A stretch of DNA of 64,000 nucleotides, from assembly GCA_030581615.1 (NCBI GenBank), contig JAKTTT010000007.1:124001-188000 (forward strand). Direction: 5' to 3'. Shown here piece after piece: positions 1 to 64,000 of this stretch. Positions within the stretch are counted from its first letter, which is position 1. Each line of letters starts with the position of its first letter. Both the position numbers and the translations under genes were made by a program. The notes beneath the pieces were generated by a model. The model saw only the letters and a program-made list of their open reading frames with translations, was not told the DNA's origin and ran no database searches. The DNA comes from Alloascoidea africana (taxonomy: Eukaryota > Ascomycota > Alloascoideomycetes > Alloascoideales > Alloascoideaceae).

Positions 1-1336
1 GATACCTCACATTGGCCCCACCTGGTCCATCTGATCCATGACCATGTCCACCACGTCCATGGCCGTGGGCACCGCCACGATGTCCAGAAGCTCCATCAGC
101 AGGCGTCGAAGGTTGCGCATTCTCTTGAGAAGACGATGATGAAGATACAACTGAGCCATTGTTAGAGGCGGCCTCGGAAGCAGGAGCAACCACAACGCTA
201 GGAGCAGGACGAGTAGAAGGAGTGGCGGGAGCAACAGCAGTGGCAGTGGCAGTGGCAGCAGCAGCAGCAGTAGCAGTAGCAGTAGCAGTAGCCGTAGTCT
301 TGGGTTCGGCTCCTATCGGGCTCTTTCTCTTTGCTGCTACAGCAGCCCACGAGGATGGTGGGGCAGGAACAGCAGGAACCAAGCCGCTGCTTGTCTTTGG
401 CTTGCTTTCCTCAACAGCTACTTTTGCATTCCGGGCATCTACTTTTTCCTCCTTTGAGGCTGTTTTGGTGGTTGTGGGTGTGGATGCCGCTGGCTTGGAC
501 TCGGTAACAGGGGCAGCGGGAGTCTCCAACTTGTCGTTTATGTCAGGGGTCAACTCGCTGGACGGGACAGTTGACTGTGAGAGGTCGGCACTGGCAACGC
601 TTGGCTCTTCCAATTTGGAGCTGGTGGAATTGTCAGCCTCCTGTTCGGCCTGGCTCGCTTGAACAGGCTCCTGTGTTTCGCGGGCCGAGGTCTCAAGGCC
701 CACTGCTTCGGATGGAGCAAATGTAGGAGCAGCGGTGGGGAGAGCTGGAGGAGCACTGACAGGGGCAGAAACAGCAACGGGGACAGTGGTCTCAACATCA
801 ACACCGCCGGAAACGGATTCGGGTGCTTTGTCCTGGACAGCAGAATCCAACTCGGCTGCTGGTGTTGCTTCTTCAACACCGGTCTCGTCGTCATACTCAT
901 CTCCAAAGCCCAAAGTTTCTTCTTTCAAAAAACGAAGAATATCATTCAAGATGAAATATTGACCAGGAGCAGAACTGACAAGAATAAAAGTTTGTACAAA
1001 CTTCCTGGCAGGCTTGTTATTGTTCGACATCTCACCAATGACTCCAACCACAATAGAATCATCCAAAGAGTACTGGAAATCTGCATTTATAATCATGACT
1101 TTGCAGTTCTTGAAGTCGTGCTTGGCAATACGCTCCTTAATTGCAGTTTGTCCATTAACCGAGCTCTCTTCAACATTCTCTTCTCCATGAAGCAAAAAAG
1201 ACTTGTTGTTGTAGAACAAGTGGAGCTTCTCCGGCTGCTCATTCAGGTGATTGTAGTAGGTCTCTATGAAAAACCAAACAATTTCATCAATAGATTTGGG
1301 CTTGTAGGTTTCTGGTTCAGGATTAGAGACAGACAT
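1..1336 (-). CDS. G3BP/Bre5-like NTF2-domain protein (5' part, runs off left edge)
   Basis: The reading frame opens at the ATG at 1336-1334 and stays open to base 1, giving about 445 codons with no stop, so the 3' end lies outside the window. Residues about 10-130 form an NTF2-like domain: an EIVWFFIETYYNHLN segment, then LHLFYNNKS and HGEE, the pattern typical of G3BP, fission yeast Nxt3 and budding yeast Bre5. The domain is followed by a long acidic, proline-, serine- and alanine/threonine-rich linker with a run of alternating Ala-Thr from a CAG/CAC-type microsatellite (240-296). Near the left edge it turns into a glycine/histidine/arginine-rich stretch (HGRGGHGHGSDGPGG), as expected just before or within an RGG region. 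In relatives the protein binds the deubiquitinase Ubp3/USP10 and RNA, and a C-terminal RRM would be expected to the left. NTF2 homology is clear. Which family member it is remains an inference. Confidence 0.82.
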   Translation of the reverse strand, partial: MSVSNPEPETYKPKSIDEIVWFFIETYYNHLNEQPEKLHLFYNNKSFLLHGEENVEESSVNGQTAIKERIAKHDFKNCKVMIINADFQYSLDDSIVVGVIGEMSNNNKPARKFVQTFILVSSAPGQYFILNDILRFLKEETLGFGDEYDDETGVEEATPAAELDSAVQDKAPESVSGGVDVETTVPVAVSAPVSAPPALPTAAPTFAPSEAVGLETSARETQEPVQASQAEQEADNSTSSKLEEPSVASADLSQSTVPSSELTPDINDKLETPAAPVTESKPAASTPTTTKTASKEEKVDARNAKVAVEESKPKTSSGLVPAVPAPPSSWAAVAAKRKSPIGAEPKTTATATATATAAAAATATATAVAPATPSTRPAPSVVVAPASEAASNNGSVVSSSSSSQENAQPSTPADGASGHRGGAHGHGRGGHGHGSDGPGGANVRY

Positions 1337-4135
1337 ATCGGCAAAAGAAGAGTGGTGTGGGATTAAAAAATTAACAAAAAAATTGACCTTTCACTAAATA
1401 TTAAACAAGAAAGACAATGACAAAAGTAGTTAGTTGATTTTGTTCAGTGTGTCATGGAAAAGGAGACGTGGTGGCCTTCTTTTCCATCTCCCGCTTCGCA
1501 GTGGTTCTTGGCAGGGATTTCCCCCTAACTGGATTCCGAAAGGATGAAAGCAAAGACAAAATAAGACGCCGAATACATCAAGGTTGTCTTTTTGTAGATT
1601 GCATGAAAGACGCCCAAAACAAGATGAAATCATGTATTGGAAAAAGCGATCAGAAGAGGTGGTGGTTACGCCAGTGAAAACTGAGGGTGTGTGACAAACC
1701 CCATCCCGGCCAATACCCAACCACCGCTCTGAACCCAGCAAAACAACTTGAAATGGTAAACCGCAACTGAATACTCACAGATCGAAGCAAAAAAATATGC
1801 CAAACAAATACTTTACAGCGGTACGCGCGAGTAAACGAGACTTGGAGTTGAGTGCTGAGTGCTTTGAAAGGTCAAATTTTAGAAGTTCAGCGAAATGTTT
1901 CGAACCGGCCCCAGATTTACACATAGTTCTTAAGCAAGGGGCAAGAAAGTGCTTAGAGTCGAAAAAAAGAATTGGACCCTTAAGGCGGGAAAAGCATAGG
2001 CTGATGAGCCTGGAATCAAGGTGTAGAGAAAAGTGTCGCTGAAGTGTTGGAAAGAGTGTGTTGCATTGTCCATGAGTGGTTCAACTCGAAATGGTCACTA
2101 GAAAGAGTATCTACACCTTTAGCGTACCAAAGCTTTTTGGCGCTATAAGGTGTCTTACTCGTAACACATTGTAATTGAAGGGTGCGACATATTGGGCATA
2201 TTGTTTCCAGCACCTTGTTGAGAAAGCTGGTTAACAAAGGTTATTCTAAATTGTATGGTGAAGTAGTGGATTCTTGGTGTTCACAAGTGAATTGTCAAAA
2301 GCTGCTCCCCCTTTTCAAATGCACAAGTATTAGAAAAGAGCTTGTAACTTGGCTATTCTCTGTTTGAATCATTGTTTCTGAAAACCTACCTTTGTTCTAA
2401 GTTTAACAGTACTATTTGTTTTGTGATCAAAAGGCAGAACAAACTCTTCGAATCAATGTGTTTTGAGAAGAGTAAAAAAAAAATAGATACGCATGTTAAA
2501 GACACCATCTCTGCGATTCTTAATTCAGTTCTCACGTATATGGTACATAGATCTTAATTTGCATCTGGAAATACCTTATCCAAATACTGGGAGATCATGT
2601 TTGTGTTGTTTGTAAATCAGGGGTATTGTCAACAAGCCAAATAAGACTCCCCAAAATGACTTAACTAAAGAAACTCAATGGTCTATGATTCAAGTGTTTA
2701 TGTAGAGAGGGGAAAAAGGAGCAGTATTGGATTTTCGAGAAGAAGACAAGGCACAAATCACAAACCTCAGAGTTTGATTTAAATTCCATGATATCTATAT
2801 TTGAATACAATGTTTTTCAAGGTTCCGAAGAGTGAAAATCTATAAAAGGAACAACATGTAAGAAGTAGATTATTAACAAAATGGGTAAAACGATGAAAAA
2901 CAAGTGCTATTGGTTTCCATCAATTTGTTTCAAAGTCCAATAAGAAGACGCTGGGCCACTAAGAAACCGGTACGAATTCCAACCTAAATTTCTCTTTATA
3001 GGACCCGAACTTACATAATAACTACAAATTAACGTGAAATGGTGTAAAGCCTGAAGTAAAGTAAGCGTTTTTTCGGGATCCTTGATGTGTGATTCCTCTG
3101 AAATCTCTAGTAGAAAAAGCAATCTAAATCGCATGAAGATTCATCAACAAAGCCTTCTAGTCACCTTCGAGTATTCGAAACTATTGCTCAACTGCGGCAA
3201 TTGTTATTCTTATGGGATTCGTAGTTACATATTAGACCAAACTTTATGGACAGCTAAACCAAAGGCACAAACAAATAGCCAAAGTATCAAAATCTTTTCT
3301 ATTTCACTTCGTGCCTGGTGATATAATGTTTTATCTCCAAGATTTTAGATCATATCAAATGAGAATATAAAAGCCACAAATATACTCCTGTAGTTCTTAG
3401 TTCAAACTTTCGGATCTAATAGACTGAGAATTAAAGAATTCAGAAAGTTACAACAAACCCCTATCATGTGTAATCCTACATTATTTGGCTTCTCTCTTAC
3501 ATATGGCTCTCAAGGACACAAGACCTTGTTCAAATCATATACAACAACTACAAGTTTCACTTTTCCAATACATAGCAATTGTCTGATTCCTTGGATTGGT
3601 TGAAAGCATAGAATTATGAGTATCTACATTTTTTAAAGCTGTTTACAGCAAGGCAAGTGTACGATTCTTAACTCTCTATGAGTAGGGGTAGAGGCATCTG
3701 TGAATGGGATTTGGCTATTTCGACAGTACGGGATTGAAGAGAGAGATTAGTGACATGTTGATAATAGCAAGCCTTAAACTATTAAGAATTGATTAATTCT
3801 TTCTATTGTGGGTTTCTACTTTTTGTATAGTCTTTTGTCTGGAATACCAGAACCGCTTTCCCCGATCTTTGGCATTTAGTAGCCTTAGTCTAGCTTTTCT
3901 TAGAGATTGTCCCGAACACGAGTCATTAAAGATATTAGTGAGTTCTTCATTGATTAAGAGTTCTATTTCTACCCTGAGATACGACCAATCAGGATGTATC
4001 AAAAGAAAAATCATAAAGTCTCCACCATAGTAGAGCATCTAAAAGAAAACCACAACTCCCAAAACCTACTTTAAAAGGAGGAGGATCGTCAATAAATCAA
4101 TCGGAATAAGGCTGTCGAGACTATCTGTAAGCAAA
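1337..4135. other. gene-free AT-rich intergenic stretch
   Basis: About 2.8 kb with only short open frames of atypical composition and no recognisable domain on either strand. It carries the promoter side of the G3BP-like gene at its left end. No tRNA, other RNA gene or repeat shared with the rest of the window was seen here. Confidence 0.6.
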
Positions 4136-5392
4136 TGTGTCGTTCTGCACACGTGACTGTGGGAAAGGCTATCACGAAGGTGGTCAGACTAATGAGCACG
4201 AAAGGAATAGGGAGTCGAAAGGAACTACAAAGATCTAAAGACTATGTCGTAGATCTGAGCACGAAGAAGAAACTGGAACCAAAGAGCATGAACTCTTTCT
4301 AACAGTAAAGAGATAGACTTTAACAATTAACTTTACTTTACTTTTATCCTCGAGCAATCAAGAATAAATCCTGTTTAATCTCTCGCCAAGATTTAGCAGT
4401 TTCCCCTTTCACGTTAATATTTGAAGATTTGAAATTTTTACCATGTCAATCGAAGACCTAGACTTCACCACTCCTGAAGGTCTCAAGGCTTATGCTATCC
4501 TCATGGATAAGCGTATGGAGAACATGGCAACCAAGTACGAAAAAAGTACAACGACACGAATAACAAGTTGGATAAGATCCTAGAATTACTTTCACCTAGC
4601 GCAGGAATACCCGGAGGCTCTGGTCAACGTCAATCCAAAGAGTTCAAGATACCCTTCTTCAAGATTTGCATTGATGACGAATATTGTTGAGAATTCAACA
4701 TTTCATTGGAAACATTCATAATGTTGCAAGCGCTTCTGATATCATCTTTCCAGGCAATACCATCAGATTTCACGTCAAGTTCTCGAATAGTAATACTGTG
4801 GGGACGATAATAGCGGTTGTTCTCTTCATACTTGGCTTCGATTGAGGCGTCTCCTGCTGACGTGTTCACATTTGCAATGTGATTAGCTGGAAAGATGATA
4901 TCAGAAGCGCTTGCAACATTATGAATGTTTCCAATGAAATGTTGAATTCTCAACAATATTCGTCATCAATGCAAATCTTGAAGAAGGGTATCTTGAACTC
5001 TTTGGATTGACGTTGACCATATCCTCTGGGTTTTCCAGCACTAGGTGAAAGTAATTCTAGGATCTTATCCAACTTGTTATTCGTGTCGTTGTACTTTTGT
5101 TCGTACTTGGTTGCCATGTTCTCCATACGCTTATCCATGAGGATAGCATAAGCCTTGAGACCTTCAGGAGTGGTGAAGTCTTGGTCTTCGATTGACATGG
5201 TAAAAATTTCAAATCTTCAAATATTAACGTGAAAGGGAAAACTGCTAAATCTTGGCGAGAGATTAAACAGGATTTATTCTTGATTGCTCGAGGATAAAAG
5301 TAAAGTAAGGTTAATTGTTAAAGTCTATCTCTTTACACAATTCACCGAGGGTGAAGTAGGCTTGTTCCCACAGTCACGTGTGCAGAACGACA
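4136..5392. mobile_element. fossil LTR-retroelement fragment arranged as an inverted repeat
   Basis: Two inverted arms, about 4303-4753 and 4887-5340, mirror each other almost completely around a spacer of roughly 130 bp. Outside them a second matched block of 28 bp (4136-4163 and 5365-5392) is also inverted. Both arms carry the beginning of the same short reading frame, starting MSIEDQDFTTPEGL on the minus-strand copy. Its small, charged, coiled-coil-like character resembles the N-terminus of a retrotransposon Gag. No protease, integrase, reverse transcriptase or complete LTR is present, so this is a broken remnant, and the family (Ty1/copia versus Ty3/gypsy) cannot be assigned. The high similarity of the arms suggests the rearrangement is fairly recent. 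Its position about 440 bp upstream of a tRNA gene fits the integration preference of many yeast LTR elements. The Gag assignment is inference from composition and context. Confidence 0.55.
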
Positions 5393-5833
5393 GTAGTTAC
5401 TGAATGTAAACTAGGACAAGAGAATGACAACTGAGAACGAATGTGAGAATGAGAAACTAAATGAAACTAATCTGAGGTTAAGAGGATCATTTATCTTACA
5501 CAATGTATAAAAACACTAGCCCAATCTAGCTTTTTTCACATTTTCTTAGGGCTTCTTAATTAACTTTTTTCTATTCTTTTCTTGTCTTTTAGGGAGACCA
5601 GGCTCTTTAAGTAGTGCTTCCAAACTATCTAAAGCAACTATACATTATCCTAAATATACTTAAAACAACATCAATATTCTTCTTATCAAATATTAAGGTC
5701 TTGCTACTAAATATGCTACCACTGTGCAGATTCTCTTTCAAACAAACACTTGGTGCCATACAATTGCATATTCTGAAGTAATATCACATCCAGAAGTTCT
5801 GACTTAGTAGGGAATTTTACAACGTAAAATTTG
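5393..5833. other. tRNA 5' flank, possible LTR remnant
   Basis: AT-rich stretch between the retroelement fossil and the tRNA-Cys gene. It holds a TATA-like tract near 5510, which could be left over from an LTR promoter in minus orientation. No second copy exists in the window to confirm this. Confidence 0.35.
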
Positions 5834-5904
5834 GGTCAAATGGCGCAATGGTAGCGCGTGGGATTGCAGATCCTTAGGTTATCGGTTCGAATCCGGTTTT
5901 GACC
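5834..5904 (+). tRNA. tRNA-Cys (anticodon GCA)
   Basis: A 71-nt cloverleaf. The acceptor stem GGTCAAA pairs with TTTGACC at the 3' end, and the D stem is GCGC/GCGC with a GG-containing loop. The anticodon loop TTGCAGA gives anticodon GCA. The T arm is ATCGG-TTCGAAT-CCGGT. The anticodon stem has one T-T mismatch and one G-T pair at its outer end. There is no intron and no encoded CCA. The internal B box (GGTTCGAATCC) is intact. Confidence 0.96.
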
Positions 5905-5912
5905 TTTTTTTT
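5905..5912 (+). terminator. RNA polymerase III terminator of tRNA-Cys
   Basis: Run of eight T immediately after the acceptor stem, the standard Pol III stop signal. Confidence 0.9.
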
Positions 5913-6870
5913 CTTTTTAAGTTTGTTGAGACAAATTCTTAGAAGTTCCTAATAGGAACAATGCTTATCTTCCGATTTGCTCATCTAGTTGGACGTCCCT
6001 AAAATTTTATAGTGGAAATTTGAACAACTGTGACCTAACAGTGATGGGCTGTTTGTCAACGTTCAATTGTGAGCTTCAGATGAAAATGAAGCATGTTGGC
6101 AGCATTTCTTTTACATCTTAGAGTATGCTTTCAACTCTTGAAGTTTCTATACATGCGTTTTCAGTTACAGAATGCCAGCAATGGAACTAGCGTTCTAATA
6201 CACCAGTAGGAAATGACAATGACCTGACAAATTTTCTTGTTAATTGTGAGATACTAAGTGATTCAGACAAGAACAAGAATTCAGTTAAGACTTTTTGGTA
6301 AACTACGGAGAAAACTTGCCTATCCTGCTTCTTGTATATCACGGAAAGCCAAAAAGAGGAGCTCTAAAGTTACCCTTTGTATCGACTACTACCAACTGCT
6401 CTTAGAAAAAGAGTCTTGATTCCAAGCAGAAGGCTTAATAAGACTTTAATGAAAGGTTTTTTTTTGTTTAACATCCATTTATAATAGAGTTATGTGTGAT
6501 TTTGTCTTGTTTTGATTTAGTTAGGGATGGATATTAGTCATTTATCAAAAGATGAAAGCATAGTTCTCTCAACTGGCAAATCCTGGGAAGCTAATGGAAA
6601 TCACCCCAGGTTGTGCCATAACCAATTACAAGACTACGGGGTCGACCTGTAGAAGCACATAGACGCTCAAAAAATAATTTAGGCGGTGTGATAATCGAGA
6701 AACCGTTTAAAGCTGGTCCGGTTATCAAGAAACGCGGTGCTTGATGAGAATAATCGGTAATGCCAAATCTTTCGTTGGCGGTTTGTCATGCTTATCTCAG
6801 CCCAGGAGCTTATAAATCGAAAAACTGGTATAAAGAAACACACATCCAACGATCCCCATGAAACGTATAA
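5913..6870. other. intergenic region upstream of the dioxygenase gene
   Basis: About 960 bp with no gene seen. The last 200 bp contain several CGGTTATC/GATAATCG-like words (6690-6760) and a TATA-like sequence near 6810, so this is probably the dioxygenase promoter. An upstream ATG at 6858 lies out of frame with the gene and opens a short frame that overlaps its start. Confidence 0.5.
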
Positions 6871-8016
6871 ATGTCCTTGAATTGCAAAACTATAGCGGTT
6901 TTAACAGCCATACTCGCGATCTTTGTTTCCTTCACCCAGTTCATGTTCCCGAGTTTTGAATTTTTGTCTCAGCTGTTTAAGTTAAAGCCCTCTCCCGCTC
7001 ACGTAATGACACCTTCACTTGCATCACCAGCACCCGCGACCCACATGAACCCAAACCGAACACCGGTTTTCTTTTTGTCTCATGGCGGCCCTACCTTTAT
7101 GTACCAGGATGACCCACACGGCGACCGTGGTGCCTGGAAAGAAGTCCGGAAAATTGGTTCATACATTAAAAAGACGTTGAAGCCTGATGCAATTGTTGTT
7201 GTGTCGGGCCACTGGGAATCCTCCCTCACAAACACCATCCTCGTGGACTCGCCCACTGGTGAACGACCTCCCCCAGCCAGATTGTTCGGTAGAACACCAG
7301 TCGACCATTCTTCAAAAGACACGGATCAACTGGATATAATCTACGATTTCTATGGCTTCCCGCAGCATATGTACGAGGAAAGGTTTATCGCCAATGGCTC
7401 TTCCAAATTTGCAGACAGAATTGTTAATCTGCTCGAATCCCAAGGAATGGCCTCGAAAGCAGTTCGCAGAGGTGTAGACCATGGCGTATGGGTCCCTTTC
7501 AAAGTTGCCTTCCCTGATCAATTTGACCAGAACAACTCCAAACACCAGATCAACAACTTGGATATCCCAGTAATACAGGTCTCACTGGACTCAAAACCTA
7601 CCATTCAGCAGCACTTTAAACTCGGCCAGGCACTGGCTCCTCTTCGAGATGAAAATATATTGATTATCGGATCAGGCATGTCTGTACACAACCTGCGAGA
7701 CATGGGCATCTCCATGATGAGAGGTGGCCAACCCATGCCTTACTGCAAGCCCTTCGAAGACAAGCTTCGCGCTGTGGTTGAATCCGGCAAAACTGGACCA
7801 GAACTAGGAACGGCCTTTGTGGACTTTATTAACAATAACAAGAATCTGTACAAACAGGCCCATCCGACGGCAGACCACTTTTTACCTTTGATTGTTGCCG
7901 CTGGGGCGGCCTCTGGCGATATTGGGAAACAGGTGTATACTAACGCTTCTATGTCGCTTGGTTGGGGAATATACAAGTGGGGAGATTCGCCAACTCCTAA
8001 TAGTGCTCCATTATAG
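6871..8016 (+). CDS. class III extradiol ring-cleavage dioxygenase (LigB/DODA family)
   Basis: 381 residues. The core (about 62-375) has the landmarks of the LigB/4,5-DOPA-dioxygenase family: FFLSHGGPTF with His71, VVVSGHWESS with His114, DHGVWVPF with His204, GSGMSVHN with His273, and HPTADHFLPL near the end (His331, His336). In the family His residues of this kind bind a non-haem Fe or Zn ion that opens catechol rings with O2. The physiological substrate in yeasts is not established. Unlike the usual 260-300-residue enzymes it has an N-terminal extension with a hydrophobic segment at residues 8-24, which could be a signal anchor or targeting sequence. Start alternatives are Met46 (7006) and Met59, close to the usual family start. 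The ATG at 6871 gives the longest frame. Confidence 0.88.
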   Translation: MSLNCKTIAVLTAILAIFVSFTQFMFPSFEFLSQLFKLKPSPAHVMTPSLASPAPATHMNPNRTPVFFLSHGGPTFMYQDDPHGDRGAWKEVRKIGSYIKKTLKPDAIVVVSGHWESSLTNTILVDSPTGERPPPARLFGRTPVDHSSKDTDQLDIIYDFYGFPQHMYEERFIANGSSKFADRIVNLLESQGMASKAVRRGVDHGVWVPFKVAFPDQFDQNNSKHQINNLDIPVIQVSLDSKPTIQQHFKLGQALAPLRDENILIIGSGMSVHNLRDMGISMMRGGQPMPYCKPFEDKLRAVVESGKTGPELGTAFVDFINNNKNLYKQAHPTADHFLPLIVAAGAASGDIGKQVYTNASMSLGWGIYKWGDSPTPNSAPL

Positions 8017-8655
8017 CCAGCTACACTGGAGAATGGTGTTCTAATGCAATATTCACAGAGCGCTATCTCATTAGTCATTATCTAGAGAACTTATAGATTT
8101 AAACGGATATTGTAGCGTGTTGCTAGTTTTGTGAAGTGGTTTAACGTGAACATCAAGGCAGTGAAAGGTTTAATTGTAGGAAAGTATGGATATGATTTCT
8201 TCGACTTTCTATCTAAGGAATGAATACACTATTTAAGTAATTCTACTTGTATTAACAATAGATTATTCATGATGATCGTTCAAGAAGATAGGGTTAAGAG
8301 CATAATAATAGGAAATAGGGTAGATTTAGGTGAATAAAAGTAAATAGGATGTAACCATGTCGGTCACATACTACAGATATATCTAGAGGACATAATAACA
8401 AAACTTAAACATTTGGAATAAAGCGATTTCAGGTTCTAACTCCAAATCATTAATACTAATAACAAATAAAAATTACAGAATTGGGAATTCTCAAGGACTA
8501 AATAAAGACAAATGTAAAATCTTAAAACTATTGTGATCGAGTTTTAAAAGAGAAATAAGAAAAAAATCTTAACAGTCCAAAAGGAATAACTCATCAAGTT
8601 TTTAGTCTAAGACCCAAAAACTAAAACAGCAAAAATATTCTAACAATAGATTTCA
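8017..8655. other. convergent intergenic region
   Basis: AT-rich 3' flank shared by the dioxygenase gene and IVY1, which point toward each other. No gene or repeat seen. Confidence 0.6.
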
Positions 8656-10866
8656 TTATGATTTTGATTCAATCTGATGAAGAACGTTGTCACTACTGGG
8701 AGATTTGATGCTAAGGACATTATTCTCTCTTTCTGTTTCTTGTGAAATATTCTCTTTATTCGTACCTGTAGATGGCGAATACCTATCCCATTGCTCTTGT
8801 TCCTCTCCTAATATTGGTCCAGGTTCTCTGTCTTCTTCGCCATGAGACACTACGGTTACTTGGTCGCCAGGTGATGTTCCCGAATGATCCACATTGGTGT
8901 TGTCATTATCACCCAGACTGCTCTGACTTTGTTCTTTTTCGATCCTATCGTGCGTATCAATATTCTGGGTGGGGCCACCGTCGTCATCATCATCATCATA
9001 ATCGTGTCCCACAATTCCAGGCAAACTAAAAGAGGACTCTGCCGAAACCTCACTAATACTTCGACCACTAATTGTCGCCTGGCTGGCCATAGACTGCAGC
9101 TGACTTAAGGAGTTTGCAAATTTTGAATCATGAGGCGTGGTGATATTGGACGAAGCTTCGACACTTACACTATCATCTAAAGTTGTTGTGGCCGCGGCAC
9201 TCCTTGTAGTCATAAAAGGGGAGTACAATACATCTTGGTTTTGCTGTTCTCTTCTTGCACTAGGGCTAACATAGTAATCCGAATCATTAACAGATTGCGA
9301 TGGTGAGTCGTTATGACTTCTCGTGCTTTGAGAGGAAGCTGATGGGTAGGGATAATTGCTATTGTGGGTATCTGAAGATACTGAACGGCTCATGTTTTCA
9401 CTGCTCAAAGGAGCCCGACTACTACGTCCAACAGTACCGTCGCTCTCTTCATCACGGCTCAGAGAAAGAATGGACTGTGCAGGTAAAACGGTTGACAATT
9501 GTTTTGGCCTACCAAGCCGATCACCAGGGTGGAATGGACTAGTTCCGTAGCTTTGCGTTTGTGCCGTATTTGGTTGAAGAGTGACATTGCTTAAAAGCTC
9601 GGCGGTAGAAGCCAACCTGTGTGTAGAAACGCTGGCCACAGTAGAGATAGGCTGTGCAAAAGGAGTTCGATAGTTATCAGTAGTTGAATAGAATTCCGTA
9701 GCATTTGGATCGTCTTCATTAGTATCTTGTTCGTCTTGTGATTGATCTTTGCTTTTTGAATCATGCTCGTCCTCATCTTCCTCCTCTGTGTTGAAAGGAT
9801 CAGGACAAGCAGCAATTAGGTCGTCCAGGCCTCCTCCACTCCAGCCTTTTCTGGCGATTCCTTCGTAGATCTCTACTTGTGCACGTACAACAGAGCCACA
9901 TCTGCTCAATATCCGTAGCGAGGTATCTTGGACGAGGTCAAATGACGACTGGTAATACCGGTACTTGAGTCTGTCAATATCATCAATCTGAGACGTTAAT
10001 TCAAGCAATGCATTCCGATAGCTCTGTAAATTTCGGGTCTTCGCTTTTGAAATTTTTATGTTATCTCTTTCCCTCTTCTTCAAAATTTTGGATCTTTCCT
10101 TCATTCCCTTTTTGAATATTTCGTTGTTCCGTTTCGATCTTTTGCAGAACTTGTTGATTTCATTTTTCACCGGGACTTCAAAAGCCTTCTCAATCGCCTG
10201 AGCGAGAATCAGCTGGTGGTTCGAGACGAGAAAATGGAGCCCTCCGGCTGCCATTAGTCCATCTGCCGCGTTACCAGCACCCTTACATCTGGCACAATTC
10301 TCCAAAGAAAGGCCAAAATCAGAGGCTGCAGATGCCAACTGGAGAAGAGCCTGTCTATAGCTCGCTGCCGTGGTAAGTAACGCATTGTAGGATTGTACGG
10401 ACGCATTAATATCATTATCTGTTATGAGTACTGGCAGCCCAAGGGCCGAAGGGGTAATCGATGCCATGCTGTTGAGCGTGGAAGAAGAGGGTCGTCGTGC
10501 AGATGCCTGTAAGGAGCTTTCTCCTCCTGGAGTATGTCGATAATATGATCTGTTCATCGGATTTGATGGTGGCGGAGATGTCATGTGCAGAGATCTCATA
10601 TCATTGTGGTAGCGTGCCTGTTGATGTTGCTGCTGTCTGCGTTGGTGATCTGGGTCAACAAAAGAGTAAAACTCTGAAAGGTGCTGTGGAGCAAAAGTCT
10701 GTTTCGATCGAATAGAGGTCGTATCTATTGGAAAAGCACCTTTGGAAGAAATCGACGGGGACTCCGGAGTAGCTGATAGCGCGGAACCTTCAGAAAACGT
10801 GTTGGAGCTACTCGTCCCCGTTTGTGTATTTCCCATTGCTGTACGGCTCTTCAGTGAACTAGCCAT
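8656..10866 (-). CDS. IVY1: Ivy1-like I-BAR protein (vacuolar Ypt7/Vps33 interactor)
   Basis: 736 residues from the ATG at 10866-10864. The frame continues a few codons upstream but without another ATG. After about 135 residues of Ser/Thr/Gln-rich disorder comes the conserved part, about residues 135-360: LPVLITDND, a block of alternating hydrophobics (YRQALLQLASAASDFG), a cysteine pair (CARCKG), GLHFLVSNHQLILAQ and a long basic amphipathic helix (KRSKRNNEIFKKGMKERSK) of the kind that forms an inverse-BAR dimer. This pattern matches Ivy1, a peripheral vacuole-membrane protein that binds phospholipids, Ypt7-GTP and Vps33. The remaining half is acidic, low-complexity and poorly conserved, making the protein longer than S. 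cerevisiae Ivy1 (about 450). It shares a 274-bp divergent promoter with MRPL11. Confidence 0.78.
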   Translation of the reverse strand: MASSLKSRTAMGNTQTGTSSSNTFSEGSALSATPESPSISSKGAFPIDTTSIRSKQTFAPQHLSEFYSFVDPDHQRRQQQHQQARYHNDMRSLHMTSPPPSNPMNRSYYRHTPGGESSLQASARRPSSSTLNSMASITPSALGLPVLITDNDINASVQSYNALLTTAASYRQALLQLASAASDFGLSLENCARCKGAGNAADGLMAAGGLHFLVSNHQLILAQAIEKAFEVPVKNEINKFCKRSKRNNEIFKKGMKERSKILKKRERDNIKISKAKTRNLQSYRNALLELTSQIDDIDRLKYRYYQSSFDLVQDTSLRILSRCGSVVRAQVEIYEGIARKGWSGGGLDDLIAACPDPFNTEEEDEDEHDSKSKDQSQDEQDTNEDDPNATEFYSTTDNYRTPFAQPISTVASVSTHRLASTAELLSNVTLQPNTAQTQSYGTSPFHPGDRLGRPKQLSTVLPAQSILSLSRDEESDGTVGRSSRAPLSSENMSRSVSSDTHNSNYPYPSASSQSTRSHNDSPSQSVNDSDYYVSPSARREQQNQDVLYSPFMTTRSAAATTTLDDSVSVEASSNITTPHDSKFANSLSQLQSMASQATISGRSISEVSAESSFSLPGIVGHDYDDDDDDGGPTQNIDTHDRIEKEQSQSSLGDNDNTNVDHSGTSPGDQVTVVSHGEEDREPGPILGEEQEQWDRYSPSTGTNKENISQETERENNVLSIKSPSSDNVLHQIESKS

Positions 10867-11140
10867 TCCGGCGTCGATTAGCTTGGTGTGTACCAAGTGT
10901 TTATATCACGGCTGTGTTGAAATTGGACACGCCCTCTCTCTTGCAAAGTATCCAATCTAAATACCTGGAGAAAGTACAAGAAGATGGTTGAGAAGGCAAC
11001 AAAACAACGGTTTGCACACTAGCAAACGGCGTTACCCGGCACCCACAACACTTTCCAGTTTTCGCAAAGCTGCTGGACAAACTCTTCAGCATCAAAAGCA
11101 CCCATTTCGTCTCCTTGAGCCGCAGTCAGACTCGTTCGTG
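10867..11140. promoter_or_regulatory. divergent promoter IVY1 / MRPL11
   Basis: 274 bp between the two start codons. An in-frame ATG at 10988 would lengthen the ribosomal protein by 51 residues, but the added peptide has no conserved character, so this stretch is treated as promoter and leader. Confidence 0.6.
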
Positions 11141-11914
11141 ATGGCTTCTTCCCTTCGGATACTGAGGCAGAGAAGTCTGCCACTTGTGGGCACAAAGGTT
11201 TGGTTCCATGCTGCACCAGTTCTCTCTGCTACGAGCCTGTTAACCAGATCGGCATCAACAGCGATTAGAAGTCAGCACCAAAATATTCCACCGCCAGTGA
11301 TACCTCAGCGGGATACGGTTAAGGATGTGAATGGCAGAAAGACTTTCTTGATCGATAGATACTCCCATATCCTCAAAACCTATCCAATGATCTTGTTCTG
11401 CCATTCTAATGTGTTGGTCAAGGAAGATGACCACAAGCTCCGCCATGAACTGAAAACTATTGGCGCACAAATGTCAATTTTAAGAGGTCCCCTGTTCCGA
11501 GCAGCTCTACGGACTTATAAATTTGACGACCCGGCTAGTAAAACGGCTCATGAAGCGACTGCAGGCAAGCACTCTCCACTGGAAAAGCTATTTCGCGGAC
11601 CAACAACAGCTATCTATACACCAACCTTGAACCCAGAACAAATCAAGGCCATACTGAAGGCGCTCGACAAGTTGAAAGACCACATTTTCCTGATTGGTGC
11701 TAAAGTGGAAGAGGATGCTCTTGATGTGCCACAGGTTAATGAGCTGAAGGAGCTCCCGACTTTGGAACAGTTACATGCACAATTAGCTGGTACATTGACC
11801 ATTCTTGGGGGAGCTGGTCTTGTACAAACTCTGGAGGCTTCTGGAAAGGTGCTATATCTCACAATGGATGCAAGAAAACAAGACATGGAAGAGCCAAAGA
11901 AGGAGGAAGAATAA
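11141..11914 (+). CDS. MRPL11: mitochondrial large-subunit ribosomal protein uL10m
   Basis: 257 residues. The N-terminus (MASSLRILRQRSLPL) is rich in Arg, Ser and Leu without acidic residues, a typical mitochondrial presequence. The uL10 fold follows: TFLIDRYSHILKTYPMILFC, the helix with KEDDHKLRHELK, RGPLFRAALRTY, then GPTTAIYTPTLNP and a C-terminal segment (TLEQLHAQLAGTLTILGG). This matches yeast Mrpl11, the mitochondrial relative of bacterial L10 at the base of the ribosomal stalk. The start at 11141 is preferred over the in-frame ATG at 10988 because the presequence begins there. Confidence 0.86.
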   Translation: MASSLRILRQRSLPLVGTKVWFHAAPVLSATSLLTRSASTAIRSQHQNIPPPVIPQRDTVKDVNGRKTFLIDRYSHILKTYPMILFCHSNVLVKEDDHKLRHELKTIGAQMSILRGPLFRAALRTYKFDDPASKTAHEATAGKHSPLEKLFRGPTTAIYTPTLNPEQIKAILKALDKLKDHIFLIGAKVEEDALDVPQVNELKELPTLEQLHAQLAGTLTILGGAGLVQTLEASGKVLYLTMDARKQDMEEPKKEEE

Positions 11915-12104
11915 AAAAGTTGTTTGTACCTTTTTGTCTTGTGACGTGTGTAAATAGAGAAAAAAGACAAACCAAAAATATACGTATAAATGTATGTGAA
12001 TGAAACCCCCAATAATGTTCATGCTATGTTTAGTTTGGTATTGTGTGAAAGCATATTGGTTTTCCATTTTTTTTGGTGGTGGTGGAGGTTGAACCAAGAC
12101 CTAA

Positions 12105-13082
<978 letters not shown>

Positions 13083-14023
13083 GATCCATTTTTTAGCATG
13101 CTCTTCCACTAGGATCAGGGTGTGTATGATAGTGTATAACTAGAGTTTTTTTTTTAATTGTTGGAAGAGGAAATTGATCATGCAATATATTCCCTATTAA
13201 CAGTAAATGTTCAAACGATTTGGCAAGACCATTACAATCTCAATTTGGAAAACATCCTATTGAGAATCAAATTTTATCGTAATCAGAGAACGAAAGTCAT
13301 ACCAATTTTGTAGCGTTACTCTTGTGGAGAAAACTGGAGCAAAGCCAGGCTTAATGTAACATGTAGACATTCGTGATGATTTCAGACAGTTTAGATCATT
13401 CAATTGGATGTTTATGAGGAAGTTAGACAAGCAGTAAAAGAAAGGTCAATATGGAAAATCACTTCATGCCATTCAGATTCATCATTTCTATTCAGTCCAA
13501 TTACATGTAACACCAAGAGAATTTGTAAATTAATTTGCCAAGTACTGAACAACCAAGTTCATGTATGTACATGAAAACCATGGCTATGCAATTAAAGGAG
13601 AAATAACAGATAATTTTAAAAAGCAAATCTAGCATCTAAATAGACTGTATTACAGACAATTACAAAATGATGTGCTCCCATAACTGCAATCTCGGATGAA
13701 TATTACACCGATGCTATAGGTTAGTAGTTCTTATGCAAACAGGCTTGGATTAGGATAAATTATGATAAAAAAAAATCTAAAACTATCAATAAACAAACCA
13801 GAAATGGTCTAGTACACTCCCACTTTTGTTTGTTACAACAATTGTGATAAAGCACATAAGATATCGAGCGCGCGTATTTAGAAAAGATTATACATGGAGG
13901 GACTTGAATCGTTTAGTCCTTTTCTGTTTTTCCAGACAACTCATTACCTTTCTTTGTTGTGTCAATGTACTATTCGACAATATATATTTCACAATTTTGG
14001 CACCGTGCTTTTCCCTATGGTTA
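13083..14023. other. convergent AT-rich intergenic region
   Basis: About 940 bp between the 3' ends of TRM8 and the Pumilio-family gene. No gene, RNA or repeat seen. From here to about 17.6 kb the DNA is more AT-rich than the flanks. Confidence 0.6.
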
Positions 14024-15818
14024 TTAACTGTACAAAAAAAAACACCCAAAGTCAGTATAAATTAAAAAACAATAACTTTCACAAAAAAAAGACTTGCTCT
14101 CATTTAAAAGTTTCCCATTGTCTTGCAAACACTCATCAATAAATCGTTGTCTTCCATTGAACTTATCACTGTTTAACAATGCCAATACAACCTGATAGGC
14201 AATATTATGGGTAGAATACTCAAAAATGTTTTCTAATATGAGATTTACCAATTTTTCAGCATATTCCATTTCGGATTGAAGGAGAACAAGACGCGCAATT
14301 TGATAACCGTTTGAAGATCGAATGAAATTGTCTGCTTTTGTAATGATCTCCGTCACTATGGGCTTCTAAAAAGCGACAAAACGTCTTAGTCACAAAAAAT
14401 TCCCTGTGTTGTAAAAAAAATTTCATACATGATTACCTGAGCTTGAACTGTTCAAAATCAAAAGTAGGACAGTTCTTCTTAGCTCACACGCCATCATCAT
14501 GTCCCATCGATCTTGCATGTTAAAACATACAGAATCCAAAACACGTTTCGGAATAGATCCCCATTTCCTTTGTACGAGCTTTTCCCAAACATGGCTCGCA
14601 TATTTATGTTTAAGAGTCGGTTGAAGATTCTTCAACAGTTCATGAACTATGGAATCAACAACGGCATCAGAAACACGATCTAGCGCTTGTTGTAAAACAA
14701 AGCATCCATATTTGTTTAATGCCAAATACAGTACATTTTCAGGTATAACTGTTGAAAGTGTTTGGATTTGTTCATCTGTACCATGGATAAAACAAGCTTG
14801 AATTAGAAAGTTGCCATAGACATGAACCATTAGATTTAATGTATACTGGGAAGCAGCTCGTATAATTCTTTCCTTATCAATACAACTTCCTTGACTAACT
14901 TTTTGTTGTAAGAAAAGAGAAGCTTGTCTTTGATCATCACTAAGGAGAATTTTATGTACAACCAATCGATAAACCTTTTTACGAATAGTTAACATAAAAC
15001 TTTCTCCTTTGTTTTTGTTTAGGTAAATAAAACTCACATCAAGATCCAATGGCATAGTCTGTTTCAAAAGTTTTACATAGTTGATTCCATCTTTCGAAAA
15101 CAAATGTTTACATTTCCTCTGTGTATTCGTTTTCATTTAGCAAAGATAGGTACAAAAAAAAAAAAAAAAAAGGTATGAGAATTGAACAATATCATACCGC
15201 CAAATCACGAAGAACATCTCTTGAAAGATTTTGGAGTTTGAAGTCGTTTTCTGTATATACGTTTTTATCTCTCAACTCTCGTTTTTCTCTTGAATCCAGG
15301 TTTTTGGTGAAACAGGATATGGAGTTTTTGTGACGGAACTGAAGGGATGGAACATGATGACACATTGATCTCACATCTCTAGTCATGGGATTTATCGTAT
15401 TGTAAAATTTTGAATACTCTGAGTCCATCATATATGTGTTGTAATGAAGCGCGGGCAACTTTTGAACATCTGTGTTCCTCCTCAATTGAGGTTGAATCGA
15501 CTTTGGACATGTCCAAAAGTCTTCCATTTCAATCCCGGTTTTAGCGCTGCTTTCACACACAGGGAAAAACCGACTTTTCTGGTTTTCAGAGACAGTTGAT
15601 GCAACAGTTATTGGAGCATTTTGATTCCACAATTGTCGTTGTGGTTCATCATGTTCACAAAAGTTTCCACTTGTGGTTGTTATGTTTTCTAAAGAAAGCG
15701 CTTTTCTCAATGCGGTTGGCAAACAGTGTTTCGCTAAATCATCTTCCAAACCAGTAGTGATTATCTTATTATTCCAGGTGAAAGTTGGATTGAGATTGGG
15801 AATAGTTGTTGAATTCAT
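14024..15818 (-). CDS. Pumilio-family (PUF) RNA-binding protein, three exons
   Basis: Exon 1 is 15818-15198, exon 2 is 15118-14429 and exon 3 is 14365-14024. Both introns (79 and 63 nt) start GTATGA, fall between codons, have GCTAAA/GACTAAG branch-like sites and end in CAG or TAG. The joined protein is 550 residues. The first 200 residues are low-complexity. The rest contains degenerate PUF repeats, seen as VHVYGNFLIQACF, LNKYGCFVLQQALD, KHKYASHVWEKLVQ and SSNGYQIARLVLLQ, spaced about 36-40 residues apart. PUF proteins bind mRNA 3' untranslated regions and control decay or translation. Five repeats are convincing and others may be too diverged to count by eye. It does not clearly match Mpt5, Puf3, Puf4 or Puf6. 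The AT-rich composition sets it apart from PCF11 and the zinc-finger gene. Confidence 0.75.
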
Positions 15819-16190
15819 TCTGTGTTATTAATCATCCTATTGAACCTATACCACTTTTTAAGTAGAAAGATGTGAGACTTTGTGAAGAATAGGCTTTAAA
15901 TATGCACACAAAAAGATAATTTTGTTTTTTTTTCAAGAAAGGGAATGCTCAACATTATCAAGCTATTGGTACAGAACAAACACTCTATCTATATACAAAA
16001 CTTTTTGACGAGTCTTTTTTTAAATTCCTTTAATCTCAAAAAGAAGAGGCTCCAGACAAGAGGATGAACAAAAGTGTAACAGTTATAGTATTGCAATTTA
16101 TCAAAATAAAAGCAGATAGAAAAAAAAAAAAAAAAAAATTCGAAAACATTAGCCAGCACAAACAAACAAGCCACAGAAACAATCCGGAAC
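15819..16190. other. intergenic region upstream of the PUF gene
   Basis: 372 bp of AT-rich DNA with long A/T runs. It holds the PUF promoter and the 3' end of GGC1. Nothing else seen. Confidence 0.6.
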
Positions 16191-17324
16191 TCATTTTCCA
16201 GATCCAACAAGTCTATCAAATGCAGGGATCAAAGTTTGAGCAAGTGCAAAGCTAAAGACCAATTTAGGACCAGTTGTTAACAATTTTGGTGTTAAACCTT
16301 TGAAAAAAGAGGCAAAACCTTCATTTTTAGCCATATTTTTCAAAATTGTGAAACCGGATTCAGGATTATCAAAGTTTCTATTTTGGATTCTAGTTTTGAT
16401 AACGTCCAAAGGAGCAGAAACAATTAGAGAAGCAGAGGCGCCAAAAATCGAGGCAACAAAGTTTTGAGTCCATGTAGCGCTTGAATAATCCTGTAATTTG
16501 AACAAGTACTCTTTTGCAAAAGCATTACCACCAAACAGGGCAAAAGAACCGGGGGCATTTCGAGCAGCGGTCCAACCCCATCCTCTATAAAGACCCAAAC
16601 CTTCATCTGAAAGGATTTTGAAAAAACCGCGTCCTTTGAAAGCTTCAGGGTTTGTCTGACGTTTGATTTTGAGAACATCCAAGGGCAAAAGCACAATTTC
16701 ACCAATACCGATCAAAGAACCAGCAGTGGCAGACATGAGTGCTTTCCCAGTTTTCTTACCAAAAGCATTTTCAAAATCGGATCCATAATTTTTAAACAGT
16801 GACTCATTCACAAACGGTTGACCACCGTATTTGTAAACCCGTTGTAGGATTTTGTAACAGGCAGCGTAACCCAGACCGGGGAACAATGTGAAAACACGTC
16901 TGGCGATGGGGACTTCGGCGAACTCTCTGAATATGACTTTGTTGAGCTTTGACACCGAGTCGACTCTGGTGTGGTTGCTCATCAACCTTTTGGAAATTGT
17001 ATCAACCTATGTCCGGTCCGGTCCCATTAGCACACATATCACCATTAAAGACCGAGATGTCTAAGAATGACACTCCAGATTCAGTTCAAGATGAAGTGGT
17101 TTTAGATCTTGGATACTTACCGGGTGGAAAACACCGATCTCACAGATTCCAGCAGAGGCTAGATATCACAAAAATTAATAACACGAGCTGTTAGTGGTCA
17201 AAATCCCCCCTTTGCCCATACAGATATCGGCAAAACGGAGCACCAGAATACAAATAAACATACCTGAGCCGAGAACTCTGGCAATGCCACTTTGCTTTTT
17301 ATCAGCGTTTGAAGGAGGAGACAT
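16191..17324 (-). CDS. GGC1: mitochondrial GTP/GDP carrier, three exons
   Basis: Exon 1 is 17324-17264 (61 nt), exon 2 is 17158-17121 (38 nt) and exon 3 is 17006-16191. The introns are 105 and 114 nt with GTATGT and GTAAGT donors. The protein is 304 residues, the length of yeast Ggc1. Splicing is fixed by homology: joining gives RVLGS|ASAGICEIGVFHP|VDTISKRLMSNHT, the first carrier signature (PVDTISKR), only when these sites are used. Two more signatures follow, PLDVLKIKRQ and PLDVIKTRIQ. Ggc1 exchanges GTP and GDP across the inner mitochondrial membrane and affects mitochondrial iron and DNA maintenance. The 38-nt middle exon encodes most of the first half of transmembrane helix 1. It is divergent from PCF11. 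Confidence 0.96.
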
Positions 17325-17792
17325 CTATAACAAATTCGAAAATCCAGAGAGTTTAAGAAGAGAAAAGAAAGAGTGTGTGAAAACAACTTTTTTTTTGGTT
17401 TTTGGTTTTCAACACCCCAATTTTTTTGGAGATTTTTTTTGGTTAAAAAAAAAAAACAGGATTTGTGCGCAAGTGGCATGTACGTTGTGCGCATAATAAA
17501 GAAACCATCGATTTTGTGGGCAAATTCGCCCGCCATCTTCCACAATATCAATTACCAGAGCTTTTTTCGATAACAATTTACTCTAACCGAGTAGGATTCT
17601 TCTTGTTTCAAGCACTAGGGAATAACGAACTCCATCCCTTCTTTATTTTCCCCCCCACTTATTTATTCATTTTATTTTTGGTATTTGGTATTTGGTATTT
17701 TGTTTCTGTTTCTGTTTCTCCTATTGTAATTGTTATTCACACACACCCTTAAAAAGTTCAAGTTGAGCTGAGTAGCGTGTATCCAGACAGAT
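17325..17792. promoter_or_regulatory. divergent promoter GGC1 / PCF11
   Basis: 468 bp of T-rich and pyrimidine-rich DNA, with poly(dT) tracts near 17390-17450 and repeated TGGTATT/TTTCTG words at 17675-17720. Poly(dA:dT) tracts of this kind are common nucleosome-excluding promoter elements. Confidence 0.55.
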
Positions 17793-19475
17793 ATGTCTCA
17801 AGAGGATTTGGATAATTTGCAACAGGACTATTATGAGTCATTGGAGGATTTAACATTCAACTCTCGACCGCTTATTCAAAACCTGACGGTTTTGGCTCAG
17901 GAGACGGATGTCAAGTTGGCTACTGCTATTGTACGGGCTGTGGAACAACGGATAAACAAGGTAAGTCTAAGTTTTGTGTATTATATGAGATATGAAGATG
18001 CTAATTTTTATGGGTAGTGCGTTCCTGAACATAAACTGTTTGCACTGTACGTGCTGGATTCTATTTGCAAGAATGTGGGTTCACCGTATCCGCAACTTTT
18101 CGGCAAGAATCTGTTCAAGACTTTTTCCAACGCGTATAGAGTTGTGAATGAGCATACTAGGAAAGAATTTTCAAAGTTGTTTCAAACTTGGAAAAATGGG
18201 GGTGGCAGTGGAGGTGGACCACTCTTTGTTGCAGAGCCGATGAAAGAGATTGAAACATTTTTAATACGGGCGCGAACCACGATGGTCGCGAGACAACAAC
18301 AGAGTCAACAGACCCAGGTCCAGAGTGTTTTACAACAGGGGAGTCAGGTTCTGACGAGATCGAATCCAACGGTCCAGAGTTTACTCAAGGATATTGAGAG
18401 CTTGGCCGAGGTTATAAAGGCGAAACTCAACATTGTGCCGGACAGACGATCGCGAGAACAGCTCGAAGTTTTGGGGAACTTGAAGAAAGTGGTTGCGGGT
18501 TCTGATTTTGCCACGGAGCAGGTGCCCACGATCCAAACACAGATTTCGGGGATGATGAAGACGGAGCTGGGCAAGTTGAACGAGGCCAGTCGCAAACAGC
18601 AGCAGCAGCAGCAGCAGCAGTCATCGTTTGTGCCTGCGACGGCGGCGTCTGTGAAGCCCGAGATTCAGAATGCCCAGGTGGTGATGCAGTCTCTGTTGTC
18701 GGGACTGGCGCCTCAGACTCAGCAGGCTCCAGCTCGAACGGCTGGACAGACTCAGTTGGGCTCGTTGATGGGTCTAGGAGCGTTGGGAGCTCCACTGGCT
18801 CCAGTTCAGCCTCAGCAGCAGCCTCAGCAGCCTCAGCCTCAGCAGCAGCAGCAGTTCCCAGGAGTGGATATAAACAACCTATTCAGTTCATTACTACAGC
18901 AGCAACAGCAGCAGCAACAGCAGCAACAGGCTATTCCTCCCCAAGTCACGAATTTACTATCTGCTTTACAGTCTACTGGGCTAGTATCTGGCATAAGTAA
19001 TGATAATAGTAGTAATAGAAATAACATGAGTAATAACAGTAGTAACGAGGGGGGGAATAGCAATGGCACTGGAACAGCAAACACAGCATCAACAGGAATG
19101 ATGAACATGGGCATGAATCTGAATATGAATATGGGAATGGGAATGGGAATGGGCATGGGCATGGGCATGGGGATTGGCTTTGAGATGGTAGAACTTACTG
19201 AACAGTCTTTGGCAACACCACGGGCCACACTTGTGTATCTACTATACCAAAACATGGCACAAAAATGTAGCACATGTGGCAAACGGTTTCGGGACGATTC
19301 TCAAGGCCGTAAAGAGCGCCAATTACATATGGATTGGCATTTTCGAGTCAACAGCAAGTTGCGTGATGAACAACAGGTCCAGTCCAGAAACTGGTACCTG
19401 GATGAGATGAAGTGGATAGCGTTCCGGGACGCGGAGGTGTTGGGACTGGAAGCTTCGCCGGACGGAGCTGGACCG

Positions 19476-19515
<40 letters not shown>

Positions 19516-19982
19516 CTGGGGGGTCCGGTGCGGGATCCGGTGCCGCTGGAGTCGCCGGTGTCGCTGGCGAAGGGGTTCGTGAAGCTGGCGACGGGGGCGC
19601 GATGGTTGGGATTGGGCGCGAGCCGTCTGCGGCGGACTACTCGCGGCACATTGTGGCGGTTCCGGGCAACAGCAAGTCGACGATCAAGACGTGTTCGATT
19701 TGCAAAGAGAAGCTGGTGGCGACGTGGAGCGACGAGCACGAGGACTGGGTCTGGACGAACGCGGTCAGCGTGGGCGGCAAGGTCCACCACGCGAGCTGCT
19801 ACTTTGACACCCAGAAGAAGGGCAGCCCTGGCACTAAGACGAACACAAGTGCAAATCCCACGAGCAAGGCCTCGTCCTCGCCGCTGCTGCCTTACAACCT
19901 GTCGGAGATCATCGCGTCGGTGAAGCGCAAGGTCGGCGATGAGAGCCCATCCCGGCGGTTGAAGCGAGAGAAGGTGGAATAA
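17793..19982 (+). CDS. PCF11: cleavage and polyadenylation factor IA subunit Pcf11, two exons
   Basis: Exon 1 is 17793-17960 and exon 2 is 18018-19982. The 57-nt intron has a GTAAGT donor, a GCTAAT branch-like site and a TAG acceptor. The protein is 710 residues. Residues 1 to about 135 are the CID domain that binds the Ser2-phosphorylated C-terminal repeats of RNA polymerase II (LYVLDSICKNVGSPYPQLF is characteristic). Polyglutamine-rich linkers follow, with runs near 185, 250-265 and 280-300. Two zinc-binding sites appear near residues 473 (CSTCGKRF...HMDWHF) and 615 (CSICKEKL...HHASCY), flanking the Clp1-binding region as in the yeast protein. Pcf11 couples 3'-end cleavage to termination. 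Gly-Met and Gly-Leu dipeptide runs come from hexanucleotide microsatellites. Confidence 0.95.
19481..19516 (+). repeat. in-frame GGCTCG hexanucleotide microsatellite in PCF11
   Basis: Six tandem GCTCGG units encode a Gly-Leu run between the two zinc-binding sites of Pcf11. Confidence 0.8.
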
Positions 19983-20270
19983 TGCCTTGTGTCCCGGCGG
20001 ATCATCCTCTCCTATACACTATGTACAAAAATAAAAAAATACGAAATACGAATATTCATTGTGTAACCACGAGTTGTGGTAGTTGGACTGGATCAGACCA
20101 CCTGGATCCTCGATCCAGAGTTCTCCAGAATCGTAGTCGAGAATCGTAAATCCAAACAGTTTGAGCATTTCAGCTTTCAAAAAGGTTCAAAAGGCCTAAA
20201 CTCGAAGCGCTTGTGGAGGCAGTGGGGAAACAGAAAAGCTCAATCGGCGCTTGCTTTTTGCTCTCTTTCT

Positions 20271-20296
20271 CAGATTCAGATTCAGATTCAGATTCA
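20271..20296. repeat. (CAGATT)n microsatellite
   Basis: About four perfect hexamer units, followed by ACTCAC/GCTCAC hexamer variants to about 20320. Confidence 0.85.
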
Positions 20297-20605
20297 TGTT
20301 CACACTCACGCTCACACTCATACTTCCATCCCAAACGCCAATCCAGTTGAACCCCCGTTTTACTCTATTCCTATCACACAAACTTGTGGAAACAAACAAC
20401 AGGAACAGGAAATCTTGTCGTCGGGTAAACAAAGCAGAATCGAAAATAAACGTTGCACATACGAGCAAGTGGGGTACGTCCAGCTGCACGTCCAGTGGGG
20501 TACAGTAGCAGCAGCGGTGGGGAAAAGCCCTGCATTCACACGCATGGGACAGCAGGGTTTGGCCGTATCCGTGCGGTGCGGTGCAGTTCAGTGCAGTGCA
20601 GTGCG

Positions 20606-20635
20606 GTGTCGTGTCGTGTCGTGTCGTGTCGTGTC
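20606..20635. repeat. (GTGTC)6 pentanucleotide repeat
   Basis: Six perfect tandem GTGTC units, preceded by GTGCA-type variants from about 20580. Confidence 0.9.
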
Positions 20636-20880
20636 GACCGGACCGGTTCCGGCACCACAGGAACGATTTTTTGCCTCTTCAGGTAGTAAATGCCCCGGTT
20701 CCAGAGACGGAGTCCATACCGCTGAAAAAAAACCGGACGTGGTGGTGTCGGGACCAAACACGAACAAGAATACTCACTACCAACCAAGACAAGTTTTTCG
20801 CTCTTTCTAGTCAGAACCAACGAAAACTGAACTGGGTAGAGATTTAGTTTGAGTTGATCGCACGGAGGCACGGAGGCACG

Positions 20881-20948
20881 TTCAGATTCAGATTCAGGTT
20901 CAGATTCAGATTCAGCTAAGCTAAGCTCAGCTGAGTTGAGTTGAGTTG
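20881..20948. repeat. (TTCAGA)n followed by (CTAAG)/(TTGAG)n repeats
   Basis: Five to six TTCAGA or TTCAGG hexamers run into CTAAG units and then TTGAG pentamers, forming a compound microsatellite. Confidence 0.8.
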
Positions 20949-21228
20949 AGCGGGAGCAGCGCTGAGGAGAAGCCAAAAGGGGTGGGGTACAAAATACAAG
21001 TAAGATACCACCACAAACAAAAAAGCACAAAATGGTAGTAAAAAAGAATAGATTCTTTTAGAGCATTGGGAAAACAATACTAAATACTAAATACTAATAC
21101 TATATAGTCAAAGTGATACGTAAAATGCAAATTACACCGTAAGAAAAGACAACAAGACGTGATGTGATGATGATGGAAAGAGAAAGAAAAAAGTACAAAC
21201 AAGAGTTTCTAATGTATATTCGTTTGCT

Positions 21229-24200
21229 TCATGTGCTCTGTTTCGTGGATTGGGTCTCTGCAACGCTAACGTTGTTCAGAAGCCGCTTCATATCAGATAT
21301 TGAACTGGAGATGGGCATAGACACAGACACAGACACTGAACTGGAGCTGGAGGAGGAGCCACTGGAGGATGAACTGGAGGAGGCACACTCGCCGCTGTTG
21401 TTTCTCCTCAACGGGACTCCTAACCCTAACCCCAACCCCAACCCCAGTTCCAGACCCAACGGGTCCTGAACATTGCTAGCACTGGGCATTGTTGTTGTTG
21501 TTTTGGGGAACTGATTTGTTCTGGATGGCTCGTCTCGGGGAACGCTGGATGAGGCCGCAGATACGGACGCCAGTGTAGAGAGTGGTGTTAATGACATGAG
21601 CGGTGACAATTCTGTGCCTGCACTCGTGCCAGCACCCATGCCCGCACTGGTCTTTGAAATGCTATGGGCTTGTGGTTCTGTCAGGGGAAGCGTACATGCG
21701 GGACGAGGGGTTTGTGGTATGTCGTGAGAAGTGATAATCGGAGGAAGCTTTGGGGTTGGGTATAAACAAGGCGAGGATGGACTTTTCGCAAGCTCATTGT
21801 GTGGGCCTACAGTATGTAACTGTTTCGCGGAAGCCGATTTTGTCATTGTGGTTGTGGTTGTGGTTGTGGTTGTGGTTATTGGAGGAGGAGCCTTATGGAT
21901 CAGATTCTCAACCTTGACGTTTTTGAAACTATAGTCAAAGATTTGAGGAAATTGTTCTATTTGTGAATAACCACCGGTTGTCGTTGTCGTTGTCGAGGAG
22001 GTACTTGGAGATCCACGTAGAGACATGGCCATTGATAACGATTCTGTTCGTTGGTGCTTTTGTTGGTATGGATAAGCTGGACTCATGTTCATGTTCATGT
22101 TTCGGATCTCTCTTTGACTGATTGAATGCGAGCGTACACGTTTATTGTTCTGGTTCAAAATCACAACATCTCCTCCATTTGCGTTAGCGTGAGTGTGTGT
22201 ACTCGATGATGAGTTTGGGGTCGGTGGAGTCGAGACAACAACAGCAGAAGTGCTGGCGCTGGCGCTGGCGCTGACGCTGGATGATGCGTGGTCGACTTTG
22301 AATTGTAACTGGAGGTTTATCGACTGTTCCAAAAAAACAACCGATTTTTCCAATTTTGGCAGCACGTCTCCGTACTGTAACGATAACCTCCCCAACAATT
22401 GTAACAGTCGTTGCCATTTCCGGATAACCATTGTCGTGATAAAGTTCCCCTGGTGCTGTTGTGGGTATTGATGAAGTGGTGGTGGTGGAGGAGGTTCATA
22501 ATACCCATTCAAACTTGTGTTTGCAGATAGCATCACTCTCAAACATTCCAAAACCTGTCGATCTTTGGGATCCATGTTTTGAGGACACGTCAATTGAACA
22601 ATTTCGAGGTTATAGACATATATGGCAGTGACTATAAACAGTTGGAGGTATACCCAGACAATCTCAAATGACTGTGTTAAATGGCTCTGGCGGAATGCCA
22701 TGTAAAGACTTTCGTCATCAACGAGTAGTAACGTCAATAGGTGTGTGAAAAGAGTGGATTGGACCAGGAAAGAACGATAGGATCCGATTCGCTCTGTATG
22801 TTGGTTGATATTGTTATTGATGATTGTCAACATGGACGAGTACATTTCCTCAACAGAGACATCTGCAAGTGCACTTCTCAGTGTTCCAAAGTTGAGATGC
22901 AGTGCCTGTTCCACATGGCAGCACTCGAGTACGGCACAGGACTCGAACACCAGTGGGTGAAGGTGGTTCACGAGCTGATTTAGAAGCGAAAGTGGGTGTT
23001 TGAACGTGTTTTCGACTGCGGGAGTCAGCGCTACATCGGGACTAACACTAACACTAGCACTAGAACTAGCACCAGTGCCAGTGCTATGTCCAGTGTGAAT
23101 GTTGGACAGATTCAAGGTGAGGACGCCATGGATGAAAGAATTGTGTCCCGTGGCGCTAACCTCGGGCTCAAAAGTCGTCGTTACAAGGTCGCTAAAACTT
23201 GCCAGCACCTGGGGTCTATTCGGGTTCGGGATATCTGCGAGGTTGTTGTATATGGCTGCAGCGAGAATTCGTTTGCCAAAGTTTGAGACCATGGTGGATA
23301 GCAAATTGGGCGAGTTTATGATGAGGGCCGAATAAACTGCGCCGAATTTGGGCTGTGATAGTGCGGACTGGCCTGTGGATTTGTTCAGATTCAGGTTCAG
23401 ATTCATGTCGAGCCAGAACTGACGGTCGTGTAGATGCTGGAACAGAACCTCTGAGCAGGGCATGACCACGTTGTGGAGCTGTGGCAGGCCGATTTTCATC
23501 TCCACGCCGAAGAAGAGCGAGTAGTTGGACATGAGCAGGTAGATTGCAAAGATTGTGCGTTTGAGCGTTTCCACGTTCTGCCAGGTGTGCCATGCCAGAT
23601 GGATCGATTGGGCTTGGGCCTGGGCTTGGGCCTGGGCCGTCAGGGCTTCGTACTGGACCAGCAGCACTTTGAACTGGTCGTTGAGAAACGCCAGCAGGCG
23701 GTCGATGTCCACGCCGCCGTGGTCTCGTTCTCGCTCTCGCTCCCGCTCTCGCTCCGGGTGCCGCTGGAAGGTCAGAGACAGGTAGAGCAGGGCCAGGTGG
23801 ACCGCGGGCAGCGACGGCGAGCAGTCCAGGTGGGCCCGCACCCGTGCGAGCAGCGGGCTGCCTGGCGGCAGCGCGCCCCGGAGCTGGGCCCCGATGCAGC
23901 AGCAGGCCCAGTACAGCGGCGTGTCGGGCGCGACGGACGCGACGGGCAGAAACGGCAGGTGTGGGTGGCACCGCAGAACGTAGGCCGCAAAGTCGGAGTA
24001 GCCGGGCGTGGAGATCGCGAGACGGGGCAGCCCTGGGACAGGCGCTGCCACAGGTCCCGTGGCAGGTCCTGGGGCAGGACCTGTGGGAGGTGCTGGCAGA
24101 TCTGGCTTGTGGGCTGGGGCCCGGGCCGCACGGGACGGTCTGGCGAGGGGCTGTTCGTGGTGGTCCGTGGTGGGCGGCAGCAGGCCCGTGGTGCAGTTGC

Positions 24201-24633
24201 TGGTGCAGTTGCTGGTACAATTGCTGGAGCTGTTCGCTTGGGCCTTGGCTCGCGGGCCGCCGGGCCTGGCAGTTGTAGCGGAGCTGGCGGAGCTGGCGGA
24301 GCTAGCCGTGGTAGCGTTGCTGCTGGCTGTCGAGGCCGTGGTGGTCTTGCCAGACTTGGGCAGCACGGCCGTGGTCTTGGATGCGGCCGCTGGGGCATTG
24401 GCCTTGGGAAGCTCCTTCGGGGCCAGCGTGACCACGGACAGAACGTCTTTCTTTCCCTTGCGGTGCACGGTCCTCACATGTCGCAGCAGCAAGTCTTTGC
24501 GGACGAAGGCCGATACACACAGCGAGCACTTGAAGGCCTTTTCGTTGGTGTGACTGAGCTGGTGCCTGTTGCGGTGTTCTGCTCTGCTGAAGGGCCTGTT
24601 GCAGAACGAGCAGATGTACTTTTTCACGGCCAT
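21229..24633 (-). CDS. C2H2 zinc-finger transcription factor with fungal regulatory (MHR) domain
   Basis: 1134 residues from the ATG at 24633-24631. Two classical C2H2 fingers sit at the very N-terminus: Cys8/Cys11/His24/His28 and Cys36/Cys39/His52/His57, joined by a TNEKAFK linker. After a long Ala/Ser/Pro/Thr-rich spacer comes a helical region, about residues 200-700, with AAYVLRCHPHLPFLP, WHTWQNVETLKRTIFAIYL and LFFGVEMKIGLPQ. That is the fungal-specific transcription-factor domain seen in Adr1-like C2H2 regulators. The C-terminal third is Ser/Thr/Pro-rich. Target genes cannot be told from sequence. The frame is open upstream to an ATG at 25002, but the added residues come from a GAA/CTT microsatellite and GC-rich leader, so the finger-proximal start is preferred. 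Several hexamer repeats encode Gln-Ala, Asn-Leu, Arg-Glu and Gly-Leu runs. Confidence 0.85.
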   Translation of the reverse strand: MAVKKYICSFCNRPFSRAEHRNRHQLSHTNEKAFKCSLCVSAFVRKDLLLRHVRTVHRKGKKDVLSVVTLAPKELPKANAPAAASKTTAVLPKSGKTTTASTASSNATTASSASSASSATTARPGGPRAKAQANSSSNCTSNCTSNCTTGLLPPTTDHHEQPLARPSRAARAPAHKPDLPAPPTGPAPGPATGPVAAPVPGLPRLAISTPGYSDFAAYVLRCHPHLPFLPVASVAPDTPLYWACCCIGAQLRGALPPGSPLLARVRAHLDCSPSLPAVHLALLYLSLTFQRHPERERERERERDHGGVDIDRLLAFLNDQFKVLLVQYEALTAQAQAQAQAQSIHLAWHTWQNVETLKRTIFAIYLLMSNYSLFFGVEMKIGLPQLHNVVMPCSEVLFQHLHDRQFWLDMNLNLNLNKSTGQSALSQPKFGAVYSALIINSPNLLSTMVSNFGKRILAAAIYNNLADIPNPNRPQVLASFSDLVTTTFEPEVSATGHNSFIHGVLTLNLSNIHTGHSTGTGASSSASVSVSPDVALTPAVENTFKHPLSLLNQLVNHLHPLVFESCAVLECCHVEQALHLNFGTLRSALADVSVEEMYSSMLTIINNNINQHTERIGSYRSFLVQSTLFTHLLTLLLVDDESLYMAFRQSHLTQSFEIVWVYLQLFIVTAIYVYNLEIVQLTCPQNMDPKDRQVLECLRVMLSANTSLNGYYEPPPPPPLHQYPQQHQGNFITTMVIRKWQRLLQLLGRLSLQYGDVLPKLEKSVVFLEQSINLQLQFKVDHASSSVSASASASTSAVVVSTPPTPNSSSSTHTHANANGGDVVILNQNNKRVRSHSISQREIRNMNMNMSPAYPYQQKHQRTESLSMAMSLRGSPSTSSTTTTTTGGYSQIEQFPQIFDYSFKNVKVENLIHKAPPPITTTTTTTTTTMTKSASAKQLHTVGPHNELAKSPSSPCLYPTPKLPPIITSHDIPQTPRPACTLPLTEPQAHSISKTSAGMGAGTSAGTELSPLMSLTPLSTLASVSAASSSVPRDEPSRTNQFPKTTTTMPSASNVQDPLGLELGLGLGLGLGVPLRRNNSGECASSSSSSSGSSSSSSSVSVSVSMPISSSISDMKRLLNNVSVAETQSTKQST

Positions 24634-25988
24634 TGCAACTGCTGGAGTGGATGCGAGGCTGGAAAAAGAAAATTGAGACTGGGATTGAGAGGAAAGAAGA
24701 AAAAGAAGAAGAAGAAGAAGAAGAAGAAGAAGGAGGAGGAGAGTGGAAAGGGAAAGGGGAAAAGAGGAGAAGCGATGAGCCCGCGACACTAAGCGCGGCG
24801 ACAAACTCGAATATCCGGGTCCGTGACAACGGTCCGGGTTTTTGGGATCGGGCTCGGAATCGGACGCCGCAGCCCGCCACCCAAGACCCCGCTGCATGCT
24901 GCATATGTGTTGCAGAGCCCCACTTGCCTGCACATCTCCCCGCCGTGTGCCTCTGCAGAACTCGCGGGTCTTTTTCCGTGCGGGTGGGCTCTCCCCCGCC
25001 ATATGCAGTACGGAATGCGCTTATGCAGATGCAGATGCAGATGCACTTGCAACAGCTGCCACTCGGCTCGGACCATCTTCGGATCGAGCAGGGTAACCCC
25101 AACAGTTTTCATCTGCTACCACTAGCTTTCTTGTCACCTGGTTCAATGGTTGATTGCAAACAGCGTAATCTCTTTTAGCCGCTGGTATCTCTCGTGTTCA
25201 CTTTCACTTTCATATTCATATTCATATTCTTCTCCAAACAATCTAAACTAAATCTAAAATGAAAATGAAAATGAAAAATTTGTGCCCCTCGTAACAAGGA
25301 ACCAAAAACGAATATTTAAATAAATAAAAATTCCAAAAGCTCGTTCTCTGTCTTTGTTGAGTGTAAAGGATATTGAAATACGCTTAACCCCACCATCTCC
25401 TCCTCCACCGCCTCTTCCTTCTCTCCATTAATATCAACTTGTTGCTTTCTGTTCCCTATTGTTTTACCTCTTGCTTCGTGCTAAACTCTGAGACTCAACT
25501 CGACTCGACTCCACTTATCCGTGGTACTACTAGTCATTAGCTGTCCAAGAAAAATGAAGACCTTTCTCTTGAAATAATATTTCCCCCCCCTCTTTCCCAC
25601 CAGATCATAAAGCCAAGCCGCTGTAAGCATCCTCGTAAACTGAATCTGTTTATTTTTTAATCCTTCTCCTCTTCATTCTTCATTCTTCCTCGTCACTCTT
25701 CATTTTCCATTGATCTCGTTATCAAAATACATCTTCTCTTCTTACCCAATACACTATAAAATCACTTTTTATATTTACACCGGAAAAATAAAAACATGTT
25801 TGTCTGTTTCTATGCATGTGCTTTTTCCTAAATTCTATACACCACCACCATGCCCCCATACACCCCAATTATTACTGATGTTTTTCAATAACCGGGTAAT
25901 ACACAGACACACCCATACACCCACCCAAAACACTTTCAACATTGACAAAAAAAAGTGGTTCACCAAATCAAGTGAGCGCTTATTTGAC
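24634..25988. promoter_or_regulatory. divergent promoter region, zinc-finger gene / MRPL10
   Basis: 1.35 kb between start codons. The half near the zinc-finger gene is GC-rich with a GAA-repeat leader. The half near MRPL10 is pyrimidine-rich with many TTC/CTC tracts (25300-25760). The long spacing suggests an elaborately regulated zinc-finger gene. The frame upstream of MRPL10 is open from 25710 but has no conserved peptide. Confidence 0.5.
24693..24737. repeat. (GAA)n trinucleotide microsatellite
   Basis: About twelve GAA/AGA units in the leader of the zinc-finger gene. On the minus strand they would read as a leucine run if translated. Confidence 0.85.
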
Positions 25989-26900
25989 ATGTCACAGATC
26001 TTAAGGACCACTGGCTTGTTGAGAAGCCCTGTACCGCTGACTTCAATATGGCGTGCCGGTCCATCCTCATGCTTGCCAAATACACCAATGATGATGATGA
26101 TGATGATGCAACAACAAAGAAGTCTCGGAATTATGGCAAAGCTTGGACCAAGTCCTGGTTCTCAACGAAATAAGAAGCGTTTGGGTCGAGGTGCATCGAG
26201 TGGTAAGGGCAAGACTTCAGGTCGGGGTCAAAAGGGTCAAAAGGCAAGGGGTAAAGTCAAGTCATGGTTTGAAGGAGGACAAACTCCCATATTCAAGTTG
26301 TTTCCAAAAAGAGGTTTCAAGTATTACCGTGCCCTAAACTTGGTCGAGTTGAATTTGGATAAATTGAAACAATGGCATCAAGAGGGGAGAATCCCCTTGG
26401 AACAGGGCGAAACCTTAACGATGAAGAAAATGCAGGATTCCGGTGTCCTTACTCGTACAATCCGTGATGGTGTCAAGATTTTGGGTGTTGGGAAGGAAAA
26501 CTTTGATATAAAACTCGATATTGAGGCAACAAGAGCTTCTCAAGGTGCGATTGAAGCGATTGAAAAAGCAGGTGGATCCTTCACTGCAAAATATTTTACA
26601 AACCGTTGTCTTCGTGCACATTTGAATCCCGATTCCTTTATGTCTACCTATGGAAGACTACCTCTGGAAGCAAGACCAATTAGAAGGAAAGATATTGAAT
26701 ATTATCGCAACAAGAGTAAAAGAGGTTATCTTTCAAATGAACCCCCTTTACAAGCCGCGCAGGTGAAGCAAAAGAAAACCCAGGCAAATCCTTTATTGGA
26801 ACAGTTGCAAAAATTGGAAATTAATGATTCCAAACTTGTAAGAAACAAGGGTTTTGAGCAAAACAAAAGCATAAAGTTTTCCGAAATTGCTTCTCTGTGA
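25989..26900 (+). CDS. MRPL10: mitochondrial large-subunit ribosomal protein uL15m
   Basis: 303 residues. A presequence-like start (MSQILRTTGLLRSPVPL) is followed by a short poly-Met run from an ATG microsatellite (26089-26110). The bacterial L15 signature comes next: KKRLGRGASSGKGKTSGRGQ, KARGKVKSWFEGGQTP and FKLFPKRGFK. The remainder (LNLVELNLDKLKQW, VKILGVGKENFD, ASQGAIEAIEKAGG) completes the uL15 fold, and the last 90 residues are a yeast mitochondrial extension. It corresponds to S. cerevisiae Mrpl10. The start at 25989 was chosen because the upstream open frame to 25710 lacks targeting character. Confidence 0.93.
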   Translation: MSQILRTTGLLRSPVPLTSIWRAGPSSCLPNTPMMMMMMMQQQRSLGIMAKLGPSPGSQRNKKRLGRGASSGKGKTSGRGQKGQKARGKVKSWFEGGQTPIFKLFPKRGFKYYRALNLVELNLDKLKQWHQEGRIPLEQGETLTMKKMQDSGVLTRTIRDGVKILGVGKENFDIKLDIEATRASQGAIEAIEKAGGSFTAKYFTNRCLRAHLNPDSFMSTYGRLPLEARPIRRKDIEYYRNKSKRGYLSNEPPLQAAQVKQKKTQANPLLEQLQKLEINDSKLVRNKGFEQNKSIKFSEIASL

Positions 26901-27309
26901 ATATCCTAGACTTGATGTTGATGTCTCTAGCCCATATACAGACCTCTCTCTATTTCGTCGCTGTTTTTTTGTATATATAAGTAGGATGTATATCTGTCTA
27001 TATTGGCCATAGTTTCACTTATCCTCTAACCTAGGTAGCGTCTTTTTGAGCGCAAAAAAATAAAGAAAAGATAAAGATAAAAGAGCCGTATACAATGGGT
27101 AATCTCTAGAAAGTCATTCATAAATAGCATCATACAGGAATAGCGAAACAATTAAGGAAGCAAAAGAAAGAACCAACAACAACAAAAAAAAATTCTTAAA
27201 AAAAAAAGCAAGCTTAATTCATCTAAAAACGATGCAATATAACAAATTGATGCAAGATATTGTTCTTTCGAAAAAAAAAAAAAAAATTGGGAGATCGAAT
27301 TCTCTCCAC
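26901..27309. other. convergent intergenic region
   Basis: 409 bp of AT-rich 3' flank between MRPL10 and the FMP27-type gene, with several A runs of 8-15. No gene seen. Confidence 0.6.
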
Positions 27310-30300
27310 TTAAGAACGTCGTCGAACCAGTTTCAATAGGTACTCCTCATCGGAAGATTCCGACTCGCTTTCATCTTCTCGAAATCCAAAAAGACTGATT
27401 GAATCTCCTCCTGCTCTCCTTCTTGTATGATAACTTTTCTCTTTCTCAAATGTCCCTGATGATGCAAGTACTCCATTCGAAATGGATCCCCTTCTACTAC
27501 TTTTCCTCCTTGTATGTTGTTGAATAACTGTTTTACCTGCATCTCGAAGCTCTTGAAGTGTCGTAAACGCTGCATAGGTCGATAATTGTCGCAAAGGCTC
27601 CGCTATTCTTGCGGGTGTATGACGCTTCATCTTATTCCCAAAAAGCTGTCCCGTATGGCTCAATAACGTTTTCATAACATCTAGAAATGCACCGTTAGAA
27701 ATCACAAAAATAATTATGTCCGTTTGTCCCCCCTCTAAAAAAAAAATATAATTACCTTTCCTAAACTGCTTGACCAGATCAACAACAGTCCATGTCTTAT
27801 TCAAATACTCCAAATCAGGTAACTTGAAGACAAACTCGTGAACACTTATCAACCTTTGAGCTCCCTTGCCCTGTACCCAAACCTAGTTAGAACCATCGAG
27901 ATGCGTTAACTATGAAAAAAAAAAAAAAAAAACTTACATTGTAGGAAAGACACAATACAACGCTTGGGATGTTGATTTGTACAATACTCAAGTATTTTGA
28001 AGCCCGTGTAACCATTTTTGAAATGTCATCCAACTCTTCTTCGTCAACGGGCTTGGATCCTTGAGACGAAGTAACTTGCAAAATTGAACGTTTAGATCCT
28101 CTGGCACTGGGACGAGAAGAAAGTCGACTACCTGAATCACTTGAGCTTTCTGTTGCAGTTGTCCTACCTGAATAAACTGATGGCTGATGCTGCTTGCGAT
28201 CGAGCATACTGAATCCAAATAATGACCTTGATGATGAATCCACAACTGATCCGTTCCTATCCACCGTTGGGGTTTTGGAATCCTCATCTGAATCATCATC
28301 TGAATCATCATCACTATCTCCAGAGATGTTGATCAAAGGACCGCCCATTCCAAAATCCCCGTCTAGAATTCCATTCTCACCCGAATCATTATCTTGAATG
28401 GCAGGAAATATAAACCTAAAGATACTTTCTCCAGTATCTTGGTCCAATTGAAGCTTTAAAGGCTTCATGGAAATATTCAGATACTCAATGACCTTGATAC
28501 CTCCAATCGGTTCCAACATCTTCCATTCAACTTTGATCAAATTGTCTCCATCGTTAGTAACCATGTTTGAATCAAAGTAATAAGGGCTGATCAACTCAGG
28601 GTAAAGAACACCTTTCCTCAGATTGAACCCTTGCATCATTTTAACGTTGATTGCATTACGATTCGAACCATCGCTCGACTCCACTCTTTTAAAATCCGCA
28701 TTTGCAATCGCAAGATCTAAAAGAGGAGCCCCTTGATCGTCAATAACATGTCCTATAATTTGATCAGCACCAATAAGCCATTCCAATACGTCAACAACCC
28801 CAGCCTTGTTATTATAAGAATCATGCTTCTTCTGTATGCCTCGTGTCATGGCCTCCATTATCAAATACAACTCCATTTTCAAGTTTTGTAATTTACCCTT
28901 CACAATCTCATAGTCTTTGTATTCAACATTATTCATCAAAGCCCTCCGTGAGCTCATCGTGTCCTTAAGATTTCTGATAATCTCAACCTGTTCTTGTAAA
29001 AGTTGAACCCGTTCTCGGGCACCTGTAAGTTCTCTAAAATCAGTCGCAAGAATAATCTTTTGCAATCTCTCCATTGTTTTTTTCCCCTCTGGTTCACTAT
29101 ACATGAGCAAATTCATAACAATGTCCTGGAAACTTAAAAACTGATCAGAATTGAATGAAGCTGTCACCTTGGGGAAGAAAACAGAAAGCTTGTTTGGTTT
29201 ATGAACCCCCATTGCCAATAATCCACCTGCTCCAGCTTCAATTCCAGCTCCAACTGCAAGTTCATCATCCTCTGTGTCGGTGTCGGTGTCCGCCGTCAAC
29301 AACTGGTTTATCTGGTCATAACGTAAACACGCTGTGATTCTCGATGCAACAAGTGCAGATTTTAAAGAATCAAAATCGTAACATAGCTCATTTGCTAACC
29401 AAGGTGGCCAAGACGCAACGGACCCATATGATTTTTTCCGGAAATGCAGGATCGAATCATTAGAAATATCGTTCCGGTTAAGAATAAACATTTGAGCTTC
29501 CCTCAACGTTACGCCAAATCTCCTTCCAGCGAGACCCGATTCGAGAGTGTTTTTTTGAACAATGGAAATAACGCTTAGCTGGATACTCTGTGAAAATATA
29601 ATCATGCATGAATCAAGTTCTTCATCCCCTACAAGCTGAATCTGTGGCGCTATAAGCTTGAACAGATAAGTATCTTGGGCTTTATGATGTCCATCGACTG
29701 GCTCTCTCAACTCCTCATCAAAGTTGTCAACCCGCGCTTGATACGAGTTGTTTGTACGAACAATGTCCGACTTTAAAGATGTATCGTTGAACTCGATAGC
29801 ATTCCTCCTTTCCTCCGTGTTTTCATAGATGCTATTTAAAACATCGGAGAAAATTTGCTCGTCAATGTTTGCCCGGTCCTTGTGTTCTTCTATTATAGCC
29901 TCAAGTTGTTTAACAGCACGGTAGGTTGAATAGTAAGACATGTTCTTTCTCAACCCCACCTGGTGCACATATCTATAGATCAAATCCCGGCTTTGACGGT
30001 TCCATTTCAGCAACATGTTATGGAGAAGAAACCGATTCGCAAAGCTCTTATTCTTCTCCTCAGTCGCTTCAAGCTCCTCAATTGAGGTTAGGTAAGAATC
30101 AGCCCTTTGTGCATTTGGTTCCAAGTTGTTTGAATTAACGTTGTTCAAGACGGCGTCATACTCCTTTAGCCTCTTTTGAATTCCTCTAGTGCTCTCTTCT
30201 ATCTGTTCAATCTTGCTCCTCAGGCCAAACTCACGGGGCATTTGATTAGAATTTTTCCTCAGTGCCTTGACCATCTCCAAGTTTGCGGTAACACATTCTT

Positions 30301-33300
30301 CCAACTCTTTCATTCTCGCCTCTAGAAGAGAGGCCTGTGTTTTACCAAAGGAATGAACACCAAACAGACAATTGTGTGATTGTTCGTTACCAAACGGCGC
30401 CATTGAATCCTCAGTGCTGCCACTGCTTCCAACAGCTTCCAAAGTGTCTTCTTCATCCTCTCCGGTTTGCCTGAAATAAGAAAACCTGGGAGTGTATACC
30501 AAGGGTATGATGGAGATTGAAGGGGTGGCGGAAAATGCTCCACAATTTCCAATCTCAACAAAGTCCTCCACGTCAATCCATGACGTATCCTGGTCGAATA
30601 TTTTGAAATTCTTAATGTTGTCATACTCCGGGTTGAAAGGAACACTTGTTCTGGATCGAATCGAGGATCTGAAAGAGGCCTGTGTGGATCTGCCTTCCTC
30701 ATCCGTGAAATGATGCGCCAAGTCATCTTCTGGTGGATTTTTGGTTTTCTTCTTGAAAGATGCACTTAATCCTCTTATATCTGCTTCAAAAAGATTAATC
30801 TCACCCTCGTTGAATTGCATGTTCCAAAGCTTTTTGGTAATGTTCAACTTGCTATTGTGATAAACAACCTTCTCCTTGCGTTGATGCAAATCCATAAAAA
30901 AACAATCAACCTTGGCCTTGAGACCTGTAGCTGAAAATTGTTCTTCTGTTTGAACGTCATCATCGCTGGCAGCATGTTGATACATATGCGATACATACAA
31001 TGGAGCCAGTAACAATTGGTATTTTATGGTGTACAGGTGAGAGACAAACTTTTTGGTTGGTTTTTCTTCACCCGAGGTGAACATTTTGCCATGTCGCACA
31101 GGCAGCGCCATGTTTCCTCCAAACAGTTTCCACCAATTGAAAAACTGAGAAAATATGCCTGGTGATAGGTACAATGCGTTGTAACTGGATTCATCCGGCT
31201 TTACAATTTCTTTTTTCCAATCGTCTACAGGGGGTGCGAGTATCGAAAATGCCAGGTGAATGTATTGACTTCGGAAACCCTTGTATGCATCGTAATTCCT
31301 ATCACAATGGTCAGGGTGTTTTAATTCAATTGCGTAGTGTGGGATTGAGGTGATAATCCTATTTCCTCGGCCATCGTCTCGTTCCAAAACAACGCCAATT
31401 ATAAACTTTACACCGCCAGAGAGTTTCATGGCAAACTTTTCGAAAAAAACGGTTGTCTCTTTGACCTTGCTCGACGCCATAATGTTGTTATTTGTGAAAT
31501 CGCCATAGGTTGCGGAGGAATCATCCATGGAACACCAATACAAAAGTTTGCTCATTGCATAATTTGGCACAGCCAAAACAATGTCATAAGAATTAACAAT
31601 CAAAAACTCTTGTGGGTTGGGAGTTTCATTAATTACTATCTTGACGTTCTTTTGGAAACACAGTACAAATCCAGAGCTTTGGCCGGTGATTTCATAGGGA
31701 CTTCTCGATCCTTTCAAAAGCACCTGGACATCTCCCAAAGGCCACACAAATGCGAGATGACCATGGAAGATCATTCTAATCTTGTCCCAAAATCCAATCT
31801 TGTCAGAAGGGTCTAACTGTGGTTTAGAAAATGCATCAAAAATCAGCATCAGTTGCTGGATTGCCGGTTGGTAGGAAGTGCCCCAGGTCACTTGAGTTGG
31901 ATCTTTTGAATTTATTTTTGAAGAGAAATCCGCATACATCTTTACCGACCCTATGGTCCTTTGAATCACCACAGAGTAAAGATCGCTCCCTTCCTTTGCT
32001 AAAGGAACAAGTGGAACAAAAACTTTCCTGATAGATTCTGGTCCTTTGATCATTTCCTCTGCAATGACAAGATGGCCAGAAAGCTCCATCGCTGGCAATC
32101 CTCTCGGTTGAGAAGGTTGAACTCCTGGTATGCGTACAAAAGGCAATGGATAGTCTCGTAAATGCAGTCTTCCCTCGCCGAGCTTTATGCAAGTATAAAG
32201 AGGGATACAAAGAGAGTACTGCATAGATTCCGGTATTCCCTTCCCTAGACGATGAAGAACCGAGGACAACTCAGATATTGGGAATATAGGTTTCTGAATA
32301 TGGGCATCGAGGTCGCGAACAATCAAATGTGCGAGAGGCGGGGCACAGGGAAATTGAAGAATCGGGTCTTTTGTTAAAAAATTCGTATTGCCATCCTTTG
32401 AACCCCACAAAAGCTCCGAGGCTAGCGAGATATCGGTTCTCCGAGCTTCTCTTGCTCTTCGAATTCTTTGAATCCAGGAACTGGAGAATCCCTCATAAAG
32501 CGCATTTCTTTTACTTGAAATATCTGCAAGCACATCTTCAAGGCTTCTCTCTTTTGCCATTTTGGAAAGCTTCTTGAGATCAGAACTTGAGCTGTACTGT
32601 CTTATTGTATTCGTACGTGATTGTCTCCTCTTGATGTGAAAGCGGGGATCTGAAGGCGTTTTTCCAGATGAAAAGCTGGATGAATGCTTTAACGAGCGGG
32701 TGCTTTCATTGTCAGACGACATTTCAGCTTTCTTAAACAAGTTTGTAGATGATTTGGATGAATGTAGAGAGATTGTATCGTCTTTTAATGAAGGGGGTGC
32801 ACACGATATCATCGTTTCGGCTCTTGCCTCAAATAGCTCCAGCTTTTCAAGTCTGATTCTCTGCTCGACACGCCCAAGCTGATAGATAAGCCCCAATTCT
32901 GCTTCAAAAGGATCGTCATCGACTGTGAAAACAAAAGTGCTTGACTTTAATCTCACTGATGGGAGTAACTTGGGTTCCTCAGGAGTCGGCATCAGTATAC
33001 TCTTGGAGGAGTTGGTTTTGAAACTGTGCTGTATCTGCTTTATCGATTTCAACCAAAGTGTGATATTATCAAAAAGCCGATGGAAAACAAACTGATGCGG
33101 GACAATCAAACCTCCCCATGATAAAGAAACCAAAATTTGTTGATCTCCATCCTCTTTTGCTCCTTCAGAATCATTATCACTATTGTTGTGTCCATAATCA
33201 ACGCCAACTGTATTTAAACAGAGAATTCTATTCCAAGCGTCTCTAACTGTTGGAGATGTTGCACAAACAACGACTTTATCACTGAGCACTCGAATGTTTT

Positions 33301-35848
33301 TTTCAAGAAACCTGTAAAAAAGGAAATTTTGAATGAAAAACTTCAATTGGAAATTGTCTGGAAGTTCCATTTTCAGTGAAACAAGGGGGACATGGGCAGA
33401 AACAGTAATTCCCACTTTCGATTCAAGTTCTTCCATTAATAGTGGCTCCTCTATATTATCTGTTGTTCGTGTTCGTTTGCTTGATGAGGAAAAAGCATTG
33501 CGCAAGATAAGCAAACTAGAAACGGCGAGGAAATGTAATGTTATAGAGTAATTTACCGAAAGGTCATCCACCACAAAGCCAATGTCCAACAATTGTTCAA
33601 CCTGATTTTCAAACAACAATACCGTTTCTAAATGGCCCATTGTCAGGAATTCTTTACACTCCATGCTGTTTCCGTGTTTTGGATTTTCAATCATCATGGT
33701 CCCTGTGACGTCGTGAATGTCAATTCGGGATCCCAGAGGCCCCGTGCGGGAGGAATGGGGGTCGTATAGAAATGAAGAAGATCTAATTTGTAGCTTGAGC
33801 GTTCTTATAAAATCGGCAGAGTCATTCTTATCAAAGTCTCCTAGAGATGCAACACTTTCGTGATTTGTGAAAACGGAGCGACATCCAACTTTAAGTGATG
33901 AATCTGAAAAATGAATTTGAATCACTGTTGGCCATGGACCTAAATTGCATATCATATTGTACATTCGATCCAAGAGTGGTAATTTTTTTGGCTTCATAGG
34001 TTTTTGTTTTGCTTGAGATGGGACAATGCCGTGGTTTATCTGTTGGAAAATCTGGTCCAACCCCAGTATGATATCAACTTCTGATAGATCAACCTCCAAT
34101 GAACCAACATTTGCAAGAATTGAAGATTTGAGACTTTTCTCATGTTCGAAAGATGCAGTAAAGTCCGAGTTTCCAAGCCTTGCAAAATCGTACCAGATTA
34201 TTTCTGACTCCATAAAACAGACCAATACTGAAGATACTTGACAAGAAAAGGACATTTGAGCCTTGGAGGATTGGCCGAATTTATATGTGTTTTCGAATTT
34301 TGTATTTATGAGAGAACTGGAAAGTGTATAACCATGTGACTCCTCTGTTCCATCAGCAGTTACATTTGAATACAGTAGTCTCGCTGAAGGTTCTTCGAGT
34401 GTCAGTTTCAAAGAGATCTTGGGTAGTTGTCTATTGATGAAAAAACTGATAAACCGTTGAAAAGCACCTTTCGATTTGGCTCGAGTTTTTGAACTTCGAG
34501 GACTGCCAACAGCGCTTTCCGTCTCAAGGTCTGGAGAAGCAAGTCCAGCCAAAATTGTTCTTAGTTCATTTATGTGAATTTCCACAATTGGATTTGAAAT
34601 GGTGATGCTTGCCTGTGCTTTGATACTGTTATGTGCACCACTGTTGATTGACTCCAAAATCACGGTGATGACATTTGATTTGGAGGAAAAAGTAACTGTT
34701 GTTATATGAACAATTTCCCTTGAGAATTTGCCGTCTTTTGTATGGAGGTAGACTCTCAGTGAGAGTAAAGAAACTATACTCTGGCTGATTTGGTCATCTG
34801 GCGAAAACAAGAGTGTATAGCCTGGATTTTTCCTATCCAGCATTCTCATGTTCAACGAGACTTCTCTCGCAGAGGAAGATAAAGTTGCGCTGCTGAGGAA
34901 AGGAACATTTTTAATTTCAAAGACATTGATATGGAAGCTGACCTCCTCAAAAATGTTTGCATACAGAGTGTCTAGTTTCCCAAGGGTGGATTCGGAAGAG
35001 AAAGAGTGCTTGTGGGTTTTGTTAAAAGGGTTGGGACTGGGTACATCTATTGAAGTACCATCGGACGAAGGAAAAGAATTGGTTTTCTCATCGTCTGGGC
35101 TTTTTAGGCTCTTGAGATCCAACAAAAGATCATTTATGCAGCTCAGATCAGCTTTGAGTAGGCCAACGTTAACTTTTAAGTTTAGGCATTTTATTGCAAA
35201 CGTGTCTAAGCTGAATGTTCCTGACAAATTGACTGAAAGTTCTTTCAATTCACAAATATCATTAGGATGATCTTTTGTCTCCAACTTCAATGACTCCAGG
35301 TCGATAGAAGCGCCAATCGCATTGTTTTGGTTTGTGTAGGATAAAACAATTTTCTCAAAAGTGATTACATTCGAGCTTGTGATCTCAAGGTCGATATTCG
35401 TGAGAACAATGGTAAAGCGCTTGATAAATGAGATATACCTAAACCATTTGGGGAGAATTTGTATGCCTTCTTTGTCTTCAGTTAGGTAACTGGAGAGGGT
35501 TCTTCTTCGTTGTGGGTGAGTAGATCCCTTTCGTAATCCTCCTGCTTTTGTTACAGTTGTTCTTTTGTGAAGTTTCACACAAAGTCCGTGCAGCTCAAGG
35601 GAGATCCAATTTGAATAAGAACTTTTGGGATGTCGAGGTTGTAGAGATAGACGGTCGAGGTATATAGTAAATCCAGGTCTTTTCACCGATATGCCATTAA
35701 CTGAAAATAAGCCCAGGTATTGAAATTTTATGTTCAGTTTTTTGCTAACATGTTGGAGACCATAATAGAGAACACAAGACAGCGTTACGGCAAATATGGC
35801 AAGACTGGTAGTAATCCATGTTAGATAGAAAGGGGAGCATATACCCAT
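27310..35848 (-). CDS. FMP27: FMP27/Hobbit-type bridge-like lipid transfer protein, three exons
   Basis: Exon 1 is 35848-27938, exon 2 is 27870-27756 and exon 3 is 27680-27310. The introns are 67 and 75 nt (GTAAGT and GTAATT donors, CTAAC branch sites). The protein is 2798 residues, against about 2600 in S. cerevisiae Fmp27 and Ypr117w. A hydrophobic anchor sits at residues 9-31. Family landmarks are GFWDK near residue 1352 (DKIGFWDKIRMIFHG) and WPPW near 2146 (SVASWPPWLANELC), plus a conserved end (GKGAQRLISVHEFVFKLP, NKTW) that spans the splice junctions. Members form a long hydrophobic groove built of repeated beta domains at ER-plasma membrane or ER-mitochondria contacts. The acidic, serine-rich stretch near 2500-2600 is disordered. 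Budding yeast has two paralogues and this could be the ancestor-like single copy. Confidence 0.93.
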
Positions 35849-37694
35849 ATTTGATCTGGAATTTTCTTGTTTATTCTATGAAAGCGCGGCTTAGTGTTTG
35901 TACAATTTGTTTAGAAATGGTTTGTTTGGATTGCACAATGATATATTGTTGGTTGCATACATTCCTGCTTTTTTTCTTTACACTGCTTCTTTATTTGCGC
36001 CTTGAGCCTTTTTCAAAGGTGATTTCAGAACAAGCAACTTTCAAACGTCTATAGTGCATGGTTAGAATGGATCAGGAAGGAAAAGGCAATAAAAAAAGGT
36101 TGGAACTCAAACGAAGGTGCCTACTCTAGTTGTCCAAACCTCTTTGTGCTGGGGAGCTTGGTCCGAGGCAGCGTAGATGTCGTGCGCAAGACCTGTTGTA
36201 AGGAGTGGCTTTATCGCAAAGGGCGTATTGTACTGTGTCCTCCTTTCTCGTTTGTTTGTTTTCTCTGGGCTTGGATAGTAGTCTCTCTCGTCCCAAACAA
36301 AACCCTTGCGCGGACGGATATGGGTCCAATTCGTAAAAGCCCGAGGTTGAAGTGAAAAATGGTCTAATCGGAGAAGAAAGAAAAGAAGGGAAGGAATGCA
36401 GTGATGAGGGACGGGGACTCTGAGGTGTCTGTGCCATATTAGCCCTGATGGGTATGGAGAACAGCCCTACATCCACACACCCGCGTCCCAGCGTGGAAAT
36501 GAGCGTGCGACATGGAGCTGCCACGCCAGCTAGAGGCTCTGAGCAGATGGGGGCACAGCATGGGTTGGGATGGCGGGACGATGGAGAAGAAGAGAAGGAT
36601 TATGAGTACCTGTTTGCGTGGCTCTTTCAGATCTGTTGGCACGAGTTGGCACGAATTGGGGGGAAGCTGAGGAAGATGCAAAGGGAAGAAAACAAGCTCC
36701 AGTATGGCAAGTCTGGTTATGGATTTGAAAAGGATACTACGATTATGACAGCTTGACACGAGCCATGTTCAAGACTCCAGCCATAGCCATTGATCGACAT
36801 TCTGGGGGCAATGTCGAGCATGAAGTACAGATCATCACAAATACAAGAGCGCTCCAGTGCTTTTCAAGCTTCAAGAGGCCCTGTGGGGGTTCTGCCGTGG
36901 AGAGCGAAGGTCGGACGATTAAAGTATGGGGAAAGGCACCAGGGTTCAGATAGCCATCCTGGAGAACAGCATGACCGGAGCAAAAAAGCTCCTTTTGCCC
37001 ACGCTGTAGCCGACACTGCTGCTGCTGCTGCTGCTGCTTTGTCCTCGTCGCAGCAGAGACCAGAGACCAGAATCGTGAATCGTGAATCGATGTCTTCTCA
37101 TTTTCTCGATGTTGCACTCTCTGAATCCGGCAATTCTCCCAGAGTTTGGGGACTGCTGGCCCGAGTGCGCGGCCCGAGCGCTCTCCGGCCGCATGGCTCC
37201 GTCACGTCACCGTGCGGTGGGCGTTTTCCAAAATCGACGTCATCTCCAGGCTAAGTTGGACGTGCGGGCTTCCATGCGTCTGATAAACCCGAAGCGCTCC
37301 TCCTCCCGAGTTGGGCGCCCACAGCGCTGCGACGGCCCAACTGGACAAGTGCGCCCATAATCCCCACCACAGACACGGTGGCAGACAGCTGGCTGGCAGT
37401 TGGCTGGCAGTTGGCTGGCGAAGAAGAGGAAGCGGGAAATGATGGTGGTGTTGCTGCCCTGGCTGGCATGGCATGGCATGGCGCTTCGGAAGCGCCCCGA
37501 TATTTCCTGCTGGCCCGAGCTGAGCTACGCGCGCTGACCTTTTCTGGCCTGAGCAGAGACCCCTGTTTATGCTTTTCGTTTTTAAGCCAGCATGCTTTCC
37601 AGAAATGAGAAAAGATAACAACTTTTTTTTGTTCTTTTCCTTCTCTCTCACCATCCCATTGCTTCTATCGAGCGCTTCCCCAATAGTCGATCTC
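35849..37694. promoter_or_regulatory. long divergent intergenic region
   Basis: 1.85 kb between the FMP27-type gene and the gene at 37695. It is GC-richer from about 36400 to 37520, with short tandem repeats: AGAGACC and GTGAATC units near 37060-37090 and GGCAGTTGGCT units at 37388-37421. No frame shows a domain. Its length suggests a regulated promoter for the rightward gene. Confidence 0.5.
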
Positions 37695-39248
37695 ATGGTT
37701 GCAAACCTTCCCGTCATTCACCACCACAGTATGACCCCCGAGGTTGCTGATTTCCTGTGCTCCACTGCCATCCCGATAAAGGGTCAGAGACACCCTAGAC
37801 AGAGACGGTGTTCCAGAGATTTACGGGCATTCTTGGCCAAATCAGAACAGCCAGCGACTCCATCCAAACCAAGAACTGATTTTCGGCCTTGTCTTTTTGA
37901 CCAAGAATCAGAAGATGGAGAATCTGATCTATCCTTGGACACAGAGTTTGATCTCCCAAAGTCACCTTCGTCACCGCAACCGCCCTCGCCCTCCGGACAG
38001 GAGGATCCTTGGCTCTGTCTCTACGAATCGCCACAACTCCATTCCCTAATGCTTTTCGACTCTCTGGTAGACGATTCGGATATCGTTGCCTCTTCTCCCT
38101 TGGACTGTGATAACTCTTTTTCAAGTACGCTTTCGTCCTGTTCTCCTCCTTCTTGTGCTTCTTTGAAAAGTATCAGCACACACGGTTCCTTATCTGGCTC
38201 GGCTTCTTTTTCCTATAGAAGCAGTATTATTACTCAACCCGTCCTCGAACCCGTAGACCCAAAGCTGCATCCCCTCGCCACCGTCACAACTATCGACTTA
38301 TCCTCAGAAGATGAAGATGAAGATGATAATGACAATGATGAACGTGATACTGAAGACGACATTAACGACCCCAACTCAACCACTGACAGCTTGAAAAATG
38401 AGTTGCCCAAGTCCGAATCCGAAACTGAGCCCGAAACTGGACCTTCAAAAACACAAAAGTTTGTTTCAAATCTAAGTCGCTCCTTAAAGGCAATAACTTC
38501 AATGGCCTCGAGTCTCACGCTTTCTCAACAAATTCTGATAGATTTTAGATTCAGTCCTCGGGCAACCGACGATCATGCCCCGTTCCCTCGACAAATTGTT
38601 GGAAATTCCAGACAGGGAGCCGATCCTGCTTCTTCTGCCTCCAGCGGCCCCTTAAAGTATGTTCCTATGAAGACCTATAGTATCAAAGAAATCCCACAAC
38701 AGGTTGCTGATCTCTCCTTAATCAGAGACAAGACCAGCATTCGCACAAGAGAAACCCGGCTGAATCCGAATTTTCTACGCGTTTACGCTCTCGAAACACA
38801 GATCAAAGAGAAAAATTTGGGTTTCACTGCAGCATCCCGTCACAGAGGTGATACCCCAAAGCTAAAACGTAAAGCCTTTGATATGGTTCTGTTGCCTCCC
38901 CGCACTGACCCAATAGTCACCCCAAGAATTGTCCTTGGAGATTACATCTACACTGGTCCTTCTTGTGAATGTACAGAAACTGAAGAAACTGGTGTTTCGA
39001 TCTCAGAGTCAACTTCTATTCCTCGATCCCAAAGCTTTTCCCGTCGTCGGTCCTCAACTGCATGGACAGGCTACCATTACAACAGACTAGCTGAGGTGGA
39101 ACACGGAACTTCTAGACACTTGAATGGTGCTGTGATTGACGCTTTTAGAAATTCAAAAGAACAATTTACTGTCAAGGACTGGTGTAACAAGAGATGGGTT
39201 GGAATCACATTTAACAATTCTGAGTCTTTGGTTCTGCGCAAACCATAA
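37695..39248 (+). CDS. disordered protein of unknown function with a conserved-looking central motif
   Basis: 517 residues from the ATG at 37695. An ATG at 37569 would add 42 residues, mostly hydrophobic and probably translated leader. Not recognised. Visible parts: an N-terminal motif (TPEVADFLCSTAIPIKG, then RHPRQRRCSRDLRAFLA), an acidic Ser/Pro-rich middle with a long Asp/Glu run near residues 203-225, and a better-ordered block near 320-400 including MKTYSIKEIPQQVADLS, RETRLNPNFLRVYALE and PKLKRKAFDMVLLPPR. The short basic and hydrophobic motifs set in disorder suggest a regulatory or adaptor protein. Codon use looks like its neighbours. Whether homologues exist was not tested. Confidence 0.72.
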   Translation: MVANLPVIHHHSMTPEVADFLCSTAIPIKGQRHPRQRRCSRDLRAFLAKSEQPATPSKPRTDFRPCLFDQESEDGESDLSLDTEFDLPKSPSSPQPPSPSGQEDPWLCLYESPQLHSLMLFDSLVDDSDIVASSPLDCDNSFSSTLSSCSPPSCASLKSISTHGSLSGSASFSYRSSIITQPVLEPVDPKLHPLATVTTIDLSSEDEDEDDNDNDERDTEDDINDPNSTTDSLKNELPKSESETEPETGPSKTQKFVSNLSRSLKAITSMASSLTLSQQILIDFRFSPRATDDHAPFPRQIVGNSRQGADPASSASSGPLKYVPMKTYSIKEIPQQVADLSLIRDKTSIRTRETRLNPNFLRVYALETQIKEKNLGFTAASRHRGDTPKLKRKAFDMVLLPPRTDPIVTPRIVLGDYIYTGPSCECTETEETGVSISESTSIPRSQSFSRRRSSTAWTGYHYNRLAEVEHGTSRHLNGAVIDAFRNSKEQFTVKDWCNKRWVGITFNNSESLVLRKP

Positions 39249-41641
39249 TTATGACCAGAAACAAAAAAAAAAAAAAAAAAATAGAAACAAAAAAACAATT
39301 AATAATTAACGAGGCATTTTTCCTTGCTTTTCCTTATCGTTTCTTTCTTTTGAAACGTCTTATGCCACATTGTGTTGGGCACATCAACCGGTTTGCTATC
39401 TTCTTTTTATTCTTTCAATGAACAAACATTCTTGCTTTTCCTTCATATATAGTTCTTTTCTTATTTTCCTCTTAGTTTGGTTAAATAGTGTTGCATATCC
39501 AGCATATCTTTTTTTTTTTTTTTTGGTTTTCTTCATGTTTGCGATACACAAAGACGTTAACACACAGTACGGTATATATGCAGATATGAGCAAGCGGACA
39601 ACATTTAGCATGCTTTGTTTTTCTTCCTTTTTTTGTTACTTCCTCTTTGTTTTCAATCTAATGGGACTCAGAAATGAACTCAAGTATTTAAATTTTTTTT
39701 TGTAAATCACGCAAATGATTCTGTTCTTACATAGACAATAGTCAATAAACTGGACTGTTCATAGGAACCACGAACTACAAAAAATGACACAGTATAGGGG
39801 TATAGCATGAAATCGATCCCCTACGTCTGGGGAGAAGAAGGAGCAAGGAGGGCTAGCTTTAATACTGGAAAGCTAAACCATTTTGCAAATAACACTGGAA
39901 TATCCCGATCTTGGAATTTCCCAAAACAGTTATCCGCTACCATGGGGAAACATATCGAATATAAATTAAATATTACGTTAACCCAAGATTTTCTGTCAAG
40001 TTTTAGATTACCATCTCACGTTGATAACGAAACGATTTGGGTGTACAGATAAGAGTCGGCTATTTTACGGTCATTCTTTTTTTTTTTTTTTCCCTCCTTC
40101 CATGCCTCACCCCTGTTGTAGCACCTGGGTTGAAGAAAATGTACTGGGTGTATGTCAAAAGATTTCTATTAGTGTAATTTCAAGTAGAAAAAGTGATAAA
40201 TCACACTGTGCAAGCATTCTTGAAGGAAAATCAAAATTGATCTGAACGAACCTTTGTGTTTCTTCAATCTCCGAACTTGTTACATGAGAAACCTCCATAG
40301 CATATTACTCAAACATTTGAATCTACTAGTTAACAGGATTATTCACAAATAGACAACCACTTTTCTCAAACCCATGTTTCTCAATAGCCAAGAATCCTTG
40401 TGCATAATATAATCCTGACTTGCCTGCTTCGCAACTCCCCCACACGATTATTCTCCTACGTCAAAGAACAGCAAACCAAAGCCCCTAAAAAAATCAATTT
40501 TCAATTGCGATTGGGATAATTGATCTCAGACCTGAGCTGAGCTGGTGGCCCTTGCCACCACATCACATATCCGCATTTCAGTGACTGTTATCATCTTGCA
40601 GATTCCCAGTGACCATCGATGCAATCCATGCCCACCCAAGCTTACAGGTAGGGTGCTACTCCTCGGAACGATGACCGGGCGCTTGTGCACCGTCTGCCTG
40701 TATATATCGCAGACTCACAGCGAAGGTGAGCTCGATTCCGGATTCAATGTCGGACCAGATGTCACTGTCGCTGTTCTCTCTGTCACAGATCGAAACCGCC
40801 AGAGAGATTGAGGCAATGCTCTAAATGATACAGAGATTTCACGTAGGTTCCTATAATTTCTTTGCTTTTCGTTTGTTTATGCTTGGGCAAGCATAAGATT
40901 ACTGATAAAAAATAAACAAGAAAAATATGAAAGCTTATCGGATTGCTTTGTTGTGCTTCAAAGGTACTCTCTGTTGTAGGAATCTATGTGGCTTCCCTGA
41001 TTTCTTCTAAGCACGTTGCAACAGTTTTCCAATGATGGCCGTAAGGACCCAAAATGGATGTTGATTGACGTACCTCTAGATTTATTTGCCACTGTCCTTA
41101 TGAATTTGTAACCTCTTTTACTTACGATAAAATCGTTCGTAGGAATTTACATTATTAGAAAATCATTCTACTTTATAAACAGAAAAAGTAATATTCATTG
41201 TTCTCGAGGGTGGTTCCAATACTCGCGTTCCTGTATCTCGCATGCTTATACTGACAATGATAAAGTATACAGAGCCAAAAAGTGCCAGCATTTTATCGAG
41301 CATTTTTTGTCATCCAGGTTGCTAAGAAACAATCAGTGGCTTCATTCACCCATCCCATTGACGTTCCTGCGCACAGGAATACCGTTAGAAACATATCTTT
41401 GTGGTGATACAATTCTAGAACAGTCTAAGATAAAAGATTCCCCTAAGCTAGCGTCAATTGATACTCCAGGTTTGCACAAACAAAGTGTTGGTAAAACTAT
41501 TAGGAACAGGATAGATGTCCTTTTGCATTCTAAAAGATGCCAACTTTTTCTTTGTTTATATTAGCTATCAGGCTGAAAAATCCAGATTTGAACTTTTATG
41601 TAATCACTGGCATTTTTTATTTGATATAGGCGTTCAAATGT
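39249..41641. other. left part of the accessory island, no intact gene seen
   Basis: AT-rich stretch with long T and A runs (39262-39280, 39510-39527, 40077-40090). A block at about 40510-40810 is distinctly more GC-rich than its surroundings and carries an 88-codon frame without a recognisable domain. It could be the relic of a gene. Nothing else was recognised. Confidence 0.45.
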
Positions 41642-41706
41642 CTAGTGGTGGAAGCCGGTGAGCATGGAGAAGTAAAGTATACTGGCATTGTTGGGAAGTA
41701 GCCATG

Positions 41707-41750
41707 GAGAAATATGTTGCGTATTTTCGCCATGCAACATATTTTCTCCA
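41707..41750. repeat. 44-bp hairpin in the 3' flank of RING gene 1
   Basis: Inverted arms GGAGAAATATGTTGC and GCAACATATTTTCTCC enclose a 13-bp loop, with one base bulged. The same hairpin is kept at 44886-44929. In the minus-strand transcript it would lie about 770 nt beyond the stop codon of the RING gene. Confidence 0.75.
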
Positions 41751-42522
41751 CAGCCCAGATAGACACCGGGTTGAAGAGCAAGCACCGAGTCTTCGGGTAG
41801 ACACAGCAATGAAATGGCAGCTTGGAGGACCGTCGCATTACAACGCCCCGGGTGCATAAAAAGTTAGGGTTGCATACGACCGCGTTTTTCTGCGTCGTGG
41901 TTCTTGATGGCGCTTTGTGGTTACTTCGTGGTGCTTCATGGTGCTTCCTGGTGCTTCCTGGTGAAGCAAATATGTGAAAAATGCCCATGGGCCAAGCCGC
42001 CAAAGCAATTCGTATTGCTACTATAAATACATAAAAATCACAAAAGAACTTATACTGCTGGGGTTTTCCCCAATCAATAGTTCATTCCGGATGCAAACTG
42101 TTGACTCTCCCACACTATTTCGACTGTGAGCTACTGGAGACAGAGAGTCGAACCAAATGGCTGGCCTACCCATGGGTTTGACATGTTCTGATGGTTTAGA
42201 ATAAATAGAGGAGCAGTGAGCAGATTTCAACAAGACACGATGGTTCAAAGCCAAGTTTTGATCAAGTAGGACAACTAGCGCTTATAGTGATCATCTCCTC
42301 GTATACTCAGATGAACTGACAAGATTGCGATAGAGCCATTTCTTTGATACCTCGCTTTGCATTAACAATCGCTCTCAAGTATCGTAAAATAAATTCCCTT
42401 TACACTAGACCTTTTGTAGAAGGAATGTTTGGTGCATTTTATCAGTTCCATCCCACAGAGGTCCACGGATGGTTAAAGCTATCAGCGAATATCATTCTGG
42501 CTGACAAACTTTGAGCTCACCA

Positions 42523-42544
42523 TCAACTTTCAGAGGTATTCACA

Positions 42545-42576
<32 letters not shown>

Positions 42577-43125
42577 TTGTTGTTGTTGTTCTTCTTCTTC
42601 TTCTCTTTGAGGTCTGTCTCGTATGTCCTGTCGACAGATGGGACATTTAGGACTTTCTCGATATAACCACTGGTCTATGCAAATAACGTGATAGAGATGG
42701 TTACAGGGAAGCACTCGAAGTAGCCATTCGTCTTCGAAATCCTCGAGACAGAACGTACAGGATTTTAAGTTTGAAGCATCATAGCCCAAGTGAGAAGGAT
42801 GGTCTTTCAACTGTTTCCATTCTTTATAAGTGTAGAGCTCTGAATTTTGATTAATGATTTTCTCTGAGATTACTTGTTCGGAATCTCCTTCAGCTTCTCC
42901 TGGTTGTTGTGGTGCATCTTCATCTCCGATTTCTCTTTGAATCGAACCATCTAGTTCTCTCAACATTGGTTCCAAGTTTTCCAAAGCTGCCTCTTCATCA
43001 AATGGTCGGTGAACTCGTTCCTCTCTATTCCAGAAATTGTCCTTGATAAATACAAAAGTAATAAAAAGGATCAAGCCCACGTAAAACATGATATCTGAAG
43101 AACCGTCGCTTTCGTTTGCTTTCAT
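42523..43125 (-). CDS. membrane RING-H2 protein, copy 1 (probable E3 ubiquitin ligase)
   Basis: 200 residues. A single hydrophobic segment near residues 12-28 (MFYVGLILFITFVFI) is followed by an acidic linker, then the block shared by all four copies: INQNSELYTYKEWKQLKDHP, then the RING-H2 finger C-x2-C-x14-C-x-H-x2-H-x2-C-x11-C-x2-C (CTFCLEDF, LPCNHLYHVICIDQW, CPICRQDI). The Trp five residues after the sixth ligand and the Pro between the last Cys pair are the usual E2-contact positions. A single-pass helix plus RING-H2 recalls ATL-type ligases, but homology beyond the RING is not claimed. This copy alone has a Glu/Gln-rich tail from a TTC/TTG microsatellite at 42544-42605. It is the most diverged in the membrane segment and linker. 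Confidence 0.85.
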
Positions 43126-43210
43126 TGTTTTTGAAGAATAGAAGAGTGAATGTCAATCCTTTAGTTTGATTAAAAAACAGGTATCTTATAGGTTGGCAGA
43201 GTTGAGTCAA

Positions 43211-44633
43211 GGAAATCCCAAACTATTTATATTTATTTTTGTATTTTGTTTTTTGGTTAGGACGGCTAGGACAATAAATATATGCCTTTAGAAAACCTTT
43301 GTTGTAAAATAGACCTTAACAAATTAGGTTCATAAAAGGTGCCCAAGTTATAGGTGCGTTAGATATACTTGTCTTCCCTTGTTGATTATCAAAAGGCTAA
43401 TTTCTAGGAGTTTGTTACTTTACGCTTTTTTTCAGCTGGGCTAATTGTGCGCTTTTATCAATCCTTCGCATAGCACTTCAAAACCAAAATTTCATCTGAT
43501 ATTCTGTAGTTATGAAGGAACTACGAACAGGTACCGCTATGTAGATGAACCTAAAGGCTTTCAGAAAAGAAGTTGAAAGAATATTTTGTATATCTTCTCG
43601 ATCATTTTCTTTAGCATGGCCCACTTGGGGCGTTGCATTATATTTTGTTAATATTTCTTCTGTGTTTGGAACTATATACCGCCACTGAAAGGAATTCGCT
43701 TGTACTTTCAGCTTGTTAAACTGGCTGATTCTCAAGGTATTCAGCCTTTTAATGGATTGAACACTGGGCGTTTGGTCTGAATGGCAAACAAAGCTGAAGG
43801 GCCTAGAAAACCAAACGCTGAAAATTCCAAAAGCAGAGAAGAACTAATCTCATATAAAGAGTGACCTTGATTCAATTATTCAAAGGAAAAAGATAAACGG
43901 ATTTAATTGTAGAGAAAAGGAAAGAAAATGCTTCAGAGCTGGGATAGAAAAAAGGATTATATACTTAGATACTGGCAAATATTTGTAACTATAAGCGTTA
44001 AGATTAATGAAACTAAAGATTTCCACGAGCTCTTCAATGCTTTCGTACAAATTTTCTCCCTCATCCAGAGGAATCCCAGAAATCCGGGGAATAGAGCTAC
44101 ACTCAGAATCTCTCTTATATCAGGATGCAAAATTTGGACCTTAATAAAGTAAATGCCCTACTACTCAAATCCCAACCAACGAAGATCTGTCACAGGCTCA
44201 ACTTTGACTCCGTGAAACGTTTGTGTCAACAATTGTGATAACCAGAAACAATGGACCAAATCTGAACCTAAATTTTGAACTAAGACTTACAGTGTTGGCG
44301 TCAAACCACAACAAACACAAACGCGGACACTAGAAATGGAAACCCCGATTATGGCATATCTTGAAAAAAAAAAGATTCCAAACGTCAATCGCACAAACAT
44401 GATTGTTAATGTTCAAAGAATGTATGAGGTTGGACCCACCAGCTGATAGTGTGAGGTTCACCACCATCCCCACTATTTTACAGTTTCATTTTCTACATTG
44501 ATAAATGTCAAATCCCAGCCAATTTGTTAGTCAAATATTTACGCTCAACACCATTTTAGTCTTGCAGCGATTACACTCCTATGCTGTTAGAATTCACTTT
44601 AATAATTTGTATATCTATGTACTTTTGAGATCA
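43211..44633. other. spacer between RING units 1 and 2
   Basis: About 1.4 kb of AT-rich DNA not shared with the other units. An 85-codon minus-strand frame at 43478-43735 has no recognisable domain. No gene is called. Confidence 0.5.
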
Positions 44634-44733
44634 CCATCATCACCATATACAAGGCTCAGTTTTTACCAAATGCAAGTCATTTTCTGTTGACTTGCCTTCG
44701 AGCAAAACTGAGCCTTGTGTATGGTGATGATGG
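44634..44733. repeat. 100-bp nested palindrome at the edge of RING unit 2
   Basis: Outer arms 44634-44664 and 44703-44733 are near-perfect inverted repeats of 31 bp (core AAGGCTCAGTTTT). Inside them GCAAGTCA (44672-44679) and TGACTTGC (44688-44695) form a second inverted pair. The whole can fold into one long hairpin or cruciform. No target-site duplication was evident, so its origin (foldback element or rearrangement scar) is open. Confidence 0.8.
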
Positions 44734-44885
44734 AGATGAAGATGAAACAGAAGGGCATTTTTTTGTTCTTGGTGTTGGTGTTGGTGTTGTTGTTGTTGAT
44801 GATGATGGTGATGGCGACTGGTTTGTGGTAGAAGCCGGTGAGCATGGAGAAGTAAAGTATGCTGGCATTGGTGGGAAGTAGCCAT

Positions 44886-44929
44886 GGAGAAATATGTTGC
44901 GTATTTTCGCCATGCAACATATTTTCTCC
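44886..44929. repeat. 44-bp hairpin in the 3' flank of RING gene 2
   Basis: Same inverted repeat as at 41707-41750, here unchanged in both arms and loop. Confidence 0.75.
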
Positions 44930-45760
44930 ACAGCCCAGATAGACATCGGGTTGGTTCAAAAGTCCCGAGTCTTCGGGTAGACACAGCAATTAAATGGCAC
45001 CTTTTAGGACCGTCGCATCACAACGCCCCGGGTACAGAAAGAGTTAGGGTTGCATAAGACCGCGTTTTTCTGCGTCGTGGTTCTTGGTGGCGCTTTGTGG
45101 TTACTTCGTGGTGCTTCATGGTGCTTCGTGGTGAAGCAAATATGTGAAAAATGCCCATGGGCCAAGCCGCCAAAGCAATTCGTATTGCTACTATAAATAC
45201 ATAAAAATCACAAAAGAGCTTATACTGCAGGGGTTCCCCAATCAATAGTTCATTCTGGATGCAAACTGCTGACTCTCCCAGAATATCCCGACTGTGAGTG
45301 CTACTGGAGACAGAGAGTCGTACCAAATGGCTGGCCTACCGATGGGTTTGACATTTTCTGATGGTTTAGAATCAATAGAGGAGCAGTGAGCAGATTTCAA
45401 CAAGACACGATGGTTCAAAGCCAAGTTTTGATCAAGTAGGACAACTAGCGCTTATAGTGATCATCTCCTCGTATACTCAGATGAACTGAGAAGCTTGCGA
45501 TAGAGCCATTTCTTTGCTACCTCGCTTTGCATTTTAACAACCGCTCTCAAATATCGTAAAATAAATTCCTTTCCTCTAGACCTTTGGCAGAAGGAATCTT
45601 AGTCGCATTTTATCAGTTCCACCTCGCTAATATGCCAAGGGGTCTATAGATAATGGAAGACACCGTATAATGTCGTTTAAATGCTTTGAAAGTTTGACTA
45701 CTATCCAGGACACGCGGACAGGCTTTGAGCTCACCATCAACTACCAGAGGCATTCGCATC

Positions 45761-46252
45761 TCATCTTTGTGGTCTATCTCGTATGTCCTGTCGACAGATG
45801 GGACATTTAGGACTTTCTCGATGTAACCACTGATCTATGCAAATAACGTGGTAAAGATGGTTACAGGGAAGCACTCGAAGTAGCCATTCGTCTTGGAAAT
45901 CCTCGAGGCAGAAAGTACAGGATTGTAAGTTTGAAGCATCATAACCCAAATGAGAAGGATGGTCTTTCAACTGTTTCCATTCTTTATAAGTATAGAGCTC
46001 TGAGTTTTGATTAATAACTTCTTCTGAAATTCCGGTGGAATTTAGATTATTTGGACCGGTGCCTGCTCCATCATCGCCATTTGGATCGACTCCAACCTGT
46101 TGGCCATCAACTAGTGGTACTCCCGCCTCTTCATCAGGGTTTTGCTGTGCATTTTTCCTTCGTTTGCCTACCGCAATGATCACGAACCCTAAGATCAAGC
46201 CGACCAAAGTGAAGGTGCCCATAAGAATGGAAATAAAGTTATGCCCACCCAT
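45761..46252 (-). CDS. membrane RING-H2 protein, copy 2 (probable E3 ubiquitin ligase)
   Basis: 163 residues from the ATG at 46252-46250. The frame is open upstream, but only a TTG precedes and the ATG aligns with the start of the other copies. One membrane helix lies near residues 7-29 (MGTFTLVGLILGFVIIAV) with a basic stop-transfer patch (GKRRKN) after it. The linker is short and Gly/Asn/Asp-rich. The conserved part starts at GISEEVINQNSELYTY and runs through the same C3H2C3 finger, with a His for Tyr change in QWLHRESPKC. The protein ends soon after the RING and lacks the tail of copies 1, 3 and 4. The helix would place the RING on the cytosolic side if the N-terminus faces the lumen or exterior. 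Confidence 0.86.
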   Translation of the reverse strand: MGGHNFISILMGTFTLVGLILGFVIIAVGKRRKNAQQNPDEEAGVPLVDGQQVGVDPNGDDGAGTGPNNLNSTGISEEVINQNSELYTYKEWKQLKDHPSHLGYDASNLQSCTFCLEDFQDEWLLRVLPCNHLYHVICIDQWLHRESPKCPICRQDIRDRPQR

Positions 46253-46980
46253 TTTGCTATCGGAGGGGGAAAAAACCAGATTCCAATCGAAATTAAACGG
46301 AGTGTCAAACACAGCATTCTTTTGTATTCTAATCAGGCTAGCAGTACTCAAAACAGCTGCAAGTTAACTGGGGGAAAGGGGGCCGTTCTTCTGTGTGCTT
46401 GGCATGCGATCTTCAATGCCGCTAAGCCCAGTCCGGGGAAAGGAAATGCAATAGGTCCATGCTTGAGTGGTCTTCTTGACTTGGGCTAGGTTGCTGCCAA
46501 ACAGAACTCCAACACGTGCTTGAGAAGGTTACCTGGAAGTGTTTAAAGCTATGCTTGTTGCTCTTTTTTTCCCGTCCTTATTCTCTCAGAGAAAGAACCA
46601 AGTAAGTCATAAGTTGGCATGCAAAATTGACCGGTTCGATCACGAAATGGGGGTGCTGTTCAAGGTGGGTGCATCTTAGGAGCATCTTGCCCTTTGAAAA
46701 CTTTCCGTTTCAATGGCTTTGCCAAGTGTGATTGAGATGATCTACCCATTAATTTCGATACCTATGCATGGAACATGCAATTCATAGAAAAAAAGCGAAA
46801 TCAATAAATGTGGCTCTAACATTGTTTGTCTACTATTCTCTTGCATTAGCAGCTATAAGGGAAACCCCACAACTACTGAAATCATTTTGCTAGGAGTATC
46901 TCTTGAGCATTTGAATATCGCTAGCATGTAGTGGTCGTAAATATACGGATGTTGAAAAGTATGGGTCTTGAACAGGTGCA
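46253..46980. promoter_or_regulatory. promoter region of RING gene 2
   Basis: Diverged but alignable to the promoters of copies 3 and 4. It contains the shared GTCCGGGGAAA element at 46431, 179 bp before the ATG, and a G-rich run (GGGGGAAAGGGGG) near 46372. Confidence 0.55.
46431..46441 (-). promoter_or_regulatory. conserved GTCCGGGGAAA element upstream of RING gene 2
   Basis: Plus-strand GTCCGGGGAAA, found at the same relative place in all three related promoters. CCCCGGAC on the coding strand combines a CCGG core with a stress-element-like CCCC run. The binding factor is unknown. Confidence 0.45.
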
Positions 46981-47064
46981 GCGATCATCAACCTTTGAAA
47001 TGCATTGAATCATAACGCCCTTGTGGCGATGAAGGTTTAACACGTATAGAAAGGGTCAAAATCT

Positions 47065-47295
47065 ATGTTTGTACTTCTTCTGGAGTCTCTTCTCCTAGAA
47101 TACAGGCATGACCTAGTTATGCCCACGATCGAACCATCGTGTAGAATGATTAAAATTGCTGGCCGAATTCTGAACATGAGTGCTATACCTTGGAAGCGAT
47201 TTCCCAGGTATTGTGGGAAACAGATTACCAGAAGCATTAGCTCTAGATTCACATGCATCATGTTTAGCACAAGACATCGCACAAGATTAGTCTAG
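47065..47295 (+). CDS. possible small ORF in the RING spacer, copy A
   Basis: A 76-codon ATG frame antisense to the RING genes, repeated at 49001-49231 with very few changes. A much more diverged third copy near 51070-51210 keeps part of the same frame with mostly conservative differences (for example SCRMIKI versus SCKMIRI, ILNM shared). The peptide is basic and has no recognisable domain. It may be a real small gene, a fragment of one, or chance conservation inside recently duplicated DNA. Confidence 0.25.
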   Translation: MFVLLLESLLLEYRHDLVMPTIEPSCRMIKIAGRILNMSAIPWKRFPRYCGKQITRSISSRFTCIMFSTRHRTRLV

Positions 47296-47735
47296 TACGC
47301 GAACACACTCTCACAAATGAAATAGAGATGTAAGAGTCGCTCGTGTTTCTTAGATAGCAGTAGAGCAAAAAAAACCAAATGCATTAGTATTGTTGTTGTC
47401 AAATACTATTGTGTACAAATAATGGCTGATATTTCAAGACGCCAGAAACTTCTGAGCCATTTTATCGTGTACTCCAATGAACTGGAAAGTTTGCAATGAA
47501 GTGTCGTTTGTTTATATACATGGAGTAACTCACTTTCTGGCATCAGGCCTCAAGCATCCTTAATGGATCTCCTTGCCGCTAGATCTTTGGTAAAAGAATA
47601 TTAGTCGCATTTTATGAGCGCCGCTAATATGATTCAAGTCCAATGAGCATTTAGAGAAATTGAATAACACAAAAAAAGGAAGTCATTTCATTTGATTGCT
47701 TTGAGAATCAAGATGCAATCCAGATAGACTCATGG
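47296..47735. other. 3' flank of RING gene 3
   Basis: AT-rich flank shared with unit 4. It includes words also found in the flanks of copies 1 and 2, such as TTAGTCGCATTTTAT. Confidence 0.5.
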
Positions 47736-48293
47736 TCAGCTTCCAGAAGCGCTCGCATCTTGTTCTCTTTGCTGTCTTTCTTGTATGTCCTGTCGGCAGA
47801 TGGGACATCTAGGACTTTCTCGATATAACCATTGGTCTATGCAAATAACGTGGTAAAGATGGTTACAGGGAAGCACTCGAAGTAGCCATTCGTCTTGGAA
47901 ATCCTCGAGGCAGAACGTACAGGATTGTAAGTTTGAAGCATCATAACCCAAGTGAGAAGGATGGTCTTTCAACTGTTTCCATTCTTTATAAGTGTAGAGC
48001 TCTGAGTTTTGATTAATGACTTCTTCTGAAATTCCAGTAGGATTTGGATTATTTGGATCAGTGTCTTCTTCATCATCATCATCTCTATCTGGATTTTCTC
48101 CAACCTGTTGGTCCCCAACTGGTGCTGGTTCTTGCACTGGTACTCTTGCCTCTCCATTTTCCACTGCTGCCTCTTCATCAGGGTTTTGTCCAGCTTTTCT
48201 CTTTCGTACTTCTGACGCAAACGCTGCTATAAAGAACAACGCTAAACCTCCGACAATGCCAAAGGGCAAAAATACAATATTAGACGATTTCAT
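47736..48293 (-). CDS. membrane RING-H2 protein, copy 3 (probable E3 ubiquitin ligase)
   Basis: 185 residues from the ATG at 48293-48291 (an upstream in-frame TTG is disregarded). A membrane helix lies at about residues 6-28, followed by a basic patch (EVRKRK). A proline- and acid-rich linker ends in DDDDEEDTDPNNPNPTG. The shared block starts at ISEEVINQNSELYTY, and the RING-H2 ligands are Cys125, Cys128, Cys143, His145, His148, Cys151, Cys163 and Cys166. From the basic patch to the stop it is nearly identical to copy 4, but the helix differs strongly in sequence. Presumed role: membrane-anchored ubiquitin ligase, from domain content only. Confidence 0.87.
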   Translation of the reverse strand: MKSSNIVFLPFGIVGGLALFFIAAFASEVRKRKAGQNPDEEAAVENGEARVPVQEPAPVGDQQVGENPDRDDDDEEDTDPNNPNPTGISEEVINQNSELYTYKEWKQLKDHPSHLGYDASNLQSCTFCLEDFQDEWLLRVLPCNHLYHVICIDQWLYRESPRCPICRQDIQERQQREQDASASGS

Positions 48294-48358
48294 TTTATGA
48301 TTGAAGGGGAAATCACAAGAGATCAATTGAAATTATACTGATTGTCAAACACACACCC

Positions 48359-48365
48359 TTTTATA
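48359..48365 (-). promoter_or_regulatory. TATA box of RING gene 3
   Basis: TATAAAA on the coding strand, about 66 bp before the start codon and preceded by a long A/T run. The same element is at 50245-50251 before copy 4. Confidence 0.6.
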
Positions 48366-48486
48366 AAAAAAGAGTCATGATTCAATAAGGCTAGCAGTTG
48401 TGAACATTGCAGAATGCTTACTGGGGAAAAGGGGGGGAAGTTCTTTTGTATCCTTGGCGTGCTGATCTTGAATGACGTTAAACCCA

Positions 48487-48497
48487 GTCCGGGGAAA
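48487..48497 (-). promoter_or_regulatory. conserved GTCCGGGGAAA element upstream of RING gene 3
   Basis: Same word and same spacing to the ATG (194 bp) as in copy 4. Confidence 0.45.
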
Positions 48498-49000
48498 GAA
48501 AATACAACAGGTTCATACTCCAGTTTTCTTTTTTGACTTGTGTTGAAAAGATATTGTAGGGCTAGTTTGGTCCTTAATACAGGTCCAGTGCATGGTTGGG
48601 CAGATCTCCTTGCAGTGTTTAACCTATAAATTGCAAGCTTCTACATGTTTATTGCTTTTTTGCTTTTTTTGTTATTTTTGCATGTTTATTCTCTTGAAGA
48701 TAGAACCAATCATGATATCATGCAAATGCGGCTAATTGGATCACGACACGAGAGAACTATTCAGGTTAGGAGCATCCTGTGCTTTGAAAACTTTGTCATT
48801 TCACAGGTTTTTGCCAAGAAAGATCGAGCCAATACCTCTTTACTGTTTGAACATCGTTAGAACGTTATGATCGTAAATATACGGAAGTTGAGAATAAAGG
48901 GTCTTGAACAGGTGCAGCGATCATCAACCCTTGAAATGCATCGAATCATAACGCCCTTGTGGCGATGAAGGTTTAACACGTATAGAAAGGGTCAAAATCT

Positions 49001-49231
49001 ATGTTTGTACTTCTTCTGGAGTCGCTTCTCCTAGAATACAGGCATGACCTAGTTATACCCACGATCGAACCATCGTGTAGAATGATTAAAATTGCTGGCC
49101 GAATTCTGAACATGAGTGCTATACCTTGGAAGCGATTTCCCAGGTATTGTGGGAAACAGATTACCAGAAGCATTAGCTCTAGATTCACATACATCATGTT
49201 TAGCACAAGACATCGCACAAGATTAGTCTAG
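49001..49231 (+). CDS. possible small ORF in the RING spacer, copy B
   Basis: Second copy of the 76-codon frame at 47065-47295, with Met to Ile and Cys to Tyr as the visible differences. See that entry for the evidence and doubts. Confidence 0.25.
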   Translation: MFVLLLESLLLEYRHDLVIPTIEPSCRMIKIAGRILNMSAIPWKRFPRYCGKQITRSISSRFTYIMFSTRHRTRLV

Positions 49232-49614
49232 TACGCGAACATACTCTCGCAAATGAAATAGAGATGTAAGAGTCACTCGTGTTTCTTAGATAGCAGTAGA
49301 GCAAAAAAAACCAAATGCATTAGTATTGTTGTTGTCAAATACTATTGTGTACAAATAATGGCTGATATTTCAAGACACCAGAAACTTCTGAGCCATTTTA
49401 TCGTGTACTCCAATGAACTGGCAAGTTTGCAATGGAGTATATCACTTTCTGAAATCAGGCCTCAGGTATCCTTGACGTATCTCCTTACCGCTAGTAGGAT
49501 TTAAGTCCAATGAGCATTTAGAGAAATTTAATAACACAGAAAAAATGTTTTCAAAAAAAAGTCATTTCATTTGATTGCTTTGAGAGTTAAGATGCAATCC
49601 AGATGGACTCATGG

Positions 49615-50178
49615 TCAGCTTCCAGAAGCGCTCGCATCTTCTTCTCTTTGCTGTCTTTCTTGTATGTCCTGTCGACAGATGGGACATCTGGGACTTTCTC
49701 GATATAACCATTGGTCTATGCAAATAACGTGGTAAAGATGGTTACAGGGAAGCACTCGAAGTAGCCATTCGTCTTGGAAATCCTCGAGGCAGAACGTACA
49801 GGATTTTAAGTTTGAAGCATCATAACCCAAGTGAGAAGGATGGTCTTTCAACTGTTTCCATTCTTTATAAGTGTAGAGCTCTGAATTTTGATTAATGACT
49901 TCTTCTGAAATCCCGGTAGGATTTGGATTGTTTGGATCCGTGTCTTCTTCATCATTTCTACCTGGATTTTCTCCAACCTGTTGGTCCTCAACCGGTGCTG
50001 GTTCTTGCACTGGCACTCTTGCCTCTCCATTTTCTACTGCTGCCTCTTCATCAGGGTTTTGTTCAACTTTTCTCTTTCTTGCTTCTGACGCCATCAATAT
50101 GAACAATACAAAGATTGGCACAGCAGTCATGACAATGCCAATCATAGCGGGAGAAAATCCAGTATTAGACGATTTCAT
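49615..50178 (-). CDS. membrane RING-H2 protein, copy 4 (probable E3 ubiquitin ligase)
   Basis: 187 residues from the ATG at 50178-50176. The membrane helix (residues about 9-31, with MIGIVMTAVPIFVLFILMAS) is unlike that of copy 3, while MKSSN before it and the basic patch, linker and RING after it match copy 3 closely. The acidic linker is a few residues shorter. The RING-H2 ligands are all present. The tail QQREEDASASGS is shared with copy 3. The position of the hydrophobic stretch and the basic patch after it predict the same topology in all four copies. Confidence 0.87.
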   Translation of the reverse strand: MKSSNTGFSPAMIGIVMTAVPIFVLFILMASEARKRKVEQNPDEEAAVENGEARVPVQEPAPVEDQQVGENPGRNDEEDTDPNNPNPTGISEEVINQNSELYTYKEWKQLKDHPSHLGYDASNLKSCTFCLEDFQDEWLLRVLPCNHLYHVICIDQWLYRESPRCPICRQDIQERQQREEDASASGS

Positions 50179-50801
50179 TTTATGATTAAAGGGGGAAACC
50201 ACAAGAGATCAATTGAAATTATACTGAGTGCCAAACCCACACCCTTTTATAAAAAAAGAGTCATGATTCAATAAGGCTAGCAGTTGTGAACATTGCAGAA
50301 TGCTTACTGGGGAAAAGGGGGGAAGTTCTTTTGTATCCTTGGCGTGCTGATCTTGAATGACGTTAAACCCAGTCCGGGGAAAGAAAACACAACAGGTTCA
50401 TACTCCAGTTTTCTTTTTTGACTTGTGTTGAAAAGATATTGTAGGGCTAGTTTGGTCCTTAATACAGGTCCAGTGCATGGTTGGGCAGATCTCCTTGCAG
50501 TGTTTAACCTATAAATTGCAAGCTTCTACATGTTTATTGCTTTTTTGCTTTTTTTGTTATTTTTGCATGTTTATTCTCTTGAAGATAGAACCAATCATGA
50601 TATCATGCAAATGCGGCTAATTGGATCACGACACGAGAGAACTATTCAGGTTAGGAGCATCCTGTGCTTTGAAAACTTTGTCATTTCACAGGTTTTTGCC
50701 AAGAAAGATCGAGCCAATACCTCTTTACTGTTCGAATCCCGTTAGAACGTTATGATCGTAAATATACGGAAGTTGAGAATAAAGGGTCTTGAACAGGTGC
50801 A
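50179..50801. promoter_or_regulatory. promoter region of RING gene 4
   Basis: Near-identical to that of copy 3, with TATA at 50245-50251 and GTCCGGGGAAA at 50372-50382. Confidence 0.6.
50372..50382 (-). promoter_or_regulatory. conserved GTCCGGGGAAA element upstream of RING gene 4
   Basis: Third occurrence of this element, 194 bp before the ATG. Confidence 0.45.
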
Positions 50802-51260
50802 GTGATGATCAACCTTTGAAATGCATCGAATCATCGCTTGCAGGTGGTGGTGAAAACGCACACGACCAGATAGTAAACTATGATGCCTAAGAATGATACG
50901 AGAGAGCTTCTCTAAACATCGATTGATTCAAAAGAACAGCTTTTTATTGTATTGATATGGACAGGAGGAGCCCAGCTGCAGAATGTATATACAAACGTCC
51001 AGCGTTAGTGGCAGCATGTAACCAGCGCTTCTGCTTCTGGATAGTCATTTCTCATTGAATATTGCAAGGCCTAGTTATACACACAATCAAATCATCTTGT
51101 AAAATGATTAGAATCAGTTGCAAAATTCTAAACATGGGTGTGGCACCTCTAAAGCGCCTAAATGTTTGCAACAGATTACCAATGGCATTGGCCTGGATCT
51201 ACATGTATCATATCAGAGCAAAAGACAAGATTAGCCTCTGAAACATGATCTTACAATGAG
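50802..51260. repeat. decayed partial RING-array unit (right end of the array)
   Basis: The first 30 bp continue the tandem repeat (GTGATGATCAACC...). After an unrelated stretch the spacer sequence resumes at about 51050-51240 in strongly diverged form. No RING gene remains. This marks an older edge of the array. Confidence 0.65.
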
Positions 51261-52451
51261 ATGTAAATGTCATTGGCGTATCAAAGAAGAAAAAACTATT
51301 TGCTTTAGTGCAGATGCTATCAAGAAACCAGGTTCTATCAATCATTGTTTCTAGGTTGTTCGCACGATAAGGAATCAGACGTCAGATAGATGCTTGAAGA
51401 TTCCGAAAAAAGTGCATTAAACTCGCACCACACAATCAATTCCATCACTCGTTTTCTAGAACGTGAAAAGATTGTTTAATGCAAATTGCTAGGGAGTTAG
51501 CGTACACAAGTCAAAAACAATGTTTCCTATACAGTTTGAAATGTGTGTGTGTGTATTCCGGGTAACTCGTGGAGATGATCATCTGCGCCATGCTCCATCT
51601 CTTTCTCCCAAGCACAACCTCAACCACAGCGCCAGCGCCAGCTTCCTGCGATGGCGGCCTTTCAAACCGCCCAGGAGCCATCGAGGCCTCGACCGCAACA
51701 GCGATAGCCTTCGCAGCAGTGGGTACCTTGGGCACCTTGGGTGCCTTGGGTGCCTCGAGCCTCTCTGGACCGCCGCTGGGCGTACGGGTGTGAGGCCGCT
51801 GGCATGGGCCGCGCCAGCACGTCGTGGCGGCGGTACACCCGTGCACCCCTCTTGCTGGACGGGTGCTTGGGAACTTAAGTGGGCAGAGAGAAAATTTTTT
51901 CCCGATCGACACCGAATCGACAGACAGTGGCGAAACGACTAGAGCGTGTCGACACCGCCTGTCCCCAGCACCCCAGATTCAGAACCCCCCGTCCTCGCCG
52001 TTGACGGTCCTCGCGAGACCAGCCAGCATCCGCACTAGCACGAGCACTCGCACAAGCGTCGAGCAGAGGCTCATTTTTGTTTTTTTTGGTCGCTGGTGAG
52101 CGCGCACGATTGCCACCAAACCGCCTCCGCCTGCCTCCCTCAGCCAACAAAGCCCAGTCACTCCCGTTGTTCGGGCAACACGCACGCCCAAGTCCTCCAT
52201 CGTCTCCCAGAAAAAGCCCTTGCGAGGCCGCTGGAGCAGGAAACACCCCCGGGCGCGGATAGCAGAGGCCCCAGTCCCCAGTCTCCAGGCCCCAGTCGTT
52301 GGTCGCCGCCCGTTGGCCCCGTTCTCGAGCCCGCTGGCCGTGTCCTCCGTGGCCACTTTGTAGAGGCCCCCTTCCGCACGCCGCACCGCCCGTCCCGAGG
52401 GAGGGTAACCCCCCATTGTGTCTAGCATAGCGCCCCGAAGCTCTGAAAAAA
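51261..52451. promoter_or_regulatory. intergenic region and EPL1 leader/promoter
   Basis: Composition changes at about 51590 from AT-rich island DNA to GC-rich DNA that continues into EPL1. It contains short direct repeats (CTTGGGCACCTTGGGTGC-like, 51725-51760). Frames up to 267 codons run through the GC-rich part on both strands but show no domain and are probably composition effects. Confidence 0.5.
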
Positions 52452-54587
52452 ATGGTTCTGCCTGCAAAGCACTCGGCTGCAGGTGCCAGATTCCGGCAGA
52501 GGAAGATCTCTGTCAAGCAGAGGCTCCAGATTCTACGCCAGGAGGAGATTCCTGACCTGGAAGAGGAGCAGCAGCGCGAGCTGCAGCAGATTGAAACCGG
52601 AGTAGAAAAGGGCGAGGAAGAAGAAGAGCATTTACAGCGCGTAATCAACGCTGCTTCCGCCGCTGCTGCCGGTGCCAAAGTCGAGCAAGTGTATATTCCT
52701 ACCCCGGACGCTTCAAAACATTGGCCAGATGCCGCGAAATACTATCAAAAAGGGTTTGTCCAGCCCAGTACCTATATCAAATTCTCCTCGACCGTTGAGG
52801 ACACCTCCGGGTGTTCCTACTGCATGGATGAAGAAGATGAGGAGTTTCTCAAAGACATGAACAAGAACCTATTGCCCGAGGAGCAATGTTCAGAAGAAGA
52901 TTTTGAAGTAATTTGTCAAAAGTTTGAAACGCTGATTGCAGAAAAGCAGCCGTTTCTCTCTGTAGACCCTTCTCACATTCTATCTCTGGAAGAAATTGAA
53001 AAATACGCTTCCGAATCGAGCAAAAACACAGACCCTTCAAATCCGGATTTTCTCCTTAGTTTTTCCGCCCTTGCGCCTTTTAAAACAGCGCTATCAAACA
53101 CAATAATACTATCTCGCAAAACTTTTCTAATGACGTTCCAAAGACACGCAAAACGAATATACCCCCATTGGAAAGCCCGTAAAATCACACGCAAGGGCAA
53201 GCCAGTTTTCCCAGTTTTACGATTCGAAGACAGTGAAAAAGACGACAGTGATCCCTATGTCTGTTTCCGAAGAAGGGAATTTAGACAAGCGAGGAAAACG
53301 CGGCGGACAGATACTCTAAGTTCCGAAAAGCTACGAAGACTTCAAATGGAAATGCAAATGTGCAAAAAAATAATAGAAAATGTCGCAACGAGAGAGCTTC
53401 TTCGTAGACAGGCATTAAAAGTGGAAGCAGACATTTTCGACCATCGATGTCGGGTTAAAATGCTGAAAAGAAAGCTGCGGATCGAAGGAGATGACGAGGA
53501 TCTGGTCGCCCACAAGAAGAAGAAAGTTGTTCCTGTTAAGGATGACAAGGTGGCCGATGCTACTCGAGCTGTGCCTCCTGGTCAGACCAGAGATAACCAA
53601 ACGCGACCAATGATCACATTCCAGCCCTATGTCAGATTACCTGCTTCCAAGATCCCAGATATGGAAATGACCACAGTAGACTCAGTGTTATCACAGAAAG
53701 ATAACCTTATTAACAGACGGGTACGGGAGAAGATGGAGAAAAGAAATGAGATTGACAAAGGATGGATCAATCTCACAGACAATCCAAATGCCCCAATATT
53801 GGATTACAGTGATGAAAGAGACTGGGTTAATGAAATTGTTGAAAACGATCATTTACCGTATTCAACAATTGCAAGTTCTATTCGTCCTGTTAAATCCTCA
53901 CATTATGTGGATGAAAACATGATTGTGCCCAAATCAAAAATTACGTCCAAACTGATACCTCTAAACTCACAGATCAACGGACCCGAGATTCAAATCTCAA
54001 AGGGCAAACTAAACTTTAGACTTACAACAATGCGATTACGGCGGCGTATAGGACGAGGAGGCAGAATGCACCTTGACCGGAGCGGGTTTATTCGCAAGCC
54101 ACCAACGCTTATGGAGGAAGAATCGAATGAAGATGCAAGAGTTGCAGTGGAGCGGTTAGAAGATCGAATCAAGTTTGACTCGGATGTTAACAATGATCAG
54201 TATGGTAACATTGGTAGCGATCCTAGTCGGTTGAATAAGATATCGGATGATACGCTGGCGATTCGGTTTGGATCGATGCTTTTGACAAAGTCCTATGGGA
54301 CATACGAGTCGTTCAAACACCGCAGACAGATGATGATCCAACAGCAGATTCAGCAACAGCAGCACCAGCAACAACAACAGCAACAACAGCAGCACCAGCA
54401 ACAGATCCAGGCAAACGGCGACAAAAACTCTCCTGTGGGCGGCGTAGTGGTGAAGACGGAGCAGAAGCAGCAGCAGCAGCAGCCACAGCAGCCGCCACAG
54501 CATCTGAACGGACACCTTAATGGCAACGGGTTTGTTTCGCGGCGGGTGGTTGCGACGCCAGGGACGAAGCTGGTCGGTGGAGGATGA
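52452..54587 (+). CDS. EPL1: Enhancer-of-polycomb-like subunit of NuA4/Piccolo acetyltransferase
   Basis: 711 residues. The N-terminal EPcA region is clear: ARFRQRKISVKQRLQILR, VYIPTPDASKHWPDAAKYY, YIKFSSTVEDTSGCSYCMDEEDEEFL, then DPSNPDFL and PHWKARKITRKGKPVFP. These parts wrap the Esa1-Yng2 catalytic core and contact the nucleosome. Further on, PYVCFRRREFRQARKTRRTD is the second conserved block, followed by a basic EPcC-like middle. The C-terminus is a Gln/His-rich tail from CAG/CAA repeats (54339-54410 and 54463-54500). The length is close to S. cerevisiae Epl1 (832 residues). Role: scaffold for acetylation of histones H4 and H2A in the nucleus. Confidence 0.94.
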   Translation: MVLPAKHSAAGARFRQRKISVKQRLQILRQEEIPDLEEEQQRELQQIETGVEKGEEEEEHLQRVINAASAAAAGAKVEQVYIPTPDASKHWPDAAKYYQKGFVQPSTYIKFSSTVEDTSGCSYCMDEEDEEFLKDMNKNLLPEEQCSEEDFEVICQKFETLIAEKQPFLSVDPSHILSLEEIEKYASESSKNTDPSNPDFLLSFSALAPFKTALSNTIILSRKTFLMTFQRHAKRIYPHWKARKITRKGKPVFPVLRFEDSEKDDSDPYVCFRRREFRQARKTRRTDTLSSEKLRRLQMEMQMCKKIIENVATRELLRRQALKVEADIFDHRCRVKMLKRKLRIEGDDEDLVAHKKKKVVPVKDDKVADATRAVPPGQTRDNQTRPMITFQPYVRLPASKIPDMEMTTVDSVLSQKDNLINRRVREKMEKRNEIDKGWINLTDNPNAPILDYSDERDWVNEIVENDHLPYSTIASSIRPVKSSHYVDENMIVPKSKITSKLIPLNSQINGPEIQISKGKLNFRLTTMRLRRRIGRGGRMHLDRSGFIRKPPTLMEEESNEDARVAVERLEDRIKFDSDVNNDQYGNIGSDPSRLNKISDDTLAIRFGSMLLTKSYGTYESFKHRRQMMIQQQIQQQQHQQQQQQQQQHQQQIQANGDKNSPVGGVVVKTEQKQQQQQPQQPPQHLNGHLNGNGFVSRRVVATPGTKLVGGG

Positions 54588-54850
54588 TTTTGGTTGATGA
54601 TAACGTGTGTAGCATCTTCGCGATACAGTTACAGTATGAGTATGGCATGATATCAGTATGAGCTTAATTGAAAAAAAAAACACGGACACGGTACTAAAGT
54701 TGGAGAAAGCTAAATGTGCGGGGCGGGTAACCCTCGAGTGCAAGGGCACGCGGTGTTTCAGCCTGAAACACCTGGACAGGCCCTCTTTTCCACCTCGCTC
54801 GCTCTCTTCTCTTCTCTTTCCCTCTTCCAGAACCGAATCCGAATCGTAGC

Positions 54851-56593
54851 ATGCTCCATAGAGATTCACACGAGAGCACAGTCGTCGTCGTCGCTGGCAC
54901 GGGCGCGGGCACGGGCACCGGTGCAGACAGTTCACCGGACACAACTTCTGGCCCGCTGGGGAGGCCGCAACAGCCAGGTCCACATGCTGATGGTGATCCC
55001 GCGACAGTACGAAAGGACGCTAGTGAGACCTCCAAGAGTGAAGGGAACGCCAAACGGGCTCGTCATAGACCGCAGTCCCTGAAGCTTTCATCAGCCAGCG
55101 CGACAACTACAACCACAACCACAACAACGAGTACGAATACAAGTACGAACGGGGAGAACGAGCTGGTGGTGCCAAAACTGAGCAATCTGGAAGTGGCTCT
55201 CCAGTGCGTTTCTCCGGGCCTCCATCCCAAGAACATGGGCCAGGAAATGAAGGATGCAGTCCGATTGAGCAAGTCGATCGAAGCTCAGCAGCGAGAACTC
55301 ATTGCACAGCGAACATCCGGCTTCAAGAGAACTCACCTCCAGGCCAGTTCTCCCCCTGCTTCTGGCCCTGGCCCTGGCACGGGCACGGGCACGGGAACCG
55401 GCTCCAACTCGCTGACACCCAACTCCTTTTCAGCAAAACGGGTCAAGAAACGAGTCCCTCCACCTCTCAACATCGTCTCCAGCAAGGAGTCCCGAAACAT
55501 CCCCATTTCCATCCACTCGGCCCCCCTGCGACCCCGAGGCTTCGCCGCTACTAGTCTGTATGCCCCCGACTTTACCGAGCCACCTTTTTCCTCCCGTGTG
55601 GCGCGTTTCAGAAATCGTGCAATTCCAAATGTTTCAATGAGCCGGCGGTATCAGCAGAATCAGGCACATCCTCCTTACTACGCAAATCTCCGTGGTGGTC
55701 CAGCGGGCGTTGGGGCTGGCCCTGGCGCAGAATATGGCTACGGTTACGACTATCCCACTCCTCTCCCATTGAGAACTCCTGTGATATATCGCCAGATGCC
55801 GTTACCGTACCGGGCCACGAAATGTATGACCCCAATCCACGATGAGCACTACGACCGAAACAGACTTGTGCATCCCGGTGAGGCCTCTCAATTGAGAACA
55901 CCCAGTAGTTTGAAGAAGACATTTAGTGCTGCTGGGCCTCACCAATTTGCCAAAACCAAAACTATGGGAGTAGGAATGGGCAACCAACAACACCAGAAAG
56001 TGCCCTTACGTTCACCCCATGTTGCAGATGTGTTTCCCGATGACTCGATACGTATCGCTCCACCTGCTTCTCAGCCATATTCTGCGAGGAATGAGTTTTT
56101 TTCGTTCAGAAGTGATCAAACCGAGAGAGACGCAGATAAGGACGAGGAGAAGGAAGAAGAAGTGCCTAAAAACGACAAGGAGACAGGTCATAATGGTACC
56201 GCTGAAGAGGAAAACGAGGACGAGGATGAGGACGGAGGAGTGGAAAGCAACGCCATTGAAGAGGATGCCGTTCCTACACCTTCCACATTTACATTTGGTC
56301 CTGAAGTGCATCATCAATTGGCAAACAACTTGCGCAATTTAAAGTATTCTACAACATCCACGAATGGCTCCGATAGCGCTGGAATGAAATCGACTGGGAA
56401 ACTCATCACCGGATACATCCAATTTGGAACCACATCGCGCTCGCGTCCCGGCTCGGGCTCAGGCTCAGGCTCAGGCTCAGAATCAGATTGTTCGTATGAG
56501 TGGGAACTCCAGAGCTCAGTAAGCAACCACGAGAACAAGATGAGGTTTCTGGATATATGTGCTGACATTTGGGATACGCATGATTCATCATGA
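54851..56593 (+). CDS. large disordered protein of unknown function
   Basis: 580 residues from the ATG at 54851. Not recognised. It opens with Ala/Gly/Thr repeats derived from CGGGCA and ACAACC microsatellites. It then has a conserved-looking helix (EVALQCVSPGLHPKNMGQEM, DAVRLSKSIEAQQREL; residues about 113-150), a basic KRVKKRVPPPLNI motif and SIHSAPLRPRG. A Tyr/Pro-rich middle, a Lys/Glu/Asp-rich acidic stretch (about 425-465) and a short ordered end (MRFLDICADIWDTHD) follow. The basic and proline motifs could be nuclear localisation or docking sites. It starts 263 bp after EPL1 on the same strand. Confidence 0.7.
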   Translation: MLHRDSHESTVVVVAGTGAGTGTGADSSPDTTSGPLGRPQQPGPHADGDPATVRKDASETSKSEGNAKRARHRPQSLKLSSASATTTTTTTTTSTNTSTNGENELVVPKLSNLEVALQCVSPGLHPKNMGQEMKDAVRLSKSIEAQQRELIAQRTSGFKRTHLQASSPPASGPGPGTGTGTGTGSNSLTPNSFSAKRVKKRVPPPLNIVSSKESRNIPISIHSAPLRPRGFAATSLYAPDFTEPPFSSRVARFRNRAIPNVSMSRRYQQNQAHPPYYANLRGGPAGVGAGPGAEYGYGYDYPTPLPLRTPVIYRQMPLPYRATKCMTPIHDEHYDRNRLVHPGEASQLRTPSSLKKTFSAAGPHQFAKTKTMGVGMGNQQHQKVPLRSPHVADVFPDDSIRIAPPASQPYSARNEFFSFRSDQTERDADKDEEKEEEVPKNDKETGHNGTAEEENEDEDEDGGVESNAIEEDAVPTPSTFTFGPEVHHQLANNLRNLKYSTTSTNGSDSAGMKSTGKLITGYIQFGTTSRSRPGSGSGSGSGSESDCSYEWELQSSVSNHENKMRFLDICADIWDTHDSS

Positions 56594-57286
56594 TTTTTAA
56601 GTTCTATAATACAATGGTGTTAATACTTGACCTCATCATTGATTGTTACTTTTTTCTATTAACCTTTTTGGATGCTGCTATTTTTGTACCTTTTTTGGCC
56701 CATTTTATTTTATTTTATTCTTTTTTTTTTTTCGTTTTCGCTGGCTATTGTTAGAAGAGCTTGAATGATTTGAAATTTTGTACTCTATGAAACTTTTGCG
56801 TTCCCTTTATTTTTTTTTTTTTTTTTTTAATCATTTTGTCATTCATGTGCGGGAAGCGGGAAGCGGGGATGGTGACCTTCCTGTCCAATATGTTTTTATT
56901 CTTAAAAAAACTGTGTTTGTTTGGCGTCTGCTCTTTACCTCCACCACCATCACTCTATCTATGTCTTTCTTTCTTTCTCTGTGTTGAAGAAGCCTAATTA
57001 ATTGAAAACTAATATCTCTCCATAATTTGTTCCGCTATTCGGATTTGTGTCTTAAAAATTATTTTTGATTCAGTCAGACCCTTTTTGGACGCCTACTATA
57101 TAGTCTACTTTTTAACTGATAGGTTTACGAAGCTAAAACAAAAATATAAATACAATGACAGCCATAAAAAAACCCAATAACAAACAAACAAAAAAAATCA
57201 CGTAAAATAGGACACATCAACTTTAGTTAACTTCATAAAAAAAAACAAGCCAAATGATGAGGAAGACGACCGATTGGAACGAGTCA
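56594..57286. other. convergent intergenic region
   Basis: About 690 bp, T-rich, with a long T run at 56807-56828. It lies between the 3' ends of the unknown gene and the PHD-finger gene. No gene seen. Confidence 0.6.
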
Positions 57287-58667
57287 TCATATAGACAACG
57301 GGATCGTTGTGGAGCCCTTTGACGAAATGTTCATTTGATAAGCATGATGAACAGACATGTCTGATTCCGGCATCTGGGTTAAAGATCGCGGTGTGCTTGA
57401 GTCTTCTGTTCGAGTCAACGTTGCAGACATGTTCTGATCCTGGTTTTGCTTCTCTTCGTTTGAATATGAGGAGACAAGTTCGTTCCTATTTGTTCCGGAT
57501 TGGATCACCTTTTCTTGTGTCAATTCAATCTGTTTTGGAATGTTTAGACTTGTGCTAGCTAGTTCTTTATCCTCCTCGTACTGTCGTTCCCTCTCCTTCT
57601 GCCTCTTTAGCCGTTCAGTAGAGACTAGACCGTCGTACTTTTGGATAAACTCTTGCACAAACCCTGAGACTGAAAAACTATCATGCAACAGTCCAGCCAA
57701 TTGCGATCCAAATTCAAATCCAGATTCAAAATCAACCCCACGTTGCACAGTTCTCAAACTTATCGATAAGGATTTGAACAAGGTTCTATACCGAGACCCA
57801 ACATCCATGGCTACCTCTGACAATGATGACTTTTTGTGTCCAACAAGGCTGAATAGAGATTCTTCTATTCGTAGTGCCAGATTGGAAGCTAGGGATTCAT
57901 GCACTTGTTGATTTTCTTGAGACTCCTGTGCTGTAGTTGTGGTAGAGCCCTGTTCCTGTTCCTGTTCCTGTTTGGAAAGTGTTGGGATTGTAATGTGGAG
58001 AAGGGACGCGTACAGAGAGCGAACAACTGTGGTTCGTACTTTATCAGGAAGACACAATTTTGAATATGGTGATGAATTCTCTGTCCCTTTCTTGATATTA
58101 ATCTCTACTTCTTGCTCTTCTTTTCTTTCTTGCCTCTTCGAAAAGAGAAATGGAATCCGGGGCACACAAACATGGCAGATGTAGGATTCAGGTAGCTCAT
58201 CTTGTCGATTTATCCCTAAAACGCAGTACGAATGGTACCAAGTCAAACATTTTTCGCATTCTACCCAGCTGATATCCTCTTCGTCTTTCGTTTGAAGAAC
58301 CTCTTCAAGCTCCGATGGATTGCAAATGCATTTGTACTCCTCCTCCTCATCTTCATGCTCCAGTATGATGGCATTTTGGCTCTCATCCAGACCCGTTTGT
58401 TTACTTTCGGTGTTTTCACTCAAATTTTTACTAATTTTCCGCCTTTTTGAGTCATTTCCTCTTTCCTCGTTCTTTGAATCCGCCTGAGACGGTCGCTTTC
58501 TCGTGTGTTCCTCAAACTCCCTCTTTAGTTCCTCTTCGCGAATCAAATGTCTGCCCTTATTTGCCCGTCCAGATTGACGAATTTCTGGTGGTGATACTGG
58601 TTAGAATGCACATGTTTTCTCCCACTATACCTATAAAAAAAAGCGCAATGGCATACATACTGGACAT
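57287..58667 (-). CDS. PHD-finger protein, two exons with a 7-nt first coding exon
   Basis: Exon 1 is 58667-58661 (ATGTCCA) and exon 2 is 58596-57287. The 64-nt intron has a GTATGT donor and a CTAAC branch site ending in CAG only a few bases later. The protein is 438 residues and starts MSISPPEIRQSGRANKGR, similar in style to the start of yeast Bye1. A PHD finger lies at about residues 90-145: CICN, then VECEKCLTWYHSYCV and YICHVC, fitting the C4HC3 order with an unusually long acidic first loop. The RQSGRANKG start and the PHD suggest a chromatin reader of the Bye1/Cti6 kind. No TFIIS-like central domain is evident, so the exact orthologue is uncertain. The C-terminal half is helical and Gln/Glu-rich. 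Confidence 0.8.
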
Positions 58668-59882
58668 CTTTGGTTTTCTTGCTCTATTCTTTTAACACAC
58701 TTCCCGTTGCTGCAAAAGAGAAAAGCGGATGTTCCTGTTGAGGAAGTTGTAGAGTGGTGCACGTGATGAGAAACACGCTTTTGTTCATGCATGAGCATGT
58801 TCTTTTTCTTTTTCTTTTTTTCAAAGAAAAGCATGCTGAAGAGCGTTCAACCAAAAGTGCTGATCTTTGGTGTCTAGATTTTGGTAGGCAAGCTGGCAGA
58901 TGCCACAGTTGCTTATTTAGGGACTTCTTTCAGCATATAGGGTTCCGATCAAACGTTTCATTTGCCATCCAGTTCTTTTTCCCATGCAATCCTGGCTGAT
59001 CTATTACTCTTGAAGACCCAAAGCTTAGGTCAGATTATTTTCCGCAATGGGAACAATTCTCTACAAAGAGAATATGAGCATCTACTAAAATCCTATACTC
59101 CCTAACTAGTGGTTCTAGCGTTCATCCCTTACCGTTTGATCGACTTTATGCACCTTTTGTACTTGCAAGTATCACATTTCTCTTTGATCCATCACCCACG
59201 GCCAGGACTTACGCTTCTGCCCTTGGATACACGTACCTGGTCGGGGACCTTACTCAAAATACTGTGTTCCCCCCTTGCTACAATAACCTGCACGGTCCAG
59301 CTCCTGCGAACTAGTTTATGTAGTAAGTGTAGCCTCGCCTTTTCTATCTGGGTAGAATTGTGTACCTGCATATCTAGAAAGCAAACTATTAATGAACATG
59401 AAAATCCAAGTTTATTAAATGTTACCAAAAGTAGTATAATGGTGAAGGCTTGGTTTGATTCTTAGCAGTAAACCTTATGTTGAGCAGGCGCAAGAGATAC
59501 ATATATGTATATCGAAGGCTCTACTGCGAATAGAATTATTCATCCGAGGGCATCCAAAAACTGAAAATCACAATCTGTTGAGAATTAAAACATTAGATTA
59601 ACTATTAATGGCTTATAGAAACAGGGCACAAAAGGAATACAAAAAATCATAAGCTGAAAAAAAAAAAGCAGAACAAAGCTCAAACAATACTGACTGGATG
59701 TGTATGCCAATAGAAGCCAAGGAATGAATAGGCAAGTCATAAATAGAAAGGTTAAACAAAAATTCATGATTTTATAATGAAAAGTGAAACTTTGACACAA
59801 CAAAGACAAAAGTTTCTCAAATACCTTCTGTTGATAGCCTAGAAGAAGTGTGAAATAATCTTTTAATTCAATTATGATTTTA
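58668..59882. other. intergenic region
   Basis: 1.2 kb between the PHD-finger gene promoter and the 3' end of the 916-residue gene. A 118-codon plus-strand frame at 59109 lacks any domain. No repeat or RNA gene seen. Confidence 0.55.
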
Positions 59883-62633
59883 TCAATTGAATTGCCTAAG
59901 AATATTTGGAGATGGTGAGTTGTAGAAATGGTTAGGCTGCAACAGAGAACTATGAGAAACAGAGTTTCTAAGTTGTCGTCTTGGGAACTCCATTGATGTT
60001 TGTTGACGGGGAAAAACACTCTTTCGGTGATATCTTGTTGGCGTTGGAGGACAAGTAGGGATTGCCGAGAAATTGCTGAATGAATTAACACTAGGGAGAG
60101 ACTTCTGGGGCGATTGAGTTTGTGACTGAGCAGACATGGGTCTGTTCTCGGGTGTTGCACCAAAAATGGGGGTTTGAGAGCGAGAAGCTAGTATATTGTC
60201 ATTATTGCGTCTCAGGTGGTTTGGAGGCGCAATTACGCCATTCCCATTTGGCACAACTGGCAAGTCGGTTGACATTAGGGAAGAGTAAGATTGTTGTTGA
60301 TGTAGAGGAGCAACAGGACTTCGAGCCTGATTGCTTTTCAATTGATGCATTTGAAGCATCTGCAATTGCATTTGCATCTGAATAAGAGAATTCATCTGAT
60401 TATTCACGATCCCATCGTTATTAGACTCGTTTGCAATTGGAGTTCCTTTCTGATACATGTTTGTAGGAGTAGATGGTGATCTTGAAAAGGTGTTTCGTCC
60501 AGGAGATTTGAGAGAAAAGCACTCCGCGTTCTGTTTTATTCCATTGGATACTTGCGGAGTAGTACCTTCATCTAATATTTTCATCAATCCTCTTTTAGTC
60601 CCCTGGGTATTGGTAAATGGCTCATTAGAGAAGGATCTATTTGCAGTGATATCATCGTTTAGATAGCTTCTTCTTTCCTTTTGGGAGACTAGTTGGTTTA
60701 ATGATTTAGCCCTGACCGCTTGACGTTCTTGTTGTTCGTTCAAAGACGATGAAAATGTCTCGTATAAAGGAGTGGATGCGAGACTTTTGCAGTCAGTTCT
60801 GGTGTTGTACTTAGGCACATCAATTTGTGTGTTAAACGTTGCGGATCTGGGAATTGTTAAAGAACGAGTACTAGGTTGGTTGCGCAATGTTCTCGTTCTA
60901 GTTATTTGATTCTTTTGTGATTCTGGAAATCCATGAGCTTGAAGTATAGCAATTGGTATATCCTCGTCTTCGTCATCATTTCCCCTAGAATCCCGAGTTA
61001 AACTCTGGCGAGAGATAGACGATATACTCGCAGCATCGGTGCTCGCGGAATTGAGGGCAAAAGAGTACCGTCCGGAACGAGAATTTCCCGTTATTTTAAT
61101 CATTGATTGTCTATACGATGCCATATGTGTTTTCTGCTTATTGCGTAGAGAAACACATTCATCTTTTGCTTCATCAATGTCTTCCTTGTCAGCTAAAGGA
61201 TCAATTTCGGACTCAAGATCGCTATCCGGCTCTTCTTCATTGTGCTTGTCGTTATTGGCAGCATCACTATGATTGTTATTATTAGTGCGAATTGCGACTC
61301 GACTCATGCTAATTCTCTTCTTTAGATCATAGGCGGACATAGAGCTGTTAAGCATGGTGGTCCCATGTCCTGAAAATGTTTGGTATCTAGTACGATAGGG
61401 TCTATAAGAACTTTCAATCGATCTATAGCCATTACTAAAGTCGAAAAGTGGTTCAAGTTCATCAGCGGGCGAGCATTTTTCCTCGGACTTTGCTGAAGGC
61501 AAATTAGGAACAACACTTTTATTCGAACAATAAAGCGCTGCAACTCGAGAATTATAATCCAATTCTTCTTTCTCGTGATCCTTCCTAACTATATTACAGG
61601 ACGCCGAAGATTTCGATGAATAAGGAGACTTGGCCGATTTGTGTAAGGAGGATATAGGAGATTTGCTGTCTTTGTAAGAGAATAGCGAGTTAGACTCAAT
61701 AGATGATGGTGGTGAATCAACAGAAGCCGATGAATGAATTTCTTCCGAGATACTCAAATTGGACAACGATAAGTCTTGATCAAAGCCTTGGGTGCTTAGT
61801 TCGCTGATAAAAGCATAAATAGGGTTGTCTGGGTCAAGGGTTGGACTTTCCTCTAGTTCATTTCCCTTTTCGAGACTTGGCACCATTTCCGGCATACGGT
61901 GTGATACATCCCTGTCCGAACCTTTCAAGAAACCACTCTTGTTGACTTTAGTTGAGCTATCACCTTTGTTGCCATAATCTGAACCCATCGACTCATGTAG
62001 AACATTGGGCAGGCCCATACCCTTTGACTTTTTTGATTTGCTAATACTTGCCCCTTTCTCATCCTTGCTATTGCTTGACTTTCGGAGAAATCCAAACCCC
62101 AGTGGTATAGTTTCTGACAGCTCAGATATGGTGTTTATTTGACTGTCGCTCGGCAAATAGGCATCCTCCGCTTTGGTATTTGCTTTGCGAAAACTTTTAC
62201 CATGTGCTTTCTCCGGAATATTGAGAAGATCAGCTTCGCTTGCGATGGGTTCGAATAATCGTTGTAGTCGTTCTCTAGCAGGCAAAAGACATAATTGAAC
62301 TTCAGAAATTGAATCATTCTCTTGGAATCCGTGTGTAAATTTATCCTTTTTGGGCTTTTGATTTCGAGATTGCTTATGGCTCTTGGCCTCTTGCACTCCC
62401 GACGAGGTTATTAACGAATCATCGTCCAAAAGATATGAGTTCCAGTTGGGAAACGAATTTATTTCGAAATCAGCTTTTGTTTTCTGTTTCTCATTTTTAT
62501 CTGGAAAGCCTTCCTTTCGTTTCTTTTCCTTGTTGAATGATTTCAGCTTGGAAGAGATGCCCAACAGGGGTCGACTTTGTTTTGGTTTCTTTTGAGGGTC
62601 TTTCCCTTCTTTTTTAAAAAGTCTCAAAGGCAT
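59883..62633 (-). CDS. 916-residue low-complexity protein of unknown function
   Basis: The ATG is at 62633-62631. Not recognised. The basic start (MPLRLFKKEGKDPQKKPKQSR) could bind membranes or nucleic acid. Two short motifs look ordered: DEDIPIAILQAHGFPES (about residues 555-575) and AVRAKSLNQLVSQKERRSY (about 635-655). The rest is Ser/Asn/Gln-rich with many SP/TP sites and basic patches, suggesting a phosphorylated scaffold or signalling protein. A Met/Gln repeat sits near residues 755-775 (QMQMQLQMLQMHQ). Related short motifs may occur in other fungal regulatory proteins, but no family name is given. Confidence 0.72.
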   Translation of the reverse strand: MPLRLFKKEGKDPQKKPKQSRPLLGISSKLKSFNKEKKRKEGFPDKNEKQKTKADFEINSFPNWNSYLLDDDSLITSSGVQEAKSHKQSRNQKPKKDKFTHGFQENDSISEVQLCLLPARERLQRLFEPIASEADLLNIPEKAHGKSFRKANTKAEDAYLPSDSQINTISELSETIPLGFGFLRKSSNSKDEKGASISKSKKSKGMGLPNVLHESMGSDYGNKGDSSTKVNKSGFLKGSDRDVSHRMPEMVPSLEKGNELEESPTLDPDNPIYAFISELSTQGFDQDLSLSNLSISEEIHSSASVDSPPSSIESNSLFSYKDSKSPISSLHKSAKSPYSSKSSASCNIVRKDHEKEELDYNSRVAALYCSNKSVVPNLPSAKSEEKCSPADELEPLFDFSNGYRSIESSYRPYRTRYQTFSGHGTTMLNSSMSAYDLKKRISMSRVAIRTNNNNHSDAANNDKHNEEEPDSDLESEIDPLADKEDIDEAKDECVSLRNKQKTHMASYRQSMIKITGNSRSGRYSFALNSASTDAASISSISRQSLTRDSRGNDDEDEDIPIAILQAHGFPESQKNQITRTRTLRNQPSTRSLTIPRSATFNTQIDVPKYNTRTDCKSLASTPLYETFSSSLNEQQERQAVRAKSLNQLVSQKERRSYLNDDITANRSFSNEPFTNTQGTKRGLMKILDEGTTPQVSNGIKQNAECFSLKSPGRNTFSRSPSTPTNMYQKGTPIANESNNDGIVNNQMNSLIQMQMQLQMLQMHQLKSNQARSPVAPLHQQQSYSSLMSTDLPVVPNGNGVIAPPNHLRRNNDNILASRSQTPIFGATPENRPMSAQSQTQSPQKSLPSVNSFSNFSAIPTCPPTPTRYHRKSVFPRQQTSMEFPRRQLRNSVSHSSLLQPNHFYNSPSPNILRQFN

Positions 62634-63547
62634 TGGGTTTACTGAAAGAAAAACTGGAAAACTCGAAGCACAGTGATGTGCAAAACAGATGGGTATATAA
62701 CAAGAATGAGAGGAGAATTATAAGCGGAAAGGGAGAACCATTAAAGTTGCCCCACAGCACATATATAGAAATCCATTTAGTTCACATCTGCATATCAAAG
62801 TTTGAAGGGGAATTTCCATGCACACTAGCTAGGGGTGGGCGCTGCTGTCACTTGATTTACCATCAATATTGTGTGAGAAATTTGCTCTACAATACATAAT
62901 AACAAGTGCCCAATTCATAATTTCCTTCAGTTTGAAAAAAAAAAAAAAAAAAGTAATCATGTAGCATACAAATATGGATAGTTTGAGGTCTGCTTGAGTG
63001 AAATATCCCAAGGAAAAAACCCTTGATAGTGCGTTTCCCGCTGATTGATTGAGATCAACTTTACTCTGAACAATGTGCATGATTTGTGAGGCTAGGCTAG
63101 TGACCAAGCCTGTAACAATAAGAGCGTTAGCTGCATCCTATTCGTAACTCCTGGGGCATGCTTATTCATTGTATCAGACTAATCTCAGCAGCAATTGTCA
63201 TTAATAGGCATGTTTCTAATTGCAAAAATAGATCCTCTAGAAGGGCCGGTTCGGTAAAGAAAAGTGTGGACAGACCGAGAGATCTGTCAGAGAGGGATCA
63301 TCTCAAGCAAGTCAAGACTTAACCTTAAAATGGGCCGGTTAAGTTGAATGTGTGTAGTGAGTTTCCTCTAGAAATACGCCTCACGTTTTAGATAACTGAG
63401 ACATGAAATGTACAACTTGATGGATTAAATATGAAATTGGTAAATTGTTTTAACTCCTTTAGGTATTGTTGCTACCTGTGAATCGTAAAGCATTGTCTGC
63501 AACAAAACGTACCACGTGTAAAGAGGTCCTTGATGCTGAGACGTAGC
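62634..63547. promoter_or_regulatory. promoter region of the 916-residue gene
   Basis: About 900 bp, AT-rich with an A run at 62935-62953. The word GGGCCGGTT occurs twice (63242 and 63331) about 90 bp apart. Confidence 0.4.
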
Positions 63548-63931
63548 AAGATGGCAAGAGGTGTGTTTTATTCACCATATGTAAAGCCAACAGACAATCT
63601 ATAGGTTCAGAAAACGTACAGGTATATAGGCGTTGCATATATCAGCTGCTTTTGAACTAACTTCTAGGCCAACACACATTACGAGATTGACGAGGCGATC
63701 TACGAGCAGTACGAACACATGTCGCTGGGTTCAGAAGCAGTAGCAGAAGAAGAAGGTACAGAAAAATTCATAGCGTCAAGATAAAACAGACCAGTGCTGC
63801 GTGCTGCGAATGCCAGTCGCCACTCTTTCTATTTTACACAGGGATACCTAGGAGGACTCTTAAATCAGAAAGGTATGTTGCGGTGAATCCACAGACACCA
63901 CTGGCAGGAACTTTAAATGGATTAGGTTGAA
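63548..63931 (+). CDS. possible small multi-exon gene near the right edge (structure uncertain)
   Basis: A coding-like segment begins at 63668 after an ACTAACTTCTAG acceptor and reads ANTHYEIDEAIYEQYEHMSLG. An ATG upstream near 63551 (MARG...) could supply the first exon with a donor at GTGTTT or GTAAAG. A second intron (GTACAG to ACACAG, about 63755-63841) would join EEE to GIPRRTLKSERYVAV and a stop at about 63930. Alternatively a GTATGT donor at 63871 continues the gene beyond the window. The acidic/Tyr-rich segment looks translated, but no family was recognised and the exon chain is inference. Confidence 0.35.
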
Positions 63932-64000
63932 ACCCTTTTCTATCAGTTAAGATTTTCTATTAATAATATGGGTCTGTATAGAAGTGTGTCATCTTTATAT

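Follow-up and report, generated by a model that had tools for sequence, protein, structure and literature searches.

A hydrophobic-helix segment diverges sharply between neighbouring copies in a tandem array of small RING-H2 genes

Four described systems come closest to the locus reported in this study. The first is the ATL family, the RING-H2 ligases of plants, of which group B lacks the GLD motif (PMC3161093). The second is the Dsc/Tul1 Golgi ligase, a fungal membrane RING ligase system that reads the properties of transmembrane helices (PMC11513148). The third is exon 5 of the human red and green opsin genes, an example of sharp divergence peaks in duplicates, which have been described as one signature of selection that resists conversion (PMC3924837). 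Finally, template switching between inverted repeats has been described in genes of Saccharomyces cerevisiae, and the authors of that work note that such events leave patterns usually taken for positive selection (PMC8604942).

The locus lies in a 64-kb window, by which we mean the whole stretch of DNA analysed. The window is eukaryotic and, by its genes, apparently fungal: Pfam matches were obtained for six of the eight neighbouring proteins scanned, including EPL1, Hobbit/FMP27, Pcf11 and a mitochondrial carrier. Here, four genes stand in tandem, head to tail, on the minus strand, with products of 163-200 amino acids.

42523-43125, minus strand: copy 1, TM-RING-H2 gene, 200 aa (ORF; PF13639 E 9.1e-12)
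45761-46252, minus strand: copy 2, TM-RING-H2 gene, 163 aa (ORF; PF13639 E 1.7e-11)
47736-48293, minus strand: copy 3, TM-RING-H2 gene, 185 aa (ORF; PF13639 E 1.4e-11)
49615-50178, minus strand: copy 4, TM-RING-H2 gene, 187 aa (ORF; PF13639 E 1.5e-11)

All four products follow one plan: a single hydrophobic helix near the N-terminus leads through a stalk to a RING-H2 domain. The array thus resembles the plant ATL family, in which an N-terminal hydrophobic helix, a variable linker, a RING-H2 domain, tandem arrays and diverse N-termini also occur together (PMC3161093). It differs in lying in a fungal-type window and in having no GLD tripeptide in copies 1-4, whose sequences we inspected for it. 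Further, the pairing of near-identical RING DNA with private helices is a feature of the array that is absent from the ATL account in its available part (PMC3161093). Among the literature matches listed, no title concerned such a fungal array, a result that speaks for those matches only. A scan of viral_contigs for relatives found none, as its five pattern matches yielded no confirmed case.

The RING end of these proteins is uniform. The PF13639 zf-RING_2 profile matches all four copies at 44.6-45.5 bits, against a cut-off of 27.3. The C3H2C3 zinc ligands are invariant in 4/4 copies (C127, C130, C145, H147, H150, C153, C165 and C168 in copy 4 numbering), as are W157, P166 and R169, which we take to fill the E2-contact and linchpin roles. 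A PDB search with an E limit of 0.001 returned 46 distinct sequences, the best being the RING domains of RNF165 and RNF13, and by these matches the RING of the array is an ordinary one.

In the N-terminal helix, Kyte-Doolittle maxima over 19 residues reach 2.08, 2.54, 2.48 and 2.65 in copies 1 to 4, and all fall within residues 6-29, while the next best peak in any copy is 0.65. Two AlphaFold models, both of poor quality (mean pLDDT 49.2 and 46.6), place a helix, at low confidence, at residues 10-39 and 11-34. A K/R-rich patch directly follows the helix in copies 2-4, and copy 1 has a more mixed stretch there (NREER). Under the positive-inside rule, this charge pattern suggests that the RING side faces the cytosol, and the proteins are probably single-pass with an N-out/C-in topology. 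Judging from sequence, copies 1-4 would be small membrane-anchored RING-H2 ubiquitin ligases, for which both the ligase activity and the topology are predictions. In being apparently fungal and putative membrane RING ligases, they resemble Dsc/Tul1. However, seven TM segments are predicted in Tul1, which also carries a large luminal domain, and it is Dsc2 that performs the recognition (PMC11513148), whereas the array proteins have 163-200 residues and one hydrophobic segment. By analogy, the existence of a helix-reading Dsc complex makes it conceivable that specificity in the array could be set by the helix (PMC11513148).

It is in this helix that copies 3 and 4 part company. The two units were aligned base by base and mismatches counted per aligned base. 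They number 9/491 in the distal spacer (no gap), 14/91 in the 3' flank (two gap runs), 7/95 in the 3' UTR (one gap run), 5/283 in the tail and RING, 14/185 in the stalk (one gap run), 25/69 in the helix segment (two gap runs), 5/61 in the leader (one gap run) and 1/478 in the promoter (one 1-nt gap). The segments that carry the argument are as follows.

48219-48278, minus strand: helix codons of copy 3, 60 nt (alignment, ORF)
50092-50163, minus strand: helix codons of copy 4, 72 nt (alignment, ORF)
47481-48354, minus strand: copy 3 with its close flanks, a more diverged 'gene cassette' (noncoding mismatches 26/247, against 10/969 in the flanks)
48355-48833, minus strand: tract on the promoter side of copy 3; its copy 4 counterpart, 50241-50718, is nearly identical (1 mismatch in 478, one 1-nt gap)
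46990-47480, no strand assigned: distal spacer tract, nearly matching the spacer that separates copies 3 and 4 (9 mismatches in 491)

Within the helix-coding DNA, 25 of 60 aligned nucleotides differ, in addition to two 2-codon gaps. The coding sequences as a whole carry 44 mismatches in 552 aligned bases, and the richest 60-nt window holds 25 of them. None of 20,000 shuffles reached that figure, the largest giving 17, in a test that counts every changed base as independent. The helix also exceeds the synonymous sites of the rest of the gene (25/60 versus 11/99; Fisher p = 1.3e-5), which is the sliding-window and synonymous comparison that the original prediction had proposed for its claim of a sharp difference confined to the helix. 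That claim is borne out, and the coordinates given for the helix were correct to within 3 nt. The accompanying description of the copies as otherwise near-identical fits the promoter and distal spacer well and the gene body less so, since dS is 0.12 outside the helix and 0.22 in the stalk.

Neighbouring tracts have diverged unequally. Noncoding divergence is about tenfold higher in the gene cassette than in the spacer and promoter flanks (26/247 versus 10/969, p = 1.2e-11), which excludes one common date for them unless their rates also differ about tenfold. Consequently, a simple fresh duplication with one hot spot was ruled out, and copies 3 and 4 cannot be called 'fresh duplicates' without qualification, as they had been. 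Two histories would account for this: later homogenisation of the spacer and promoter, or the insertion of a diverged gene into a duplicate of recent origin.

The helix segment is itself composite.

48252-48278, minus strand: first half of the copy 3 helix (IVFLPFGIV), homologous to copy 4 (0/2000 dinucleotide shuffles as good)
48219-48251, minus strand: second half of the copy 3 helix (GGLALFFIAAF), without detectable homology to copy 4 (1474/2000 shuffles as good)
50131-50163, minus strand: first half of the copy 4 helix (TGFSPAMIGIV), homologous to copy 3
50092-50130, minus strand: second half of the copy 4 helix (MTAVPIFVLFILM), without detectable homology to copy 3 (1474/2000 shuffles)

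As far as GGCATTGTC, over the first 27 nt of copy 3 and 33 nt of copy 4, the helices are homologous, none of 2000 shuffles aligning as well. Beyond GGCATTGTC, the remaining 33 nt of copy 3 and 39 nt of copy 4 could not be aligned above chance. Taken whole, the segment was matched by 16 of 2000 dinucleotide shuffles and 8 of 1000 codon shuffles; on these grounds and on the homology of the first half, a swap of the whole helix as a cassette was rejected. A frameshift origin was set aside, the gaps of the segment being multiples of three in both the base and the codon alignments. An alignment of the two helices scored on amino acids was no better than chance (523/1000 shuffles).

The second half of the helix may reflect local replacement or saturation. 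Under one form of replacement, a paralogue lying beyond the window would have donated the second half (33-39 nt), or the whole cassette, through ectopic conversion. The failure of the second half to align would follow naturally, and the excess divergence of the cassette over its flanks looks as if a diverged gene had entered a recent duplicate. However, a short-word search with both helices found no donor within the 64-kb window, only matches of chance length, the best being 13 nt and inverted; the same search lends no support to copies 1 or 2 as the source in the earlier suggestion of replacement by recombination with other copies. The first half has diverged with its homology kept, and about 35 nt is, by general expectation, short for a conversion tract. 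We regard such a transfer as unlikely.

Across 12 alignment settings, helix pN between copies 3 and 4 was 0.23-0.48, against 0.02 in the rest of the gene. Helix pS ranged from 0.13 to 0.47 with the alignment, and pS was 0.11 outside the helix and 0.19 in the stalk. Because the alignment chosen can move the resulting helix pN/pS anywhere between about 0.7 and 2.2, a firm dN/dS above 1 was dropped as a claim. Diversifying selection, which had been suggested from the sharpness of the difference, therefore keeps one of its props, the far higher pN of the helix than of the rest of the gene, and loses the security of another, the ratio within the helix. On these sequences it is plausible but unproven.

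As a rival explanation, it holds that an arms race or neofunctionalisation fixed many amino-acid changes in the helix for new membrane targets. The default codon alignment is the most favourable to it, giving pN 0.48 versus pS 0.22, with 25 changes in 20 codons distributed 10/10/5 over the three codon positions. Third positions are the least changed, a pattern that favours recent divergence; the five remaining helix pairs show third-position differences in 14/18, 17/20, 19/24, 12/17 and 14/18 codons. The excess of nonsynonymous differences in the helix over the rest of the gene is significant at p = 3e-18 in the default alignment and at 9e-6 in the most gapped nucleotide-driven one. Helix residues that the two copies share keep their codon in 6/6 or 8/8 cases in nucleotide-driven alignments, and a GxxxG pattern occurs in copies 2 and 3 and is absent from copies 1 and 4. 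Yet within the helix, nonsynonymous and synonymous changes differ only at p = 0.07 in the default alignment. Further, of four distinct amino-acid-driven alignments, two put pS above pN and one makes them about equal, and in these only 6/9 or 6/8 shared residues keep their codon. Selection of this kind for new targets seems to us rather unlikely.

Whatever its cause, the divergence has left the helix hydrophobic. Neither segment in copies 3 and 4 contains D, E, K, R, H, N or Q. With 10, 17 and 25 changes, neutral simulations starting from copy 3 reached the hydropathy of copy 4 in 33, 7 and 4 runs out of 1000. Starting from copy 4, the hydropathy of copy 3 was reached in 288, 132 and 49 of 1000. 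A constraint on hydrophobicity is thus supported in the direction from copy 3 to copy 4, and weakly in the reverse direction. This invites a reading in which constraint is relaxed in every other respect: the helix needs hydrophobicity only, drifts, and then blocks conversion locally, with no selection for difference. The preserved hydrophobicity agrees with it, as does the chance-level score of one amino-acid-driven alignment compared with shuffles. Helix pS also brackets the stalk value of 0.19, so the helix may be only as old as the cassette. However, helix pN exceeds pS both outside the helix and in the stalk in all 12 settings, and drift limited by hydrophobicity should not outpace silent sites unless multi-nucleotide events were involved. 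We consider relaxed constraint possible, if on the whole unlikely.

A candidate for such an event is found at the start of the copy 4 helix.

50150-50162, minus strand: 13-nt arm in the copy 4 helix, exact reverse complement of part of its own stalk (short-word search)
49962-49974, plus strand: stalk arm of copy 4 that pairs with it; copy 3 has these 13 nt in its stalk too, at 48089-48101
50113-50143, minus strand: 8-bp inverted repeat with a 15-nt spacer in the copy 4 helix, 50136-50143 pairing with 50113-50120 (shuffles)

Against the whole window, the 13-nt inverted match has an E of 0.059. The copy 3 counterpart of the helix arm matches at 9/13 positions with the same stalk arm present, so all four base differences there perfect the inverted repeat of copy 4. 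These four differences change I-V-x-L in copy 3 to T-G-x-S in copy 4. Within the gene, such a match arose in 7/5000 dinucleotide shuffles and in 4/20,000 random-mutation simulations of copy 3, in a test chosen after the match had been noticed. As background, a hand-picked selection of 15 ORFs outside the array was scanned; of its 2253 windows, 11 have such a match, all of them from one other repeat pair. Applied to each helix, the test gave 7/5000 for copy 4 and 67/5000 for copy 2 (11 nt, nominal), and no excess for copies 3 and 1 (338/5000 and 4776/5000). An internal stem of at least 8 bp, as found in the copy 4 helix, appeared in 56/5000 dinucleotide shuffles (4/300 and 9/300 in smaller runs).

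This pattern suggests that template switching shaped the start of the copy 4 helix. As in the template-switch mutations of S. cerevisiae, clustered substitutions would have perfected an imperfect inverted repeat and altered neighbouring amino acids (PMC8604942). The yeast screen, however, compared strains and limited the spacer to 70 nt, whereas the repeat in the array has a 175-nt spacer and the event would have to be reconstructed between paralogues (PMC8604942). The 13-nt repeat also covers the first half of the helix only. If this signature is read correctly, several of the helix changes may be one event. This further weighs against diversifying selection, the signal of which template switching can mimic (PMC8604942), and the array would then be a case where a sharp signal of 'positive selection' may stem from a few template-switch events.

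At the other end of the gene, homogeneity is what calls for explanation. Every one of the six pairings of copies 1-4 shows 94.1-98.3% identity in RING-coding DNA, while the helices are not alike. The block at 42596-42870 of copy 1 has an ungapped blastn match of 275 nt to copy 4, at 94.2% identity, and the matches of copy 1 to copies 2, 3 and 4 all stop at 42870-42871. By blastn, the N-terminal half of copy 1 has no DNA match to the other copies. Copy 2 is 74.0% identical to copy 3 and 73.5% to copy 4, over 819 columns each. Synonymous differences between copies 1 and 3 amount to 7/45.7 in the RING, against 22.5/36.2 in the stalk (p = 2e-5). The same jump is seen for copy 1 with copy 4 (p = 3e-6) and with copy 2 (p = 1.3e-3), some of these Fisher tests using fractional counts rounded to whole numbers. 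Purifying selection on the protein would not explain low synonymous divergence, which points to gene conversion as the likely homogeniser of the RING DNA; synonymous constraint could also lie behind it.

Our preferred explanation, in which we place a little better than even confidence, is that these are tandem ligase paralogues homogenised by recombination, with the helix as an unhomogenised island rewritten partly by abrupt events. Interlocus recombination, through gene conversion and/or unequal crossing-over, would maintain the similarity of promoter and spacer and, most strongly, that of the RING-coding DNA, and the helix-coding segment would escape this homogenisation. The helices of copies 3 and 4 would have diverged partly via a few abrupt events, with hydrophobicity preserved throughout. 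Such events would include in-frame indels and a probable template switch at an inverted repeat of copy 4, where several codons would have been rewritten in a single step. The outcome would be one catalytic module on different membrane anchors, and different anchors would most simply mean different membrane partners or compartments. The alternatives discussed above overlap with this explanation, and our degrees of confidence in them do not sum to one. A bolder version, 'one engine, many anchors', has the catalytic module and promoter kept uniform and the helix repeatedly rewritten, partly by template switching within the gene, in a way that diversifies membrane-target specificities. That version we hold to be very unlikely.

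The homogenised-array explanation invites comparison with opsin exon 5, which likewise combines a local divergence peak, homogenised duplicates and a possible specificity element (PMC3924837). In the array, silent divergence is low around a peak at the helix. The functional importance of this peak is putative, and the unequal divergence of neighbouring tracts gives indirect support to a duplication older than the converted tracts. With one genome and two copies, the peak fits equally well a target protected by selection or hydrophobic drift that blocks conversion locally. If the helix is a selected target, the array amounts to a series of naturally occurring helix variants attached to a ligase that hardly varies. 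This would allow one to ask whether a single membrane helix sets the target or location of a RING ligase.

Several other features of the window were recorded. Copies 1 and 2 (41645-42871 and 44825-46031) are 84% identical over their RING-coding end and some 0.9 kb of downstream DNA, and among the matches listed there is none between their promoter-side halves, so the duplications or conversions that built the array would have had different breakpoints. A Q/E-rich tail occurs at the end of copy 1 only (42526-42600); it is likely a repeat expansion, and the other copies are without it. Between copies 1 and 2, positions 44630-44737 hold an inverted repeat of 50 nt whose arms are 86% complementary and enclose a loop of 8 nt. 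Upstream of copy 4, 51031-51227 shows roughly 70% identity with the spacer that precedes copies 2 and 3 (47074-47276 and 49010-49212), as if it were an older version of that spacer. Finally, a long inverted repeat at 4515-5126 stands out in the 64 kb. It is mostly exact, with arms of about 240 nt and a spacer of about 130 nt; the arms contain a mismatched patch, and the repeat is possibly an assembly artefact.
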